Assembly: GCF_004310325.1 (NCBI RefSeq)
Contig: NZ_SIRT01000001.1
Location: forward strand, 186,001 to 250,000
Origin: Hyunsoonleella flava
GTDB lineage: Bacteria > Bacteroidota > Bacteroidia > Flavobacteriales > Flavobacteriaceae
Direction of reading: 5' to 3'
Length of the DNA stretch: 64,000 nt
Shown: positions 1-64,000 of the stretch, piece after piece
Layout: each line of letters starts with the position of its first letter
Numbering within the stretch: the first letter of the stretch is position 1
Notes under the pieces: model-generated
Database searches by the model: none
What the model was told of the DNA's origin: nothing
Seen by the model: only the letters and a program-made list of their open reading frames with translations
Made by a program: the position numbers and the translations under genes

Positions 1-524
1 GATGCAAAACTCTGATTTATTTTACCTTTTACTTTGTTTATAGACTTTCGCAATTCATATAAGGTGTCAGAAGCATTATCCTTAATATCTCCAAATCGAT
101 CAATGATGGCATCTACTTTTTCAATCAAAATTTTAGTGACTTCAATGTGTGATGCAAACTGATTTAAGGTTGGATAGTACTCTTCAAACTTTTTAAGAAA
201 GGTAACAATGGTGTTTACCGTAAGCGAGATGGATACAATTTTTTTCAATCCGTGCACTTCTAAATAAGTGTTTTCAATATTTAAAAGCTGAATTTCTTTT
301 GAGATGGTGTCAAACCCATGATTTGGAATGCGGTTATCATTGTCGAAGGATGATATATATTCATTAGTAAGATGCAATGCAAACTGTAGATCTTCTCTGG
401 ATTTGTAAGGAGAAATTTTTAGAGCAGCCTGATGTCCCAAGGGTGTAATGCACAACTCACTTACTTGTTGCAATACAGTTGGAAATTCTAAATCTTGTAA
501 TGTTTTATCGTGAATGTGTATCAT
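1..524 (-). CDS. mutS2: Endonuclease MutS2, N-terminal part (runs off the left edge)
   Basis: Only the first 174 codons are in the window; the rest lies beyond position 1. The translation opens MIHIHDKTLQDLEFPTVLQQ and continues with the helical N-terminal region of MutS2 (LGHQAALKISPYKS, then LHLTNEYISSFDN), which matches the core of that family. MutS2 is a MutS-like ATPase with a C-terminal Smr domain that acts on branched DNA or collided ribosomes; neither the ATPase nor the Smr domain can be checked here. I chose the ATG at 524 because the family homology begins there. An in-frame ATG at 584 would add 20 residues and cannot be excluded. It is transcribed divergently from the DUF2911 gene. 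Confidence 0.82.
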   Translation of the reverse strand, partial: MIHIHDKTLQDLEFPTVLQQVSELCITPLGHQAALKISPYKSREDLQFALHLTNEYISSFDNDNRIPNHGFDTISKEIQLLNIENTYLEVHGLKKIVSISLTVNTIVTFLKKFEEYYPTLNQFASHIEVTKILIEKVDAIIDRFGDIKDNASDTLYELRKSINKVKGKINQSFA

Positions 525-710
525 TCTTGTTTGCCGCAATTCTTTTTTTAAAGCATGCAAAGTTAAAGAATCTCGCGGAGACATTAGTGTGTTAAGGTAT
601 TCTTAAGAAAGAGTTAATTAACATTTTGCCATTATTGTTTAACAAATTAATAACAGGACGACGTTTGATAAGTGTCTAACTTGAAAACACAAACCAAACC
701 ATTCATCAAA

Positions 711-1802
711 ATGAAATTACGAACAGTATCCACAATTCTTGTGTTTGTACTTTTTTCAATTAGTACAAGCACCTTCGCTCAATTAAACACACCAAGAGGT
801 AGCCAAATGGCAAAAGTATCTCAGCGTGTAGGACTCACAGACATTACAATAGTATATTCCAGACCCAGTGTAAACGGAAGGGAAATATGGGGTAAATTGG
901 TGCCATATGGTATGAACAATTTAGGATTTGGCACCGCTAAGGAATCTCCTTGGCGCGCTGGTGCCAACGAAAACACGATTATCAAATTTTCTGATGACGT
1001 AAAAATTGAAGGACAATCTTTAAAAGCTGGAAAATATGGTTTCCATATCGTTGTGAAACCTGATAATATGGCTACACTTATTTTTTCAAAAAGTACAAAA
1101 GCCTGGGGAAGCTACTTCTATAATCCTGATGAGGATGCTTTAAAAGTAGATATAAAAACAACTGAGGCACCTCATACAGAACTGTTAACGTATAGCTTCA
1201 TAGCAGTTGATGCTAATTCTACAACAGCGGCTTTAAGTTGGGAAAAGAAACAGTTTCCTTTTAAAATTGAAGTCAACACTACCGATATTGTAATGGCAAA
1301 TTTTACAGAACAACTTAAAGGGCAAGCAGGTTTTGGTAGACAAAACTGGGAAACTGCCGCAAATTATACCTTAAATAACGGAGGCGATTTAAACACAGCC
1401 TTAAATTGGATTGATGCAGCAATTAGCGGACAGTTTTTTAGCCAAAAAACCTTTAATAATGTGGCATTGAAAGCGCAGATTTTGAATAAAATGGGTAAAA
1501 CCGATCAGTATGCTAAACTCATGGACGAGGCTGCGGCAATGGCGAATAAAAATCAGCTAAATGCCTTAGGTTACCAAATGATGGGAGCAAAAGATTACGA
1601 CAGAGCATTGAAGTATTTTAAAACCAATGTGGCAAATAACCCCAAAGATGCTAATAGTTACGACAGTTTAGCCGAATGCTATAAGGCAATGGGAGACAAG
1701 GCAAAGGCTATAAAGAATTTTAAGAAATCTCTATCCTTAAACCCTCCGGCTAATGTTAAAGCGAATTCTGAGAAACATCTCAAAGAACTAGGCGTGATTT
1801 AA
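711..1802 (+). CDS. Secreted DUF2911 protein with C-terminal TPR repeats
   Basis: A 363-residue protein. Residues 1-23 form a signal peptide (MKLRTVSTILVFVLF, then STFAQ). Residues about 24-165 are a DUF2911 domain, including the motifs YSRPSVNGREIWG and AGKYGFHI. The C-terminal third has at least one clear TPR unit (NSYDSLAECYKAMGDKAKA). DUF2911 proteins are common in Bacteroidetes and their biochemical role is not known. A GTG at 672 would add 13 residues in front of the signal peptide; I prefer the ATG at 711 because it gives a normal signal sequence. It is a single gene followed by a hairpin terminator. Confidence 0.88.
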   Translation: MKLRTVSTILVFVLFSISTSTFAQLNTPRGSQMAKVSQRVGLTDITIVYSRPSVNGREIWGKLVPYGMNNLGFGTAKESPWRAGANENTIIKFSDDVKIEGQSLKAGKYGFHIVVKPDNMATLIFSKSTKAWGSYFYNPDEDALKVDIKTTEAPHTELLTYSFIAVDANSTTAALSWEKKQFPFKIEVNTTDIVMANFTEQLKGQAGFGRQNWETAANYTLNNGGDLNTALNWIDAAISGQFFSQKTFNNVALKAQILNKMGKTDQYAKLMDEAAAMANKNQLNALGYQMMGAKDYDRALKYFKTNVANNPKDANSYDSLAECYKAMGDKAKAIKNFKKSLSLNPPANVKANSEKHLKELGVI

Positions 1803-1828
1803 ACCAGACTTTAAATATCTAAACTAGC

Positions 1829-1857
1829 AAAGGCTCAACTTCAAAGGTTGGGCTTTT
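1829..1857 (+). terminator. Terminator-like hairpin after the DUF2911 gene
   Basis: The arms AAAGGCTCAAC and GTTGGGCTTTT pair with two G-T wobbles around a short loop, and the 3' arm ends in T residues. It lies 27 bp after the stop codon. Confidence 0.6.
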
Positions 1858-1867
1858 GTGTTTTCTT

Positions 1868-1960
1868 GGGCGTTACCCCATTGGGGTCGGGCTTTTCGCT
1901 AAAAGTTTTGGCTCGATGCACGCCTCGCCAAAAGCTACCGCTACAATCCCTAACGCGGGT
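1868..1960 (+). repeat. Dispersed intergenic repeat element, copy 1
   Basis: A 93-bp element that begins GGGCGTTACCC, has GGTCGGGCTTT shortly after, and ends AATCCCTAACGCGGG. The two ends contain GCGTTA in opposite orientation, so they form an imperfect terminal inverted repeat. The core has its own hairpins (ACCCC-AT-TGGGGT and TTTTGGC with GCCAAAA). Two further copies with the same ends but different cores lie at 15043-15134 and 23075-23157. No ORF is inside. Confidence 0.75.
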
Positions 1961-2039
1961 TTATCTGCTAAAAACATAGGCATACCTATCTTATAAATCT
2001 TCTTACTATAGTTCTTTCAAAAATAAACGCAACTTTCCC

Positions 2040-2047
2040 TATTTTTG
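2040..2047 (+). promoter_or_regulatory. Putative -7 promoter element for sppA
   Basis: TATTTTTG is an exact match to the Bacteroidetes TAnnTTTG element and lies 82 bp before the sppA start. No clear TTG is seen at -33, so this is a weak call. Confidence 0.4.
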
Positions 2048-2129
2048 CAAAAATTGCTAAAGGATAGTTAAAAAGTAAATGTGCTGTAACAATTTTACTT
2101 TTTTCAGACTAACGAATAAAATTAAATAT

Positions 2130-3893
2130 ATGAGTTTTTTAAAGAGAGTATTATCAACTGTAGTTGGAATTTTTGTGTTTTTAGGATTATGTTTCTTCGG
2201 ACTGATAATTATTGGAGCTTTGTTCGGTGGGTCATCAGAAGAGGTCGTACAAGTAAAGCCAAATTCTGTTCTAAATTTAAAACTAGATTTCCCAATACAA
2301 GATTATGCAGGTAAAACAATTTACAAAGAATATCCTTTTTTAAATGAAGATGATAAAAATGGATTATTCAACTTAGTTGATGCTATAAAATATGCCAAAA
2401 CCGATGATAAAATAAAAGGTATTTCAATAGAAAATAATTTTATCATGGCGGGTATAACACAAACCAAAACGTTGCGTGATGCTTTACTAGATTTTAAAGA
2501 TTCTGGTAAGTTTATTGTTGCGTACGCAGATATTTACACACAAAAAGATTATTACTTAAGTTCTGTTGCTGATACGGTTTATATCAACCCCGTTGGGATG
2601 ATGGAATTTAAAGGTTTGTACACCGAAAGATTATACTTTAAAGATTTTCAAGAGAAATCTGGAATAAAAATGGAGGTGGTACGTCACGGAAAATACAAAA
2701 GTGCAGTAGAACCGTTTTTAGAAAATGAAATGAGTGATAACAATCGAGAGCAGATTTCAGTATACCTAAACGGACTTTGGTCTGAAATTAAAAAAGAAGT
2801 TTCAGAAGCCAGAAATATTCCGGTGGAGCAATTAGGTGTTATTGCTGATAGTTTATTGGCACGAACTCCAACTTTGGCTGTTAAGTCAAATTTAGTTGAT
2901 AAAATTGCATATCATGATGAATATGTAAATGGTTTAAAGGCTGCTGTTGGGATTACTTCAAATAAAAAACTGAATTACGTTTCCGTTGAAGATTATGCGC
3001 AATATGCAGCGCCTAAAGTAAAATCAAATTCTAGTAAAAATAAAATCGCAGTCATTTATGCGGAAGGGGATATTATGTATGGAGAAGGTGAAAACGGAGT
3101 TGTTGGACACATCACGATGAACAAATCTATTAAGAAAGCTAGAGATGATGAAAGGGTGAAAGCAATAGTATTACGAGTGAATTCTCCAGGAGGAAGTGCG
3201 TTGGCGAGTGAATTGATTTGGAGAGAAATAGAGTTGACTAAAAAAGTGAAGCCTGTTATTGTGTCTATGGGAGACTTGGCAGCATCTGGCGGTTATTATA
3301 TTGCAACCAACGCTGATAAAGTTATCGCCGAAGCTACAACCATCACTGGAAGTATAGGTGTGTTTGGAACTTTGCCAAACTTTAAAAACTTAGCAGATAA
3401 TATGGGCATTAATGCAGAACAAGTGGTAACCAATACTAATGCAGTAACCTATAGTATTTTTGAGCCTTTAAATGAAAATCAACATAAATACATAAAAGAA
3501 GGCGTTATTGATGTGTATAGTCTGTTTACAAGGCGAGTAGCTGAAGGACGTAATCTTACCCCTGAACAAGTTGAGGAAATAGCTCAAGGAAGAGTTTGGA
3601 CTGGAAATGATGCCTTAGAAAGAGGTTTAGTGGACGAATTAGGCGGTTTAGATTTGGCGCTAAAATATGCTGCGGAAGCTGCGGACATTGAACAATATAG
3701 AATCAGAGAATATCCAGTGTTTGAAAAGAACCTTGATGAAATGTTAGAAACCTTTGGTTTAGCGAAAGCCAAAGAACAAATTTTAGCAGAAGAACTTGGA
3801 GAAGAAAATTACAAACTCATAAAAGAAGTAAAACGTTTGTCACAGAAAAAGGGCGTTCAGTTACTGTTTCCTTTTAGTACCGAGATAAAATAA
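2130..3893 (+). CDS. sppA: Signal peptide peptidase SppA, 67K type (protease IV)
   Basis: A 587-residue membrane-anchored serine protease that degrades signal peptides left in the membrane after secretion. Residues 5-32 form the N-terminal membrane anchor. The duplicated architecture of the 67K form is present: the N-terminal half carries the catalytic lysine in YKSAVEPF (Lys190) and the C-terminal half carries the nucleophile in GDLAASGGYY (Ser386). Length agrees with the long SppA family. An upstream in-frame start at 2079 adds 17 residues of no recognisable character; the ATG at 2130 directly precedes the anchor and fits the promoter-like element at 2040. It stands alone between terminators. 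Confidence 0.93.
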   Translation: MSFLKRVLSTVVGIFVFLGLCFFGLIIIGALFGGSSEEVVQVKPNSVLNLKLDFPIQDYAGKTIYKEYPFLNEDDKNGLFNLVDAIKYAKTDDKIKGISIENNFIMAGITQTKTLRDALLDFKDSGKFIVAYADIYTQKDYYLSSVADTVYINPVGMMEFKGLYTERLYFKDFQEKSGIKMEVVRHGKYKSAVEPFLENEMSDNNREQISVYLNGLWSEIKKEVSEARNIPVEQLGVIADSLLARTPTLAVKSNLVDKIAYHDEYVNGLKAAVGITSNKKLNYVSVEDYAQYAAPKVKSNSSKNKIAVIYAEGDIMYGEGENGVVGHITMNKSIKKARDDERVKAIVLRVNSPGGSALASELIWREIELTKKVKPVIVSMGDLAASGGYYIATNADKVIAEATTITGSIGVFGTLPNFKNLADNMGINAEQVVTNTNAVTYSIFEPLNENQHKYIKEGVIDVYSLFTRRVAEGRNLTPEQVEEIAQGRVWTGNDALERGLVDELGGLDLALKYAAEAADIEQYRIREYPVFEKNLDEMLETFGLAKAKEQILAEELGEENYKLIKEVKRLSQKKGVQLLFPFSTEIK

Positions 3894-3930
3894 CTAACTC
3901 CTGCAAAAGCAGGAATCTATAAATAAATAT

Positions 3931-3960
3931 CAGAGGCTTTTTTATCGAAGCCTCTTTTTT
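3931..3960 (+). terminator. Rho-independent terminator after sppA
   Basis: The arms GAGGCTT and AAGCCTC enclose a short AT loop and are followed by a run of T. A smaller CCTGC/GCAGG hairpin precedes it. Confidence 0.8.
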
Positions 3961-4057
3961 TATGTCTTCACTCAATCAAAAGTGTGGTTCACTCATTTTA
4001 CGTTTCAGGTTGCGTAGGTTGATTATAGTTTTATGCTAAACTTTAAAATCGACTATT

Positions 4058-6394
4058 ATGAAAACGCTATTTACATTCATTTTTACTTTGGTAATTTCAA
4101 CGCAATTAATAGCCCAAGAACACCTCGTAACTGGAAAAGTAACTGCAGCAGATGATTATCTTCCGCTTCCTGGAGTCTCAATTGTTGTGAAAGGACAGAC
4201 TAAAGGCACAACAACTGATTTTGATGGTAATTATCAAATTAAAGTAAAGACTAACGACGTTTTAGTATTTTCCTATGTTGGGTATGTCACAAGACAAGTT
4301 TTAGTAAAAAAGCAAAATACTATTTCTGTTGCATTGGAAGCAGATCATCAAGCTCTAGAAGAGGTAGTTGTGATGGGCTACGGTTCGCAAACAAGATCAG
4401 ATTACACAGGAGCAGTATCAAGTTATAGGCCTACGGCTGCAGATATTAGAAGACAAAAGAAAAAGGCATATCATAACAAATTGGCTAATCAAATCCAATC
4501 GAATTCAACCCAAAAATCATTACAAGGACAGGTTGCTGGTGTTAATGTAGGTAATAGTTCTGGTGCTCCTGGAGTATCTTCTCAAATTTTAATTAGAGGA
4601 ATATCTTCAATTTCTAAAAACAGAGAGCCCCTAGTGGTGATTAATGGTGTGCCTACCTCATATAGTAAATTATCACAAATGGATCCTAAAAACATTAAAG
4701 CAATTGATGTTTTGAAAGATGCAGCGTCAACAGCTATCTATGGAAGTAGAGGTAGTAATGGAGTTATTCTTATTTCAACAAAAAATAATACAAAAAGTAT
4801 AGAAAAAGCGCCTTTGTATATAGTTGACGGCAAGCCAATCAAAAAAGAAAATAACTATATAATCGAAAGTTTAGCAGAATCTGATATAGATACAAAAATT
4901 AAATATGGAAAAGGAGATGCCAAAGATAAATTCGGAAAAATAGCTAAACATGGGTGTATTGTGATTACAACACATCAAGGTAATTTCAGAATAGATAACA
5001 ACGAAAGCTATGCAGTTATTGAAGAGAATAGTTTTGAAAGAACTTCATTATCTCCACTTTCTACGTTTTCTATTGACGTAGATAAAGCATCTTACAGTAA
5101 TATTAGAAGAATGATTAACAATGGTGTTACTGTTGCTCCAGATGCAGTAAAGATTGAAGAAATGATAAATTATTTTGATTATAAATATCCACAACCGGTA
5201 GGACAGCATCCTTTTTCAATAAATACTGAAGTTGCCAAAACGCCGTGGTATAATGAGACTAAAATTGTTAAAATAGGACTTCAAGGAAAGACTTATGATA
5301 ATGATGAGCTTCCACCATCAAATCTTACATTTTTAATTGATGTATCTGGTTCAATGTCAGCACAAAACAAGTTACCGTTATTGAAATCAGCCTTCAGGTT
5401 GTTGGTTAATCAATTGAGAGAAAAAGATAAAGTGTCAATCGTTGTTTATGCAGGGGCCGCTGGTACCGTACTTGAGCCAACTTCAGGAAAAAACAAAGAA
5501 AAGATTTTACAAGCTTTAAATAACTTAAATGCCGGAGGTTCTACCGCTGGAGGCGCAGGAATAAATTTAGCTTATAAACTTGCGGAAAGACATTTCAAAA
5601 AGAATGGAAACAATCGTGTTATTTTGGCGACCGATGGGGATTTTAACGTTGGAGCATCTAGTGATAAGGATATGACGGCACTAATTGAAGAAAAACGTAA
5701 ATCAGGTGTGTTTTTGTCTGTTTTAGGTTTCGGATACGGAAATTATAAAGATTCTAAGTTAGAAGCCCTTGCAGATAAGGGAAATGGTAATCATGCTTAT
5801 ATTGATAACATGCAGGAAGCGCAAAAAGTTTTTGGTAAAGAATTTGGTGGTACATTGTTTACCATAGCAAAAGATGTGAAAATTCAAGTTGAGTTTAACC
5901 CAAGTAAGGTTCAAGCCTATAGATTGATAGGATATGAAAACAGAATGCTAGAAGATGAAGATTTTATTGATGACACTAAAGATGCGGGTGAGCTAGGGAG
6001 CGGACATACAGTTACTGCGCTTTATGAAGTTATTCCCGTTGGAGTTACTAGTGAATATTTAAAAGAAGTTGACGATTTGAAATATACCAAAAGTCAAGCG
6101 ACTCAAGATTTTTCAGATGAACTATTTACTGTCAAGTTTAGGTATAAAAGGCCCGATGGCGATAAAAGTATTGAAATGGTACACGTTCAGAAGGATGAAG
6201 TGAAAGAAGCTTCAGAAGATTTAAAGTTTGCATCTGCAGTGGCGTTATTCGGAATGCAATTAAGACAATCAAAGTACGATAATAAGTCAACACTTGAAGA
6301 TGTGCTAATTTTGGCTAGTGAAGGTAGGGGAGATGATGAAAATGGCTATCGATCTGAATTTAAAAGATTAGTAGCATTATATCAGAATTTATAA
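4058..6394 (+). CDS. Chimeric SusC-plug / von Willebrand factor A protein (YfbK-like)
   Basis: A 778-residue secreted protein. Domains in order: signal peptide (1-20, ending QLIAQ); carboxypeptidase-regulatory-like beta-sandwich (about 22-95); the EEVVVMGYG segment typical of SusC; a TonB-receptor plug-like region (about 150-245, LQGQVAGVNVG and ILIRGISS); a short second plug-like remnant beginning PLYIVDGKPI (about 255-315); the YfbK-type N-terminal region (FSIDVDKASYSNIRR); a VWA domain with the MIDAS motif DVSGSMS at about 428 and ATDGDF further on; and a C-terminal DUF3520-like region. There is no 22-strand barrel, so it cannot be a transporter. VWA-DUF3520 proteins are widespread but their role is unclear. 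It stands as a single gene with its own terminator. Confidence 0.85.
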   Translation: MKTLFTFIFTLVISTQLIAQEHLVTGKVTAADDYLPLPGVSIVVKGQTKGTTTDFDGNYQIKVKTNDVLVFSYVGYVTRQVLVKKQNTISVALEADHQALEEVVVMGYGSQTRSDYTGAVSSYRPTAADIRRQKKKAYHNKLANQIQSNSTQKSLQGQVAGVNVGNSSGAPGVSSQILIRGISSISKNREPLVVINGVPTSYSKLSQMDPKNIKAIDVLKDAASTAIYGSRGSNGVILISTKNNTKSIEKAPLYIVDGKPIKKENNYIIESLAESDIDTKIKYGKGDAKDKFGKIAKHGCIVITTHQGNFRIDNNESYAVIEENSFERTSLSPLSTFSIDVDKASYSNIRRMINNGVTVAPDAVKIEEMINYFDYKYPQPVGQHPFSINTEVAKTPWYNETKIVKIGLQGKTYDNDELPPSNLTFLIDVSGSMSAQNKLPLLKSAFRLLVNQLREKDKVSIVVYAGAAGTVLEPTSGKNKEKILQALNNLNAGGSTAGGAGINLAYKLAERHFKKNGNNRVILATDGDFNVGASSDKDMTALIEEKRKSGVFLSVLGFGYGNYKDSKLEALADKGNGNHAYIDNMQEAQKVFGKEFGGTLFTIAKDVKIQVEFNPSKVQAYRLIGYENRMLEDEDFIDDTKDAGELGSGHTVTALYEVIPVGVTSEYLKEVDDLKYTKSQATQDFSDELFTVKFRYKRPDGDKSIEMVHVQKDEVKEASEDLKFASAVALFGMQLRQSKYDNKSTLEDVLILASEGRGDDENGYRSEFKRLVALYQNL

Positions 6395-6438
6395 ATATGA
6401 TAAAAATGTAAAAAGTTTAATAAAACAGTATAAAGAAA

Positions 6439-6471
6439 AAAGAGATTTTCATTTTGAAAGTCTCTTTTTAA
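6439..6471. terminator. Convergent terminator between the VWA gene and ccsBA
   Basis: A hairpin with AGAGA and TCTCT arms inside AAAAAAGAGATTTTC and GAAAGTCTCTTTTT. It has an A-run before and a T-run after, so it could stop transcription from both sides. Confidence 0.65.
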
Positions 6472-6498
6472 AATTAATCAATAAAATAGTTTTAACAC

Positions 6499-9400
6499 CT
6501 AGTTTTTTACAAATGATCGTTTTCTAAAATAAGCTACAACAGTAACCAAAATAACAACAACAATCAATACATAAATAAACTTTGGAATAGGTAAAGGGTC
6601 GCCAGCTGCATAACTATGTAATCCTGACAGATAATAGTTTACACCAAAGGATGTCATTATTATAGAGCCAAAAGCAAAAACACTTGCGGTATTTAACACG
6701 TAGTTACTTTTTAACTTTGGTATCAATCTTAAGTGTAATACAATAGCATACATAATGATACTTATAAGAGCCCAAGTTTCCTTAGGATCCCAAGCCCAAT
6801 AACGCCCCCAAGATTCATTGGCCCAAATACCGCCTAGAAACGTACCTATAGCCAACACAAATAACCCAATCGTCATAGATATTTCATTAATATAGGTAAG
6901 CTCTTTTATTTTAATATCCATGACTTTTTTGGTCTTCTTTGTTTTGAAAATGGTAAGTAATAAAGCCATAAAACCTAAGATAGCAGAAAGTGCTAATGGC
7001 GCATAACTACTTACTATAGTAGCCACATGTACTTTTAGCCAAAAGGATTTTAATACAGGCATTAAATTAGTTATTTCAGGACTTAACCAATCTAGATAAC
7101 TCACAAATAATAAAGCACCAGAAAACAATGTGGCTAGTGGTAGTGCAAAATCAGATTTTCTAAACGTGAATAAACCGCATAGTACTAAAACCCACGATAC
7201 AAATACTAGCATTTCATAACCATTACTCCAAGGAGCATGTTGCGAGACGTACCAGCGAAGAATAATATTACCAGTAAATAATAAGAAACTTATTAAAGTT
7301 AATAATATGAGCGCATTCCAAAGGAATTCCACAAGTTTTTTCTTAGTAAATATTTTAGCAATAGCTAACACTAAGAGTATTGCACCTAGAGTAAAAAACA
7401 CTTGAAATAACCAAAAATTTAAATTAAGCTCATTATACCAAAGCTCCGCTTCAATACGTTTTCTGCTTGGTATAATTTCTTTACCTAATTCGTCTTGAAA
7501 CGTCTTAATATAACCTAGTTTTTCACTAGCATCTATCCAGTTTTTTTGATTAACGTCTTCAAAATACGCTGGAATAATTTGTTTGGCGAATTTCCCATCA
7601 TCAACAGGGAAATCGTTAAAATGATGTGTTTGACTGTGCCATTTGTTATTCTCGTCATTACTGTTTGGAAATACCTTTAAATAATTGCCGGAAAACACAT
7701 TGTAAAGAATATTAAAACGTTCATCAACTTTTAATATTTCCTTATCAAACTCACTCCGTTCTGCAGGTTTCTTTTTATTTGCAATTTCAGCAGCTTCAGC
7801 TAAAATATAACTGCCTTCATCACCTAAAAGTTCTACAAATGACACTAATCCATCTTCACTGATATTTAAATCACTAAACAATTCGCCTCCTTTTTTTACA
7901 TCTACTTTAATAAGAGGTACATATTGCCAAATGTTAGATGCAGATTGCATTGCCAAAAACGTTTGATTCGCACTATAGCGAATGCTTTTTCCGTTTTCGG
8001 TAAATTTAAAATAGGGCTTGCGGGATAGTTTCCTTAAAAACTCTGAAGCAAGCGTATTCATTGGTTTTATACGTCCGTCTAAATCTTGAACCATTAAACG
8101 TCCAAAAAGCTCTGCATGCTGATTGTCTATTTCAAGTTGTTCAACTAGTTTTAAATCTATGGTAGGTTTTTTCTCTTGACCAAAACTTAAACTAGTAATA
8201 GCAAATAATAAGAGAAGTAAACTGGCACTTTTCAATTTTAATTTTTTTAGTTTTTTATTGATGAGGTTAAAACGCGATGATTTCCCAAAAAGGGTAAAAA
8301 ACATACCTATCATCATCAAAAAGTAACCTATATAAGTTACGTTTGTTCCCAGCGCATCATGGTTAACGGCTAATACTGTTCCCAGCTCGTCGGTATCATA
8401 ACTCGCTTGAAAAAACCTGTATCCCTTATAATCCAATACGTTATTCATAAAAATACGATGTGGTATTTCTTGTTCGTTATCAATAACCTTTACTTCACTA
8501 GCATACGAAGATGGGCTTGTAGAACCAGGGTAACGTTCAAGTTGAAAATCATCTAAATGAATAGAAAATGGTATTGTAATAGGTTGTGCGCCGTAGGAAA
8601 GCGACACGTTGATGTTTTTAAAATTCACTTCACTTGAAATCGGTAAAAAACCTTCACGATATAATAGGTTAACCTCTTTTTCTATGTTATAAGCACTAAC
8701 ATTTACAATAAGCGCATCGTCTTTTTGAGCATCATTATCTTTAGGTTTTTCAGATGCACTAACAATTTCAATTTTACCTTTTGGATGATAGGCTAGAGGC
8801 ACAAATGAAGCATCTCCATCTCTGTATAATGTTCTTAATTGTATGCTATGAAGACTATCTTTTTTAATAGTTCCAGCAGTTTCGGTAGCCATAACAAAAC
8901 TGCTTAAATTTCTTGGTGACAGAATTTTAAAACTACCATTGACTTTAGTAATATTTATAACATCTTCTTGTTGAACATCAAACCCAATTTTGTGTTTATG
9001 TGCCCCAATAGCTTCAATTTCTCCCTTTTCAAGAAATATAGATTCTCGTCCATTACCCGCAGAAATTATCATTTCTAGCATCGGTTTTCCATCAGTGTCA
9101 TCATTTATTATTTGCGGAATGGCATCTGCAATAAATGCTTTGTATGAAATTGAAATTGGGGTATTTTCAAAATCTGTTTCAATAGAGAAGTTATTGTTAC
9201 TTAAAGGCGAAAAATCAACCTGTTTTCTTAATGTTTTGGTTTGTTTTCCGTTTGAAATATGAGCGTGTAAATAATTATTGTCTGATATTACTGTGTTAGA
9301 CGAAGCACCTTCACGAACCCTCATAATGCCGCCGTAAGAGGCATAACGAGTAATTCCAGCTCCTAATAGAATAACGATAAATGCCAGATGAAACATCAAT

Positions 9401-9633
9401 AGTGCCCATTTTTCTTTTCGCCAAAGCTTGTATTTAAAAATGCTCATTACAAAACACAGGCCTAAACCTATCATAACAAGCTCAAACCACCATGCATCGT
9501 ATATAAGTTTCCATGCTGTTGCAGTACCATAATCATTTTCAATAAACGTGGCTACAGCCATGGCTATTGCAAAAGTAAATAGGCATAAAACCGCAAGTAT
9601 AGGCGAAGCAAAAAGACGTGCAAATTTATTCAT
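6499..9633 (-). CDS. ccsBA: Fused cytochrome c biogenesis protein CcsBA (ResB-ResC)
   Basis: A 1044-residue polytopic membrane protein of the system II cytochrome c assembly pathway, which exports haem and attaches it to CXXCH motifs outside the membrane. The N-terminal part is ResB/CcsB-like (several membrane segments in residues 1-110, then a large extracytoplasmic domain, then a segment near 450). The C-terminal part is CcsA-like with the haem-handling motif around GRYWAWDPKETWALI. The fusion of both parts is common in Bacteroidetes and epsilonproteobacteria. It lies downstream of nrfA in the same direction, as expected for a maturation factor of the nine haems carried by NrfHA. A strong hairpin separates it from nrfA. 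Confidence 0.93.
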   Translation of the reverse strand: MNKFARLFASPILAVLCLFTFAIAMAVATFIENDYGTATAWKLIYDAWWFELVMIGLGLCFVMSIFKYKLWRKEKWALLMFHLAFIVILLGAGITRYASYGGIMRVREGASSNTVISDNNYLHAHISNGKQTKTLRKQVDFSPLSNNNFSIETDFENTPISISYKAFIADAIPQIINDDTDGKPMLEMIISAGNGRESIFLEKGEIEAIGAHKHKIGFDVQQEDVINITKVNGSFKILSPRNLSSFVMATETAGTIKKDSLHSIQLRTLYRDGDASFVPLAYHPKGKIEIVSASEKPKDNDAQKDDALIVNVSAYNIEKEVNLLYREGFLPISSEVNFKNINVSLSYGAQPITIPFSIHLDDFQLERYPGSTSPSSYASEVKVIDNEQEIPHRIFMNNVLDYKGYRFFQASYDTDELGTVLAVNHDALGTNVTYIGYFLMMIGMFFTLFGKSSRFNLINKKLKKLKLKSASLLLLLFAITSLSFGQEKKPTIDLKLVEQLEIDNQHAELFGRLMVQDLDGRIKPMNTLASEFLRKLSRKPYFKFTENGKSIRYSANQTFLAMQSASNIWQYVPLIKVDVKKGGELFSDLNISEDGLVSFVELLGDEGSYILAEAAEIANKKKPAERSEFDKEILKVDERFNILYNVFSGNYLKVFPNSNDENNKWHSQTHHFNDFPVDDGKFAKQIIPAYFEDVNQKNWIDASEKLGYIKTFQDELGKEIIPSRKRIEAELWYNELNLNFWLFQVFFTLGAILLVLAIAKIFTKKKLVEFLWNALILLTLISFLLFTGNIILRWYVSQHAPWSNGYEMLVFVSWVLVLCGLFTFRKSDFALPLATLFSGALLFVSYLDWLSPEITNLMPVLKSFWLKVHVATIVSSYAPLALSAILGFMALLLTIFKTKKTKKVMDIKIKELTYINEISMTIGLFVLAIGTFLGGIWANESWGRYWAWDPKETWALISIIMYAIVLHLRLIPKLKSNYVLNTASVFAFGSIIMTSFGVNYYLSGLHSYAAGDPLPIPKFIYVLIVVVILVTVVAYFRKRSFVKN

Positions 9634-9656
9634 CGTGTAGTTGGAATGATTAAAAT

Positions 9657-9694
9657 AAAAGACACCTTATATTTATGAGACATAAGGTGTCTTT
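9657..9694 (-). terminator. Strong intercistronic hairpin between nrfA and ccsBA
   Basis: Perfect 14-bp arms (AAAAGACACCTTAT and ATAAGGTGTCTTTT) flank a loop of about 10 nt; on the minus strand the stem ends in TTTTATTTT. It lies just after nrfA and 24 bp before the ccsBA start, so it acts as a terminator or attenuator, or as a 3' stabiliser of nrfHA mRNA. Confidence 0.75.
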
Positions 9695-9712
9695 TGGGAG
9701 AATTATATTCTT

Positions 9713-11212
9713 TTATTTTACTGCTGAAGATATTGTGTTTATTGGCATTGCATCTTCTCTAGCTTTAGCTTCTTCAAGCCATTTAGGTAATAGGTTTTCC
9801 TTAAACGCTTTTTTCTCTGCCTCAAGTTTTTCAATATCTAAACCTATGTATTCTTGCGCTTTTTCTTTAGTAGAAATATCAGGCATTTCAAGTGGCTTGT
9901 TATGTCCTAAATCTGCTAACAGTCTAGCTAGTTTTACACGAGCTTCCTGTGCAATAACAAGACCACTGCCTATAACGCGAGCTGTTTCAACAGGGGAGTG
10001 GAATGAAGCACCATGCGCAGCAGCAGAGTAATCCCAACGCCATTGCCCATGACGAATATCAGTTAATATGGGTTTCATTTGGGCTTCTGTAGCACCTAAA
10101 TCCCAACATTTTTTAGCTTCTAAATGTGCAGCAACTAGAAGTTTTTCAAGTTTTAAACGATTTTCAGTGGCCTTACGCTGTCTTTCATATACATTCGCAA
10201 TAAGCTTGTTAGATTCTTCTCTATGACAAACTTGACAGGCATTGGATGTATTGTTTAAAGGTGATTGAATATGGTGATCTGTAAACTTTTGCCCGCCTTC
10301 ACTTTTGTAAGGCATATGGCAATCTGCACAAGATACACCTCTGTCTGCATGAACACCGGTAGTAAATGTTTCATAACCTGGATGTTGCGCCTTCAGCATA
10401 GGTGCTTTACTTATTTTATGTGTCCAGTCTTTAAATTCTAAATTATCATAGTAGTTTTCCATATCTTCAACCGTCATACCGTCTTTCCAAGGAAATACTA
10501 AATATGGCGTACCTTCTTTTCCTGGTAAATTCTTATTGAAATAATACTCTACGTGGCACTGTGCACATACCAAAGAACGCATTTCGTTATGAGTCGCATT
10601 GTTGATATCTTTACCCATAGCATCAAAAGCTTCAACAAGTGCTGGTCTGGTAATTTTCAGTTTCATGGTTTTATTGTCATGACAATCGGCGCAACCTATT
10701 GGATTTACCACTTCGGCACCTTTATCAGCCCACTTTCCACTATAAAATTCAGTAATTCCAATTTCATTCATCAATCTTGGTACATCAGGACTTTTACATG
10801 TCCAGCATGTAGCAGGCATTGGACCATCACCTTTTCCTTTTGGACCACCCGTTCTCAATGAATTATGAATATCTTCAACCGCATAAGCATGCCCTCTTCC
10901 TTGGTTATAATCTTTAGAAAACCCATAGCCTGCAAAAAGAATTACAAGATTTGGATCTTCCTCCAAAACATCTCGCATCGCAGAACCACCCTGCATAGAG
11001 GCAAATGTGGTGTCTAGCGTTTGCAATGAAGATTGGTATTCTAAAGGAAAATTTTCTCCCCATACGGCATTTCTAGGTTCGTTTTCAGCAATATTTACAC
11101 TAGGGGTATATTTGTATTTTGCTTCAGATTTTCTATTGACAATACTAGATGCTAGCAGCCCTAGTAAAAAAACCACGATAATGGTTACAATAAATAATAC
11201 TTTGTTTTTCAT
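9713..11212 (-). CDS. nrfA: Pentahaem cytochrome c nitrite reductase, catalytic subunit NrfA
   Basis: A 499-residue periplasmic enzyme that reduces nitrite to ammonium with six electrons. Residues 5-24 form a signal or anchor helix. Five haem motifs are visible: the diagnostic active-site CWTCK (136-140), then CADCH (174), CAQCH (216), CADCH (295) and CQVCH (326). The lysine-ligated first motif is specific to NrfA. The later WDYSAAAHGASFH segment carries the conserved distal histidine. It follows nrfH by 11 bp, which is the usual partner arrangement. Confidence 0.97.
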   Translation of the reverse strand: MKNKVLFIVTIIVVFLLGLLASSIVNRKSEAKYKYTPSVNIAENEPRNAVWGENFPLEYQSSLQTLDTTFASMQGGSAMRDVLEEDPNLVILFAGYGFSKDYNQGRGHAYAVEDIHNSLRTGGPKGKGDGPMPATCWTCKSPDVPRLMNEIGITEFYSGKWADKGAEVVNPIGCADCHDNKTMKLKITRPALVEAFDAMGKDINNATHNEMRSLVCAQCHVEYYFNKNLPGKEGTPYLVFPWKDGMTVEDMENYYDNLEFKDWTHKISKAPMLKAQHPGYETFTTGVHADRGVSCADCHMPYKSEGGQKFTDHHIQSPLNNTSNACQVCHREESNKLIANVYERQRKATENRLKLEKLLVAAHLEAKKCWDLGATEAQMKPILTDIRHGQWRWDYSAAAHGASFHSPVETARVIGSGLVIAQEARVKLARLLADLGHNKPLEMPDISTKEKAQEYIGLDIEKLEAEKKAFKENLLPKWLEEAKAREDAMPINTISSAVK

Positions 11213-11223
11213 TTGGTATGGGT

Positions 11224-11826
11224 TTAATCTTTAGTGTTTAATTGTTCTTCCATCCATTCAGGAATCACTAGTTCCTGCTGGTCTGTTGGTAATGGTGCTA
11301 CATTAAATTTTACAGTGGATAACCCATGGACTTTACCATGAGGTACTTGTTTATGACAACTCCAACATTGTCGTTGTGTTCTATTTTCTCTATGGTCTTC
11401 AATGTAGCCATCATATTTTGCTTGGGTAACTTGTTGAACATGGCAACGGATACAATTATTTTGCACTACTTCTTGTGACGCTTCTTTCATTTCAATAACA
11501 TCAGGTTCTAAGCGAGCTGTAAAAACCGAAGCATGGTACAAACCATCTTTCGCTTTAAAATAGTATTTATTCACAACGTTATTATGAGGTACATGGCAAT
11601 CATTACAATTTGCCCATTCTCTATGAGAACTGTGCATCCAACTATTGTATACTGGTGTCATAACATGACAGTTAACGCAGGCTTGTGGATCATCAGACAT
11701 GTATGACAATACACGAGATTCTTTCGCCATAAACAAACCTAAACCAATAACGACTGCAATAAAGAATACAGCAGTAATACGCCATCGTGTTGTTTTTGGT
11801 GGTAATATTTTTCCTTTAGTATCCAA
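11224..11826 (-). CDS. nrfH: NrfH, tetrahaem quinol dehydrogenase subunit of nitrite reductase
   Basis: A 200-residue NapC/NirT-family protein that oxidises menaquinol and passes electrons to NrfA. One N-terminal membrane helix (residues about 15-35, ITAVFFIAVVIGLGLFMA) is followed by four haem motifs CVNCH, CNDCH, CIRCH and CWSCH. Length and motif number fit NrfH. It sits 10 bp after the porin-like gene and 11 bp before nrfA. Confidence 0.95.
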   Translation of the reverse strand: MDTKGKILPPKTTRWRITAVFFIAVVIGLGLFMAKESRVLSYMSDDPQACVNCHVMTPVYNSWMHSSHREWANCNDCHVPHNNVVNKYYFKAKDGLYHASVFTARLEPDVIEMKEASQEVVQNNCIRCHVQQVTQAKYDGYIEDHRENRTQRQCWSCHKQVPHGKVHGLSTVKFNVAPLPTDQQELVIPEWMEEQLNTKD

Positions 11827-11836
11827 TTAGTTAGTG

Positions 11837-13123
11837 CTAGTTACTTTTAAAAAGTGTGGGATTAATAATTAATTGTGCCCAACCCCAGTTATTAGTATTG
11901 TCATTTGGTCTTCCACCTTTAATCAGGCTCATACTATCAGATGCAAACATGTGAGAATAACCAATATTCAATTTTACGTTTTTTGCGATCTTGTTTGTGT
12001 AAACAAAGTCTAGTTCCGTTCCTAAATATTTATCAGCATCATTATTTAAATTGGCATTAGCCAAAAAATAATGTGCTTTAGCTAACAAGGTAGACTTTTC
12101 TCCAGTTTTAAATACAACTTTTCCATAAAAATCATCTAATCCTACATTATTGGCATGGTTACCTACATAAAAATAATCCATAAAACCATTAAATTTATGA
12201 TTGGTTCCATATAAAGGTAAGAAAGATTTATTTTTAGAATCACCACTTTGGTCGGTTCCGCTTAAAAGTTCTAATCCTAATGCAAATAATGTATTGTTAG
12301 GTTTGTAATTTGCCTCTAAGGATACTTGATAAGCGCTTAAATCTGTTGTTTTATTAGATTTACCAAATTGATAATAGGCAGACCCTACCATTTTTACATT
12401 GTCTATAGGAAATGTAAAGTAAGACCCAACCGTATGTTTGTAGAACACACTATCTGCTATATCATTATCAACACCTGTTAAGCTTTGAAAACCTGTATTC
12501 AATACTAAAAGGCTAGCTGAACTATTTTCCCAAGTTTTCTTTAAATAAGCAAACTGAAGTGCTTTATATGTCGATGCACCTTGAATGGTAAAAACATTGC
12601 CTTCTCGCATTTGTGATTGCTGACTGAAGGCAAAACCAAAATGAGCCATAAAGTTATCCTTTTTATATTTGATTAAGCCTGCATCATGGAAACGTCCTTG
12701 CATTGCCCAATCTAAGCCACCCAAAATTCTCTGGTCATCATATGAAAGTACTTGACGCCCAAGCTTAGTAGACCAGTTTTCATTTATATGATATTCAAAC
12801 CAAGCTCTAAATAATGAAAACGAATTATTGCTATCAGTAGCATCTATTTGTCTAGTATCTCCCCAAACACTCACATCTTGAACGCTTATCATAATATCTA
12901 AGTTTTCCATAATGTAACTTACATTTAGTCTGGAACGTTGCACAACAAAAGCGGCTGGCTCTGTATTATTAGGAAATAAGTTATTAAATCCATGACGATA
13001 TTCAAATCGCGGTCTAATATCTGCACCAATTTCTAATTGTGCATTAGAATTTTGAATAAAAAGAAATAATAAAAAAAATAGAATTAATTTAACGAATGGT
13101 AGTCGGTTTTTGCTCATCATCAA
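11837..13123 (-). CDS. Outer-membrane porin-like protein (alginate-export family type)
   Basis: A 428-residue protein with a signal peptide (ending NSNAQ) followed by alternating beta-strand sequence typical of a barrel. The opening LEIGADIRPRFEYRHGF and the pattern of WFEYHINENWSTKLGRQ resemble the alginate-export/porin family. The start is MMMSKN or the third Met; both keep the signal peptide. It is the first gene of the nrf operon, 10 bp before nrfH, so a role in nitrite entry or ammonium/proton exchange across the outer membrane is a reasonable guess, not shown by sequence. Confidence 0.78.
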   Translation of the reverse strand: MMMSKNRLPFVKLILFFLLFLFIQNSNAQLEIGADIRPRFEYRHGFNNLFPNNTEPAAFVVQRSRLNVSYIMENLDIMISVQDVSVWGDTRQIDATDSNNSFSLFRAWFEYHINENWSTKLGRQVLSYDDQRILGGLDWAMQGRFHDAGLIKYKKDNFMAHFGFAFSQQSQMREGNVFTIQGASTYKALQFAYLKKTWENSSASLLVLNTGFQSLTGVDNDIADSVFYKHTVGSYFTFPIDNVKMVGSAYYQFGKSNKTTDLSAYQVSLEANYKPNNTLFALGLELLSGTDQSGDSKNKSFLPLYGTNHKFNGFMDYFYVGNHANNVGLDDFYGKVVFKTGEKSTLLAKAHYFLANANLNNDADKYLGTELDFVYTNKIAKNVKLNIGYSHMFASDSMSLIKGGRPNDNTNNWGWAQLIINPTLFKSN

Positions 13124-13173
13124 GTTTGTTTAGAATTGCTGAGCAAATTTGGTAACTTTTTTACCTGATATAT

Positions 13174-13187
13174 ATGACAATTATCAT
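13174..13187. promoter_or_regulatory. 14-bp palindrome upstream of the nrf operon
   Basis: ATGACAATTATCAT reads as the same sequence on the other strand apart from one base pair. It lies 51 bp upstream of the first nrf operon gene. The half-site TGAC-n4-(G/A)TCA resembles Crp/Fnr-type (HcpR/DNR-like) operators. The assignment to that regulator family is inference. Confidence 0.45.
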
Positions 13188-13315
13188 GAACTTAAAAAAA
13201 ACAAGATTTTTTTATCTTTTTTATAAAACAGAGTCTGCTAGGAGTTTTATAAATGAGATCTCCGCAATTTCATATAGATTTTATAATAGTGAGTAACCAA
13301 TAACAATTGTAAATT

Positions 13316-14959
13316 CTAAACCTGCAAAACCCCCAAATTAAACGGTTTTTCAATAGGCGCATGATTTGCAGCCTCAATACCCATACTAATCCAAGTTCTA
13401 GTATCTAGAGGATTAATAATAGCATCCGTCCAAATTCTAGCTGCAGCGTAATAGGGCGAAACTTGGTTATCGTAACGGTCTTTAATTTTATTAAACAATT
13501 CCGCTTCCTTTTCAGGAGTAATTTTTTCACCTTGTTTTTCAAGAGAAGCCTTTTCAATCTGTAGTAACACTTTAGCAGCAGAGTTCCCACTCATTACGGC
13601 AAGTTCTGCACTAGGCCATGCAAAAATCAAACGTGGGTCATAAGCCTTACCACACATGGCATAATTACCAGCACCATAACTATTCCCTATAATTACCGTG
13701 AATTTAGGCACAACCGAATTACTAACCGCATTTACCATTTTAGCCCCATCCTTTATAATGCCAGAATGCTCACTTTTACTACCCACCATAAAACCAGTAA
13801 CATCCTGTAGAAATACCAACGGAATTTTCTTCTGGTTACAATTCGCAATAAATCGCGTAGCCTTATCGGCGCTATCATTATAAATCACACCACCAAATTG
13901 CATTTCGGTAGGTTTGGTTTTAGAGCCAGTAGTTTTTACTATTTGCCTTTGATTAGCCACAATACCAACTGCCCAACCATCAATACGCGCATAGCATGTA
14001 ATAATGGTTTGGCCATAACCCGCTTTATATTCCTCATATTCCGAATTATCAACCAAACGCTGAATGATTTCAAACATATCATATTGGTCCGCACGACTTT
14101 TAGGCATAATTCCAAAAATATCTTCAGGATTTTCAGAAGGCTTTTTAGCATCAATACGGTTAAACCCAGCTTTATCGTAGTCGCCAATTTTATCAACAAT
14201 GTTTTTTATTTTATCTAAAGCATCCTTGTCATCTTTCGCTTTATAATCCGTAACCCCAGAAATTTCGCAGTGTGTCGTCGCGCCACCTAGAGTTTCATTA
14301 TCAATACTTTCCCCAATAGCAGCCTTCACTAAATAGCTACCCGCAAGAAATATACTTCCCGTTTTATCCACAATCAACGCCTCATCACTCATAATAGGGA
14401 GGTAGGCACCACCAGCAACACAACTACCCATAACAGCCGCAATTTGCGTAATACCCATACTGCTCATTTTAGCATTATTTCTAAAAATCCGCCCAAAATG
14501 CTCCTTATCAGGAAAAATTTCATCCTGCATAGGCAAATACACCCCAGCCGAATCCACTAAATAAATAATAGGCAATCGGTTTTCAATAGCAATTTCTTGC
14601 GCACGCAAATTCTTTTTCCCAGTAATAGGAAACCACGCCCCAGCCTTAACCGTAGCATCGTTTGCCACCACAATACACTGTTTCCCTTTAATATACCCAA
14701 TCTTTACAACCACACCACCCGAAGGACAACCACCATGCTCCAGATACATATCTTCGCCCGCAAAAGCAGCAATTTCAATAGACTTAGCCTTGGCATCCAA
14801 CAAATAATCAATCCGCTCTCTCGCAGTAAGTTTGCCCTTACTGTGAAGCTTTTCAATACGTTTCTTCCCACCGCCTAAACTCACTTTAGCAAGTCGTTTA
14901 TTCAGTTCAGAAACCAGTAATTTATTATGATCTTCATTCTTATTGAAGTTAATGTCCAT
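13316..14959 (-). CDS. Acyl-CoA carboxylase beta (carboxyltransferase) subunit, MccB-like
   Basis: A 547-residue carboxyltransferase that moves CO2 from biotin to an acyl-CoA. N-terminal crotonase-like half: GKLTARERIDYLLD, then LPIIYLVDSAGVYLP and MGSCVAGGAYLP. C-terminal half: FLQDVTGFMVG, GNSYGAGNYAMCGKAYDP and the alanine-rich AVMSG segment. The length and the LVDSAG...FPDKEHFGRIF block resemble 3-methylcrotonyl-CoA carboxylase beta rather than propionyl-CoA carboxylase, so leucine degradation is likely. The biotin carboxylase partner is not in the window, which is unusual for a true mcc operon and leaves the substrate open. Confidence 0.88.
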   Translation of the reverse strand: MDINFNKNEDHNKLLVSELNKRLAKVSLGGGKKRIEKLHSKGKLTARERIDYLLDAKAKSIEIAAFAGEDMYLEHGGCPSGGVVVKIGYIKGKQCIVVANDATVKAGAWFPITGKKNLRAQEIAIENRLPIIYLVDSAGVYLPMQDEIFPDKEHFGRIFRNNAKMSSMGITQIAAVMGSCVAGGAYLPIMSDEALIVDKTGSIFLAGSYLVKAAIGESIDNETLGGATTHCEISGVTDYKAKDDKDALDKIKNIVDKIGDYDKAGFNRIDAKKPSENPEDIFGIMPKSRADQYDMFEIIQRLVDNSEYEEYKAGYGQTIITCYARIDGWAVGIVANQRQIVKTTGSKTKPTEMQFGGVIYNDSADKATRFIANCNQKKIPLVFLQDVTGFMVGSKSEHSGIIKDGAKMVNAVSNSVVPKFTVIIGNSYGAGNYAMCGKAYDPRLIFAWPSAELAVMSGNSAAKVLLQIEKASLEKQGEKITPEKEAELFNKIKDRYDNQVSPYYAAARIWTDAIINPLDTRTWISMGIEAANHAPIEKPFNLGVLQV

Positions 14960-15042
14960 AGGTCTATTAATTTGTACACGAAGTTACAAAACCATTTTTG
15001 CTCCCAAAAGCGAATAATTTGTAAAAAGTATAATATTAATTT

Positions 15043-15134
15043 GGGCGTTACCCTCCTTTGGTCGGGTCGGGCTTTCGGGAGTCGCTCCTCCTACGTTGGG
15101 AGCTTCAACAAATCCCTCAATCCCTAACGCGGGC
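15043..15134 (+). repeat. Dispersed intergenic repeat element, copy 2
   Basis: A 92-bp element with the same ends as copy 1: GGGCGTTACCC at the left, GGTCGGGCTTTCGG next, and AATCCCTAACGCGGGC at the right. The core differs (GTCGCTCCTCCTACG). It fills much of the 339-bp gap between the carboxylase and DoxX genes; the rest of that gap holds the DoxX promoter. Confidence 0.75.
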
Positions 15135-15237
15135 AAATCCGTAATCTATCAGCCCAAACCTAACACAGTTACCTTCTGCAAGGTAGTTTCAAAAGCAAAA
15201 AAATCTTAATAAAATCACAAAATGTATTACATGGAAA

Positions 15238-15255
15238 TATATTCCTTGGAATATA
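15238..15255. promoter_or_regulatory. 18-bp palindromic operator overlapping the DoxX promoter
   Basis: TATATTCCTTGGAATATA has perfect 8-bp arms around a TT centre. Its core TTCCnnGGAA recurs at 17123-17134. The centre contains the TTG used as the -33 element, so a bound protein would block RNA polymerase. The MarR protein encoded three genes downstream is the natural candidate (inference). Confidence 0.65.
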
Positions 15256-15276
15256 AATTTATTTTACGTAATTTTG
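15246..15276 (+). promoter_or_regulatory. Bacteroidetes-type promoter of the DoxX operon
   Basis: TTG at 15246-15248 and TAATTTTG at 15269-15276 are separated by 20 nt, an exact fit to the phylum consensus. The predicted transcript start is near 15282, just ahead of the ATG at 15299. Confidence 0.7.
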
Positions 15277-15298
15277 TCCTGTAGTTAAAAACATCACC

Positions 15299-15655
15299 AT
15301 GAAAACAAATAAAATCATCTATTATATAGTAACAGCGTTATTAACAGCTGTAATGCTATTTTCAGTCAGCATGTACTTTTTTCAACATGATATGATAAAA
15401 GGTGCTTTTGAAAGTTTTGGTTATCCAACGTATATTATTTATCCGTATGCTATTGCTAAATTATTGGGACTAGTAGCAATATGGTTACCAGGATATAAAA
15501 CATTAAAGGAATGGGCTTATGCAGGATTCTTTTATGCATTTATACTAGCGTTTTTTGCACATTACATGATAGGCGATGGGCAACAAGGTACAGCGGTAGT
15601 AGCGTTAATAGCATTGGCTGTTTCGTATATATTTTACAAAAGAATAAATAAGTAA
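15299..15655 (+). CDS. DoxX-like small membrane protein
   Basis: A 118-residue protein with four predicted membrane helices (about 8-27, 44-64, 72-90, 96-113). The segments AIAKLLGLVAIWLPG and AGFFYAFILAFFAHY match the DoxX-like family, whose members are often linked to redox or thiol stress and to small-molecule reductases. It is the first gene of a probable operon with an FMN reductase, a DUF1801 protein and a MarR regulator, under the promoter and operator just upstream. Confidence 0.85.
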   Translation: MKTNKIIYYIVTALLTAVMLFSVSMYFFQHDMIKGAFESFGYPTYIIYPYAIAKLLGLVAIWLPGYKTLKEWAYAGFFYAFILAFFAHYMIGDGQQGTAVVALIALAVSYIFYKRINK

Positions 15656-15710
15656 TTAGAATAATAGAAACAGATTTCATCGAAAGAGGAAATGAATAAA
15701 TAATAATTGA

Positions 15711-16241
15711 ATGAAAAATATAATAGCATTTGCAGGGAGTAACAGTAAAACATCTATCAATAAGCAATTAGCCGTTTATGCTTCAAGTTTAGTTAAAGAT
15801 GTAGAAGTAGAAATTCTTGATTTAAATGATTTTGAGTTACCGCTTTACGGTATTGATTTAGAAAATGAAAAAGGCATTCCAGATGATGCACATCGATTTT
15901 TAAAGTTGATAAAATCATCAGATGGGATTGTTTTATCTTTAGCAGAGCATAATGGCGCTTATGCGACAGTGTTTAAAAATTTATTTGATTGGATGTCAAG
16001 AATTGACGGAAAACTTTGGAGTGAAAAACCCATGTTGTTGATGGCAACATCTCCTGGAGCTAGAGGAGGAGCTACTGTTTTAGAGATTGCTAAAGGACGT
16101 TTTCAATACATGGGAGGAAATATAATTTCAGATTTTAGTTTCCCATCATTTGGGAATAATTTTTCTGAAGGAAAGATTATTAATGAGGAATTGAATGCTG
16201 ATTTAAAAACTAGAGTGGAGAAATTTCAAAATAGTTTATAG
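15711..16241 (+). CDS. NADPH-dependent FMN reductase family protein
   Basis: A 176-residue flavodoxin-fold reductase. The N-terminal strand-loop MKNIIAFAGSNSKTSINKQL is the FMN phosphate-binding motif (GSxS-type), and SLAEHNGAYATVFKNLFDW and ATSPGARGG fit the NAD(P)H-dependent FMN/quinone/chromate reductase family. It probably reduces quinones or other electrophiles with NAD(P)H in the cytosol. It is second in the DoxX operon, followed 5 bp later by the DUF1801 gene. Confidence 0.88.
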   Translation: MKNIIAFAGSNSKTSINKQLAVYASSLVKDVEVEILDLNDFELPLYGIDLENEKGIPDDAHRFLKLIKSSDGIVLSLAEHNGAYATVFKNLFDWMSRIDGKLWSEKPMLLMATSPGARGGATVLEIAKGRFQYMGGNIISDFSFPSFGNNFSEGKIINEELNADLKTRVEKFQNSL

Positions 16242-16246
16242 TTGAT

Positions 16247-16660
16247 ATGACCTATTTAAAAACCAAAGAAAACGATTCTGATGTGATAGCATATATTAAT
16301 GCTATTGAAGATGATGCAAAAAAAGAAGATGCTTTGATTCTTTTGGAGCTTATGGAGCGCATAACTGGCTTTAAAGCTAAAATGTGGGGGAATAGAATTA
16401 TTGGTTTTGGTAATTATCTTTATAAAACAAAGGCTGGAAAAGAAGGAGAGTGGTTTTTAACAGGGTTTTCCCCAACAAAGACAAATGTATCATTACACCT
16501 AATGTTTGGCTTAACTGAGGAAACAGATTTATTAGAGAAATTGGGAAAGCACAAAATAGGTAAGGGGTGTTTGTATTTAAAAAAACTGGCTGATGTAGAT
16601 ATTTTAGTTTTAGAAAAACTGGTTTCAAAAACATTTAAAAGAATGCAAAAAGAAGTGTAA
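16247..16660 (+). CDS. DUF1801 domain protein
   Basis: A 137-residue YdhG-like protein. The DUF1801 signature region is visible: the N-terminal VIAYINAIEDDAKKEDALIL, then MWGNRIIGFGNYLYK and FSPTKTNVSLHLMFG, and the closing GKGCLYLKKLADVD. The family is small and cytosolic, and its biochemical role is unknown. It is placed between the FMN reductase and the MarR gene with gaps of 5 and 2 bp, so it is almost certainly co-transcribed and co-regulated. Confidence 0.85.
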   Translation: MTYLKTKENDSDVIAYINAIEDDAKKEDALILLELMERITGFKAKMWGNRIIGFGNYLYKTKAGKEGEWFLTGFSPTKTNVSLHLMFGLTEETDLLEKLGKHKIGKGCLYLKKLADVDILVLEKLVSKTFKRMQKEV

Positions 16661-16662
16661 TA

Positions 16663-17100
16663 ATGGGAGACTTGTCAAAAGATATAAATTCGACATTTGC
16701 GAATAATAGAGTGAAAGCTTTATTGAATATTATCTATACATCCAATTGGATAATGAGCCACCAAAATGAGTTTTTTAAAACCTATGGAATTTCGCCCCAA
16801 CAGTACAATATTTTAAGAATTTTAAGAGGTGCAGATGAACCATTAAACGTTCAAACAATTAAAGACAGAATGATAGAGCGTTCACCTAACGCAACGCGTT
16901 TAATGGATAAATTATGTGCCAAAGAATATATAGAACGTTGCCCTTCAGATCACGATAGGCGTGTTGTAAAAATCGCCATAACTGAAGAAGGTAAAGCGTT
17001 TTTAGAATCTATACCAAATGATTTCAATCGAGATTTATTGAAGAATTTGAGTGAAGAAGAAGCAGAACAGTTAAGTAATCTGCTTGATAAAATGCGATAG
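16663..17100 (+). CDS. MarR-family transcriptional regulator
   Basis: A 145-residue winged-helix regulator. The N-terminal dimerisation helix is followed by the DNA-binding domain (GISPQQYNILRILRG, then MIERSPNATRLMDKL) and the wing with the conserved SDHDRRVVKIAITEEG. MarR proteins usually repress their own operon and release DNA on binding or oxidation by small molecules. It is the last gene of the DoxX operon; TTCCnnGGAA palindromes lie before the operon and right after this gene, in front of the pirin gene, so it probably controls both. Confidence 0.93.
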   Translation: MGDLSKDINSTFANNRVKALLNIIYTSNWIMSHQNEFFKTYGISPQQYNILRILRGADEPLNVQTIKDRMIERSPNATRLMDKLCAKEYIERCPSDHDRRVVKIAITEEGKAFLESIPNDFNRDLLKNLSEEEAEQLSNLLDKMR

Positions 17101-17113
17101 TCGCGTTTTTTTA
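17094..17113 (+). terminator. Short terminator at the end of the MarR gene
   Basis: GCGA-TAG-TCGC is a 4-bp stem whose loop is the marR stop codon, followed by seven T. The stem is short, so read-through into the pirin gene is possible. Confidence 0.5.
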
Positions 17114-17122
17114 CACAAATAG

Positions 17123-17134
17123 TTTCCATGGAAA
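17123..17134. promoter_or_regulatory. Second TTCCnnGGAA palindrome, upstream of the first pirin gene
   Basis: TTTCCATGGAAA is a perfect 12-bp palindrome sharing the TTCCnnGGAA core with the site at 15238-15255. It lies 20 bp before the pirin ATG. It is a probable operator for the adjacent MarR protein. Confidence 0.55.
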
Positions 17135-17154
17135 ATATTTTAAAAGTAATTATT

Positions 17155-18027
17155 ATGAAAGCAAATACAATAAAAACAGTAGGGCGAAGTGATTTCGTCA
17201 ACATGGGACCAATACAGTTACGGCAACCCATTCCAACAAGAACGATTGATAATATAGATCCGTTTATATTATTGCACCATTACGGACCTTATGATATTTC
17301 AGAACGAAATAATCCGTTTGATTTAGGGCCACATCCGCATCGCGGATTTGAACCAATCACCTTTTTAATCCAAGGAGAACAGTTGCATAGGGATTCGCTT
17401 GGAAATGAAAGCGTAGTAAAAGCAGGTGATGTACAGTGGACAACGGCAGGCAGAGGTATTATTCATGCTGAAGCGCCTACGAAAGCATTTGTACAAAAAG
17501 GAGGTGCACTTGAAGGTATTCAGTTATGGTTGAATTTGCCTGCTGAAAAAAAAATGATTGAGGCTAATTATCAGCATGTTGCTCATGAAGATTTTAGAAC
17601 GGTTACTTCAGAAGATAAGAAAGTGAGCATTCAAATAATTGCTGGTGAATTGGAAGGTGTTTATGGACGTGTTAAAACGCAAAGTCCTGTAAATGCTTTT
17701 ATGATTGCTGTTGAAGCAGGTGGACGTTATGAGATTGAAGTTCCAAAATCACATCAATCTACAGTGTATTTGTTGAAAGGTGATGTAACGGTTAATGACA
17801 CCGAAACTTTGAAATTGAATGAGAATCAATTAATTCAGTTTAATCAAGATGGTGAAGGGTTTTCTATTGCTGGAAATGAAAATAGTAAGCTATTATTTCT
17901 TTCAGGAGAACCATTTAATGAACCGGTAACAACGTATGGCCCTTATGTGATGAATACGCAAACCGAGATTATGGAAGCGATGCGTGATTACCAAATGGGA
18001 AAAATGGGTTTTTTACCTGCAAATTAA
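17155..18027 (+). CDS. Pirin family protein (intact copy)
   Basis: A 290-residue bicupin. The N-terminal cupin carries the pirin metal-binding pattern HPHRGFEPITFLIQGEQLHR, followed by GDVQWTTAGRGIIHAE, which supplies further ligands; the C-terminal cupin ends GPYVMNTQTEI. Pirins bind Fe or similar metals, and several have quercetin dioxygenase activity or respond to oxidative stress. The start is set at the ATG at 17155; an upstream ATG at 17128 lies inside the palindrome and adds 9 non-family residues. It follows the MarR gene and is probably in the same regulon. Confidence 0.9.
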   Translation: MKANTIKTVGRSDFVNMGPIQLRQPIPTRTIDNIDPFILLHHYGPYDISERNNPFDLGPHPHRGFEPITFLIQGEQLHRDSLGNESVVKAGDVQWTTAGRGIIHAEAPTKAFVQKGGALEGIQLWLNLPAEKKMIEANYQHVAHEDFRTVTSEDKKVSIQIIAGELEGVYGRVKTQSPVNAFMIAVEAGGRYEIEVPKSHQSTVYLLKGDVTVNDTETLKLNENQLIQFNQDGEGFSIAGNENSKLLFLSGEPFNEPVTTYGPYVMNTQTEIMEAMRDYQMGKMGFLPAN

Positions 18028-18036
18028 TAAATGTCA

Positions 18037-18060
18037 GTTCGGGTATCCCGATTTTTTATT
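18037..18060 (+). terminator. Terminator between the two pirin genes
   Basis: CGGG-TAT-CCCG is followed by ATTTTTTATT. A further CGGGAT downstream can pair with ATCCCG as an alternative fold. The region opens with ATGTCAG, as does the repeat at 26310. Confidence 0.55.
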
Positions 18061-18097
18061 CGGGATATATCGAAAATAATTTTAAAAAGTAAATATT

Positions 18098-18813
18098 ATG
18101 AAAACAGTAATTCACAAAGCAGATACTAGAGGTTTCGCCAATCATGGTTGGTTAAAATCACACCACACATTTAGTTTTGCGGGCTACCAGAACCCAGAAC
18201 GTATGAATTTCGGAATGCTACGTGTGTTGAACGATGATGTGGTACAACCAAAAATGGGATTTGGAACGCATCCACATCAAAACATGGAGATTAATCTATT
18301 CCCTTAAAAGGCGCCTTATCACATAAGGACAGTATGGGAAATAAACGCGCTATTGAGGTTGGTGAAGTACAGGTAATGAGTGCTGGTACGGGATTAACAC
18401 ATTCTGAATTTAACGATAGTAAAACAGACGAAGTTAACTTTTTACAGCTATGGATTATTCCAGAAGCAATGGGTGTTGCCCCAAATTATGAGCAGCGTAA
18501 ATTTGATGCTTATAAGCGAAAAAACACATTACAAACCGTTGTGGCACCAAAGGATAAATTAGAAGGCGATGCGCTACCTATTAGTCAGCAAGCTTATATT
18601 TATAGAACTAATATAGATGCTGGAAACTCGGTGAGTTTAAGTCCGAAAAATGTTGATAATGGGGTTTATGTTTTTGTTGCTGAAGGACGAGTGAAAGTAT
18701 CTGGAAATACTTTGGATAAGCGCGACGCCATTGGTGTTTGGGATGTCAATAAGATTGAGATTTTGGCTAATGAAAATTCGGAAGTAATTATAATAGAAGT
18801 TCCTATGAACTAA
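18098..18813 (+). pseudogene. Second pirin family gene, broken by a one-base frameshift
   Basis: The reading frame opens MKTVIHKADTRGFANHGWLK and runs normally through GTHPHQNMEI, then falls into a stop at 18305-18307. Shifting frame near 18291-18295 restores the family sequence: I-P-L-K-G-A-L-S-H-K-D-S-M-G and on to VMSAGTGLTHSEF and the end at 18813. One base is missing compared with the expected MEI(I/N)SIPLKG stretch. The whole is the size of a YhhW-type pirin (about 238 residues). The rest of the sequence shows no decay, so this is either a very recent mutation or a sequencing error. Confidence 0.85.
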
Positions 18814-18835
18814 TGATTAGTATTGATTAATAGCG

Positions 18836-18865
18836 AAAAAGCACCTAGAAATGGGTGTTTTTTTT
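18836..18865 (+). terminator. Terminator after the broken pirin gene
   Basis: CACC-TAGAAATG-GGTG with an A-run before and eight T after. Confidence 0.65.
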
Positions 18866-18916
18866 ATTTAAAACTACGATATTTGCTTTTCAACTAACTA
18901 ATAAAAAGAAGAGATT

Positions 18917-19099
18917 ATGGCGATGAATAAAAATACAGTTTTAGCATGGGCAACCATTTTAATGATTATTATGGGGGTTGTGCTAATTTTAATGGGAGCA
19001 TATAGATATGATGATGTTGCAGGCTGGGGCTTTGCTACAGTAGGTATTGGTTTTTTTGCGATAGCATGGGTGTTTAACGCTTTAAAAGGAAGGGTTTAA
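18917..19099 (+). CDS. Small two-helix membrane protein
   Basis: A 60-residue protein with two hydrophobic helices (about 8-27 and 36-54) joined by YRYDDVAGWG. I do not recognise a named family. It has its own upstream terminator and lies 83 bp before ettA in the same direction. The codon use and the clean helix-turn-helix membrane pattern support a real gene, but no function can be given. Confidence 0.7.
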   Translation: MAMNKNTVLAWATILMIIMGVVLILMGAYRYDDVAGWGFATVGIGFFAIAWVFNALKGRV

Positions 19100-19182
19100 G
19101 GGTTTTTGATTTTAGAATAACGATTAACGATTTAGGATTTTCCAAATAAACAACTAAACGCTTCAACATATAAACAAATAAT

Positions 19183-20874
19183 ATGAGCGACGATAAAAAG
19201 ATAATCTTCTCCATGTCCGGTGTTACCAAGACATTTCAAAGTGCAAATACACCGGTTTTAAAAAATATTTATTTAAGTTTTTTCTACGGTGCTAAAATTG
19301 GAATTTTAGGACTTAATGGTTCTGGTAAATCTACCTTATTAAAAATTATCGCTGGTGTTGATAAAAACTACCAAGGAGATGTGGTGTTTTCTCAGGATTA
19401 TTCAGTTGGGTATTTAGAACAGGAACCAAAACTTGATGAAGAGAAAACCGTAATAGAAGTTGTAAGAGAAGGCGCTGCTGAAACGGTTGCTATTCTTGAT
19501 GAATACAATAAAATAAACGATCAGTTTGGGCTAGAAGAAGTATACAGTGATCCTGATAAGATGGAAAAGCTCATGAACCGTCAAGCTGAATTGCAAGATC
19601 AAATTGATGCTGCAAGCGCTTGGGAATTAGACACTAAGTTAGAAATTGCCATGGATGCCTTAAGAACTCCTGATGGTGATAAAAAAATAGGCGTATTGTC
19701 TGGTGGTGAACGCAGACGTGTAGCGTTATGTCGTTTATTATTAAAAGAACCAGATGTCTTATTATTAGATGAGCCTACCAACCATTTGGATGCAGAATCT
19801 GTGCATTGGTTAGAGCATCATTTAGCGCAATATAAAGGTACTGTAATAGCGGTAACGCACGATAGATATTTCTTAGACAATGTGGCGGGTTGGATTTTAG
19901 AGTTGGATAGAGGAGAAGGCATTCCTTGGAAAGGAAATTACTCGTCTTGGTTAGACCAAAAATCTAAGCGCATGGCTCAGGAAGGTAAAGCAGCTTCTAA
20001 ACGTCAAAAAACCTTAGAACGTGAGTTAGAATGGGTACGTCAAGGTGTTAAAGGGCGTCAAACCAAACAAAAAGCACGTTTAAAGAATTACGATAAGTTG
20101 ATGAGTCAAGACCAAAAACAACTTGACGAAAAATTAGAAATATACATTCCAAATGGGCCGCGTTTAGGAACCAATGTAATTGAAGCCAAGGGTGTTGCCA
20201 AAGGTTATGACGATAAGTTGTTGTATGACGATTTAAATTTTAACCTACCACAAGCAGGTATCGTTGGTATTATTGGTCCCAATGGTGCTGGTAAAACAAC
20301 TATTTTTAGAATGATAATGGGAGAAGAAACACCTGATAAAGGTGAGTTTATCGTTGGTGATACAGCTAAATTGGCTTATGTAGACCAAAAACATTCTAAT
20401 ATAGACCCAGAGAAAACCATTTGGCAAAATTTTAGTGATGAACAAGAATTGGTAACGATGGGAGGAAAGCAGGTAAATTCTAGAGCTTATTTAAGTCGTT
20501 TTAATTTCTCTGGAAGCGAGCAAAACAAAAAAGTAAAATTACTTTCTGGAGGGGAGCGTAACCGTTTACATTTGGCTATGACTCTAAAAGAGGAAGGTAA
20601 TGTATTACTTTTAGATGAGCCTACTAACGATCTTGATGTGAACACCTTACGAGCTTTAGAAGAAGGTTTGGAGAACTTTGCAGGGTGTGCTGTAGTTATT
20701 AGTCACGACCGTTGGTTTTTAGATAGAATTTGTACGCATATTTTAGCTTTTGAAGGCGATTCTCAAGTGTATTTCTTCGAAGGAAGCTTTTCCGATTATG
20801 AGGAAAATAAAAAGAAACGATTAGGTGGTGATTTAATGCCTAAGCGGATTAAATATAAAAAGTTAGTTAGGTAA
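19183..20874 (+). CDS. ettA: Energy-dependent translational throttle protein EttA (ABC-F)
   Basis: A 563-residue ABC-F protein with two ATPase domains and no membrane part. Domain 1: GLNGSGKST, LSGGERRRVALCRLL, LLLDEPTNHLD. Linker with the charged P-site tRNA interaction region (residues about 245-315, KRQKTLERELEWVRQG). Domain 2: GPNGAGKTT, LSGGERNRLHLAMTL, LLLDEPTNDLDV. EttA binds the ribosomal E site and gates the first elongation step according to the ATP/ADP ratio. Length and the linker fit EttA rather than Uup or resistance ABC-F proteins. A terminator follows. Confidence 0.94.
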   Translation: MSDDKKIIFSMSGVTKTFQSANTPVLKNIYLSFFYGAKIGILGLNGSGKSTLLKIIAGVDKNYQGDVVFSQDYSVGYLEQEPKLDEEKTVIEVVREGAAETVAILDEYNKINDQFGLEEVYSDPDKMEKLMNRQAELQDQIDAASAWELDTKLEIAMDALRTPDGDKKIGVLSGGERRRVALCRLLLKEPDVLLLDEPTNHLDAESVHWLEHHLAQYKGTVIAVTHDRYFLDNVAGWILELDRGEGIPWKGNYSSWLDQKSKRMAQEGKAASKRQKTLERELEWVRQGVKGRQTKQKARLKNYDKLMSQDQKQLDEKLEIYIPNGPRLGTNVIEAKGVAKGYDDKLLYDDLNFNLPQAGIVGIIGPNGAGKTTIFRMIMGEETPDKGEFIVGDTAKLAYVDQKHSNIDPEKTIWQNFSDEQELVTMGGKQVNSRAYLSRFNFSGSEQNKKVKLLSGGERNRLHLAMTLKEEGNVLLLDEPTNDLDVNTLRALEEGLENFAGCAVVISHDRWFLDRICTHILAFEGDSQVYFFEGSFSDYEENKKKRLGGDLMPKRIKYKKLVR

Positions 20875-20894
20875 ATAAGATATTTAGTGTAACT

Positions 20895-20926
20895 AAAAAG
20901 CCCACTTTTTAGAAAGCGGGCTTTTT
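20895..20926 (+). terminator. Rho-independent terminator after ettA
   Basis: The arms AAAAAGCCC and GGGCTTTTT enclose a loop of 14 nt. Runs of A and T on the two sides may also serve the minus-strand gene that ends at 20948. Confidence 0.8.
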
Positions 20927-20947
20927 AATTTTATAAACGTTTGTTTT

Positions 20948-21118
20948 CTATTCGTAAATATGACCGTCTCCAAATTTATAATCAGAAGTTTTGATGTTTT
21001 CAAAACTCTTCTTTGTAGCATCAAACTGACGTAATAACGTACTCTGTTTTTTTATATTTCTAGAAATTAGAAAAAGAAGTACGAAAATAGGAGTAAATAA
21101 GAGGATTATTAAAATCAT
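20948..21118 (-). CDS. Small membrane protein with C-terminal FGDGHIYE (twin 2)
   Basis: A 56-residue protein: an N-terminal hydrophobic helix (MILIILLFTPIFVLLFLIS), a basic stretch (RNIKKQ), a short polar segment and the end SDYKFGDGHIYE. The neighbouring 79-residue protein upstream has the same plan and ends FRDGHLYDNN, so the two are tandem relatives. The genes are 8 bp apart on the same strand. The family is not one I know. The conserved acidic/aromatic tail on the cytosolic side suggests a binding peptide, which is speculation. Confidence 0.7.
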   Translation of the reverse strand: MILIILLFTPIFVLLFLISRNIKKQSTLLRQFDATKKSFENIKTSDYKFGDGHIYE

Positions 21119-21126
21119 TTTAGATT

Positions 21127-21366
21127 TTAGTTATTATCGTATAAGTGACCATCCCTAAAATCCTTATAGGTTTTATTGTCGTCATCGCTTTGTAAGGAAC
21201 CTGATTGTGCTAACTGGTCATTTTCTTTTTTAAGGATATAAGATTTTCTTACACCTAAGATAAGAAGTATCAAAAAGAAAACCACTACTACCGATAAAAT
21301 AGTAACAATTTGACTTTGACTAATTAGTATTGGGATTGTCTTTGGGCTTATGGTTAAGAGAAACAT
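21127..21366 (-). CDS. Small membrane protein with C-terminal FRDGHLYDNN (twin 1)
   Basis: A 79-residue protein with one long hydrophobic helix (about residues 19-39, VTILSVVVVFFLILLILGV) followed by RKSYILKKENDQLAQ and an acidic tail ending FRDGHLYDNN. The tail motif F-x-DGH-(I/L)-Y-(D/E) is shared with the downstream 56-residue protein. A -7-like TATATTTG lies 30 bp upstream. No function is known to me. Confidence 0.7.
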   Translation of the reverse strand: MFLLTISPKTIPILISQSQIVTILSVVVVFFLILLILGVRKSYILKKENDQLAQSGSLQSDDDNKTYKDFRDGHLYDNN

Positions 21367-21395
21367 GAACTAATCGATTTGGGTTAATAGCTATA

Positions 21396-21403
21396 CAAAT
21401 ATA
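21396..21403 (-). promoter_or_regulatory. Putative -7 promoter element for the twin small membrane genes
   Basis: TATATTTG on the minus strand is an exact match to TAnnTTTG, 30 bp upstream of the first twin. The -33 TTG is not evident. The remainder of the 325-bp gap (21367-21691) shows AT-rich sequence and no ORF or strong hairpin. Confidence 0.4.
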
Positions 21404-21691
21404 AACTTTTTTATATACTAAAACGTTTAAAATGAAGTAAATATGTGAATTTTATTAACACCATGTTAATGTTTTATAGCCAAAAACCGCGTAAATTAAT
21501 GGTTTTCAAGTACTTTGTTTAGTGAATTATCTGACGGAATTTTATTATAAATAATAACATTTTATAGTAATTTGTAACATTTTTGAATAAAAATATACCA
21601 ATAATTTAAGGTCAATTAAATTTCAAAAGTCATCTTTTTTAACGAAATTGCTTGTCCTTAAAAATGTTCAACTTAAAACACTACACATACC

Positions 21692-23032
21692 ATGTCTGAT
21701 GATTTTGATTTATTAGAAACCAATTCCAACGAAAAAACCGAAAAAGTAGATGTCAATTGGGGAAAAGCCATTGATACTATGAAATCTAAGCTATCGCAAG
21801 AGGATGACCCTGAGGTGCGTCAGAAAATCTTAAACGCAACATTGGATGATGTGGTTCATATGGCTGAGAAAGACAGAACTACGCTTTTAGATGCTATTAA
21901 GGATTTAACTGATTATCAAGACGAAGTTGGTATTTTGTTTGAAAAATTTTCATCACTCAATGCTACGGAGCAAAAAGTTATTGACGATGCTCAAAAAGCT
22001 TTAGAACGTGCAAAAGTTGAACTAGAAGATGCAAAAGCGAAGCCGGATACATGGTGGAACAATCTTTGGGGCCGTAAAAGTAAGATTGCCAAAGCTGAAC
22101 AAGCACTAAAAGATGCCGAAAAAGTTAGGGCGTCGGCTGATAACAGGGCCAAGGCTATGTTTCAAGAGCGTATTGAAAATGCTGATGTACAAACACTTTT
22201 AAAAGAATTATCTTATAAATCTCAGGCGGCAGTTACGCGCTTAAAGAATCGAGAGATAGAAATTAAGGAAGTTGAGGATAAACTGCAAGATGCTATAGTA
22301 GAAGCTACAAAAAATCATACTAAAGCTTTAGAGAAAAAGAAAGAAGTTGAAGCCAAACTAGAAGAACAGTATGCGCTATTAAAGCAAGCTAGACAAGAGC
22401 TGGAAGATATAGCGGATAAACAATCTGCAGAATATGCTCAAGCCGTTGGTAAGGTAACTCAACTTGAACAAAAAGTTGAGGAGCTTGAAGGTCTAAAAAA
22501 TGCTTATACCACACTTGCAGCCAGTAAGGATAGCTTTGTACACAAACATAACTTAACTATAAAGGTATTAACCTCACTTAGAAGTAATTTACAAACGCAC
22601 CGTGCTAAACTTAAGAGTGATACAGAAGAACGTTTAAAATACTACGACGGTTATGTAGTGGCCCTAAAAGCCAGAACAGATCAGGAGTTTGCCGCTATTT
22701 TAGAACATTTAGGTGTAAAAACCGATGAGCATATTGGAGAAACTCTAGCTGCGATGCATACGGCGAGTGCCAAGGCGCGTCAGGATATGATGGATAACAT
22801 TCCTGTGCATGAAAAAGTGATGCAAGGTGTTTATAGCAGTTATGCTGAGGCGTTACAGGAAATTCGGGAGAAGGATGTGGATATTCAAAAGAATTTTGCA
22901 GAGCGTTATGGTATCGATATGAAAGAGATTTTTGAAGAGTATTATAAGGCTGATGCCAAAGCACCTTCGGGCGATGGTGAACCTGCAGGAGAACCAAAAC
23001 CAGAGGCAAACGATGATGATTTGTTATCTTAA
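21692..23032 (+). CDS. Cytosolic coiled-coil protein, first gene of the AAA+ cluster
   Basis: A 446-residue, highly charged helical protein without signal peptide or membrane segment. Heptad-rich stretches run through about 95-150 and 175-280 (for example DKLQDAIVEATKNHTKALEK and LEQKVEELEGLKNAY). An insertion WWNNLWGRKSKI near residue 125 interrupts the coil. The tail is acidic, ending EANDDDLLS. I considered TelA (toxic anion resistance) because of the helical character, but its signature is not evident. It is the first of nine co-directional genes that include an AAA+ ATPase, so it may be an adaptor or scaffold for that ATPase; this is inference. Confidence 0.75.
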   Translation: MSDDFDLLETNSNEKTEKVDVNWGKAIDTMKSKLSQEDDPEVRQKILNATLDDVVHMAEKDRTTLLDAIKDLTDYQDEVGILFEKFSSLNATEQKVIDDAQKALERAKVELEDAKAKPDTWWNNLWGRKSKIAKAEQALKDAEKVRASADNRAKAMFQERIENADVQTLLKELSYKSQAAVTRLKNREIEIKEVEDKLQDAIVEATKNHTKALEKKKEVEAKLEEQYALLKQARQELEDIADKQSAEYAQAVGKVTQLEQKVEELEGLKNAYTTLAASKDSFVHKHNLTIKVLTSLRSNLQTHRAKLKSDTEERLKYYDGYVVALKARTDQEFAAILEHLGVKTDEHIGETLAAMHTASAKARQDMMDNIPVHEKVMQGVYSSYAEALQEIREKDVDIQKNFAERYGIDMKEIFEEYYKADAKAPSGDGEPAGEPKPEANDDDLLS

Positions 23033-23074
23033 TTATTCAACAAAAAGCTATAAATTTTCAGGTTTTATCCAATT

Positions 23075-23157
23075 GCGTTAGGGATTGAACGGCATGTTTG
23101 AAATCCACGACGCAGGAGGGATTGAGTAGTGAAAGCCCGACCCTTGCGGTAACGCCC
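23075..23157 (-). repeat. Dispersed intergenic repeat element, copy 3 (inverted)
   Basis: An 83-bp element, opposite in orientation to copies 1 and 2: it starts GCGTTAGGGATT, has AAAGCCCGACCC near its end, and finishes GGTAACGCCC. It lies between the first two genes of the AAA+ cluster. Confidence 0.75.
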
Positions 23158-23189
23158 AAAAATTTAAAATTCAATATAATGGTCTGCTA

Positions 23190-23209
23190 ACAGCGACTGT
23201 GACTGAAAA
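23190..23209 (+). repeat. CAGCGACTGTGACTG motif before the second cluster gene
   Basis: The short segment ACAGCGACTGTGACTGAAAA shares CTGTGACTG with the hairpin at 24290-24327 in the next intergenic gap of the same cluster. Confidence 0.45.
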
Positions 23210-23217
23210 CGCAATGC

Positions 23218-24276
23218 ATGTCAATTAACCAAATAGTTACACCTTTAGATTCCGCTATTTTAGATTCCAAAGCACACTATACATTTTATCATAAAATGAT
23301 AGATTTTGTGTTTAAGGAGTTGATTGTGGCGGTACAACGCGAAAATATATGCAACGACGCCGAAGTGGCTATGTTTAAGCAATATTGCGACTTGTTGCTG
23401 TATTCCATAGAGGCAATGCGTATTAAATACATGTATGATGAAGAAGATAATATGAAGGTGGACTTGACGGAATCTGGTTTCCCTAATTATTTGGAATTTA
23501 GATACTTATTTAATGATTTAGAGCTTCGTGATGATTATTTAGGGCGTTTGACACCTGTGGATACTTTAAAGGAAGAGTTTTTGGATACGCTAATGCGAAA
23601 AAAGCAACCTGTAAAGAAAAGTAGGCTGTTTCAAGCAGCATCTATAGTATATTATGCCTCGGTTAATAAGAAATATATTTTCAATCGCTTTGTACAGGGT
23701 AAAATAATAAGTGCCCCAAAGGATTCTGAAGCAGAGTTTTTGACAAGTTGGAGTTTTTATGATGTGGTAAAAAACAGACCTTTTATTTGCTTTATGTATT
23801 TTAATTATGATGGCAATAATATAAACGATTATAAAAATGAAATTTACCAGATATTAAAACATGTTGGAGACAGAGATATGGCCTTAGATACCATGGCATA
23901 TGGCATTGACAATAAGTTGCCAAAAGTATCACCAAAGCTTATAAAACGTATAGATTTAGGACCAATTCACAACATGTTCGCAAAGGATGAAAATACGCTA
24001 ACCCATACTATTTTAGAAGCGATTAGTAAAAAAACTATTCCGCTGGAATCCTATGCGGTATCTCTAAAAGTAACCGAAGTAGCTTCAAAAAGTGAATTTA
24101 AGGAAGGCAGTTTTTTCAATAAGCAAATATTGCAAAATTGGGGTGATGTATTTCAACAAAAGTATGTTTTGGCGCCACATCGTGTTATTCAATTATTATA
24201 CAATAAAACACCAGAAATTATGAATGGGTTGGCAAAACCACCTGTTGAGATTTCTGGGGTGGAAATAAAAATTTAA
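23218..24276 (+). CDS. Protein of unknown function, AAA+ cluster gene 2
   Basis: A 352-residue soluble protein without signal peptide, membrane segment or a domain I recognise. The N-terminal half is helical and rich in acidic and aromatic residues (FKQYCDLLLYSIEAMRIKYM); the C-terminal half looks alpha/beta (SFYDVVKNRPFICFMYFNYD). No catalytic motif is evident. It sits between the coiled-coil gene (repeat-filled gap of 185 bp) and the AAA+ gene (67-bp gap with a strong hairpin), in the same direction. Confidence 0.72.
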   Translation: MSINQIVTPLDSAILDSKAHYTFYHKMIDFVFKELIVAVQRENICNDAEVAMFKQYCDLLLYSIEAMRIKYMYDEEDNMKVDLTESGFPNYLEFRYLFNDLELRDDYLGRLTPVDTLKEEFLDTLMRKKQPVKKSRLFQAASIVYYASVNKKYIFNRFVQGKIISAPKDSEAEFLTSWSFYDVVKNRPFICFMYFNYDGNNINDYKNEIYQILKHVGDRDMALDTMAYGIDNKLPKVSPKLIKRIDLGPIHNMFAKDENTLTHTILEAISKKTIPLESYAVSLKVTEVASKSEFKEGSFFNKQILQNWGDVFQQKYVLAPHRVIQLLYNKTPEIMNGLAKPPVEISGVEIKI

Positions 24277-24289
24277 AGTAAACAGTCTT

Positions 24290-24327
24290 AGTCGCAGTAG
24301 GCAGTTCTGTTAACTGTGACTGCGACT
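24290..24327. repeat. Long intercistronic hairpin upstream of the AAA+ gene
   Basis: The outer arms AGTCGCAGT and ACTGCGACT are perfectly complementary (9 bp), and the inner arms CAGTT and AACTG extend the stem past a small bulge. It lies 17 bp before the AAA+ start codon and has no T-run, so it is a folded leader or repeat remnant, not a terminator. Confidence 0.65.
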
Positions 24328-24343
24328 GTAAACTAAACGAAAC

Positions 24344-26305
24344 ATGGAACACAACTCAACATTCCCAATAAAACTGTCTGAACTTGATATGCTTCGAGAC
24401 GAGGCCTCCTCATACTTAAAAAGTGTACAGTGGGAGCAAGGTGCTCGTGCAAAGCATAGAGATAAGGATGCTAAAGACGAATCTATTTTATTGTATTTGT
24501 CGCGTGCCAATAACGGTTCAAGTGCAACGGAAATTACTTCGGTATCTAAAACGATTTTAGCATTAAAAAAACGATTACTACCTGATTCCGTGGCGATTCC
24601 TATATATCTGAATCAGACATTATACGCAGTTCAGGAAGGGATTACTCTGGGGATTTGGATTAAGGATAGCTATTACGACGCTTCTGGATTATCGAGTCTA
24701 AATGAAAATAAATCGGCTCTGGATAGAAATGGCAAACGAGAGTTTGAAAGTAAAATGCACACCGCAACGGCGTTTATGTTATTTTCAAAAGCCTACAAGA
24801 TTTTGCATGATTTAAAGCCACATGCTTCAGACGATTTAAGTGTTATGAAACAGAAATTCGCAGGTATTCCTGAGGTGTCTTTAATGTCGCCCATGAAAGG
24901 AATTTCATGTAGTTTGTTTTATTATGATAAGTACTTAGGACATCCAGAAATTATTAAGTCTGATAAAGACGTTATAGATTTTACGGTGGTGTATTTTGAA
25001 GCCCTTATTGATGAAATTCAATTACGTAAAAGCTCGTTGGAGTACACTGAAACTATCGAGGACAGAACGTATAAATTAGAAAACTCTGAGTTTGCAGTTT
25101 CGGGTTGGAACAATGTATTTCAAGGTACAGCTAAAAGCGTAGAGTTTAATAAAATCCAGTTTGAACAAATTGTTGGTAACAGAGACGCCAAACATTTTGC
25201 GCGTCGTTTGACTGAACGTTTGTTAAGCTACGATTTTACGGCAAAGAAAAATCCTTTTCAAGAATTAGGCGGATTTATGCCTGTGTTCATGGGATATGGT
25301 ATCCCTGGAACAGGAAAAAGTATGTTGATAGCAGCTATTGCTACACGATTAAAAGAACACTGTGATACTTTGGATATTCCGTTTTTGTTTCATCCTATGC
25401 CTGATACTTTGATATCGACCTTTCAAGGAGGTTCAGCAGAAAAAATGGTAGAGTGGATGAAGCCTTTGCAAGATCCTTCAAAACTAATTTTTGCACCTAT
25501 TGATGATGCCGAAAATAATTTGCAAGAGCGCACAGCTCAAGGGGTTTCGGCTGGAGTTAAGGAGGTTATTGGTGTGTTTTTGAGATATACCGAAGGTGCT
25601 TATGCAGTGAATTATGGGAATAGTTCTATAGGGTTGTTTACTAATTTACCTGAAATGCTGGATAAGGCAGTGATTTCCCGTGTACAAGGGCGTTTTAATA
25701 TAGATGGAGCGAGAACAGAGCATGACTTTTTAGATCAAGATCATCTATGGTGGCGAAAAATTGACGATACCATGCCAGATTTTGTGAATATGCAAGGGCC
25801 TGAAAACTATAGTTATTTGCAAGACCAAGGATTGGCAAAAAACATGGGAGATATTTTAAAAAGTGTGGAAAAGCCAACCGAAGAACGTGTGCATGATGTT
25901 TATGATAAAGTAGAGAAACACTTTAAAACCAATCAGCATTTATTTTATGCAAATTTGTACAAAGAAATTCAGGCGATATTTCCATTTTTCTCTTCACGTG
26001 ATGTTCGGAATATTCAATCTGCTATTTCTTTACGATTAACAGATTTTGATTTGGAAGAGGATTGGTTTGAAAATCCAGAAATCTATTTCAAACAAGAATA
26101 CGATACTAAGTATAATATGTTGCAGGAGTTGATGCGAGCCAATATGAAAGGACTTGATTTTTCTGAGATTCGACGTCAAGAAGTGGTGCGTTATTTAGAT
26201 AATGTAGCGACCATTGCAGATACAGATTTTAAACGAAAAGTAGATGCACGAGTAAATCAATTAAATATTGAAATGGAGGCAAGACAGCAGTTTGATAAAA
26301 ATTAA
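24344..26305 (+). CDS. AAA+ family ATPase, AAA+ cluster gene 3
   Basis: A 653-residue protein. The helical N-terminal region (about 1-300) has no known domain. The AAA+ core has Walker A GIPGTGKS (319-326), a Walker B-like LIFAPIDDAEN (about 381-391, with DD in place of the common DE), a sensor-1 Asn in IGLFTNLPE (434), and arginines in KAVISRVQGRF (446, 450) placed like arginine fingers. A helical C-terminal part follows. No protease, helicase or VWA motif is present. It is likely a remodelling ATPase working on the coiled-coil or membrane partners encoded in the cluster. The substrate is unknown. Confidence 0.88.
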   Translation: MEHNSTFPIKLSELDMLRDEASSYLKSVQWEQGARAKHRDKDAKDESILLYLSRANNGSSATEITSVSKTILALKKRLLPDSVAIPIYLNQTLYAVQEGITLGIWIKDSYYDASGLSSLNENKSALDRNGKREFESKMHTATAFMLFSKAYKILHDLKPHASDDLSVMKQKFAGIPEVSLMSPMKGISCSLFYYDKYLGHPEIIKSDKDVIDFTVVYFEALIDEIQLRKSSLEYTETIEDRTYKLENSEFAVSGWNNVFQGTAKSVEFNKIQFEQIVGNRDAKHFARRLTERLLSYDFTAKKNPFQELGGFMPVFMGYGIPGTGKSMLIAAIATRLKEHCDTLDIPFLFHPMPDTLISTFQGGSAEKMVEWMKPLQDPSKLIFAPIDDAENNLQERTAQGVSAGVKEVIGVFLRYTEGAYAVNYGNSSIGLFTNLPEMLDKAVISRVQGRFNIDGARTEHDFLDQDHLWWRKIDDTMPDFVNMQGPENYSYLQDQGLAKNMGDILKSVEKPTEERVHDVYDKVEKHFKTNQHLFYANLYKEIQAIFPFFSSRDVRNIQSAISLRLTDFDLEEDWFENPEIYFKQEYDTKYNMLQELMRANMKGLDFSEIRRQEVVRYLDNVATIADTDFKRKVDARVNQLNIEMEARQQFDKN

Positions 26306-26309
26306 ACGA

Positions 26310-26335
26310 ATGTCAGGTCGAGCGCAGTCGAGACT
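26310..26335 (+). repeat. ATGTCAGGTCGAGCGCAGTCGAGAC-type repeat
   Basis: A short element with TCGA on both arms around GCGCAG. It begins ATGTCAG, as does the segment at 18031 near the pirin terminator. It is placed in the gap between the AAA+ and NudK-like genes. Confidence 0.45.
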
Positions 26336-26372
26336 TACAAAATGTGATAAATAGTTAAAGTGAATTCATAGA

Positions 26373-26957
26373 ATGAATAACAAAAACGTCAAAAACATAA
26401 AGCACACGCTACTTTCAGATAACTATTATATTCTGAACAAAGTCACTTTTGACTATATGATGAAAAGTGGCAAATGGGTCAACCAAATGCGAGAGGTATA
26501 CGATAGAGGAGACGGTGCAGGAATTTTGCTCTATAATACCACTAAAAAAACAGTTATCCTTACAAAACAATTCAGGATGCCCACCTGTTTAAATGATAAT
26601 GATGACGGTATGTTGGTTGAAATCGCTGCTGGTATGTTGGATAAAGATAATCCCGAAGCCTGCATCATAAGAGAAACGGAAGAAGAAGTTGGTTATCGTT
26701 TAAAAGAAGTAAGAAAAGTTTATGAAGGCTATTCCTCTCCTGGTGTGATGACCGAAAAAATGCACTTTTTTGTTGGCGAATATACCGATGATATGAAAGT
26801 AAGTGAAGGCGGTGGTTTGGATAGTGAGGCAGAAGATATTGAGGTAATGGAACTTCCTTTTGAAAAGGCCGTAAATATGCTTCATAATGGGGAGATTGTG
26901 GATACGAGGACTATTGTGTTGTTGCAGTATGCCATCATTCATAAGTTGTTGGATTAA
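26373..26957 (+). CDS. nudK: NudK-like NUDIX hydrolase (GDP-mannose pyrophosphatase type)
   Basis: A 194-residue NUDIX protein. The box is GMLDKDNPEACIIRETEEEVG: it keeps the REtxEExG core but has seven residues between Gly and the first Glu, the spacing seen in the ADP-ribose/GDP-mannose branch that includes E. coli NudK. N-terminal RGDGAGILLYN and a C-terminal VMELPFEKAVNML also match. It would hydrolyse GDP-mannose or a related nucleotide sugar to GMP and sugar phosphate. Its stop codon directly abuts the ATG of the next gene (TAA-ATG), so the two are co-translated. Confidence 0.85.
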   Translation: MNNKNVKNIKHTLLSDNYYILNKVTFDYMMKSGKWVNQMREVYDRGDGAGILLYNTTKKTVILTKQFRMPTCLNDNDDGMLVEIAAGMLDKDNPEACIIRETEEEVGYRLKEVRKVYEGYSSPGVMTEKMHFFVGEYTDDMKVSEGGGLDSEAEDIEVMELPFEKAVNMLHNGEIVDTRTIVLLQYAIIHKLLD

Positions 26958-28193
26958 ATGGAAAAACTAAAACTAGCAAATCTATATAGAAGCGAACTTA
27001 TTCCCGTAAGCGGGAAATTGGTAGAGCGTTATAATAAATGCTTGGTAAAACTTGGATTTACAAAAACCAAACTCAAAACCTTCCATATTGATGGTATTGG
27101 TTGGAGTCCGGAAGTTGCTGAAGAAAAAGAAGATGCCAGCTATTTGAATAATGGAGAGGCTAATCCACATGGCATTATTATTTCGCCGCTTCAAAAAGGA
27201 AAGCCTGTATACTTACCCTTTCATACATTTGATAGGGATATGATGAAGTATATCTTTAAAATTCATGGTGTTAAGATTAAAGATATCACTAGAGACAGTG
27301 CAATATGTTTAGATTTCGACCAAGGCATTGATGCGTTTTACGAACCGCTAGATGTTTTAAAGTATAACGAAATCACTATCAAATTTCATTTAATTGATAA
27401 TCTTGATAAGATAAAGGAGGAGCAGTTACAACTTGTTGAGGAATTCAATAGAGATAACAACTTTATCAGTGAAACCATGCACCAAAAGTTATTGGATTCG
27501 GCTAAAACCTATGGCGATTTAAGAGATAGAGATTTAGAACTACAAGAGGTACAATACACAACAGATTCCTTTTATACTAGAGCATTTGGTGGTGTTTACA
27601 TACTGCGCGATTTTATAGTGCCTATAGTCATATTTGAAGATGAAGAATGGCACAAAGAGGCTATTAAAGACACCACTCATGATGTTTTGATTTACCATAT
27701 TCAACAACCCGAGCTAATGGATAAATTAAGCAGCCACTCTATCATAAGTTATGATTTAGAAGCTTCTGTAAAAACAAAACGTTACGACAGAATCAAGAAA
27801 TTCGAGATGTTTTTGCATCTAAAAAAACCGAAACATCCTATTCAGGAAATACTCGATAATCCTATTTTATTCAAAAGCTATTTAAATAAGTTAGATATAA
27901 AATCTCGAAAAAAGATAATGAGTGTAGAACGTTATTTGGAGAAAATAGAAACCAGTAACGAGTTTAAAATAGCTGATATTGTTGATCCAAAGTTATTTCA
28001 GTCATTACATCAGCCACATTCGTCTTTAGAACCAAAACATCAAGATTTAATTTGGAAACTATTGATAAATATTGCACCTAAAGATGTACTGTATTGGTAT
28101 TGGTACGACAAACCTGATTTTTATGATAGTTTTTCAACCTGGGACGATTCATTTAAAGATTGGGTTGTGGAAACGATTAGTAACAATATTTAA
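26958..28193 (+). CDS. Protein of unknown function (possibly DUF6638-like), AAA+ cluster gene 5
   Basis: A 411-residue soluble protein starting immediately after the NudK stop codon. Features: N-terminal KLANLYRSELIPVSGKLVER, a central DRDLELQEVQYTTDSFYTR, and an aromatic C-terminus YWYWYDKPDFYDSFSTWDDS. There is no signal peptide or membrane segment. It recalls an uncharacterised Bacteroidetes family (I believe DUF6638, from memory only). The tight coupling to the NUDIX gene suggests a shared role. Confidence 0.75.
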   Translation: MEKLKLANLYRSELIPVSGKLVERYNKCLVKLGFTKTKLKTFHIDGIGWSPEVAEEKEDASYLNNGEANPHGIIISPLQKGKPVYLPFHTFDRDMMKYIFKIHGVKIKDITRDSAICLDFDQGIDAFYEPLDVLKYNEITIKFHLIDNLDKIKEEQLQLVEEFNRDNNFISETMHQKLLDSAKTYGDLRDRDLELQEVQYTTDSFYTRAFGGVYILRDFIVPIVIFEDEEWHKEAIKDTTHDVLIYHIQQPELMDKLSSHSIISYDLEASVKTKRYDRIKKFEMFLHLKKPKHPIQEILDNPILFKSYLNKLDIKSRKKIMSVERYLEKIETSNEFKIADIVDPKLFQSLHQPHSSLEPKHQDLIWKLLINIAPKDVLYWYWYDKPDFYDSFSTWDDSFKDWVVETISNNI

Positions 28194-28241
28194 AAAATAT
28201 AGACTAATTTTATAGACACTTGATTAACTAAAAAGATAAAT

Positions 28242-28769
28242 ATGACCTTAGAACTTATAATATTCGTCGGTGCTATATTATTTGGTGCATTGCTGTATTG
28301 GAGAGAATCCCATGGAAATAAATTATATCGATTTTTTAACAAATTGATGTATTCCAAAGAGTTACAAATGAAGCCAACGGATAAAACAGGTTTTTTATAT
28401 CAGCAGAAGCTCATTGTCCGACTAGTATTTATCGGGTTTTTGTTTCTAATTGGAATTGTGGTTACTCGATTTTTAATACCTATTGATATTGCTACAATTT
28501 CAATATTTGCATCAATGATTGTAGGTACGCTTTTGGGTACGTATTTGGCGGGTTTTATTTTTAAATCGAGCGAAGTAATTGACGAAAAAAGCGAGTCTAT
28601 TGAAGATTTGGTGCATGACACCATAGAAAAAGGCAAAGATATCATGGAAGATATAAAAACTAAGAAACCGCCCGTAATTGAGGAGGCTAAAAAAGAAATA
28701 GAAAACGAGCCAAAACCAGAGAAAAAAAGTGCTAGAGACAGGCTTAAAGACAAAGGCTATTTAAAATGA
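28242..28769 (+). CDS. Membrane protein with charged cytosolic tail, AAA+ cluster gene 6
   Basis: A 175-residue protein. Hydrophobic helices lie at about 2-17, 63-84 and 90-112; the C-terminal third is strongly charged (KKEIENEPKPEKKSARDRLK) and probably cytosolic. No known domain. Its stop overlaps the next start by four bases (ATGA), which implies translational coupling. Confidence 0.75.
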   Translation: MTLELIIFVGAILFGALLYWRESHGNKLYRFFNKLMYSKELQMKPTDKTGFLYQQKLIVRLVFIGFLFLIGIVVTRFLIPIDIATISIFASMIVGTLLGTYLAGFIFKSSEVIDEKSESIEDLVHDTIEKGKDIMEDIKTKKPPVIEEAKKEIENEPKPEKKSARDRLKDKGYLK

Positions 28770-28954
28770 TTTCTAACAGAACTAGGTATATAATGATTGC
28801 ATTGTTTGCAATTTTATTGATCACGGAACTTTGTATTTACGACTACGGTAGCAATTTTGACTGGAAAAACACATTGAGGTTAGCTACACCCATATTGATG
28901 ATAATTGCCATGATTTTGAGTATCAAGCATGTAAATAAACATGGCGAAAACTAA
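28766..28954 (+). CDS. Small two-helix membrane protein, AAA+ cluster gene 7
   Basis: A 62-residue protein with two hydrophobic helices (about 5-23 and 35-52) and a short basic tail (KHVNKHGEN). It begins within the stop codon of the previous gene and ends 11 bp before the next. It is too short for family assignment, but the ATGA overlap makes it a convincing gene. Confidence 0.75.
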   Translation: MISNRTRYIMIALFAILLITELCIYDYGSNFDWKNTLRLATPILMIIAMILSIKHVNKHGEN

Positions 28955-28965
28955 CATTATTTAAG

Positions 28966-30663
28966 ATGATAAAAAACTACTGGAATAAAGGGAAAAAGCA
29001 AAAAACGATTACAATTATTGTTGGTTTAATAGTGCTCATCTCATTATTTGTTTTACGTGATGACTATCAACCAGCGTTGTTGTTTGTGCGCAAGTTTATT
29101 TTCGTCATTTTACTTAGTGGAATTATCTTGTTTTTTGGACTTCGGAAATTCAGAAGATCTGCTAGTACTGGCGGCAGGTTGGGAATTCTTGCAGTTTTAG
29201 CATTGTTTTTTGGCCTTTTATATGTGGTGGGTTGGCACTTTAAAATGTACGATTATATGAAAACGTACAATGTATTTAATCATTTAAACAAAGTGGAAAT
29301 CAACGAACTGCCGTTAACGCAAAATGAACGCATTCAACCTTTACGGAACATCTTCTCAATGGCGAATGAAAGTGTAGGAGAAACTAAGGATGTTTCGTTA
29401 CCGCATTTGGTAAGAATAGACGATGAAAACAAGTGGACGATGGCCATTCAACCTACCGAAAAATATGTTTGGCAAGGGATTACTGATAATACAGAAGAGG
29501 TGTTTGCGGTATCAAGTACAACACCATTTCCCAGATTTTCAAGTGAAAACAGGATTCCTGTTACCTTTTCAATTGGTGAATCCTTAAAATTTAGTAGAAA
29601 TACATACAATGCCGTAGTGCAACGTTTTAATTTCTTTCAGTTATTTACTTTAGAGCCAAGTGATACCTATTATATGAAAGACGATTTTGGAAAGTGGGTG
29701 CAAGTGGTCAGTCTTATTAAATGGAAAGGTTTTTTATTTCCTTATCCTACCTTTGGTGGCGTAATGGTGATTGATAATGGCGAACATGATTTTGGTGATT
29801 ATGTTGAGAGGATTTTGATTGGAAAGGGAACTTACATAAGTCCTGAAGAAATGAAGAATCATATTTATTTAACACGACAAAATACATTGGCAGAAAAAGT
29901 ATCACGACTCCAAGCTGAATCCTTGAAGTTTTTAGGAGGCTTTAGCGATCCGTTGCCTTGGAATATGGAAACGGCGGTAAAAATTCCTGAAATGCCTAAG
30001 GACCAAAACCAGCAGCCCTATGTAACCGATTTTGATTTTTCTGAAACTGAAACAGGAGCTTACAGTGGTTTGTACCATTGGTTTGGTTTAGAGCCAGTAG
30101 GGGAAGAGCGCACAAGTTTAAGTTTTAGTGTTTTTGTACCCGCTGATGGTACAGATAAATTATATTATTACAACCATGCCGCTAAAAAGCAGGGTTATGC
30201 TGGGGTTTCGGCGATGCCTCTAAAAGTACAGGAATCGCGAAAAGAATATGATTGGACAGCAAATACCCCTGTGGAATTCAGGCCTTACATAAAAAATATT
30301 GCTGGTAAGAAACGTATGTTTTTCATGGGAACGGTATCTTCAATAAGTGATAAGAATGCGCAACAGTTTGATGGTTCGGCTACTCCAGATTTGGTATTGA
30401 TTGATAGTGAGTATCGTGATGTGGTATGGATAGATGTAAAACATCCTAGCCAATGGGATAAAACAGTTTACGATCAGTTAAATGAAGCTTGGAGAGCCAG
30501 TGAAGGTATTGGTTATTATTTTGCAGAGGAAAAAAGAGAAATTGACATAGCTGAATCGGTTAAAGATTCACTGAATAAAGCAATTCCCATCGATAGCGAT
30601 AAAAACAAACTGCTTGACAAACTTCAAAGACAAATTGATTCATTGAAATCAATCACTAATTAG
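28966..30663 (+). CDS. Membrane-anchored protein with large outer domain, AAA+ cluster gene 8
   Basis: A 565-residue protein. Three hydrophobic helices (about 14-31, 39-57, 71-90) are followed by a domain of about 470 residues, probably extracytoplasmic, with no family I recognise (motifs YVWQGITDNTEEVFAVSS, YHWFGLEPVGEE). The C-terminus is a short coiled coil (SDKNKLLDKLQRQIDSLK). It follows gene 7 by 11 bp. The layout suggests a component that connects a cytosolic machine to the periplasm or envelope. Confidence 0.78.
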   Translation: MIKNYWNKGKKQKTITIIVGLIVLISLFVLRDDYQPALLFVRKFIFVILLSGIILFFGLRKFRRSASTGGRLGILAVLALFFGLLYVVGWHFKMYDYMKTYNVFNHLNKVEINELPLTQNERIQPLRNIFSMANESVGETKDVSLPHLVRIDDENKWTMAIQPTEKYVWQGITDNTEEVFAVSSTTPFPRFSSENRIPVTFSIGESLKFSRNTYNAVVQRFNFFQLFTLEPSDTYYMKDDFGKWVQVVSLIKWKGFLFPYPTFGGVMVIDNGEHDFGDYVERILIGKGTYISPEEMKNHIYLTRQNTLAEKVSRLQAESLKFLGGFSDPLPWNMETAVKIPEMPKDQNQQPYVTDFDFSETETGAYSGLYHWFGLEPVGEERTSLSFSVFVPADGTDKLYYYNHAAKKQGYAGVSAMPLKVQESRKEYDWTANTPVEFRPYIKNIAGKKRMFFMGTVSSISDKNAQQFDGSATPDLVLIDSEYRDVVWIDVKHPSQWDKTVYDQLNEAWRASEGIGYYFAEEKREIDIAESVKDSLNKAIPIDSDKNKLLDKLQRQIDSLKSITN

Positions 30664-30812
30664 CAATGTTGTTATCAACTGAACGGATTATGTGAGATAT
30701 TAATCCTTTTCTAATAAAATTTTTATAACCTAATATTGAAGGTTAATTTGTTTTATTTCAATGTGTTATGGTTTTTTGTTTGAACTAAATTTTATTTCTA
30801 AACATCTAAAAG

Positions 30813-30828
30813 ATACGCTATTGCGTAT
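30813..30828. other. Perfect 6-bp hairpin in the leader of the anchored coiled-coil gene
   Basis: ATACGC-TATT-GCGTAT. Together with TAACCT/AGGTTA near 30727-30752 and GACTTTT/AAAAGTC at 30879-30897 it gives the 263-bp gap three hairpins. None has a T-run. Confidence 0.4.
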
Positions 30829-30926
30829 ATGTTCATGTAAGCAAAACGCTAATAGATCTATTCTAAAAAATTAAAAAGGACTTTTTTGCTAAAAGTCTTA
30901 GTATTAACACTAAAAAGACAATAATT

Positions 30927-31808
30927 ATGGAAAATAAAAGCAACACAGGTTTAAAAGTGGCATTAGGTATAGCTTTGGTTTTATTTTTAGCTACTGGATT
31001 TTACACAATGAATTTGTATAAAGAAAGTAAGGATACCAAAAATGAATTAAGCGCTGAAAAAGAATTGGTAATGAATGATTTGAACGCTATGGCAAAGCAA
31101 TACGATGAGGCCATCGCTGAAAATGACATCGCCAACAAGGATTTAATTGAAGCAAGAGACCGTATTCAAGGTTTAATAGATTCTTTAAGGATTTCAGAAA
31201 CCAATGTAAAGAGTCTATGGCGCTACAAAACAAAATACAGAAACCTTCAAAAGGAAATGGATGTTTTATTGGCTTTAAATGATTCACTTAAAATTGAAAA
31301 TTCATATCTAGCAACTTCATTGGACAGCACACGCGTTAGGCTTGAAGAACGCACTATGTTTACAGATTCATTATTAGTGCAGAACACAGCACTTGCTGAA
31401 GTTGTTGAAAACGCATCGATTTTAAATACTGTTGATTTAAAAGGATTTGGTGTTATTGAAAGAACTTCAGGAAAATTAATTCCAACGGAAAGAGCCAGAA
31501 GAGCTGATAAAATTAGAGTATGCTTTACAGTTGCTAAGAACCCATTGGTACAAGCTGGAGATCAAGAATTATATGTTCAAGTGATTGACCCGAATAACAA
31601 TATTTTGGGAGCTAATGAACAAGTGGTTTTTGATGAGAAAACTTTAAACTATAGTGTTGTAAGCAAGTTTAACTATGAAAGTGCTAACTTAAATGTTTGT
31701 GAGTTTGTAACTTCTAATGGAGATAGTGATTTTGAAAAAGGACGCTACGTTGTAAACGTATTTAATAAGAAAGACCTCGTATCAACTTCAGAGTTTACAT
31801 TGAAGTAA
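30927..31808 (+). CDS. Membrane-anchored periplasmic coiled-coil protein, AAA+ cluster gene 9
   Basis: A 293-residue protein. One helix near the N-terminus (about 9-28, LKVALGIALVLFLATGFYTM) anchors a coiled coil (about 30-150, with repeated DSLR/NDSLKIENSYL units), followed by a compact beta-rich domain (VCFTVAKNPLVQAGDQELYV, then VIDPNNNILG). The beta domain resembles those in other Bacteroidetes anchored coiled-coil proteins of unknown function. It is co-directional with the cluster, but a 263-bp gap with hairpins means it may have its own promoter. A strong terminator closes the region. Confidence 0.8.
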   Translation: MENKSNTGLKVALGIALVLFLATGFYTMNLYKESKDTKNELSAEKELVMNDLNAMAKQYDEAIAENDIANKDLIEARDRIQGLIDSLRISETNVKSLWRYKTKYRNLQKEMDVLLALNDSLKIENSYLATSLDSTRVRLEERTMFTDSLLVQNTALAEVVENASILNTVDLKGFGVIERTSGKLIPTERARRADKIRVCFTVAKNPLVQAGDQELYVQVIDPNNNILGANEQVVFDEKTLNYSVVSKFNYESANLNVCEFVTSNGDSDFEKGRYVVNVFNKKDLVSTSEFTLK

Positions 31809-31828
31809 GACAGATAATCTTTTAATAG

Positions 31829-31866
31829 AAAAAAGCCCAAAAGTATTGACTTTTGGGCTTTTTTAT
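31829..31866 (+). terminator. Strong terminator ending the AAA+ cluster
   Basis: AAAAAAGCCCAAAAG pairs with CTTTTGGGCTTTTTT around a short loop, followed by T-rich sequence. Confidence 0.9.
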
Positions 31867-31961
31867 TTTTTACATGGGAAATTATAGCCTTATGTAGAAT
31901 TTTTTTCTGTGTTTTGGAAACAAGTTCTATATTGTGCATACCAACCAACCCACATAACCCA

Positions 31962-32543
31962 ATGTTTAACAATGATGAATTCTCAGACTCTTTTGGTCAT
32001 ATACCCGAAGAGACTTTTTTAAAAATCAAGGGGATTTCGGAGTTCAAAAAATTTGATCCTCACGTTCAATTGGATGAACTCGGAAAAGTACCCTCAAAAT
32101 TGTATTTGCTAATATCAGGAGTAATGCGATGTTACATTACTTCAGAATCAGGAAAAGAATTTAACAAGCGTTTCTTTTTTCCTATGAACTTTGCAGGATC
32201 ACTTACGGCTTTGATAAAGAATGCACCATCCGAAGTTGTGTATGAAACTATTACAGAATGTAGCCTCTACGAAATTGATTATAAAGAGCTAAAGCAGATG
32301 TGCGCTACTGATATAGTAATTAGCAATTTGTACACAGTTATTCTTGAAAAAGTTTTTATGCGGTACGAAAAACGACAGTTAGAGCTTATTTCCATGAATG
32401 CTTCACAACGCTATCTCAAACTAAAAGAGGATATACCAAATATTGATAAGTTAGTACCTCAATATCATATAGCATCTTACTTGAGTGTAACACCTGTTCA
32501 GATGAGCAGAATAAGAAAAAAAATGAAAGAATCTCAGGATTAA
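31962..32543 (+). CDS. Crp/Fnr-family transcriptional regulator
   Basis: A 193-residue protein with an N-terminal cyclic-nucleotide-binding-like beta barrel (LISGVMRCYITSESGKEFNK, then PMNFAGSLTALI) and a C-terminal helix-turn-helix (HIASYLSVTPVQMSRIRKKM). This is the usual compact Bacteroidetes Crp form. The Crp-type ligand residues are not obvious, so the signal is unknown. The start is set at the ATG at 31962; an upstream ATG at 31914 adds 16 residues before the barrel. The nearest genes give no clear target. Confidence 0.88.
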   Translation: MFNNDEFSDSFGHIPEETFLKIKGISEFKKFDPHVQLDELGKVPSKLYLLISGVMRCYITSESGKEFNKRFFFPMNFAGSLTALIKNAPSEVVYETITECSLYEIDYKELKQMCATDIVISNLYTVILEKVFMRYEKRQLELISMNASQRYLKLKEDIPNIDKLVPQYHIASYLSVTPVQMSRIRKKMKESQD

Positions 32544-32575
32544 CAAATGTTAACCTCTATAACTTTTGATTGCTA

Positions 32576-32583
32576 TATATTTG
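32576..32583 (+). promoter_or_regulatory. Promoter-like TATATTTG ahead of a terminator, without an ORF
   Basis: An exact TAnnTTTG match in the 147-bp gap between the Crp gene and fumC. About 50 bp later a terminator begins on the same strand, so a transcript of about 75-80 nt could arise here. No good TTG is seen at -33. Confidence 0.35.
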
Positions 32584-32635
32584 TAGTGATATCTTCCAGA
32601 TATTAAATTATAGGAGGATTAATAGCTAACCGACC

Positions 32636-32667
32636 AAAAAAAGCAGGTAATAAACCTGCTTTTTTTA
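32636..32667. terminator. Bidirectional terminator between the Crp gene and fumC
   Basis: AAAAAAAGCAGG-TAATAAA-CCTGCTTTTTTT. Seven A and seven T flank the stem, so it works for both strands. Confidence 0.88.
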
Positions 32668-32690
32668 TGTCGATTTTTTTATGGTACGCC

Positions 32691-34088
32691 TTATTTTAAG
32701 GAACCCACCATGTCCTCAGGTTTTACCCATTCGTCATATTCCTCTGCAGTGACATATCCAAGGTTTATAGCTTCTTCTTTAAGTGTAGTTCCATTTTTAT
32801 GGGCGGTATTTGCAATTTCTGCTGCCTTATAATATCCAATTTTGGTATTTAATGCTGTGACAAGCATTAAAGAATTATTTAGTAATTCTTTAATTACAGC
32901 ATGATTGGGTTCAATACCAACGGCGCAATTTACATCAAAACTAACGCAGGCATCTCCTAGAAGTCGTGCAGATTGCAATACATTAGCAGCCATTACAGGT
33001 TTAAAAACATTAAGTTCGTAATGTCCTTGTGTACCGCCAACAGAGACGGTAACGTCATTACCAATTACTTGTGCACAAACCATGGTTAGGGCTTCACACT
33101 GAGTAGGATTTACTTTCCCTGGCATGATAGAACTTCCTGGTTCATTTGCAGGAATGATGATCTCACCAATTCCTGAACGAGGTCCGGATGCCATCATTCT
33201 AATGTCGTTTGCAATCTTATTTAAAGAAACAGCTAATTGTTTTAGGGCGCCATGAGTTTCTACTAAAGCATCATGTGCAGCTAAAGCTTCAAATTTATTT
33301 GGTGCGGTTACAAAAGGTAACCCTGTAAATTCTGCTATATATTCAGCAACGCGCTTACTATAGCCTTTAGGCGTGTTTAATCCAGTTCCTACGGCTGTTC
33401 CTCCTAAGGCTAACTCGCTTAAATGAGACAATGTATTTTCCAAGGCTTTTAATCCATGATCTAATTGAGCCACATAGCCAGAAAGTTCTTGTCCTAAAGT
33501 CAATGGAGTTGCATCCATTAGGTGTGTCCTACCGATTTTTACAACATCCTTAAATTCCTGTGATTTTTTATTTAAGGTATCCCGTAGTTGTTTTACACCT
33601 GGTATTGTAGTTTCTACAATTTTTTTGTAAGCTGCAATATGCATTCCAGTAGGGAAGGTGTCATTCGAGGATTGCGATTTATTTACGTCATCATTAGGTT
33701 GAATTGTTTTTTCACCCTCACCTATAACTTTTCCAGCTATTTGATGTGCTCTGTTAGCTACTACTTCATTAACATTCATGTTACTTTGTGTACCAGAACC
33801 TGTTTGCCAAATTACTAAAGGGAATTGGTCGTCATGTTTACCTTCCAAAATCTCGTCACAAACCTTGGCAATTAAATCACGTTTTTCTATATCTAAAACT
33901 CCTAATTCACAATTGGTGTATGCTGCAGCCTTCTTTAAGTATGCAAAACCATAAACAATTTCTAATGGCATTGAACCACTGGGGCCAATTTTAAAATTAT
34001 TTCTAGAGCGTTCAGTTTGCGCGCCCCAAAGTTTATCAGCGGGCACTTTTACCTCGCCCATAGTATCTTTTTCTATTCTAAAACTCAT
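32691..34088 (-). CDS. fumC: Fumarate hydratase class II
   Basis: A 465-residue homotetrameric, iron-independent enzyme of the TCA cycle that converts fumarate to L-malate. The superfamily signature [15 protein letters not shown] is intact, as are [17 protein letters not shown] and the catalytic histidine region [17 protein letters not shown]. Length matches FumC. An exact TAACTTTG element on the minus strand 26 bp upstream (34121-34114) is a probable -7 box. It is a single gene, divergent from the peroxiredoxin. Confidence 0.97.
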
Positions 34089-34113
34089 TTCGATGGATAT
34101 TATAAGTAAGCTA

Positions 34114-34121
34114 CAAAGTTA
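34114..34121 (-). promoter_or_regulatory. Putative -7 promoter element for fumC
   Basis: TAACTTTG on the minus strand, 26 bp upstream of the start codon, matches TAnnTTTG exactly. The -33 TTG is not clear. Confidence 0.45.
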
Positions 34122-34274
34122 GGTCTTTTCTAACGTTTATAATTATGATTTTTGTTAGTTTTTACGTCTGTTTTTTAACATTTAAATAACTAATTTAATG
34201 TTACTAAGAATCTAAAATCTATTAATTTAGTAGGAATAAAGTAAAATTAACATATACACACTAAAAATAAAATT

Positions 34275-34916
34275 ATGGCAACAATTAGACTAGGAGATGA
34301 AGCTCCAAATTTTAATGCGAAAACTACTGAAGGCGACATTAATTTCCATGACTGGTTAGGAGACAGTTGGGGTATTTTATTTTCCCATCCAGCAGATTAT
34401 ACACCGGTTTGTACTACAGAATTAGGAACTGTAGCTAAATATAAAGAAGAGTTTGATAAGCGTAATGTGAAAGTTGTGGCACTGAGCGTTGACGGATTAG
34501 ATTCTCATAAAGGTTGGATTGGGGATATTAACGAAACCCAGGGTACAACTGTAAACTTCCCGATAATTGCGGATGAAGATAGAAAAGTATCTGAACTTTA
34601 TGATATGATTCATCCAAATGCAGACAGTAAGCTAACGGTACGTTCAGTTTTTGTGATTGGTGATGATAAAAAAGTGAAATTAATCATTACATATCCCGCT
34701 TCAACGGGAAGAAATTTTGACGAATTGCTAAGGGTAATAGATTCTCTACAGCTTACTGCATACCATAAAGTAGCTACACCAGCAAACTGGAATAACGGGG
34801 AAGATGTGGTAGTATCTCCTGCTATAGCAACTGAAGACATACCGAGTATGTTTCCTAAAGGGCATAAGGTTGTAAAACCGTATTTACGCACAACACCACA
34901 ACCAAATTTAGACTAG
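34275..34916 (+). CDS. Peroxiredoxin of the Prx6 (1-Cys) type
   Basis: A 213-residue thiol peroxidase. The peroxidatic motif PADYTPVCTTELG puts the active cysteine at residue 46 with the conserved T-x-x-C. The long C-terminal dimerisation region (TPANWNNGEDVVVSPAI, then PYLRTTPQPNLD) is typical of Prx6-type enzymes and distinguishes it from AhpC and BCP. No resolving cysteine is evident, so an external reductant is needed. It reduces hydrogen peroxide and alkyl hydroperoxides in the cytosol. It is a single gene. Confidence 0.93.
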   Translation: MATIRLGDEAPNFNAKTTEGDINFHDWLGDSWGILFSHPADYTPVCTTELGTVAKYKEEFDKRNVKVVALSVDGLDSHKGWIGDINETQGTTVNFPIIADEDRKVSELYDMIHPNADSKLTVRSVFVIGDDKKVKLIITYPASTGRNFDELLRVIDSLQLTAYHKVATPANWNNGEDVVVSPAIATEDIPSMFPKGHKVVKPYLRTTPQPNLD

Positions 34917-34949
34917 TTAAAAAAACTGTTAATAATTTTTGGTTTAATA

Positions 34950-34980
34950 TTGTAAAACAAAAGGCTTTGTAGTAACTTTG
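34950..34980 (+). promoter_or_regulatory. Bacteroidetes-type promoter for the 59-residue membrane protein gene
   Basis: TTG at 34950-34952 and TAACTTTG at 34973-34980 with a 20-nt spacer, 25 bp before the ATG at 35006. Confidence 0.6.
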
Positions 34981-35005
34981 CTAAATATTAATTAAGACGT
35001 TTAAA

Positions 35006-35185
35006 ATGTTATTCGAATTTGACCAGTATTTAGGATTTTTAGCTTTCTTAACAATTTTGACCATTGGATTTTGGTTAATGATTTTTTTGTTGACCTTTGT
35101 GATTCCTTATTGGATAGGAGGATCGTTAATTGAAAGATTAAAAGAAATTAGAGAAGAGAAAAAAGCGAAGCGTCTGCAGAGTTAG
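35006..35185 (+). CDS. Small membrane protein, 59 residues
   Basis: Opens MLFEFDQYLGFLAFL. Two hydrophobic stretches (about 9-20 and 22-38) are followed by an amphipathic, highly charged tail (ERLKEIREEKKAKRLQS). A full promoter lies upstream and a terminator downstream, which makes it an independent transcription unit and supports its reality in spite of its size. No family is recognised. Confidence 0.68.
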   Translation: MLFEFDQYLGFLAFLTILTIGFWLMIFLLTFVIPYWIGGSLIERLKEIREEKKAKRLQS

Positions 35186-35215
35186 ACTAATTTAGAAAAA
35201 GATAATATTAAATAT

Positions 35216-35243
35216 AAAAGGAAGCAAAATGCTTCCTTTTTTG
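35216..35243 (+). terminator. Terminator after the 59-residue membrane protein gene
   Basis: GGAAGC-AAAAT-GCTTCC, preceded by A and followed by at least six T. It may also serve the converging arsC-like gene. Confidence 0.85.
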
Positions 35244-35263
35244 TTAGAATACCGTTCGAAATA

Positions 35264-35605
35264 TCATAGAATTTCATTAATACTTTCAGGAGGTCTACCA
35301 ATGACTGCTTTATCGTTATTGATGACGATAGGTCTTTCAATTAATTTGGGATTTTGAATCATTGCAGAAATAATATCGTCTTCTGATAGTTCTTTTCCCT
35401 TGTAATCTGATTTCCAGATGGCTTCGTTTTTTCTGACCAATTCAATAGGTTTGATACCCAAAAGATTAATAATTTTTTTTAACTCTTCTTTTGAAGGTAT
35501 ATCCTCTAGGTATTTGATAATCTGAAAGTCTTTTCCAGAATCTTCTAGTATCTGTAAACCTTCACGCGATTTTCTGCATCTATTGTTGTGGTATATTTTT
35601 ATCAT
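35264..35605 (-). CDS. ArsC/YfgD-like glutaredoxin-type reductase
   Basis: A 113-residue protein of the arsenate reductase (glutaredoxin-type) family. The active-site region is YHNNRCRKSREGL, with the catalytic cysteine at residue 10. LIERPIVINNDKAVIGRPPE near the C-terminus holds the conserved Arg-Pro. Many members of this branch (YfgD, Spx-like) are not tied to arsenic, and no ars genes are nearby, so arsenate reduction is uncertain. Its ATG overlaps the stop of the upstream HAD gene by four bases. Confidence 0.85.
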   Translation of the reverse strand: MIKIYHNNRCRKSREGLQILEDSGKDFQIIKYLEDIPSKEELKKIINLLGIKPIELVRKNEAIWKSDYKGKELSEDDIISAMIQNPKLIERPIVINNDKAVIGRPPESINEIL

Positions 35606-36225
35606 GGTAGTTTAATATTATATTTTTTTAATTCTGAAACTAATAGTTCAGGTGTTTTAAAGTGTATGCCATGTATCCCTATACTTTTTGCAGTTTCAAT
35701 ATTCCGAACATTATCATCTATAAAAATGGAATTTTCAGGTTGAATATTGAACCTTTTAAGCGTAATTTCAAAAATATCTCTATTGGGTTTCCTTGTTTTT
35801 TCTTCTCCTGAAACCACAATACCCTCAAACCAACCTAAAAACTCAAATCGTTTTTGCGCAATAGGAAAGGTTTCACTGCTCCAGTTGGTCAATGCCACTA
35901 CTTTATATTTTTCGGTTTTTATAAGGGTTTTTAAAATTTCAACTGTACCTTCTATGGCACCTCCAATCATGTTTTCCCATTCACCATAGTACATTTTTAT
36001 ATAGTTTTCATATTGAGGGAACTTCTCAATCAAGTCTTCAGTACCCAAGGATATCGGGTAACCTTCATCTTGGTTTTCATTCCAGTCCATGGTGCAGATA
36101 TTATTCAAAAACCACTTGGTTTTCTCTTTATCTCCTTGGAAAGCTTTTAAAAATACATATTCAGGATTCCAATCGATAAGAACCCCGCCTAAATCAAAGA
36201 TTATTGTATTTACTTTGCTGGTCAT
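35602..36225 (-). CDS. HAD superfamily hydrolase, subfamily IA (YihX-like)
   Basis: A 207-residue phosphatase-like protein. Motif I is IIFDLGGVLIDW with the nucleophile Asp11; the usual second Asp is Gly, as in YihX-type enzymes with DLG. Motif II is VALTNWSSET, motif III lies near EEKTRKPNRDIFE, and motif IV is SIFIDDNVRNIETA. It probably acts on a small sugar or nucleotide phosphate in the cytosol. It is coupled to the ArsC-like gene by a 4-bp overlap. Confidence 0.88.
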   Translation of the reverse strand: MTSKVNTIIFDLGGVLIDWNPEYVFLKAFQGDKEKTKWFLNNICTMDWNENQDEGYPISLGTEDLIEKFPQYENYIKMYYGEWENMIGGAIEGTVEILKTLIKTEKYKVVALTNWSSETFPIAQKRFEFLGWFEGIVVSGEEKTRKPNRDIFEITLKRFNIQPENSIFIDDNVRNIETAKSIGIHGIHFKTPELLVSELKKYNIKLP

Positions 36226-36356
36226 ATAACTCTATCATAATATTTCTTTAAAGGTTTATATTTATAAAAAACGATATTTATGCCTCTTGTCATATATTAC
36301 AAACCTTTAATTTATATTCTATCGATACAAATCTTAATTTTTTAACCAAAGTAAAT

Positions 36357-36386
36357 AAAAAACCTAAGAACATTCTTAGGTTTTTT
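36357..36386 (-). terminator. Terminator after the first thioester-domain-like gene
   Basis: AAAAAACCTAAGAA-CA-TTCTTAGGTTTTTT, a near-perfect stem flanked by A and T runs, 27 bp past the minus-strand stop. Confidence 0.85.
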
Positions 36387-36413
36387 AAGTCGTATATATT
36401 TTAATAGTCTTAA

Positions 36414-37586
36414 TTATTTACATACCACAGCATGAGCGATAACGTAGATATTGCCGGTCAAATTATCCTGAATAGTATATTTACCTGGAGCTACAGTTGG
36501 CTTACCTTTCTTATTAGCCGGGTATTTATCATTTCCAGCATATACATGTGTTTCTTTCAACACATAACCATCATCAATATTGTAAGTTACATCAACATTT
36601 CCATCAGAATAATTTACGGTTACTGTACCTACTAAACTCCCTTTACTTACATCACATTGTCCTGCACCGGCATATACATTATAGGTATACTCACCTTCTG
36701 AAAGTGGACCGATATTCCATCCCCATCTTTTAAACTTATAAGCGTCATCATCAATAAAACAAATTGAATCATCATTACTGTTTCCTTTGGCAAATGCCGT
36801 TTCACAACCACTTATACGCACCTCTTTTTCCGGAACATCTATAGTGATAATTAAAGATTGTTGGGTAGTAGAAGCAAGAATAACAGCAATTTTTTGACCA
36901 CACTGTGGTATAAAACCTTCCCCATATTCTGCAGCTGCAACAACTAATTCTAAACCTAATCTTTCATTATCTGATTTATTGTTATCCCATTGGTCAATAG
37001 GGTCACAAGAAAGAAAATCACAATCGTCAGTACAATTATTCCCTGTTCCTTCAATAATTTCCCATATAGCCCATTGTAAGTGACCAAAAGTATAAATACC
37101 ACCATTAGGGCTTTCCGTACCAATTATATCTTGGTTCAATAGCCAATTGATTCTATCAAAATCATTTGGGTTTTCAAACAATGGCACACCTGGACTTTGC
37201 TCTAAACCACTAACGTCTTCATAGCTTGAGTACACGTCATATGAAAAAGTGTCGCTTGTCAATAGCCCTTCCAAATCAGCACACCATGCTGGAATATTTG
37301 AACCTGCTAAATAGCCATTATCAATATCTAAAGCCGCAAAAGAGCCACCACCTTCAATACATTCTGCCTGTTTTGCAAAGACTGATACGGTTTGAGGTAA
37401 GTTTAATTCTAGAGCATCCAGATCAGGTTCACAATTCACTAATGTTTTGGATGTACTTTTCGAAAAAGAAACAGAGCTGTTTTCTTGAGATTCGATTAGG
37501 TTTTCTTCTTGAAATTCAATTAATTCATTATTGCATGACAGCAATAATAAACTTATTACCAGCATACTCAAAATAATTTTTTTCAT
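36414..37586 (-). CDS. Lipoprotein with thioester-domain-like core, paralogue A
   Basis: A 390-residue lipoprotein: signal MKKIILSMLVISLLLLSC with the lipid-anchored Cys at 18, then a low-complexity linker. The core (about 65-245) contains WCADL (Cys102) and LQWAIWEI (Gln171), which fit the C-phi-phi and phi-Q-x-phi-phi motifs of Cys-Gln thioester domains, plus GGIYTFGHLQW and CTDDCDFLSCDPIDQW. The C-terminal domain (about 265-390) is a beta-rich module (YTYNVYAGAGQCDVSKGSL). Paralogue B at 41679-42980 has an almost identical core but a different C-terminus. Likely an outer-surface adhesin-like protein. The thioester is inferred. Confidence 0.75.
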   Translation of the reverse strand: MKKIILSMLVISLLLLSCNNELIEFQEENLIESQENSSVSFSKSTSKTLVNCEPDLDALELNLPQTVSVFAKQAECIEGGGSFAALDIDNGYLAGSNIPAWCADLEGLLTSDTFSYDVYSSYEDVSGLEQSPGVPLFENPNDFDRINWLLNQDIIGTESPNGGIYTFGHLQWAIWEIIEGTGNNCTDDCDFLSCDPIDQWDNNKSDNERLGLELVVAAAEYGEGFIPQCGQKIAVILASTTQQSLIITIDVPEKEVRISGCETAFAKGNSNDDSICFIDDDAYKFKRWGWNIGPLSEGEYTYNVYAGAGQCDVSKGSLVGTVTVNYSDGNVDVTYNIDDGYVLKETHVYAGNDKYPANKKGKPTVAPGKYTIQDNLTGNIYVIAHAVVCK

Positions 37587-37792
37587 GATTTTAGTTTTTT
37601 TGTAAATTAATTAATAGCGATGGTAAAGTATAGTAAAATATCCATTAATAATATTAAAATAGATTAGCTATTGTAAAAAATCGATAATAAGTAAATTTTA
37701 TGTTATTAATTTAACTTAATGAATATAAGAGTATTAGAAAATCAGATGTTACTAGTTTTGATTTACTGCAAGTCTTTAAACATAGTAGTATG

Positions 37793-38903
37793 TCATAATT
37801 GATTACCATCCTCAACTTGTTGCCCCATCATCATTAGGTATGCCTTTAAAAAGGCATCAATATCACCGTTCATAACAGCATCAACATTACCGGTTTCGTG
37901 AGATGTTCTAACATCTTTTACCAGCTTATACGGGTGCATTACGTAGTTTCTAATTTGGCTTCCCCATTCAATCTTCATTTTACTCGCCTCAATGTCGTCT
38001 CGTTGGGATAATTGCTTTTGAAGTTCAATTTCATATAACTGAGATTTTAGCATTTGCATAGCTCTTGCTCTGTTATCATGCTGAGAACGTGTTTCTGAAC
38101 ATGAAATTTGAATCCCAGTTGGTTTATGGGTTAATTGCACCTTGGTTTCCACTTTATTTACATTTTGTCCGCCAGCGCCACTTGAACGCGCGGTCGTAAT
38201 TTCAATATCGGCAGGGTTAATTTCAATCTCAATAGTATCATCTACCAGCGGATAGACATATACTGAAGCAAAACTAGTATGGCGTTTCGCGTTACTATCA
38301 AAAGGAGAGATGCGAACTAAACGATGTACGCCGTTTTCTCCCTTTAACCAACCAAATGCAAAATCGCCTTCAATTTCAAGAGTAACCGTTTTTATACCTG
38401 CAACATCGCCTTCTTGAAAGTTTAGTTCTTTTACTTTAAAACCACTTTTTTCCGCATACATTAAATACATGCGCATCAGCATGCTGGCCCAATCGCAACT
38501 CTCAGTACCACCAGCACCTGCCGTAATTTGTAATACTGCACTAAGGCTATCGCCTTCTTCAGAAAGCATGTTTCTAAACTCGATGTCCTCTAGTAAGTTA
38601 GCTGCTTTGGCATAACGGTTTTCTACATCTTCTTGGGTAGCTTCCTCTTCTTTAAAAAACTCGTAAATAACTTCTAAATCTTCAACTAAAGTTTTTGCGG
38701 TATTGAAATCTTCAATCCACTTTTTCTTTACGCGAATGGATTTCATAATAATTTCTGCAGCTTTGGAATCGTTCCAAAAATCAGGATCGAAGGTTTGTTC
38801 TTCTTCGTTCTGTATTTCTATAAGTTTGGCATCTATGTCAAAGATAGTGCCTAAGTTTGTCAAGGCGGGTGTTTAGATCTTTAATTTGATCGGATGTTAT
38901 CAT
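37793..38903 (-). CDS. prfB: Peptide chain release factor 2 with programmed +1 frameshift
   Basis: A 369-residue factor when read as 38903-38841 joined to 38839-37793. The first 21 codons ([21 protein letters not shown]) end at CTT-TGA-C, the classic autoregulatory frameshift site; an upstream AGG in CTTAGGCACTATCTTTGAC sits where the E. coli stimulating sequence does. Skipping the T at 38840 leads into [17 protein letters not shown]2 marks: the stop-codon recognition tripeptide SPF in [12 protein letters not shown] and the catalytic GGQ in [14 protein letters not shown]. It ends translation at UAA and UGA; low RF2 favours the frameshift. Confidence 0.96.
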
Positions 38904-39057
38904 GTTTATTTTTTTAGCAAAAATAGAGAATAACAGAATAATATATTCGATTAGTGAAGCGAATTCTTAAAATAAGAATATCTTTATTCAGGGTTTTAAT
39001 TTTTTTTCAACTAATTTTTTTTCAACAGATAAAAGAAATTAAGAACCATTTAAAGAC

Positions 39058-39065
39058 TATTTTTG
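39058..39065 (+). promoter_or_regulatory. Putative -7 promoter element for the GNAT pair
   Basis: TATTTTTG, an exact TAnnTTTG match 48 bp upstream of the first GNAT gene. No TTG at the right distance. Confidence 0.35.
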
Positions 39066-39112
39066 ATATCGGTTAAATTAAAACAGAAGTTTGCTAGTAT
39101 TAAAATTGTTTT

Positions 39113-40279
39113 ATGAAAAATCGTTGTAACAATTTAAATTTATTTTTAGAACTATATAAAAACTCGCAGCTACCAAATTGTTATTCAGACTTAACTTATA
39201 AAAATCGGAGTATATTTAACAGTTTTAAAACATCAGATGATAAAAAATACTTGGTGTATTCGCATAATTTAACTCCTAGTTATTTAAATTATTCTATTGA
39301 TACTAAAGCATATAAGTTTAGTAAAATCAAGCAAACCAACGAGGGGTTTGTAATTGACCTGTCTGGAGTTTCCAGTGTACAGGAATACATGAATTTTCAC
39401 CTTAGCCAAAATTCAAGGAGAACCGTAAGAAGGGCAAGACAGCGTTTAGAGAATAGCTTTGATATTTCTTACAGAACATACAATGGTTATATACCTGAAA
39501 AAGAATATGATAAGCTTCTTAATGCTTTAGAAGTGATGCTAGATAAAAGAATGAAACAAAAAAAACTAGAAAATGAAAAATCAGCAGAATGGAAAAAAAT
39601 AAAGGAACATTTTTATAATTGTTTTAATAAAAAAAAGTCTACTATTTTCGTTATTTATGATTCAAATGAACCCATAGGAATTTCTCTCTATTATTTAGTA
39701 AATAAAGTTGTTTTTTGCTATATATTTTCATTTGATATTGATTATGTAAGGTTTGGTCTAGGGCATATAATTACTTTTAAGCAAGTTGAGTGGTGTTTTG
39801 AAAATGATTATGAAGTTATGGAGTTGGGTTATGGAGATCATGATTATAAAAGAAAATGGTGTAATAAAATTTATAATTTTGAGCACCATATTTTGTATGA
39901 GAGGAACTCTGTTAATGGTGTCATATGGGGCAAAATTGAATATTGTAAAATCTTTATTAAAGAGTTTCTAAAACGAAAAGGGCTAGATACATATTTAAAT
40001 ATGTTAAAACAAAATAAAAAATATAAAAATAAAAGTTATCAAAATAATAACGTATCTGAAGTCAGCTTTAATAACCTGTCAGAAACTGATGAAAATTTAA
40101 TTTGTACTGAAATCGATTGGAAGTCAGGTGAGTTTATATTCATTAAAAGGATTGTATTTGATTTTTTATACAAGTACCGAGAAAATGTCAATGATGTTAA
40201 ATTATTTAGAGTTGATAAGCAATTAGAAACATTTTTTATCCAAGGTAAGAAGAACAAAAAAAAGTTCATTTTAAGTTAG
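39113..40279 (+). CDS. GNAT/FemAB-like acyltransferase, tandem copy 1
   Basis: A 388-residue protein with a BioF2-like (Acetyltransf_6) GNAT domain in the middle (about 100-270): QNSRRTVRRARQRLENSF, then IFVIYDSNEPIGISLYY and the closing DYKRKWCNKIYNFEHHILY. The N-terminal about 90 residues and the C-terminal about 100 residues are not recognised. It has no signal or membrane segment. The gene is much more AT-rich than its neighbours and is followed 5 bp later by a paralogue. Such enzymes often modify surface polysaccharide or peptides. The substrate is unknown. Confidence 0.82.
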   Translation: MKNRCNNLNLFLELYKNSQLPNCYSDLTYKNRSIFNSFKTSDDKKYLVYSHNLTPSYLNYSIDTKAYKFSKIKQTNEGFVIDLSGVSSVQEYMNFHLSQNSRRTVRRARQRLENSFDISYRTYNGYIPEKEYDKLLNALEVMLDKRMKQKKLENEKSAEWKKIKEHFYNCFNKKKSTIFVIYDSNEPIGISLYYLVNKVVFCYIFSFDIDYVRFGLGHIITFKQVEWCFENDYEVMELGYGDHDYKRKWCNKIYNFEHHILYERNSVNGVIWGKIEYCKIFIKEFLKRKGLDTYLNMLKQNKKYKNKSYQNNNVSEVSFNNLSETDENLICTEIDWKSGEFIFIKRIVFDFLYKYRENVNDVKLFRVDKQLETFFIQGKKNKKKFILS

Positions 40280-40284
40280 ATTTT

Positions 40285-41460
40285 ATGACATACCTAAAGA
40301 TAAATAGAAAGAATTTTTATCATGACCTTTATGAAAGGCAAAACATACCAAAATGCATTTCGAGAATTAGTTTTGCAAACACTGATAACGTACTATATAA
40401 ATCTGAAAATTTATCTAATAATGAGCTAGATGAAAAAAAAATATATTCAATTCAAGTTATACCAGATTACTTCACGATTACGTATGATTCTTTTTTAAGT
40501 AAAAAAGTCATAAAAGAATTCCGTTTAGGATATGCGTCTAAATTAAATGAATTTAAAGATGTAAGAAGCTATGTGAAAAGTCAATATGGAAAGAATGCTA
40601 AGTCCGTTTTTAAAAGAGTTAAGCGCTTAGAGACTTGTTTTGACGTTAAATACGTTTTGTATCATGGACACATAGAAAGAGCTCAGTACGATTTTCTTAT
40701 GGACAGCCTTCGTAATATGCTTTTAAAAAGGTTTAAACAAAGGAATGATTCTAATTATCATATTAGCTCTTGGGACAAGTTATACAACAATATCTTCAAC
40801 CTTATTAAATTAAAGAAGGCTTCACTATTTGTAATATACAATGCAGATGAACCGATTCAAATAAATATTCAATACCACTTTAAAGGTATTTTAGTCAGTT
40901 CTGTTGCATCTTATAATATTGATTATCAAATTTTTGGATTGGGGAATACTGCGATATATAAACAGATAGAATGGTGTATTAACAATGATTATACTTTTTT
41001 TGATCAAGCGCATGGAGACTTAGACTATAAGCGTAGATGGAGTAATGTTATTTATGATTTTGAGCATCATATCTTATATTCTAAGAATGACTTAATATCA
41101 AGTTTAAGAGTATATATTGAGACCCTTAAAGTAATAACAAAAGGATTTTTAAGGAAGAAAAAAGTAATTGTTTCATTAAAAAGACTTAAAGATTATTTTT
41201 CCAAAAAAGCTAAGGACGTTGATGATATAGAAAAATATTATGAAATTATTGAAATAGAAAATTTTGAGTATGAGCTTAAAAAATTTTCATCAATAAATTG
41301 GAAATCTTTAGAATATAAATTTTTAATAAAAAGTATATGTGATTTTTTATATTATAATTTCGAACACTACAATGTCATAGAGGTATTCCAAAATAATTCT
41401 GTAAGTAATATATTTATAATAAGAGGGAATAATAATTTTCAAAAAATAGTCTTTCCTTAA
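40285..41460 (+). CDS. GNAT/FemAB-like acyltransferase, tandem copy 2
   Basis: A 391-residue paralogue of the preceding gene. Shared blocks: RNMLLKRFKQRND, SLFVIYNADEPIQINIQYH, GLGNTAIYKQIEWCINNDY, GDLDYKRRW and YDFEHHILY. The residues that differ most from copy 1 are in the pocket-proximal segment (FFDQAHGD against VMELGYGD), which suggests a change in substrate. The pair is in one operon with a 5-bp gap. Very AT-rich base composition hints at transfer or relaxed selection. Confidence 0.82.
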   Translation: MTYLKINRKNFYHDLYERQNIPKCISRISFANTDNVLYKSENLSNNELDEKKIYSIQVIPDYFTITYDSFLSKKVIKEFRLGYASKLNEFKDVRSYVKSQYGKNAKSVFKRVKRLETCFDVKYVLYHGHIERAQYDFLMDSLRNMLLKRFKQRNDSNYHISSWDKLYNNIFNLIKLKKASLFVIYNADEPIQINIQYHFKGILVSSVASYNIDYQIFGLGNTAIYKQIEWCINNDYTFFDQAHGDLDYKRRWSNVIYDFEHHILYSKNDLISSLRVYIETLKVITKGFLRKKKVIVSLKRLKDYFSKKAKDVDDIEKYYEIIEIENFEYELKKFSSINWKSLEYKFLIKSICDFLYYNFEHYNVIEVFQNNSVSNIFIIRGNNNFQKIVFP

Positions 41461-41622
41461 AAATAAAGGGCTACTAAAGACTTATCTCATAAAAGATGTT
41501 CATTATAGTAATAAAATAGATACAGGAACCAAAAATTGTTACACAATTTAGGCTGTACAGAGTATAATCTTTATGAATTGATTAATCTTTTACAAAAACT
41601 TTACTATCTAAATCATAAATAA

Positions 41623-41655
41623 AAAAAGAGGCATTTATTATAAAATGCCTCTTTT
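41623..41655 (-). terminator. Terminator after thioester-domain-like paralogue B
   Basis: AGAGGCATTT-ATTATA-AAATGCCTCT with runs of A and T outside. It is 24 bp beyond the minus-strand stop. The rest of the gap 41461-41678 shows nothing else. Confidence 0.82.
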
Positions 41656-41678
41656 CTGTATTATTTATAGAACGATTA

Positions 41679-42980
41679 TTAATACCCGTATATACAATAT
41701 TTGTAATAGTAGTAACATGTCCAGTGTCTATAACATTTTGTAGGCTCAGGTTTAACATATTCACAAAGTTCCCCACCATGCGTACTGGTACCGCTTATTA
41801 CGTTAAATACACCTTTTTCATAACCAGGACCTATATTTAGGTAACAGTTAGTTTTGATTTTAGTGTAGTAGCAATCACCTATATAAATGTAGATGTATTT
41901 GCCAAATGAACCATCATGATTTACGCCTTCAATTGTGAATTCTTCACCTGGTTGTAAAACTTTGTCGAATACTTTTTTACCCCAACAAGTGTTTTCATAT
42001 TTTTGATATATTCTCACTCTTTTTGCATAATGCCAATCGAATTCCATGGTTAATTTGTCAACATCACCTTCACAATCATCACATTCTTTTTCCTTTTCAG
42101 GAACTTCTTTAGTAATAATAAGAGATTGAGATGTTGTAGAGGCTAGAATAACGGCTATTTTTTGTCCACATTGTGGTACAAACCCTTCTCCAGATGCTTC
42201 AGCTGCGGCAACTAGTTCTAAACCTAGTCTTTCATTATTATCTTTATCATTATCCCATTGATCAATAGGGTCACAGGAAAGAAAGTCACAATCATCGGTA
42301 CAATTATTCCCTGTTCCTTCAATAATTTCCCATATAGCCCATTGTAAGTGACCAAAAGTATAAATACCACCTTCTTCGCTTTTGCTTTCAGTACCAATTA
42401 TATTCTGGTTCAATAACCAGTTAATTCTATCAAAATCATTTGGATTTTCAAATAGTGGCACACCTGGGCTTTGCTCCAAGCCACTTACGTCTTCATAGCT
42501 AGAATAAACGTCATATGAAAAAGTGCCGCCTGTTAATTGCCCTTCTAAATCGGCACACCATGCTGGAATATCTAAACCTGCTAAATAACCATCATCAATA
42601 TCTAAGGCCGCAAACGAGCCCCCGCCTTCAATACACTCTGGTAGTTTTGTAAAAACTGATACGGTCTCTGGCAAACTAGCAGCAAACCCCTCAATATCAG
42701 CTTCACATTCTGCAGATGTAGATTTACTAGCTGTACTAAAAGTAAGTCCTTGATTTTTAGTTTCTCTTTGTGCTAAAATTTCGCTTTCAGCATTCATTTG
42801 AATGGCATCATCTCCCTCATCAATGCCAGCAATTTCAATTTCAGAGGATAGAATTTCCTCTTCAGCAGCAATTTCGGCTTCTGTACGAGTTTGTGCTTGT
42901 TCTTCTGCTTCAGTACTTTCGTTTTGACAAGAGAAGAACATAACGGCTGCACCAAGTAGCAATAATAGATTTTTCTTCAT
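41679..42980 (-). CDS. Lipoprotein with thioester-domain-like core, paralogue B
   Basis: A 433-residue lipoprotein (MKKNLLLLLGAAVMFFSC, lipid Cys at 18) with a long acidic Glu/Ala-rich linker (about 20-75). The core (about 105-285) is almost identical to paralogue A, including WCADL (Cys142) and HLQWAIWEI (Gln213). After the common IDVPEK/KEVPEK point the sequences part: B has a short Cys pair (CDDC), a beta-rich region and a tail rich in Cys and Tyr (CYRHWTCYYYYKYC). This pattern suggests duplication or conversion of the core with exchange of the C-terminal module. Probably surface exposed. The thioester is inferred from motifs. Confidence 0.75.
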   Translation of the reverse strand: MKKNLLLLLGAAVMFFSCQNESTEAEEQAQTRTEAEIAAEEEILSSEIEIAGIDEGDDAIQMNAESEILAQRETKNQGLTFSTASKSTSAECEADIEGFAASLPETVSVFTKLPECIEGGGSFAALDIDDGYLAGLDIPAWCADLEGQLTGGTFSYDVYSSYEDVSGLEQSPGVPLFENPNDFDRINWLLNQNIIGTESKSEEGGIYTFGHLQWAIWEIIEGTGNNCTDDCDFLSCDPIDQWDNDKDNNERLGLELVAAAEASGEGFVPQCGQKIAVILASTTSQSLIITKEVPEKEKECDDCEGDVDKLTMEFDWHYAKRVRIYQKYENTCWGKKVFDKVLQPGEEFTIEGVNHDGSFGKYIYIYIGDCYYTKIKTNCYLNIGPGYEKGVFNVISGTSTHGGELCEYVKPEPTKCYRHWTCYYYYKYCIYGY

Positions 42981-43227
42981 AATTTAAATTTGTGTTTATC
43001 AGATTAATAGTTAACTGTGGGTAAATTTATAAAAAGTGCAACCTCACCTATTAAATTTTTGTTAAATGAAATATTTTTTCGATTAATAGATAAAACCCAA
43101 AATTTTGACGTTCAATAGATTAAATGTCTTTTTTATAGACAAATAGTAAGTGATAGTTGTATGGAGTTTTTTAATATCTTTTCTTTAGTAATTAATTAGT
43201 TTACTTTTAATCCTTTAATTTCAAATC

Positions 43228-44244
43228 ATGACCATAGACTTAAGGAGTGACACTGTTACAAAACCTTCTAAAGGAATGCTAAAAGTAATGTTATCAGCAG
43301 AGGTAGGCGACGATGTCTTTAGAGAAGATACAACGGTAAATGAATTAGAAACTGTAGTTGCAAAAATGTTTGGTAAAGAAACTGCATTGTTTTTTCCTAG
43401 CGGAACTATGGCGAACCAAACTGCCATAAAGTTGCACACGCAACCTGGAGATCAAGTAATTTGCGATAAGTATGCACACATTTATAATTATGAATCTGGT
43501 GGTGTGGCATTTAATAGTGGTGTTTCGTGCAATTTAATTGATGGAGAACGGGGGATGTTTACTGCAGAACAGATCAAACAGGCCATAAATCCAAACGCAT
43601 ACTACTACAGCAAAACAAGTTTAGTTGAAATTGAGAATACTACGAACAAGGGTGGTGGTGCTTGTTGGGATTTCAATGAAATCTTAAAAATTAAGCAGGT
43701 ATGTAACGAAAACAATTTAGGAATCCATTTAGACGGTGCACGCTTGTGGAATGCTCTTGTTGTAAAAAACGAAACGGCTCAACAATATGGGCAGGTATTT
43801 GATACTATTTCGGTTTGTTTTAGTAAGGGCTTGGGTTGTCCTGTAGGTTCAGTATTGATTGGGGATCACGAAATAATGAAGGATGCTATCAGGACACGAA
43901 AAGTATTTGGAGGTAATATGCGGCAAGCAGGCTATTTGGCTGCCGCTGCGCTTTACGCATTGGAAAATAATATTGGCAGATTAACCGAAGATCATCAAAA
44001 AGCAAAAGAAATAGGAGAGATGTTAAGTACACTTTCAGTTGTGAAGCACGTGGAGCCGATTGAAACCAATATTGTCATTTTCGAATTAAGTCCAGATGTC
44101 GATGAAGAACAGTTTACTCAAAAACTGAAAGAGAACAATATTTTAATAATTGGAATGGGAGGAGGTAAACTTCGTATGGTAACACACTTAGACTATACCG
44201 ATGCAATGCATGAAAAGGTATTGGATTTCATCAAAACTTTTTAA
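43228..44244 (+). CDS. ltaE: Low-specificity L-threonine aldolase
   Basis: A 338-residue PLP enzyme (fold type I) that cleaves threonine and allo-threonine to glycine and acetaldehyde. It opens MTIDLRSDTVTKPSKGMLKV, has VGDDVFREDTTVNELE, the PLP aspartate region GIHLDGARLWNA and the Schiff-base lysine in SVCFSKGLGCPVGS. All are canonical for the family. It converges on the ybaB gene with only 13 bp between. Confidence 0.93.
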   Translation: MTIDLRSDTVTKPSKGMLKVMLSAEVGDDVFREDTTVNELETVVAKMFGKETALFFPSGTMANQTAIKLHTQPGDQVICDKYAHIYNYESGGVAFNSGVSCNLIDGERGMFTAEQIKQAINPNAYYYSKTSLVEIENTTNKGGGACWDFNEILKIKQVCNENNLGIHLDGARLWNALVVKNETAQQYGQVFDTISVCFSKGLGCPVGSVLIGDHEIMKDAIRTRKVFGGNMRQAGYLAAAALYALENNIGRLTEDHQKAKEIGEMLSTLSVVKHVEPIETNIVIFELSPDVDEEQFTQKLKENNILIIGMGGGKLRMVTHLDYTDAMHEKVLDFIKTF

Positions 44245-44257
44245 TCTCGGCCTCCTT

Positions 44258-44581
44258 TTATTTAAACATATCCATTCCGGGGATATTCGGCATACCCTCT
44301 TTTGCAACAGCTGCAAGTTCAGTTTCATTTACGTTAGTAGCTTTTTCTATAGCTTTGTTTAAAGTAATTATTAAATAATCTTCCAATTGCTCTTTATCTT
44401 CTAAAAGAGTATCATCAATTTCAATAGATTTTATAGTTCTGTTGGCAGTCAATGTAACTTTCACCTTGCCATCATTACTTTGCTCATCTACCAATACCGT
44501 ATCTAAACGCTTTTTTGTTTCTTCTACTTTTTTCTGGGTTTCTTTTAGCTTTCCCATCATATTCATCATATCTCCAAACAT
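44258..44581 (-). CDS. YbaB/EbfC family nucleoid-associated protein
   Basis: A 107-residue protein: [20 protein letters not shown], then [17 protein letters not shown] and the C-terminal [12 protein letters not shown]. The N-terminal helix and central sheet match YbaB/EbfC, which bind DNA as dimers and often lie near dnaX-recR, though not here. A longer reading to 44791 adds a 70-residue N-terminus overlapping the opposite gene's signal region and is not real. Confidence 0.9.
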
Positions 44582-44648
44582 AGTCTTCTTTTTTAATAAA
44601 CATTTATAGAGCAAAACTATTAAAATACATGGTATTTTTGATTTAAAA

Positions 44649-44726
44649 ATTGTTAAAGTAAAAAAACAACTTCTAATTGTCATCTTAAGCCTTATTTTTG
44701 CTTCTTCTTGTAAAGATGACAGACCG
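44649..44726 (+). other. In-frame lipoprotein signal sequence upstream of the S9 peptidase, without a standard start codon
   Basis: In the frame of the peptidase, the 26 codons before its first ATG read [20 protein letters not shown], then CKDDRP. This is a basic n-region, hydrophobic core and lipobox-like ASSC. No ATG, GTG or TTG precedes it in frame; ATT at 44649 is the nearest candidate start. Either a rare start codon is used or the original start has been lost. Confidence 0.55.
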
Positions 44727-46796
44727 ATGAAAAACACCTCAGGTATTGTAACACCACCTGTTGCAAACAAAAAACCAAAAAAGCTTACCATACATAACGA
44801 TACTAGAATAGATAACTACCACTGGTTGAATCGGAGAGAAGATACCGAGGTTTTAGACTATTTGAATGCCGAAAACGCTTATACCAAAGCGATGATGAAG
44901 CACACAGAGGGTTTACAGAAATCATTATTTGAAGAAATGAAGGCAAGGATTAAAGAGAATGATACGTCTGTACCATATAAACTCAATGGCTATTGGTACA
45001 TTACAAGATTTGAGATAGGAAAGGATTATCCCGTTTATGCCCGGAAAAAGGAAAGCTTAGAGGTTGAAGAAGAAATAATGTTTGATTGTAATGTAATGGC
45101 AAAACAACATTCGTATTTCAAGTTAGGCGGTATTGCCATTAGTCCTGATAACACCATGGCGGCATTCTCAACAGATATTGTTAGTAGAAGGCAATATACT
45201 ATCAGAATAAAAAATTTAAAAACAGGCGAGGTTTACAAGGACGAAATTAAAAACACTACAGGCAGTATAACATGGGCAAACGACAATAAAACGTTGTTTT
45301 ACACCAAAAAGGACGAGGTAACACTTAGATCTTATAAAATATTTAAACATGTTTTGGGAACATATATTACTGAGGATGTTGAAGTATATCATGAAGCGGA
45401 TGAAACATTCAATACTTATATATATAAGACAAAATCCAAAAAATATCTGGTAATAGGTTCATCCAGTACACTATCAACTGAATATCGCATTCTAGATGCC
45501 GATACACCAGACGGTAAGTTTGAAGTATTTCAAGAGCGAATAAGGGATTTAGAATATTCCATCGCACACTTCAAGGGTAATTTTTATATCGTTACAAATG
45601 CTGACGCATCTACAAATTTTAAAGTATGTAAAACTCCTGAAGATAAGACTTCCAAAGACAATTGGATAGATATCATTCCACACCGAAACAATGTTTTGAT
45701 TGAAGATATTGAGATTTTCAAAGATTATTTAGTGGTTAATGAACGCGAAAACGGCTTGAATAACATCCGAATTATTCATTGGAATGGTAAAGAGGATTAC
45801 TATTTGCCTTTTGATAATGAAACTTATAACGCTTATATAGGCAATAATCCAGACTTTGAAAGTGAAACACTTCGTTATGGTTATAATTCCTTAACAACGC
45901 CCAGTTCTATTATCGATTATAACTTCAAAACAAAAACAAAGGATATAAAGAAAGAACAAGAGGTGTTGGGATGTAAATTCAAAAAAGAGAATTATGAGTC
46001 TCAACGTATTTGGCCTACTGCAAGGGATGGTGTAAAGATTCCAATGTCCATAGTATACAAAAAAGGTCTTAAGTTGGATGGTTCTAATCCAGTATTACAA
46101 TATGCTTATGGCTCTTATGGCTCCACTATAGACCCCACGTTTTCAAGTATAAGATTAAGTTTGCTGGATAGAGGTTTTATTTACGCCATTAGTCATGTTA
46201 GGGGAGGTGAGTATTTGGGTAGAGATTGGTACGAAAATGGAAAGTTGCTCTTAAAGAAAAATACTTTTACCGATTTTATAGATTGCTCAAAACATTTAAT
46301 TGCCAAAGGTTACACTTCAGAAAAACATCTTTATGCTTATGGTGGTTCGGCAGGAGGTTTATTGATTGGCGCAATAATTAATATGAATCCAGAGCTATAC
46401 AAAGGTGTTTTAGCAGCTGTTCCATTTGTGGATGTTGTTACTACAATGCTTGATGATAGTATTCCATTAACTACTGGGGAATATGATGAATGGGGAAACC
46501 CTAATAATATTGAGTTTTATAACTATATGAAATCGTATTCTCCGTACGATAATGTTGTAAGTCAAAATTACCCCAATATACTTGTTACTACAGGTTTACA
46601 TGATTCTCAAGTACAATATTGGGAACCTGCAAAATGGGTGGCAAAATTACGTGATTTAAAGACCGATGACAATAAATTACTTTTGCATATTGATATGGAT
46701 TCAGGTCACGGCGGTGCTTCAGGTAGGTTTGAGAGTTTAAAGGAAGTGGCTCTGGAATATGCATTTTTACTAGATTTAGAAGAGATTAGGCACTAA
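44727..46796 (+). CDS. S9-family prolyl oligopeptidase / oligopeptidase B-like
   Basis: A 689-residue serine peptidase. The N-terminal part (about 1-75, [19 protein letters not shown]) and beta-propeller are followed by the alpha/beta-hydrolase domain with [29 protein letters not shown] and the nucleophile in [13 protein letters not shown]; the Asp and His lie near [13 protein letters not shown] and [12 protein letters not shown]. The HVRGG and GHGGASGR patterns favour oligopeptidase B, which cleaves after basic residues in short peptides. The first ATG (44727) makes a cytosolic enzyme, but the upstream in-frame signal sequence suggests an exported lipoprotein. Confidence 0.88.
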
Positions 46797-46809
46797 CAAA
46801 AAAAATGCT

Positions 46810-46817
46810 TATTTTTG
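46810..46817 (+). promoter_or_regulatory. Putative -7 promoter element for the capA-like gene
   Basis: TATTTTTG, an exact TAnnTTTG match 55 bp upstream of the start. No clear -33 TTG. Confidence 0.4.
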
Positions 46818-46871
46818 CCAAGTTTAAGTCATCATTTTGATTCCACATCAAATTGCTGATAAATTACATTT

Positions 46872-47912
46872 ATGAAACAACAAAATAAAGTTTTTGACAA
46901 TGTATTAGATTTAGTAGGCAACACACCGCTTGTTAAACTTAATCGAATCACTTCAAAGCTAAAAGGGAAGTTTTACGCCAAAGTAGAATCTTTCAATCCA
47001 GGGCAATCTTCAAAAGATAGAATAGCACTTTATATTATAGAACAAGCTGAAAAGCAAGGTATTTTAAAACCAGGAGATACCATAATAGAAACCACATCTG
47101 GAAACACAGGTTTTAGTTTAGCTATGGTAAGTATCATCAAGGGTTATGATTGTATTCTTGCAGTAAGCTCTAAGTCTTCAGCAGATAAAATTGATATGCT
47201 GAAAACCATGGGGGCAAAAGTATATGTTTGTCCTGCTCACGTAAGCGCTGATGATCCTCGTTCTTATTATCAAGTAGCTAAGCGATTACATGATGAAATG
47301 AAGGGTTCTGTATATATAAATCAGTATTTTAACCAGTTAAACATTGATGCCCATTATGCATCTACTGGTCCAGAAATCTGGGAACAGACAGAGGGTAAAA
47401 TCACGCATTTGGTAGCTTGTAGTGGTACAGGTGGTACTATATCAGGTACGGCGAAGTATTTAAAGGAACAAAACCCCAACATTCAAGTCATTGGTGTTGA
47501 TGCTTTTGGTTCTGTGATTAAAAAATATCATGAAACTCGTGAGTTTGACGAGAAAGAGATTTATCCATATCGTATTGAAGGTTTAGGTAAAAACTTGATA
47601 CCAACAGCTACAGATTTTGATACAATTGACGAGTTTGTTAAAGTAAATGATGAAGACAGTGCGCACACTGCAAGAGAAATTGCCAAAACAGAAGGCATGT
47701 TCGTGGGGTATACATCCGGAGCTGCTATTCAGGCCATAAAGCAATTAGGAGAGGAGAAACGATTCAAAAAAGACGATTTAGTTGTTGTGATCTTTCCTGA
47801 TCACGGTTCAAGATATATGAGCAAAGTGTATTCTGATAAATGGATGAACGATCAAGGATTTTTTGATAGTATTCACGAAGAGGCTTCACAATCAATTCAA
47901 TACATAAAATAA
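46872..47912 (+). CDS. capA: CBS-like PLP synthase, probable cysteate synthase (CapA-like)
   Basis: A 346-residue fold-type II PLP enzyme. The Schiff-base lysine is in [13 protein letters not shown]; the substrate loop is [14 protein letters not shown]; the phosphate-binding loop is [15 protein letters not shown]. It lacks the regulatory CBS domains. These features fit cysteine synthase/cystathionine beta-synthase; the unusual GQSSKDR in place of GSVKDR and the position before an alpha-oxoamine synthase suggest CapA, described as CBS-related and making cysteate from O-phosphoserine and sulfite for capnine lipids. If not, it is a cysteine or cystathionine synthase. A strong terminator lies between it and the next gene. 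Confidence 0.7.
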
Positions 47913-47936
47913 TAAGTAAATACATACTTTTAATAG

Positions 47937-47978
47937 AAATGGTTTTTTGTTTTATCGCAAAAAACCATTTCTTTTTTT
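47937..47978 (+). terminator. Terminator after the capA-like gene
   Basis: The arms GAAATGGTTTTTT and AAAAAACCATTTC are perfect over 13 bp, followed by seven T. Confidence 0.88.
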
Positions 47979-48005
47979 ATTTTGTCAATAATTGAAGGGC
48001 AAAAA

Positions 48006-48037
48006 TTGTGCATAAACCAGATAAATATTTAATTTTG
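48006..48037 (+). promoter_or_regulatory. Bacteroidetes-type promoter of the capB-like gene
   Basis: TTG at 48006-48008 and TAATTTTG at 48030-48037 with a 21-nt spacer. The 5' leader is then about 95 nt. Confidence 0.6.
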
Positions 48038-48139
48038 CAGCAACTAACTAGGAACTAAAAACTTCGTGTCTAAACATAAACGAACGATTCAAAACGTTCA
48101 AAAACACATGTTTAATTTTAGAGTTATATTTAATAGTAG

Positions 48140-49399
48140 ATGAAAGATTTATTTGATAAGATTTACAAGGATAAAGGACCTTTAGGAAAATGGGCGGCTC
48201 ATGCAGAAGGATATTTTGTGTTTCCTAAACTTGAAGGAGAGATTTCAAACAGAATGAAATTTCAAGGCAAAGACGTTATTACTTGGAGTATAAATGATTA
48301 TTTAGGTTTGGCAAATCATCCAGAGGTTAGAAAGGTTGATGCCGAAGCTGCGGCAGAATATGGTTCCGCTTATCCAATGGGGGCTCGTATGATGTCTGGT
48401 CATACTAACCTTCATGAGCAATTACAAAATGAATTGGCTGCATTTGTTAAAAAAGAAGCAGCATATCTTTTGAATTTTGGATATCAAGGAATGGTATCTA
48501 CTATTGATGCACTTGTTGCTAAAGATGATATTATTGTTTATGACGTTGATGCACATGCTTGTATCATAGATGGTGTGCGTTTGCATATGGGTAAACGTTT
48601 TACCTACAAGCACAATGACGTAGATAGTTTAGAGAAAAACTTAGAACGCGCCACTAAAATGGCAGAACAAACAGGAGGAGGTATTTTAGTGATTTCTGAA
48701 GGAGTTTTTGGTATGCGTGGTGAGCAAGGACGTTTAAAAGAAATTGTTGCGCTTAAAAAGAAGTTTAAATTCAGGCTATTTGTTGATGATGCTCACGGAT
48801 TTGGAACTCTAGGGGCAACGGGAGCCGGAGCGGGTGAGGAGCAAGGTGTTCAGGATGACATTGATGTATATTTTGCAACATTTGCCAAATCTATGGCAAG
48901 TACAGGTGCTTTTATAGCTGGCGATCAGGAAATTATTGACTATTTAAAATACAACTTGCGTTCTCAAATGTTTGCAAAATCATTGCAAATGCAATTGGTG
49001 AAAGGTGCCCTAAAGCGTTTGGATATGTTGAGAACAATGCCAGAGCTAAAAGAAAACCTATGGAAGATTGTTAATGCACTTCAATCTGGTTTAAAAGACA
49101 GAGGTTTTGATATTGGTACCACTCAAAGTTGCGTGACTCCTGTATATTTAAAAGGTAGTATTCCTGAAGCAATGGCGCTAGTTAAAGACTTGCGTGAAAA
49201 TTACGGAATATTCTGTTCTATAGTGGTTTACCCTGTAATACCTAAAGGATTAATTTTACTAAGAATGATTCCAACTGCTACACATACTTTAGAAGATGTA
49301 AGAGAAACGTTGGATGCTTTTGATGCTATTCGAGACAGATTACAAAACGGAACTTACAAGCGCTTATCTGCGGCTGTAATGTCTGCTATGGGCGAATAA
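48140..49399 (+). CDS. capB: Alpha-oxoamine synthase, probable cysteate-C-fatty acyltransferase (CapB-like)
   Basis: A 419-residue fold-type I PLP enzyme that condenses an amino acid with an acyl-CoA and releases CO2, like serine palmitoyltransferase. It opens with an extra segment (KDKGPLGKWAAHAEGYFVFP), then WSINDYLGLANHPEV, the acyl-binding HACIIDGVRLHMGKRF, the PLP site FVDDAHGFGTLGATGAGAG and the lysine in FATFAKSMASTGAF. Position right after a CBS-like enzyme and next to a GNAT acyltransferase points to CapB, which joins cysteate and a branched acyl-CoA to dehydrocapnine. Serine palmitoyltransferase or AONS remain possible. Confidence 0.72.
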   Translation: MKDLFDKIYKDKGPLGKWAAHAEGYFVFPKLEGEISNRMKFQGKDVITWSINDYLGLANHPEVRKVDAEAAAEYGSAYPMGARMMSGHTNLHEQLQNELAAFVKKEAAYLLNFGYQGMVSTIDALVAKDDIIVYDVDAHACIIDGVRLHMGKRFTYKHNDVDSLEKNLERATKMAEQTGGGILVISEGVFGMRGEQGRLKEIVALKKKFKFRLFVDDAHGFGTLGATGAGAGEEQGVQDDIDVYFATFAKSMASTGAFIAGDQEIIDYLKYNLRSQMFAKSLQMQLVKGALKRLDMLRTMPELKENLWKIVNALQSGLKDRGFDIGTTQSCVTPVYLKGSIPEAMALVKDLRENYGIFCSIVVYPVIPKGLILLRMIPTATHTLEDVRETLDAFDAIRDRLQNGTYKRLSAAVMSAMGE

Positions 49400-49419
49400 G
49401 AACGTTATAAAATGTTATA

Positions 49420-49455
49420 AAAAAAGGTTCGGTATAAATTATCGAACCTTTTTCT
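49420..49455. terminator. Bidirectional terminator between the capB-like and GNAT genes
   Basis: AAAAAGGTTCG pairs with CGAACCTTTTT, with A and T runs outside. Confidence 0.85.
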
Positions 49456-49457
49456 TT

Positions 49458-50576
49458 TTATAAATCTTTTCTGAAAGTTTTCCTTTTCCTATAGACTTCT
49501 GGATTGAAATGTTTCCAAATATTATGAATGGCATGGTTATCCTCTAATTCAGGAGTACGATAACACATTTTAATCCCTTTTTCGGTAAATGTATTGTAAT
49601 ATTCATTGAAAATAACAGCATGAACGCCTTTGTTTTGATATTCTGGGTGAATGCCAATTAAATAGAAGTTTACATCCTTACTGTGTTTTTTAGCTTTTAG
49701 GATATGGGAAAAACCAAACGGAAACAATTTCCCTTTAGCTTTTTGTAATGCTTCGGCATAAGACGGCATTACAATAGCAAAGCCAATAAGTTTATCATCT
49801 TTATCTACTACGAACTTTATGTATTCTGGATTGATAAAATTCAAGAATTTCTTCTTAAAATATTCTTTTTGAATATCAGTAATGGCAACAAAACTAGATA
49901 GTGAAGCGTAGGTTTCATTAAACAAATCAAACATTTTATCAGCATATGGCATAACCTCTTCGGTTTTATTAAAGGTTAGTGCTTTTAGTTGATATCTGCG
50001 CTTTATAAGCGCTTGAGCTTTCATAAAAGTATCGGGGTCTACATTAGAAAAAGGAAATCTACTTTCTATATAGCCTTTTTCAATGGTGTACCCTGCTGCC
50101 TCATAGTGCTTAATGTAATATTCGTGGTTGTACCAAGTAACCATGGGTGTAATGGCATCAAAACCTTCATCTATTACCCCAACTTTATCAAGATTTGAAA
50201 ATCCTACGGGTCCTTCGGCGAATTCAAGGTTGTTTTCTATTCCTATAGCCTCTACTTTTTCCAATAATGCTTTTGAAACATCCAGATCATCAATAAAATC
50301 AAACCAACCAAAACGCATTTTCTTTTGACTCTGGTTTTTCACTTCCAACCAGTTAATAATAGCCGCCACACGCCCAACTATTTCATTATTTTTATAGGCC
50401 AAAAACAGTCGCGCATCTGCATCATTGAAAACTGGATTTTCATTCTTATCAAAAGTTTTTAACTCTTGACTTATAATTGGCGGTGTCCAGTATTTTGAGC
50501 CTTCATACAATTTAAAAGGAAACTTAACGAATGCTTTTAAATCGCGTTTGGAAGTCACTTCTTCTATTCTAATCAT
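49458..50576 (-). CDS. GNAT-family acyltransferase, candidate N-acyltransferase of sulfonolipid or ceramide
   Basis: A 372-residue protein with two regions: the N-terminal half (MIRIEEVTSKRDLKAFVKFP, GRVAAIINW, FAEGPVGFSNLDKVGV) and a C-terminal GNAT core with VNFYLIGIHPEYQNKGVHAV (acetyl-CoA site R/Q-x-x-G-x form) and EDNHAIHNIWKHF. No signal peptide. It converges with the capB-like gene across a shared terminator. Bacterial ceramide synthase of Caulobacter is also a GNAT-type protein, so a role in N-acylating capnine or dihydrosphingosine is plausible (inference). It is 20 bp downstream of an outer-membrane protein gene. Confidence 0.8.
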   Translation of the reverse strand: MIRIEEVTSKRDLKAFVKFPFKLYEGSKYWTPPIISQELKTFDKNENPVFNDADARLFLAYKNNEIVGRVAAIINWLEVKNQSQKKMRFGWFDFIDDLDVSKALLEKVEAIGIENNLEFAEGPVGFSNLDKVGVIDEGFDAITPMVTWYNHEYYIKHYEAAGYTIEKGYIESRFPFSNVDPDTFMKAQALIKRRYQLKALTFNKTEEVMPYADKMFDLFNETYASLSSFVAITDIQKEYFKKKFLNFINPEYIKFVVDKDDKLIGFAIVMPSYAEALQKAKGKLFPFGFSHILKAKKHSKDVNFYLIGIHPEYQNKGVHAVIFNEYYNTFTEKGIKMCYRTPELEDNHAIHNIWKHFNPEVYRKRKTFRKDL

Positions 50577-50596
50577 AAGTCCCGATCTTAGATGGA

Positions 50597-51625
50597 TTAT
50601 TTGTCGAAATCTTCATCCTTTCTTTTGCGTTTTTTAACTTTATTTTCATCCGTTGCGATATCTTTTTTGCTTTTTTTCTTTTTTCTCTTCTTTTTTCCTC
50701 TTCTATTCTTTCTTTCTAATTCATCCTCGGCTGAATTCCCATTGTCAATTTCTTTGTCCTTGTGAAAATCAAACCTGTAAGAGGCACCTAGTGTTAGATT
50801 TAAAACCGAAGGCGTATCTTTTGTGTTAAATGTTACAGCAGTATCTAGCTGGAAGTTTTTATCCCATAAATATGCACCTCCAAATCGTAATAAATTATCT
50901 GCATAAAAATCACTTTTAATACCTTGAGTTTCACCAAAAACTACCCATTGTGGACTAAATGAATGGGTGAGCGTTAATATGTATGAGAAATCGGATTGGT
51001 TTGTGCCAATTCTATCCTTAATCAAATTCATTACAAACACCCAGCCGCCATTAAAATTATTTTGCGTAGCAATCATTACTTTTGGACTAAAACCTTCGAT
51101 ACCGGGAGCGGTGTAGGGATTATTTTCGGTATCATAATTTGCGCCAACGTATACCGCTACAGCTGGAATTAATGATTTCCATCTAAAGCTGTGATTAGCT
51201 TTCCAGCTGTAAAGGTTTGGTTTTTCACTTTCGGTGTTTTTGTAAGGGTCAAAAATAAGATACTTAGCTCCAAGCGTGAGATATCTAAAGTTGGAACGTG
51301 GATCTTTAGTTGTAAAAGTTGAGATATTTGTTCTAGTGTCATTCTGGTAATTCCCCTCAATATTTATTTCAAGTTGCTCAAATAGCAAGCCATATCTAGC
51401 AGAAAAGTCAACTCCAAAACCGGATATCTCATATCTGGGCAAGGGTGTTCTTTCTTCTTTAATGTATAGTGGACCAACTTCAAATTGCAGCACGTTTGTC
51501 CCTACTGAAAAGGCGCTTCTGGACATGCCAGGTCTGTTGGAGTTTATAACTTCTGTATACTGTGCAAAAAGGCAATTGCTGCCAATTAATACCGAAGCAA
51601 TAAGCAGATGTTTAAAGATTTTCAT
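50597..51625 (-). CDS. Outer-membrane barrel protein (MetA-type transporter fold) with polybasic tail
   Basis: A 342-residue protein with a signal peptide (residues 1-21, ending CLFAQ), a barrel region of about 260 residues (RPGMSRSAFSVGTNVLQFEV, LGASYRFDFHKDKE) that resembles the phenol-degradation MetA-like transporter family, and an unusual C-terminal tail of about 55 residues with several Lys/Arg runs (RRGKKKRKKKKSKKD). A periplasmic polybasic tail could bind acidic lipids or lipopolysaccharide. It is in one operon with the GNAT gene. Confidence 0.78.
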   Translation of the reverse strand: MKIFKHLLIASVLIGSNCLFAQYTEVINSNRPGMSRSAFSVGTNVLQFEVGPLYIKEERTPLPRYEISGFGVDFSARYGLLFEQLEINIEGNYQNDTRTNISTFTTKDPRSNFRYLTLGAKYLIFDPYKNTESEKPNLYSWKANHSFRWKSLIPAVAVYVGANYDTENNPYTAPGIEGFSPKVMIATQNNFNGGWVFVMNLIKDRIGTNQSDFSYILTLTHSFSPQWVVFGETQGIKSDFYADNLLRFGGAYLWDKNFQLDTAVTFNTKDTPSVLNLTLGASYRFDFHKDKEIDNGNSAEDELERKNRRGKKKRKKKKSKKDIATDENKVKKRKRKDEDFDK

Positions 51626-51747
51626 ACGAATGATTTAGGGTAAAAAATATTAAGATGTCGGGATTAGGCTGGTTTTCCATTATTTCAAATATAGATATTT
51701 TATCTTTTTTTTATGTTTTTTCAACGTTTTTTAAACCTCTAGAATTG

Positions 51748-51755
51748 TATTTTTG
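51748..51755 (+). promoter_or_regulatory. Putative -7 promoter element for the DUF4834-yfhO operon
   Basis: TATTTTTG, an exact TAnnTTTG match 26 bp before the ATG at 51781. No TTG at the right distance. Confidence 0.4.
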
Positions 51756-51780
51756 TATTTAATTATTAATAAAAGCTAAT

Positions 51781-52032
51781 ATGGGTTTATTAAGAACCAT
51801 ACTTATAATAGTTTTAGTTTACTACGGAATTAAAGTCCTTTCAAGAATATTTGCACCTTTTTTGTTTAAATACGCTACTAAAAAGGCGGAGGAAAAGTTT
51901 GGTGGTCAGTTTAATAACCAGCGCCAAGACCCCCCTAAAAAGGAAGGCGAAATTAGTATTGATAAGATGCCCAGACAAAAACAGTCAAATAAAGATGTTG
52001 GAGATTATGTCGATTTCGAGGAAATTGACTAA
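51781..52032 (+). CDS. DUF4834 family small membrane protein
   Basis: An 83-residue protein with one N-terminal hydrophobic helix (LLRTILIIVLVYYGIKVLSRI) and a polar cytosolic tail ending VGDYVDFEEID, as in DUF4834 proteins of Bacteroidetes, which have no known role. It is 30 bp upstream of yfhO in the same direction and probably co-transcribed. Confidence 0.85.
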   Translation: MGLLRTILIIVLVYYGIKVLSRIFAPFLFKYATKKAEEKFGGQFNNQRQDPPKKEGEISIDKMPRQKQSNKDVGDYVDFEEID

Positions 52033-52062
52033 TTTCATCCCTTAGTGTTTTAATATTTTTTC

Positions 52063-54486
52063 ATGCAGCTCTTATTTAGGAAATCACTTTCACATTTACT
52101 TATTTTAGTCGGATTTGTTGTTGTTTCGCTTGCTTATTTTAATCCTGTTTTACAAGGGAAACAAATATATCAAAGTGATATTGTACAATACATTGGCATG
52201 TCTAAGCAGCAAAAAGATTTTAAGGCAAAAACGGGAGAAGAAACGTATTGGACAAACAGCGCTTTTGGAGGTATGCCCACATATCAATTGGGGGCAAGAT
52301 ACCCACATAACTACATTAAAAAATTAGACTTAACATTACGTTTTTTACCAAGACCAGCAGATTATTTGTTTCTCTATCTGCTAAGTTTTTATATTTTGTT
52401 GGTAGTGCTAAAGGTGGACTTTAAACTGGCAGCTTTAGGAGCTTTAGCTTTTGGTTTCTCCACGTATTTAATCATTATCCTAGGAGTAGGGCACAACAGT
52501 AAAGCCCATGCTATTGCATACATGCCTTTGGTTTTAAGCGGTATTATACTGGTGTTTCAGAAACGATATGTTCTTGGGTTTTTGTTAACAGCAATAGCGA
52601 TGGGATTAGAATTGGTGGCGAACCATTTTCAAATGACGTACTATTTGCTCATTCTTGTTATTGTTTTAGGTGTTGCCTATTTGATTGATGCCTACAGAAA
52701 GCAGATGCTGCCTCATTTTTTTAAGTCTGTAGCTATTTTGTTTGCTGCAGTGGTTCTAGCCGTAGGATTAAACGCAACAAACGTCTTGGCTACTCAAGAA
52801 TATGTAAAACATAGCACACGTGGTAAAAGTGAATTAACTGTAAATCCTGACGGTTCTCCAAAAGAAGTGACATCGGGTCTTGATAAAGATTATATCACAC
52901 AATTTAGCTACGGCGGCTGGGAAACGTTCAATTTGTTTATTCCTAGGTTTATGGGAGGTGGTAATGCTGAAAACTTAGGTAAGGACTCCAAAATATATGA
53001 TGCTGTTAGAAAACTGGGTGCATCTCCAGCACAGGCTTTAGATCAAGCTGAACATGCGCCAATGTATTGGGGAAATCAACCCATTGTTGAGGCTCCGGCC
53101 TATATTGGAGCAGTTGTTTTATTTCTGTTTGTGTTTGCGTTATTTTTAGTGAAAGGCCGTTTAAAATGGTGGCTTGTGGGCGGAACAGTACTAGCACTCT
53201 TGCTGTCTTATGGTAAGAATTTAAATTTTTTGACTGACTTTTTTATTGATTACGTGCCGTTGTATAATAAATTTAGGGCGGTAACTTCCATTCAAGTAAT
53301 TTTAGAGCTATGCGTGCCTGTGCTTGCAATTTTTGGTTTGGTAAGACTTTTTAACGATTTTAATAAAGAAGAGGAAAAACTTAAGGCTTTAAAATATAGT
53401 ACCGTGATTACCGGAGGATTGGCTTTGGTGTTTTTGCTTTTTGGACGTTCGATGTTCGATTTTGTTGGTGCGAATGACGGGAGTTATATTCAGGCTCTAG
53501 GTCAAGATTTTATTAGGGCAGTTAAAGAGGATAGGAAATCAATTTTTACTGCAGACACCATCAGGTCATTGGTTTTAGTGCTGATTTCGGCAGTATTGAT
53601 TTTTGGTTATCTGAAAAACAAATTAAGGGAACATTGGGTTATTCTAGGATTTACGGCTTTAATTTTATTTGATTTAGTTGGTGTAAATCGCCGTTATGTA
53701 AATGGTGATGATTTTGTGTCATCAATACAAATGTCAAAGCCATTTACAGCAAACCAAGTGGATAAGCAAATTATGAACGATACATCTCATTTCAGGGTGT
53801 TTGATTTGGTTTCTGGCCCTTCAAAGCCATCTTACTTTCATAATTCATTAAATGGTTATAATGCAGCTGAATTAAAGCGTTATAGAGAAGTGTTTGATTG
53901 GTACGTATCTCGTAACAATATCAATGTGCTTAATATGTTGAACACAAAATATATTATAGCACAAGACGAGGAAGGCAACGTTTTTCCTTATATGAACGAG
54001 AAGGCCAATGGAAATGCGTGGTTTGTGGAGAAATTGATGGAGGTGTCATCTGCTAATGAGGAAATTAAGCTTTTGGATAGTTTGAATAATAAGCGAGTAG
54101 CGGTAATTGATTCAAAATATTATGATTCAGATTTTAAAAGTAGTTTTGATGTAGATTCTATTGCTAGTATTGAAGTTGTTAAATATCAGCCTAATTACAT
54201 AAAGTATAATACTAAAAATAAAAATGAAGGATTTGCAGTATTCTCTGAAATATATTATCCAAAGGGGTGGAAAGTCACTGTTGATGGAGAAGAAGCTGAG
54301 TTTACGCGTGTAAACTATATTTTAAGAGGCATGAAAGTGCCTGCTGGAGCGCATACTATAGAATTTAGGTTTGATCCTGATGTTGTTAAAACAGGAAGCT
54401 CTATTTCATTAGCAAGTTCTGCTATATTGGGGTTACTGCTACTTGTAGGTTTATTTTTTGAGTTTAAGACCAAAAAGAGTGCGTAA
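52063..54486 (+). CDS. YfhO family membrane protein (glycosyltransferase-like)
   Basis: An 807-residue polytopic membrane protein with about a dozen helices and a large C-terminal soluble domain (about 570-775, FRVFDLVSGPSKPSYFHNSL and PKGWKVTVDGEEAEF). The N-terminal WTNSAFGGMPTYQLGARYPH is the conserved outer loop of the family. YfhO-type proteins are GT-C-like enzymes that move sugars from polyprenyl carriers to envelope polymers. It is followed by a glycosyltransferase that starts within its last codons. Confidence 0.87.
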   Translation: MQLLFRKSLSHLLILVGFVVVSLAYFNPVLQGKQIYQSDIVQYIGMSKQQKDFKAKTGEETYWTNSAFGGMPTYQLGARYPHNYIKKLDLTLRFLPRPADYLFLYLLSFYILLVVLKVDFKLAALGALAFGFSTYLIIILGVGHNSKAHAIAYMPLVLSGIILVFQKRYVLGFLLTAIAMGLELVANHFQMTYYLLILVIVLGVAYLIDAYRKQMLPHFFKSVAILFAAVVLAVGLNATNVLATQEYVKHSTRGKSELTVNPDGSPKEVTSGLDKDYITQFSYGGWETFNLFIPRFMGGGNAENLGKDSKIYDAVRKLGASPAQALDQAEHAPMYWGNQPIVEAPAYIGAVVLFLFVFALFLVKGRLKWWLVGGTVLALLLSYGKNLNFLTDFFIDYVPLYNKFRAVTSIQVILELCVPVLAIFGLVRLFNDFNKEEEKLKALKYSTVITGGLALVFLLFGRSMFDFVGANDGSYIQALGQDFIRAVKEDRKSIFTADTIRSLVLVLISAVLIFGYLKNKLREHWVILGFTALILFDLVGVNRRYVNGDDFVSSIQMSKPFTANQVDKQIMNDTSHFRVFDLVSGPSKPSYFHNSLNGYNAAELKRYREVFDWYVSRNNINVLNMLNTKYIIAQDEEGNVFPYMNEKANGNAWFVEKLMEVSSANEEIKLLDSLNNKRVAVIDSKYYDSDFKSSFDVDSIASIEVVKYQPNYIKYNTKNKNEGFAVFSEIYYPKGWKVTVDGEEAEFTRVNYILRGMKVPAGAHTIEFRFDPDVVKTGSSISLASSAILGLLLLVGLFFEFKTKKSA

Positions 54487-55759
54487 AAAAAAAGTGCTCA
54501 TAATAGCTTATTATTGGCCTCCTGCTGGTGGTCCTGGAGTGCAGCGTTGGCTTAAATTTGTAAAATACTTGCCTAGTTTTGGTGTGGAGCCGGTTGTATT
54601 TGTGCCTGAAAACGCCAATTATCCTGTAATTGATAAAAGCCTTCAAGATGAAGTTTCAAATGATATTGAAGTAGTAAAACTACCTATTTCCGAGCCTTAT
54701 AAATTCGCAAAACTTTTTTCAAAAGCGAAAACAGGTACTATTAGTAAAGGTATAATTAGTGAAAATAAAAAGCAGTCGCTCATTGAAAGGTTAATGCTTT
54801 TTGTTAGAGGTAATTTTTTTATTCCTGATGCCAGAATTGGGTGGGTGAAACCTGCTTCATCTTTTCTGTTAGATTTTATTCCAAATAATGATATTGAAAC
54901 CGTTATAACCACAGGGCCGCCACACAGTATGCATTTAATAGGGCTCAATCTAAAGCAAAATCTAGGAGTGAAGTGGTTGGCAGACTTTAGGGATCCATGG
55001 ACGACTATTGGATATCATAAACAATTGAAGCTTACAAAGTCATCCCAAGGAAAACATAAAGCTTTAGAAAGACGAGTACTTTCAAATGCTGATAAAATCA
55101 TTGTAACATCTTCGGTTACTAAGCAAGAATTTCAACGCATAACAAAACAACCAATTGAAGTGATTACCAATGGGTATGATGATGAAGTCGGAGGATCTGT
55201 CGAAATGGATTCTAAATTTACAATATCACATATTGGCTCTTTATTATCCAAAAGAAACCCTGAAATTCTATGGAGAGCAGTTTCTGAATTAATTTCTAAA
55301 TATGACGATTTTAAAAATGATATTCAATTAAATTTTGTTGGATTTATTAGTGAAAATATATTAAAAACAATTGCTAGTTATAATTTAAGTAAATATATAA
55401 ATAAGGTAGGTTATGTTTCACATTTAGAATCAATTAAATATCAAAAAAAATCTCAATTATTATTACTTATAGAGGTCGATTCTAAAGACACAAGAAGTAT
55501 CATACCAGGTAAGCTTTTTGAGTATTTGGTTTCAAACAGACCTATCCTTGCCATTGGACCTAAGGGATCAGATATTGAACAAATTATTAAGAACACAAAT
55601 ACTGGAACATTCTTTAGCTACCAAGATTTGGAATCATTAAAAAAAACTATATTAGACCATTATATGGCTTATAAAAGTGGTAATTTAAAAACTAGTCCTA
55701 TCGGATTACAGAAATACCATAGAAAGGCACTTACGCAATCATTGTCAAATTTATTATAA
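54479..55759 (+). CDS. Glycosyltransferase, GT4-like
   Basis: A 426-residue protein. N-terminal KVLIIAYYWPPAGGPGVQRW is the typical opening of this GT4-like family; LADFRDPWTTIGYH and the C-terminal nucleotide-sugar region IIPGKLFEYLVSNRPILAIG follow. It has no membrane segments. The start is taken as GTG at 54479, which overlaps the yfhO stop by 8 bp; a TTG at 54458 is possible. The next gene begins at its last base (TAATG), so three genes are translationally coupled for glycan synthesis and export. Confidence 0.86.
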   Translation: MRKKKVLIIAYYWPPAGGPGVQRWLKFVKYLPSFGVEPVVFVPENANYPVIDKSLQDEVSNDIEVVKLPISEPYKFAKLFSKAKTGTISKGIISENKKQSLIERLMLFVRGNFFIPDARIGWVKPASSFLLDFIPNNDIETVITTGPPHSMHLIGLNLKQNLGVKWLADFRDPWTTIGYHKQLKLTKSSQGKHKALERRVLSNADKIIVTSSVTKQEFQRITKQPIEVITNGYDDEVGGSVEMDSKFTISHIGSLLSKRNPEILWRAVSELISKYDDFKNDIQLNFVGFISENILKTIASYNLSKYINKVGYVSHLESIKYQKKSQLLLLIEVDSKDTRSIIPGKLFEYLVSNRPILAIGPKGSDIEQIIKNTNTGTFFSYQDLESLKKTILDHYMAYKSGNLKTSPIGLQKYHRKALTQSLSNLL

Positions 55760-57225
55760 TGGGCATTGTAGCTTCTCAATCATTTAAAAATATAGTTTCT
55801 ACGTACATAGGCTTTTTAATTGGAGCAATTAATACCCTGTTTTTGTATGTAAACTTTATGAGTGACACATATTACGGTATGGTCGGTTTCATGCTGTCTG
55901 CGGCTTTTGTACTGATGCCTCTTATGGCATTTGGCGTTAACAATACACTAGTAAAGTTTTATTCATCGTTTAAAACCCGATTATCCTTAAATAGTTTTTT
56001 AACGCTTATGTTGTTTCTGCCGCTAGCCGTAATTATTCCATTGAGCATAATAGGTTATTTAGCTTATGAAACTATTGCTGATTTTTTGTCTACTGAAAAT
56101 GCTCTTATAAAGGATTATCTGTGGCATACAATTGTAATAGCAATAGCTTTGGCGTATTTTGAGGTGTTTTTTGCTTGGGTAAAAGTGCAATTGCAAACTG
56201 TTTTTGGCAACTTTATGAAAGAGGTTTTTCATAGAACAGGAGTAATGGTATTACTCTTTCTGCTATATTTTGAAGTTCTTAGTATAGAACAGTTTATGAT
56301 AGGCATTGTGTTAGTCTATGTGTTGCGAATGTTGATAATGATGTTCTATGCCTTTAGTATAAAACTCCCTGTATTGGTATTTAAAAAAGTTAATGGTATT
56401 AAAGCTATTTTAAAGTATTCGCTTCTCATAATTGTAGCGGGATCCGTTGCTACAATACTATTAGATGTAGATAAGGTAATGTTGGGTAAATATATTCATA
56501 TTAAAAACGTGGCTTATTACAACGTTGCTATTTTTATAGCAGCTGTAATAGCTGTACCACAACGTGCAATGCATCAAATACTACTTCCGCTTTCAGCTAA
56601 ATATTTAAATGAAAGGGATATGGATAGTCTAGCTGATTTGTATAGGCGTAGCTCTTTAAATCTCCTAATTGTGGCTGGAATGATTTTTTTGTTGATTGTT
56701 CTCAATATAAATCAGCTATACACATTGATAGATATTGAATACAGTGTTGGATTGTATGTTGTGCTTCTTATTAGTTTCACTAAGCTTTATGATGCAGTAT
56801 TAGGCAGTAACAACGCCATTTTATTTAATAGTGATTATTATAGAATAGTTCTAATACTAGGCGTTGTTTTGGTGGTGGTAATGATTTTATTAAATATAGT
56901 TTTGATTCCTATTTATGGATTAAACGGCGCTGCTTTGGCAACTTTTATTGCTGTATTTTTATACAATACATCAAAGCTAGCGGTGGTTTACAGGGTATTT
57001 GGTATTACTCCTTTTTCTAGTAAAACGTTTAAGGTGTGCGCGTTAATAATTCTTATGGGGCTTTTGGGTTACTTCTGGGATTTTAATTTTCACGCAATTT
57101 TGAACATTTTATTAAAATCGGTAATTACTGTTGTCATGTTTTCTATTGTAATTTACAAGATGAATTTTTCTTCAGATATTAATAGTTTTGTAAACAAACT
57201 ACTTGCCAATTTAAGAGGGAAGTAA
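55759..57225 (+). CDS. Polysaccharide/lipid-linked oligosaccharide flippase (MATE/MOP superfamily)
   Basis: A 488-residue protein with about 14 membrane helices. KNIVSTYIGFLIGAINTLFL at the N-terminus and LLDVDKVMLGKYIHIKNVAYYNV in the middle are marks of the Wzx-like family. It moves undecaprenyl-linked glycans across the inner membrane. The ATG shares a base with the stop of the glycosyltransferase. Confidence 0.88.
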   Translation: MGIVASQSFKNIVSTYIGFLIGAINTLFLYVNFMSDTYYGMVGFMLSAAFVLMPLMAFGVNNTLVKFYSSFKTRLSLNSFLTLMLFLPLAVIIPLSIIGYLAYETIADFLSTENALIKDYLWHTIVIAIALAYFEVFFAWVKVQLQTVFGNFMKEVFHRTGVMVLLFLLYFEVLSIEQFMIGIVLVYVLRMLIMMFYAFSIKLPVLVFKKVNGIKAILKYSLLIIVAGSVATILLDVDKVMLGKYIHIKNVAYYNVAIFIAAVIAVPQRAMHQILLPLSAKYLNERDMDSLADLYRRSSLNLLIVAGMIFLLIVLNINQLYTLIDIEYSVGLYVVLLISFTKLYDAVLGSNNAILFNSDYYRIVLILGVVLVVVMILLNIVLIPIYGLNGAALATFIAVFLYNTSKLAVVYRVFGITPFSSKTFKVCALIILMGLLGYFWDFNFHAILNILLKSVITVVMFSIVIYKMNFSSDINSFVNKLLANLRGK

Positions 57226-57236
57226 GTACAAACAGA

Positions 57237-57281
57237 AAACCCCACGATATTGCTTTGAGGCATACATATCGCAGGGCTTTC
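57237..57281. terminator. Convergent terminator after the flippase gene
   Basis: AAAACCCCACGATAT pairs with ATATCGCAGGGCTTT with two mismatches around a 15-nt loop. Confidence 0.6.
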
Positions 57282-57304
57282 TTAACTAACCAACCAAAAT
57301 TTAT

Positions 57305-58615
57305 TTATCTTCTTCTACGTGTAGAATTAGATGATGTATTGTTATTTCTAGAGGAGCTTCTACTTTGCGTTGCTCTAGAATTTGATGCTCTTGTACTTCT
57401 TGTCACTCTTGAAGCAGGTTTAGTGCTTCTTGAAGATCTGTTTACTGTTTGTCCAGAACTTCTATTTGTGCTTTTTTTGTTATATATACGAGTGTTATTT
57501 GCCTTTGGTTTTTTTACAACCGTTGTACTTCTATTTCTCGTTACCTGTTGAGACGAATTCCTTCTTGGTGCTTGTCTTACAGTTGTGTTAGACTGCTTTC
57601 TAACATTCTGATTTGCGTTTTCCCTAGTTCTATATTGTGAGTTTCTATTATTCGTAGAACGCTCGCGTTTTATAGTACTATTACCTCTATTTTGCACTCT
57701 AGAGTTTGTTCTATCAACATTTCTATTGTTCGTAGAGTTTTCACGTCTCATGGTACTGTTCCCTCTGTTTTGAGTTCTAGAATTGGTTCTGTCAACCTTT
57801 CTATTTGTAGCACTTCTATCATTAGTGTTCGCAATTCTTCTAGAGTTATTTTTTCTAACAGCATTATCTCTCGAAATACTTCTTCTCGTATTCGCTATGT
57901 TATTTACCTTAGTTCTATTTCTAGTACTTCTGTTAACAGTGGCATATTTTCTATTTCTTACAATAGTATTGCCTCTTCTGTTCGCAATGGCTGTTCTAGG
58001 CCTAAAGTTATTACGGAACGGTCTGTTGTATACGTATCTTACAGGGTTATAAAACTGTCTGTAAGGCCTATTGAAAACAACACAGTGATCAAATACCGGT
58101 ACACTGTAAAAACGATGCCATGGTCTAACTACATAGGCGCGATTAAATCTGTTGATAAAGCCTGTATAGTGCGTAAACCTGTTAAATCTGTTGTAGTGAA
58201 CAAATAGTCCGCCAATACGGTTTATCCGACCAAAATTGTTATAAAATATATTTACATTACCAACTTGTGCTACACGACCGTAGAAGTCGTAGAATATAGG
58301 GGTGTTTTCAATTTGAATTACAGCACCAAATTCGTCATACTGCACATAGGCATTATAATTAAAACCAGAATTAAATGTGATGTTTGCATTTCGTCTTCCT
58401 ATTGATATAGCCAAATCTGGCTGATATCTCAAGATATTGAAATCAAACTGTCCATCTGGAAATATAGAAAACTCAATACCATTTTCAACAAATATGAAAG
58501 AGTTGCCATAACCTCTGTAAAATGTTGATACAGTATTGTTTTCTAAATTGGTTGTAGCGGTAGCAGAAAATCCTCCTAGGATTATTGCTGCAAAAAATAA
58601 AATAAACTTTTTCAT
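57305..58615 (-). CDS. Secreted protein with Arg/Asn/Ser-rich repetitive tail
   Basis: A 436-residue protein with a signal peptide (1-21, ending SATAT). The N-terminal about 150 residues have beta-hairpin-like repeats (FYDFYGRVAQVGNVNIFYNN, FGRINRIGGLFVHYN). The C-terminal about 230 residues are dominated by Arg, Asn, Ser and Thr, with two tandem 26-residue units of the form VDRTNSR-x-QNRGNST. The pI must be very high. No known family. A possible role is binding nucleic acid or acidic glycans outside the cell. Confidence 0.75.
   Translation of the reverse strand: MKKFILFFAAIILGGFSATATTNLENNTVSTFYRGYGNSFIFVENGIEFSIFPDGQFDFNILRYQPDLAISIGRRNANITFNSGFNYNAYVQYDEFGAVIQIENTPIFYDFYGRVAQVGNVNIFYNNFGRINRIGGLFVHYNRFNRFTHYTGFINRFNRAYVVRPWHRFYSVPVFDHCVVFNRPYRQFYNPVRYVYNRPFRNNFRPRTAIANRRGNTIVRNRKYATVNRSTRNRTKVNNIANTRRSISRDNAVRKNNSRRIANTNDRSATNRKVDRTNSRTQNRGNSTMRRENSTNNRNVDRTNSRVQNRGNSTIKRERSTNNRNSQYRTRENANQNVRKQSNTTVRQAPRRNSSQQVTRNRSTTVVKKPKANNTRIYNKKSTNRSSGQTVNRSSRSTKPASRVTRSTRASNSRATQSRSSSRNNNTSSNSTRRRR
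57653..57808 (-). repeat. Two tandem 78-bp repeats within the Arg/Asn-rich gene
   Basis: Two copies encode 26-residue units (R-(N/K)-VDRTNSR-(V/T)-QNRGNST-(I/M) and so on). DNA identity is high but not complete. Confidence 0.7.
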
Positions 58616-58751
58616 AATTGTGAAATTTTATGGGTTCGCTTAGGTAAAAGCAAACAGCGTGCCAAAAAAATTAAATCACTGATTTACAGATTAATAAAAA
58701 CATGTAGAAATATCAATTCTTTTCTTAAATTTAGGATTGAATAAAATAAGT

Positions 58752-59852
58752 ATGGGAAAACATCTAGAAACTTGTAAAAACTGTGAGCAACAATTTAGCG
58801 ATGCGTTTAATTTCTGCCCGCATTGTGGTCAACAGGCTAAAGACGATTTAACCGTAAAAGTGCTCTTCTACAACACCATAAGTAACTACTTTTCTTTTGA
58901 TGCCCGATTTTTTAAGAGTTTCTTTCCGTTATTACTAAAGCCAGGGTTTATTGCCAGAAAGTTTGTTGAAGGCAAGCGTTTACAGTATTTACATCCAGCC
59001 CAGATGTACCTATTTGTGGCCGTGGTCTTTTTTTTCTTGTTCTCATTTATACAACGTGAACAGGTGCGGGCAATTGACGATAGTTTAGCTGCTGCATTTG
59101 AAAAAGAAAAAAATATAAATTTAAAATTTAATAAAATCCAACTGGACTCCATTAAAAGTATTGAATTGATCCAACAGGCTATTAAAGACTCTTTAAACAA
59201 GGTAGAGGTAAAGAAACTGTTGGAAGATAAGCAGATTTTTACAGGAATGTCTGATGCTAAAATTGATTCACTAGTCAATACTGATGATTTCGGAAAGAAC
59301 GCATCACGCGATTTTGGGTTTAATACAAAAACTATAGATTCACTCTTGGCTTTAGGGACTCCAAAGGATATTATTTACAAGGCTATGGGAATGGAAGATG
59401 ATGCAGGAGCAATTAAAAAACGTATGTATCGGCAAGCCCTTAAGTTCTACGAATCTAAACGGGGTGGGAATATTATTCAAACATTTTATGATACTATACC
59501 TCTAGCAATGTTCTTTCTATTACCGATTTTTGCTTTAATTCTTAAGGCTTTTCACTTTAAAAAGGGGCGTTATGCACATCATTTGGTGTTTAGCTTCTAT
59601 TATTTTTCTTTTTTGTTTACTGTTTTTAGTTTGATACTAGCCATTAATTTTATTGTTGATCTGCCGGATTGGTTAGACTTTTTGATAATGCTTTCTACGT
59701 TTCTTTATTTGGTAATTGCTTTAAGGTGCTTTTACGTCCAGGGCTGGTTTAAAAGCTTTTTTAAAGGAGTTATAACATCTTTTGTTTTCTTGTCTGTTGT
59801 TACCCCAATAGCTTTTGTGCTTATTTCTATTTTTGCGTTTTTGTTTTATTAG
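58752..59852 (+). CDS. DUF3667 membrane protein with N-terminal zinc ribbon
   Basis: A 366-residue protein. A CxxC-CxxC ribbon (CKNCEQQFSDAFNFCPHCG) is followed by VLFYNTISNYFSFDARFFKS and LLKPGFIARKFVEGKRLQYL, the core of DUF3667. Then a membrane helix (about 85-104), a soluble stretch and four C-terminal helices. The role is not known. The start is at ATG 58752; a TTG at 58737 adds five residues. It is divergent from the Arg/Asn-rich gene. Confidence 0.87.
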   Translation: MGKHLETCKNCEQQFSDAFNFCPHCGQQAKDDLTVKVLFYNTISNYFSFDARFFKSFFPLLLKPGFIARKFVEGKRLQYLHPAQMYLFVAVVFFFLFSFIQREQVRAIDDSLAAAFEKEKNINLKFNKIQLDSIKSIELIQQAIKDSLNKVEVKKLLEDKQIFTGMSDAKIDSLVNTDDFGKNASRDFGFNTKTIDSLLALGTPKDIIYKAMGMEDDAGAIKKRMYRQALKFYESKRGGNIIQTFYDTIPLAMFFLLPIFALILKAFHFKKGRYAHHLVFSFYYFSFLFTVFSLILAINFIVDLPDWLDFLIMLSTFLYLVIALRCFYVQGWFKSFFKGVITSFVFLSVVTPIAFVLISIFAFLFY

Positions 59853-59932
59853 ATTGTGTCTTTTTTATGTAACTAATTGGTCGTTAGTGTATTATTTACT
59901 AAGTTTAGAGTAACTAATCAATAATTTTAATC

Positions 59933-60520
59933 ATGAAAAAATCAATTTTCTTGTTAGCAATTTTATCAATTGCTCTAAGTTTCACATCCTGCAGAATACA
60001 TATCGATGCAGGTTATTCTAATGCGGCCGACAGGTTTAGTGTTGAAAGCGGTAATACGGTACCTAATTCATCAGCTACTTCACAAAAATCTAATTATGAA
60101 AGCAAAGCTTCTGTAAATTCAAGTTCATTGTTGAGCAACACATCAACTACAACCAAATCTGGTTTTTACGTAGGTGTGGCAGCAGCAGATATTGAGTTAT
60201 CTGACAGTTTTAAGTTTCAACCAGAAGCTCGATTCATAATAGTAGAAGATTTGAACCAAATCAATATACCCTTATTGGTTAAGTATAATGTGGTAGATAA
60301 AATCAATGCCTACGCGGGTCCAAGCTTAGGTTATCTCTTAGATGCGCCAACTGGACTTAAGTCAACTAATTTTGGAATAAATATTGGTGGGTCTTATGAT
60401 TTGACCGACAAGTTTTTTCTTAACGCAAGATATGATTTTGGTTTATCCGATCTATCTGAAAACTCAGCCAGCACAGTTAAATTGAGCAATTTGCTCATTG
60501 GGGTAGGGTACAAGCTATAA
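59933..60520 (+). CDS. Outer-membrane beta-barrel (OmpA/porin-like) protein
   Basis: A 195-residue protein with a signal sequence ending SFTSC (a lipobox-like cysteine at 20), a Ser/Thr-rich linker of about 50 residues, and a short 8-strand-like barrel (SGFYVGVAAADIELSDSF, INAYAGPSLGYLLDAP, FFLNARYDFGLSDL) ending in LIGVGYKL with the terminal hydrophobic residue typical of outer-membrane barrels. Function is unknown. Confidence 0.8.
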   Translation: MKKSIFLLAILSIALSFTSCRIHIDAGYSNAADRFSVESGNTVPNSSATSQKSNYESKASVNSSSLLSNTSTTTKSGFYVGVAAADIELSDSFKFQPEARFIIVEDLNQINIPLLVKYNVVDKINAYAGPSLGYLLDAPTGLKSTNFGINIGGSYDLTDKFFLNARYDFGLSDLSENSASTVKLSNLLIGVGYKL

Positions 60521-60544
60521 TATATAGATATCATAAGCTTTTTA

Positions 60545-60577
60545 GGGGAAAGATACAATTATTTACTTTCCCCTTTT
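60545..60577. terminator. Convergent terminator between the barrel gene and uvrA
   Basis: GGGGAAAG-n13-CTTTCCCC followed by TTTT; the 3' part overlaps the last codon of uvrA. Confidence 0.75.
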
Positions 60578-63359
60578 ATATTTTTTCCTTTAGATATTTT
60601 CCGGTTTCAGAGGTTCTAATCTTTACGATTTCTTCAGGAGTACCAGAAGCCACTAAATTTCCGCCATCTTCACCACCTTCAACTCCCAAATCGATAATAT
60701 AATCCGCGCACTTTATCAATTCTAAATTATGTTCAACCACAATTATAGAATGCCCTTTTTCAATTAAAGCATTAAACGATTTTAAAAGTTTTTGAATATC
60801 ATGAAAATGAAGTCCAGTTGTAGGTTCGTCAAAAATAAAAAGTGTTTTATCCTTAGAGTTGCCTTTTCCTAAAAACGTAGCAAGCTTTATGCGTTGAGCC
60901 TCACCACCGGAAAGGGTGGACGAACTTTGTCCTAACGTTACATAGCCTAAGCCCACATCTTGCAATGGTTGCAATTTATTTTTGATTTTATCTTGATTGT
61001 TAGTTTCAAAAAATGAAATGGCATCATCAATGGTAAGATTTAAAATATCATCAATGGTTTTGTCCGCAAAAGTAACTTCCAATACTTCTTTTTTAAAGCG
61101 TTTGCCGTTACAGGTTTCGCACTCTAAATGCACGTCTGCCATAAACTGCATTTCAATAGTTACTTCACCTTCACCTTTACAGGTTTCACAACGTCCTCCG
61201 TCAACATTAAACGAGAAGTGTTTCGCTTGATAGTTTCTAATTTTGCTCAATTTCTGTTTAGAAAACAAAGCGCGAATATCGTCGTATGCTTTTATATAGG
61301 TAACAGGATTGGAGCGTGATGACCTGCCAATTGGGTTTTGGTCTACAAACTCAATTTGTTTGATATTACTAAAATTACCGCTAATTCCAGAAAACTGACC
61401 AGCCTTCTCTCCAAAATCGGTAAGCTTTTTTTGTAGTGCGGGATATAAAATCTTTTTTACCAATGTGCTTTTTCCACTGCCAGAAACACCGGTAACTATG
61501 GTTAGCATTTCTAAAGGGAATGTAACATCTATATTTTTCAGGTTATTTTCACGCGCTCCTTTAATATCTATATGATATTTTGAAGTTCTTCTATTTTTAG
61601 GAACTTCTATTTTAAAGCTTTCATTTAGATATTTAGCTGTTAAGGATTGAGAAGCTAAAATATCATCGTAAGTGCCTTTTGCTACTACTTCGCCTCCAAA
61701 TGTTCCTGCTTCTGGGCCAATATCGATAATGCTGTCGGCGGCTTTCATGATATCTTCATCATGTTCAACCACAATTACCGTATTTCCTAAATCGCGTAAT
61801 GATTGCAATACAGATATTAATCGCTCTGTGTCTTTTGGATGCAGACCTATACTAGGTTCATCTAATATATACATTGAGCCCACTAAACTACTGCCTAAAG
61901 ACGTGGCAAGATTAATACGTTGGCTTTCTCCACCAGAGAGCGTATTGGATTTTCTATTGAGTGTTAAATAGTCTAAGCCAACATTCGCTAAAAATGATAA
62001 TCTATTGTTTATTTCCTTCAATAAACGATTCGCAATTTTGGTATCATAATCATTCAATTCCAGTTCTTTAAAAAACTGAACTAGCTTTTTAATGGGCATT
62101 TCTACCAAATCAGTAATAGAAACTCCTTGTATTCTCACATAATTAGCTTCAGGGCGTAAACGTTTACCGTTACATGTTTTACATTTGGTTTTTCCGCGAT
62201 AGCGGGACAACATCACACGGTTTTGAATTTTATAGGCCTTTGATTCTAATTCAGCAAAAAAGGAATTTAAGCCCTCAAAATATTGGTTACCGTCCCAAAC
62301 AAGTTGTTTTTGTTCCTTCGTAAGTTCAAAATAGGGTTTATGTACAGGGAAATCGAATTTGTGTGAATTGTTTACCAACTGATCCTTGTACCAGCTCATA
62401 CTTTCACCCCTCCAGGGAAAAATAGCGCTTTCATATACTGAAAGTCCAGTATTGGGTATAACCAAATCTTCGTCAATACCAATAATATCTCCATAGCCTT
62501 CGCATTTTGGGCAAGCACCATACGGGTTATTGAAACTGAATAGGTGTACATTTGGCTCTAAAAACGACATACCATCCAGTTCAAATTTATTGCTAAATTC
62601 TTTTGTGTTTTTATCAGACAAGGTCTCGACTACACATTCGCCTTTACCTTCAAAAAACGCTGTTTGAATGGCATCAGCCAATCGGTTTTTAAAATCTTCT
62701 TCGTGTTTTACTATTACCCTGTCTACAACCAATAAAACCGTTTCATTTTCAGCTATGGTTTCGATTTCGTCAATTCTTAAAACATCCTCATTAACTTTTA
62801 CTCTTGCATATCCTTGCTGTTGTAATGTTTTCAACTTGTTGTCCATTGTACGTCCTTCTTCTAGGTGAATTGGAGCAAGTAGCAATAGTTTTTCACGCTC
62901 AGGAAAAGACATTATATGTTTTAAAACATCTGTAACCCTATGTTTTTTCACCTCATTTCCAGAAATAGGAGAGAAGGTCTTACCGATTCTAGCAAATAGT
63001 AACTTTAAATAGTCATAAACCTCTGTGGTTGTACCAACTGTGGACCGCGGATTGGTAGAGTTTACCTTCTGTTCAATAGCAATAGCTGGAGCAATGCCCT
63101 TTATATAGTCCACCTTTGGCTTATTTAATCTACCCAAAAACTGTCTAGCATAACTAGACAAGCTTTCTACATACCGCCTTTGTCCTTCTGCGTAAAGTGT
63201 GTCGAATGCCAAACTAGACTTTCCAGAACCAGACAGACCAGTAATCACTACCAATTCATTTCTGGGAATAACAACATCAATATTTTTTAGATTATGCAGT
63301 TTAGCACCTTTTATAATGATGTTTTCTTTTGGGTTTACTTCAGAAATGGCAGTATTCAT
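60576..63359 (-). CDS. uvrA: Excinuclease ABC subunit A
   Basis: A 927-residue DNA-damage sensor of nucleotide excision repair. Two ABC ATPase modules: N-terminal ITGLSGSGKSSLAFDTLYAE and C-terminal VTGVSGSGKSTLVKKI; signatures LSGGESQRINLA and LSGGEAQRIKLATFLG. Zinc-binding sites are CPKC...CNGKRL in the insertion and CETCKGEGE...CETCNGKRF in module 2. RYVESLSSYARQFLG is the conserved UvrB-binding region. Length and order match UvrA. Confidence 0.97.
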   Translation of the reverse strand: MNTAISEVNPKENIIIKGAKLHNLKNIDVVIPRNELVVITGLSGSGKSSLAFDTLYAEGQRRYVESLSSYARQFLGRLNKPKVDYIKGIAPAIAIEQKVNSTNPRSTVGTTTEVYDYLKLLFARIGKTFSPISGNEVKKHRVTDVLKHIMSFPEREKLLLLAPIHLEEGRTMDNKLKTLQQQGYARVKVNEDVLRIDEIETIAENETVLLVVDRVIVKHEEDFKNRLADAIQTAFFEGKGECVVETLSDKNTKEFSNKFELDGMSFLEPNVHLFSFNNPYGACPKCEGYGDIIGIDEDLVIPNTGLSVYESAIFPWRGESMSWYKDQLVNNSHKFDFPVHKPYFELTKEQKQLVWDGNQYFEGLNSFFAELESKAYKIQNRVMLSRYRGKTKCKTCNGKRLRPEANYVRIQGVSITDLVEMPIKKLVQFFKELELNDYDTKIANRLLKEINNRLSFLANVGLDYLTLNRKSNTLSGGESQRINLATSLGSSLVGSMYILDEPSIGLHPKDTERLISVLQSLRDLGNTVIVVEHDEDIMKAADSIIDIGPEAGTFGGEVVAKGTYDDILASQSLTAKYLNESFKIEVPKNRRTSKYHIDIKGARENNLKNIDVTFPLEMLTIVTGVSGSGKSTLVKKILYPALQKKLTDFGEKAGQFSGISGNFSNIKQIEFVDQNPIGRSSRSNPVTYIKAYDDIRALFSKQKLSKIRNYQAKHFSFNVDGGRCETCKGEGEVTIEMQFMADVHLECETCNGKRFKKEVLEVTFADKTIDDILNLTIDDAISFFETNNQDKIKNKLQPLQDVGLGYVTLGQSSSTLSGGEAQRIKLATFLGKGNSKDKTLFIFDEPTTGLHFHDIQKLLKSFNALIEKGHSIIVVEHNLELIKCADYIIDLGVEGGEDGGNLVASGTPEEIVKIRTSETGKYLKEKI

Positions 63360-63456
63360 AGGCTTTTAAGGGAATAATTTTGCAAAGATACTACAACTAT
63401 ATGAGCTTAAAAAATGAAGTGTAGTTACCAAAAATGTTAAAAAAAGATGTTAATTT

Positions 63457-63488
63457 TTGCTTTTTAGGAATGATTGTTGTTATATTTG
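63457..63488 (+). promoter_or_regulatory. Bacteroidetes-type promoter of the ECF sigma gene
   Basis: TTG at 63457-63459, a 21-nt spacer and TATATTTG at 63481-63488. The predicted leader is about 100 nt and holds the hairpin CGAAGT-n5-ACTTCG at 63561-63577. Confidence 0.6.
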
Positions 63489-63596
63489 GATTGTTAATAA
63501 CTTATTAAAAACACTTGTCTATAGCATATAATTACTTTTAAAACTAATAACCCCAAGCCTCGAAGTACTCAACTTCGTGCATTAAAAGTAAAAATT

Positions 63597-64000
63597 ATGC
63601 AAAAAGAACTTATTACTGATGCTACTTTAGTTAGTAACTACATTAAAGGACAAGAAAGTGCACTAGAAATTCTTATTAAAAGGCACAAACACAAGATTTA
63701 CAGTTTTATTTATTCAAAAGTCTACGATAAAGATATTGCAGAAGACATTTTCCAAGATACGTTTATAAAGGTGATACGCACCTTAAAAAGAGGAGCTTAC
63801 AATGAGGAAGGTAAGTTTTTGCCTTGGACTATGCGTATTGCGCATAATCTTGTAATTGATCATTTTAGAAAGAGCAACAGGATGCCAAAGTTTGATAATA
63901 CTGGCGAGTTTAGTATTTTTTCTGTGCTTAGTGACAATGCGCTAAATGCTGAAAAAAGCATCATTAAAGAGCAAGTAGAGAGTGATGTAAGACGATTGGT
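63597..64000 (+). CDS. ECF-type RNA polymerase sigma factor, N-terminal part
   Basis: The first 134 codons are in the window; the C-terminal region 4 lies beyond position 64000. The translation opens MQKELITDATLVSNYIKGQE, then the sigma region 2 core ALEILIKRHKHKIYSF, DIAEDIFQDTFIKVIR and FLPWTMRIAHNLVIDHFRKS. These are the marks of region 2 of small group 4 sigma factors. No anti-sigma gene can be seen. Confidence 0.9.
   Translation, partial: MQKELITDATLVSNYIKGQESALEILIKRHKHKIYSFIYSKVYDKDIAEDIFQDTFIKVIRTLKRGAYNEEGKFLPWTMRIAHNLVIDHFRKSNRMPKFDNTGEFSIFSVLSDNALNAEKSIIKEQVESDVRRL

Follow-up and report, generated by a model that had tools for sequence, protein, structure and literature searches.

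Two described systems lie closest to the locus considered here: the capnine pathway of CapA, CapB and CapC, reportedly set out by Liu et al. in 2022, and the bacterial ceramide synthase known as bCerS, CerS or Aca, which includes E. coli YghO and Caulobacter CC_1154 (presumably identical to CCNA_01212). The former is described in a review (PMC10191378) which, in the parts drawn on here, assigns enzymes to the condensation and reduction steps as well as to the formation of cysteate, and gives the final N-acylation without one; SulA and KCR are covered in portions of PMC9304779 and PMC11211663, respectively. The same parts of the review report that sulfonolipids are required for gliding, trigger rosettes in choanoflagellates (RIF-1) and are pro-inflammatory. 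As far as the excerpted sources extend, the literature searched on sulfonolipid N-acylation names no enzyme for capnine. For ceramide, the N-acyltransferase 'aca' covers both yghO and CC_1154 in one passage of PMC9386255, by which E. coli BL21 may also carry out N-acylation by itself, and B. fragilis BF9343_4218 serves as the CerS reference in the relevant part of PMC10865984. Likened by description only, OlsB, OlsF and GlsB (PMC11631085, in part) are also amide-forming acyltransferases of bacterial lipids.

The window (the whole 64,000-nt stretch of DNA analysed) carries ordinary members of the CapA and CapB families, and differs from the described capnine pathway in adding a GNAT gene that faces capB. 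The GNAT protein shares with the ceramide synthases its homology to YghO over the full length, a tandem GNAT fold and relatives situated behind SPT, but its partner is CapB rather than SPT, no CerR-like protein was found in the genome, and the expected head group of the product is a sulfonate. We consider it likely that the locus encodes three of the four enzymes of N-acyl-capnine (sulfonolipid) synthesis, with the GNAT protein as candidate N-acyltransferase. The sequence-only reading had proposed these roles for the three genes, that of the GNAT as a possibility, and the comparisons made here support it, with corrections concerning operon structure, the age of the GNAT family and exceptions to its distribution.

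Layout and transcription signals

Three ORFs, all with ATG starts, occupy positions 46872-50576, two on the forward strand followed by one on the reverse (Table 1), in the order that reading had given: a CBS-like enzyme, an alpha-oxoamine synthase and, converging on it across 58 bp, a two-part GNAT protein. The CapA-CapB-GNAT arrangement exceeds chance across 80 named loci, of which 79 have CapA within the stretch, 78 have it as the immediate same-strand neighbour of CapB, and 52 have GNAT facing CapB; the scan was queried with one CapB, alignment A2 being too divergent for scanning the collection.

Table 1. Features of the locus and its immediate neighbours (window coordinates)
Feature	Position	Strand	Length	Assignment
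Oligopeptidase-B-like peptidase	44727..46796	+		NF007511, 795 bits, below cut-off 1313
capA	46872..47912	+	346 aa	Cysteate synthase, NCBIfam NF053679 CysteaSynCapA
Hairpin after capA	47935..47972	+		Terminator-like; 16 pairs, T-run
Putative promoter TAATTTTG	48030..48037	+		Fits TAnnTTTG, by-eye match only
capB / CFAT / SulA	48140..49399	+	419 aa	Cysteate fatty-acyl transferase; 28eh match
Hairpin between capB and GNAT	49421..49453	.		Terminator-like, two-sided
GNAT	49458..50576	-	372 aa	Probable capnine N-acyltransferase (predicted); CC_1154/YghO family
PF13557 (MetA-pathway) protein	50597..51625	-		106 bits; possibly outer membrane

Given the hairpin and T-run 3' of capA, transcription of capA probably ends before capB, which would form a unit of its own; TAATTTTG, about 100 bp before capB, fits the Bacteroidota -7 promoter motif by eye. 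The second hairpin has an A-run before its stem and a T-run after it and, together with the convergent orientation, suggests that GNAT is probably not co-transcribed with capB, although the terminator scan as a whole showed no excess (4 found, against a shuffle mean of 3.4). The grouping of the three genes as one locus stands, with the correction that the two terminator-like hairpins argue against an operon.

Identity of the three proteins

CapA scores 654 bits against a cut-off of 600 for the curated cysteate-synthase equivalog NF053679, but falls below the cut-offs of the CBS model (404 bits against 510) and the CysK model, bearing out its proposed identity; by model match it is an ordinary family member, and the only CapA that a search of its own genome returned. 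The proposal of a CBS-fold enzyme without regulatory domains also held, as a domain search of the protein found PALP alone, plus a sub-threshold match to PK_C, and no regulatory CBS domain.

CapB aligns over its whole length (residues 1-419, 723 bits) with PDB entry 28eh, 'Cysteate-C-fatty acyltransferase', and scores 583 bits against 7u7h, which we take to be SulA of A. finegoldii, and 245 bits against the SPT structure 3a2b. Every SPT, KBL and BioF model scores it below cut-off, the SPT equivalogs reaching 298 of 640, 270 of 500 and 200 of 670 bits. As alignments to SPT and KBL models begin only at residue 25 or later, and that to 28eh at residue 1, the extended N-terminus noted in the initial reading appears real. 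In a quick tree, which carried long-branch warnings, the CapB clade was separate from SPT and KBL with 100% SH-aLRT. Taken together, the model scores, the matches to solved structures and this tree place the two PLP enzymes of that reading with CapA and CapB, rather than with cysteine synthase, KBL or SPT, and by structure-sequence match CapB is an ordinary member of the CapB/CFAT/SulA family.

The GNAT protein is a full-length homologue of YghO (25% identity, E 8e-35; hhalign probability 99.9), and by this link belongs to the bacterial ceramide synthase family CC_1154/YghO, so that the suggested tie to the Caulobacter enzyme holds at family level. Its two-part architecture is borne out by an AlphaFold2 model (mean pLDDT 92.6), for which the best Foldseek matches were 2wpw and 7q3a, both named as tandem GNATs, and the glucosamine N-acetyltransferase 5kga, with TM-scores by query length of 0.55-0.63. 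At E<=1e-3 its genome yields two alpha-oxoamine synthases, CapB and KBL; SPT was not found at E<=1e-120, nor a CerR-like reductase at E<=1e-20. CapB is the only long-chain-base-forming enzyme found there, and the GNAT protein the only member of its family. As the genome search returned neither SPT nor a CerR-like protein, we file the GNAT protein as a homologue of the ceramide synthases and not as one of them.

Distribution and clades of the GNAT family

Where CapB or SPT was found, 369 of 379 genomes hold a member of the family (E<=1e-3), against 9 of 16 where neither was, a contrast for which Fisher's p of 6e-7 is descriptive, as it ignores shared ancestry and several of the 16 assemblies are incomplete. 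The sample comprised 395 genomes, and SPT-like was defined as a match to NF047600 at E<=1e-120 (298 of 395, 17 of them above the curated cut-off). Neighbourhoods were counted over the best 150 GNAT places, the best 150 SPT places and a set of 85 from the CapB list that included the best place of every genome of family f1. Among the matches listed, 36 of 53 Bacteroidota genomes have a GNAT relative directly behind SPT, on the same strand at 20-276 bp, often accompanied by a CerR-like epimerase; the other 17 with both listed show no such adjacency. Part of PMC11334938 describes the three ceramide genes as not close together in sphingolipid-producing Bacteroidota, from which the adjacency seen here differs and with which those 17 genomes agree. 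In family f18, CerR near GNAT was rejected as an anchor, the best CerR-like matches lying on contigs other than that of GNAT.

The proposed association of GNAT with capB holds in other genomes: of the 39 f1 genomes possessing GNAT, 25 have it facing capB at a distance of no more than 1.5 kb and 29 at no more than 10 kb, and the same holds in the 52 named loci given above. The family is nonetheless older than this association and is linked with SPT no less frequently, and one lineage keeps capAB without it (all five of Psychroflexus, Mesonia, Gramella, Salegentibacter and a Gillisia MAG). Two further MAGs among the 17 genomes searched also lack the family, as do 3 of the 139 CapB genomes in the sample, with 2 more showing only weak partial matches. 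The f1 genus without GNAT (g4) is Psychroflexus curvus; an initial guess of Capnocytophaga was dropped after the named scan.

Clades were defined in a midpoint-rooted tree of 109 of 209 sequences, near-duplicates above 72% identity having been dropped. All 34 clade III sequences come from CapB genomes, from which most rows were fetched, and 16 of 20 clade I rows have SPT within two genes, for which many were fetched; clade I forms one clade in one tree and is not separated from clade III in the 109-sequence tree. The GNAT of the window belongs to clade II, members of which are also found in genomes that have SPT and lack CapB (f11, f17 and others). Copy number was searched in 80 of 115 chosen genomes (33 with SPT and CapB, 47 with SPT only), clade III being taken as a profile score of 200-285 bits rather than from a tree of every copy. 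By that measure an extra clade III copy is present in 21 of 33 genomes with both enzymes versus 1 of 47 with SPT only; the remaining genomes with both comprise 9 with one copy and 3 whose second copy belongs to clade II rather than III. It is possible, if somewhat doubtful, that sulfonolipid synthesis took up the ceramide-synthase family on two or more occasions, once as the clade II gene next to capB in Flavobacteriaceae and once as clade III in other families bearing CapB. Copy number would then tend to follow the number of long-chain-base-forming enzymes, and the Gramella, Salegentibacter, Mesonia, Gillisia and Psychroflexus genomes would be natural knock-outs that retain capAB and should accumulate un-acylated capnine.

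Residues 121 (E/D), 367 (T) and 369 (R/K) set the CapB-linked clades apart from the SPT-linked one, but were rejected as evidence and kept as a lead only. At the 0.8/0.3 threshold, 2 positions were common to the two CapB-linked groups alone and 2 to the two other groups, an alternative grouping that likewise does not follow the tree gave 1 and 1, and looser thresholds gave the CapB-linked groups no clear excess.

Proposed pathway and alternative readings

In the proposed pathway, CapA would form cysteate from O-phosphoserine and sulfite, and CapB would join cysteate and an acyl thioester in a condensation yielding 3-ketocapnine, which a fourth enzyme, an SDR-type reductase of the CapC/KCR type, would reduce to capnine. 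The GNAT protein, probably the N-acyltransferase that finishes the sulfonolipid, would take a further acyl chain from a thioester of CoA or ACP and attach it to the amino group of capnine or, with lower probability, 3-ketocapnine. We infer which substrate and acyl donor it uses and which of the two final steps comes first; with CapB and KBL but neither SPT nor a CerR-like reductase found in the genome, capnine would be the likeliest substrate. Weighing against this role are the convergent, separately terminated genes, the capAB genomes that lack the family, the clade II copies in genomes without CapB, the genomes in which CapB and SPT were both found but which hold no clade III copy, and the 9 of 16 genomes that hold the family although neither enzyme was found in them. 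The combination of a single-copy candidate facing capB, a family anchor in ceramide synthesis and capAB genomes without the gene makes N-acylation directly testable in a genetically tractable Flavobacterium, for example F. johnsoniae, a laboratory strain whose CFAT is Fjoh_2419.

Acylation of 3-ketocapnine before a final reduction would follow the order proposed for Caulobacter ceramide, where part of PMC11087976 has bCerS acting ahead of CerR. We regard it as unlikely, as both C. gleum and A. finegoldii have reductases that act on a free 3-ketocapnine analogue (PMC11211663, in part), and a CerR-like epimerase is absent from the 5 CapB-only genomes searched, including that of the window, versus present in 5 of 5 SPT genomes.

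It is less probable still that the GNAT protein acylates some different amine, whether a protein, a scavenged long-chain base or an aminolipid of another kind, its place beside capB being inherited synteny. Convergent, separately terminated genes and the lineage that keeps capAB without GNAT are compatible with such a role, as are clade II copies in some SPT-only genomes that adjoin no alpha-oxoamine synthase, such as those beside FabA-like, ketoacyl-synthase and glycosyltransferase genes in family f24 (L121-L123). Against this stand the association of the family as a whole with SPT and CapB, the presence of two clade II members (L092, L093) within SPT-GNAT-epimerase clusters, and CapB as the sole long-chain-base-forming enzyme found in the genome. 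A ceramide locus, in which CapB uses serine, the GNAT protein makes ceramide in the usual way and the first gene encodes cystathionine beta-synthase or cysteine synthase, draws on superfamilies common to sphingolipid and cysteine metabolism but is highly improbable given the CapA model match, with the CBS and CysK models below cut-off, the affinity of CapB to cysteate acyltransferases and its separate clade, and the lack of any CerR-like match at E<=1e-20.

Two neighbouring genes recur with the capnine genes. The oligopeptidase-B-like gene lies upstream of capA in 77 of the 80 named loci, and is probably conserved synteny rather than part of the pathway. The PF13557 protein, whose gene lies 20 bp upstream of GNAT and in the same orientation, is a conserved neighbour, found in 48 of the 52 GNAT-bearing named loci.

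The cysteate pathway enzymes and the N-acylation step

The GNAT protein encoded behind capB is likely the sulfonolipid N-acyltransferase of Hyunsoonleella flava. All three open reading frames of the sequence-only reading were confirmed in position, and its assignment of the PLP enzymes to CapA (cysteate synthase) and CapB (cysteate fatty-acyl transferase) holds at family level; both are typical representatives of established families. The capA product scores 654 bits against the NCBI cysteate synthase model (cut-off 600) and falls under the cut-offs of the cystathionine beta-synthase and cysteine synthase models; the capB product is under those of all serine palmitoyltransferase (SPT), glycine C-acetyltransferase (KBL) and BioF models. 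The solved structures closest to it are 28eh (a Cysteate-C-fatty acyltransferase by name; 723 bits over residues 1-419) and 7u7h (583 bits), with SPT at 245 bits. When 46 alpha-oxoamine synthases were compared in a quick tree, which raised several long-branch warnings, it lay within the CapB clade (SH-aLRT 100%), and the genome's own KBL, like the SPTs, fell outside.

Besides CapB, this genome encodes a second alpha-oxoamine synthase, which passes the KBL model (671 vs 493 bits). As CapB is present, no SPT was found by the SPT-like search (E<=1e-120), a CerR-like protein (ceramide-pathway epimerase/reductase) was found in 0/5 CapB-only genomes, this one among them, vs 5/5 SPT genomes, and one GNAT-family protein was found, the possible partner of GNAT here is CapB, not SPT. 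The sulfonolipid route, in the portion of a review covered here (PMC10191378), runs through CapA, CapB and CapC to an N-acylation without an enzyme; PMC11211663, also covered in part, deals with the reductase. No sulfonolipid N-acyltransferase was named in a title or abstract of the literature searched, which mostly excludes subscription papers and preprints, and absence from print is unproven; within that literature, N-acylation of capnine is the step lacking a named enzyme.

Features of the locus and related coordinates
Feature	Position	Strand	Remark
PF13480-type GNAT gene	39113-40279		
PF13480-type GNAT gene	40285-41460		
Oligopeptidase-B-like gene	44727-46796		before capA
capA ORF	46872-47912	+	
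Hairpin	47935-47972		between capA and capB
capB ORF	48140-49399	+	
Hairpin	49421-49453		between capB and GNAT
GNAT ORF	49458-50576	-	
PF13557 protein gene	50597-51625	-	20 bp upstream of GNAT
Two CapB-like genes, genome G331	C1:1820815 and 3763254		
Two CapB-like genes, genome G312	C34:25132 and C16:98925		

Relationship of GNAT to bacterial ceramide synthases

Pfam reports a single GNAT domain (27.9 bits; gathering score 20.7), NCBIfam models gave no match, and PDB sequences nothing significant by single sequence (best E 0.048) or profile. The AlphaFold2 model is confident (pLDDT 92.6, pTM 0.89) and its best Foldseek matches are tandem GNATs, in keeping with the two-part architecture originally proposed. 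PEYQNKGV in the C-terminal half resembles the GNAT pantetheine-binding motif Q-x-x-G; none of that type was seen by eye in the N-terminal half. The suggested kinship with bacterial ceramide synthase also stands at family level: GNAT aligns over its whole length with YghO, the E. coli family member found among plasmid records (25% identity, E 8e-35; profile comparison 99.9%), and PMC9386255, in the part covered, pairs yghO (ECD_02850) with CC_1154 as 'aca', an N-acyltransferase required for dihydroceramide synthesis. Its family makes it very probable that GNAT N-acylates a long-chain base.

By tblastn, a relative from the SPT-linked clade I matched 45 plasmid records. Five of seven inspected (Aureispira, Rubrobacter, Streptomyces, E. 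coli, Rahnella) carry an alpha-oxoamine synthase and an NAD-dependent epimerase or oxidoreductase within a few genes of the GNAT relative; in the other two (Roseomonas, Diaphorobacter) its gene stands behind LptF/LptG-family permeases, and the stretches displayed hold no annotated alpha-oxoamine synthase. Two plasmid-filed E. coli records with yghO may be misfiled chromosomal sequence, because NZ_MG591698.1 (locus L346) has glc genes and a whole spt cluster beside yghO and NZ_OL790696.1 is 4.8 Mb long. The window's tandem PF13480-type GNAT proteins, the second slightly below gathering score, gave no match to the family profile of GNAT.

Distribution and clades of the GNAT family

Among 395 Bacteroidota genomes, GNAT relatives occur in 378 (E<=1e-3, many matches distant), CapB in 139 (E<=1e-100) and SPT-like proteins in 298 (E<=1e-120; 17 exceed the curated cut-off). 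CapA passes its cut-off in 41, namely all 41 of the window's family (f1), to which Psychroflexus curvus, a Flavobacteriaceae member, belongs; in the eight genomes of family f2 it scores 540-552 bits, below cut-off, and sits beside CapB. The GNAT family is present in 235/240 SPT-only, 76/81 CapB-only and 58/58 genomes with both, and in 9/16 with neither. Of 31 CapB genomes selected for a mostly distant or absent first GNAT match and then searched by profile, 26 have a full-length member. Diverged CapB-like genes occur as second copies in two genomes, G331 and G312 (58% and 49% identity to the CapB of the window).

A quick tree of 109 family members (an earlier one was also made) places SPT-linked proteins in clade I (16/20 rows beside SPT), which is unresolved against clade III (34 rows, support 99%), all of it from CapB genomes, from which most rows were fetched. 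Recognised by score, a clade III copy occurs in 21 of 33 genomes with CapB and SPT vs 1 of 47 with SPT alone (80 profile-searched genomes); the other 12 have a single copy (9) or a clade II second copy (3). Within family f3 the copy-number contrast is clean: two GNAT copies with both enzymes (5/5), one with SPT alone (2/2) or CapB alone (3/3).

Clade II (54 rows) contains the window's GNAT, CapB-facing Flavobacteriaceae copies, two copies within SPT-GNAT-epimerase clusters (L092, L093), and copies of SPT-only genomes that adjoin no alpha-oxoamine synthase, which count against a sulfonolipid N-acyltransferase. The latter, in SPT genomes lacking CapB, include loci L072-L078, L080, L083, L090, L091 and others, and several of these genomes also carry an SPT-adjacent copy. 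At loci L121, L122 and L123 of family f24, clade II GNAT clusters with FabA-like, ketoacyl-synthase, small (~86 aa) and glycosyltransferase-2 proteins, which hints at another role there. Moreover, in Psychroflexus, Mesonia, Gramella, Salegentibacter and a Gillisia MAG, capAB is present and the GNAT family was found nowhere in the genome; in the last four a PF13557 gene directly follows capB, at GNAT's expected place. These were among 17 genomes searched, of which two further MAGs lack GNAT, perhaps because they are incomplete; each of the remaining 10 has a single copy. Either the capAB genomes without GNAT make free capnine or use another N-acyltransferase, or GNAT is not tied to sulfonolipids.

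Gene neighbourhoods

Among matches listed for both, GNAT adjoins SPT in 36 of 53 genomes and not in 17; in all 36 pairs GNAT follows SPT on the same strand, 20-276 bp further on. Of the first 20 loci drawn, most of which were fetched because GNAT adjoins SPT, 14 have a CerR-like epimerase no more than three genes away from SPT. Earlier work cited in the part of PMC11334938 covered here, whereby the genes for Spt, bCerS and CerR do not lie near one another in Bacteroidota that produce sphingolipids, agrees with part of this sample only.

The association of GNAT with capB, noticed in the window, recurs in other genomes. In f1 the two lie within 1.5 kb in 25/39 genomes and within 10 kb in 29/39, always convergent. 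Across 80 named loci, retrieved with a Psychroflexus CapB as query, CapA immediately adjoins CapB in 78, and GNAT lies within the stretch in 52, convergent in every case and at 300 bp or less in 43. The PF13557 gene, whose product possibly serves lipid export, occurs in 48 of these 52. In the window, the two intergenic hairpins suggest that capA, capB and GNAT are transcribed separately, although the scan that gave them found 4 in all, about as many as in shuffled sequence (3.4).

An oligopeptidase-B-like gene of no obvious lipid link precedes capA in 77 of the 80 loci. In Lacinutrix neustonica (L205:8419-9449), the GNAT gene behind capB reads as three short ORFs (81, 164 and 97 aa), so that either the gene is broken or the assembly is faulty.
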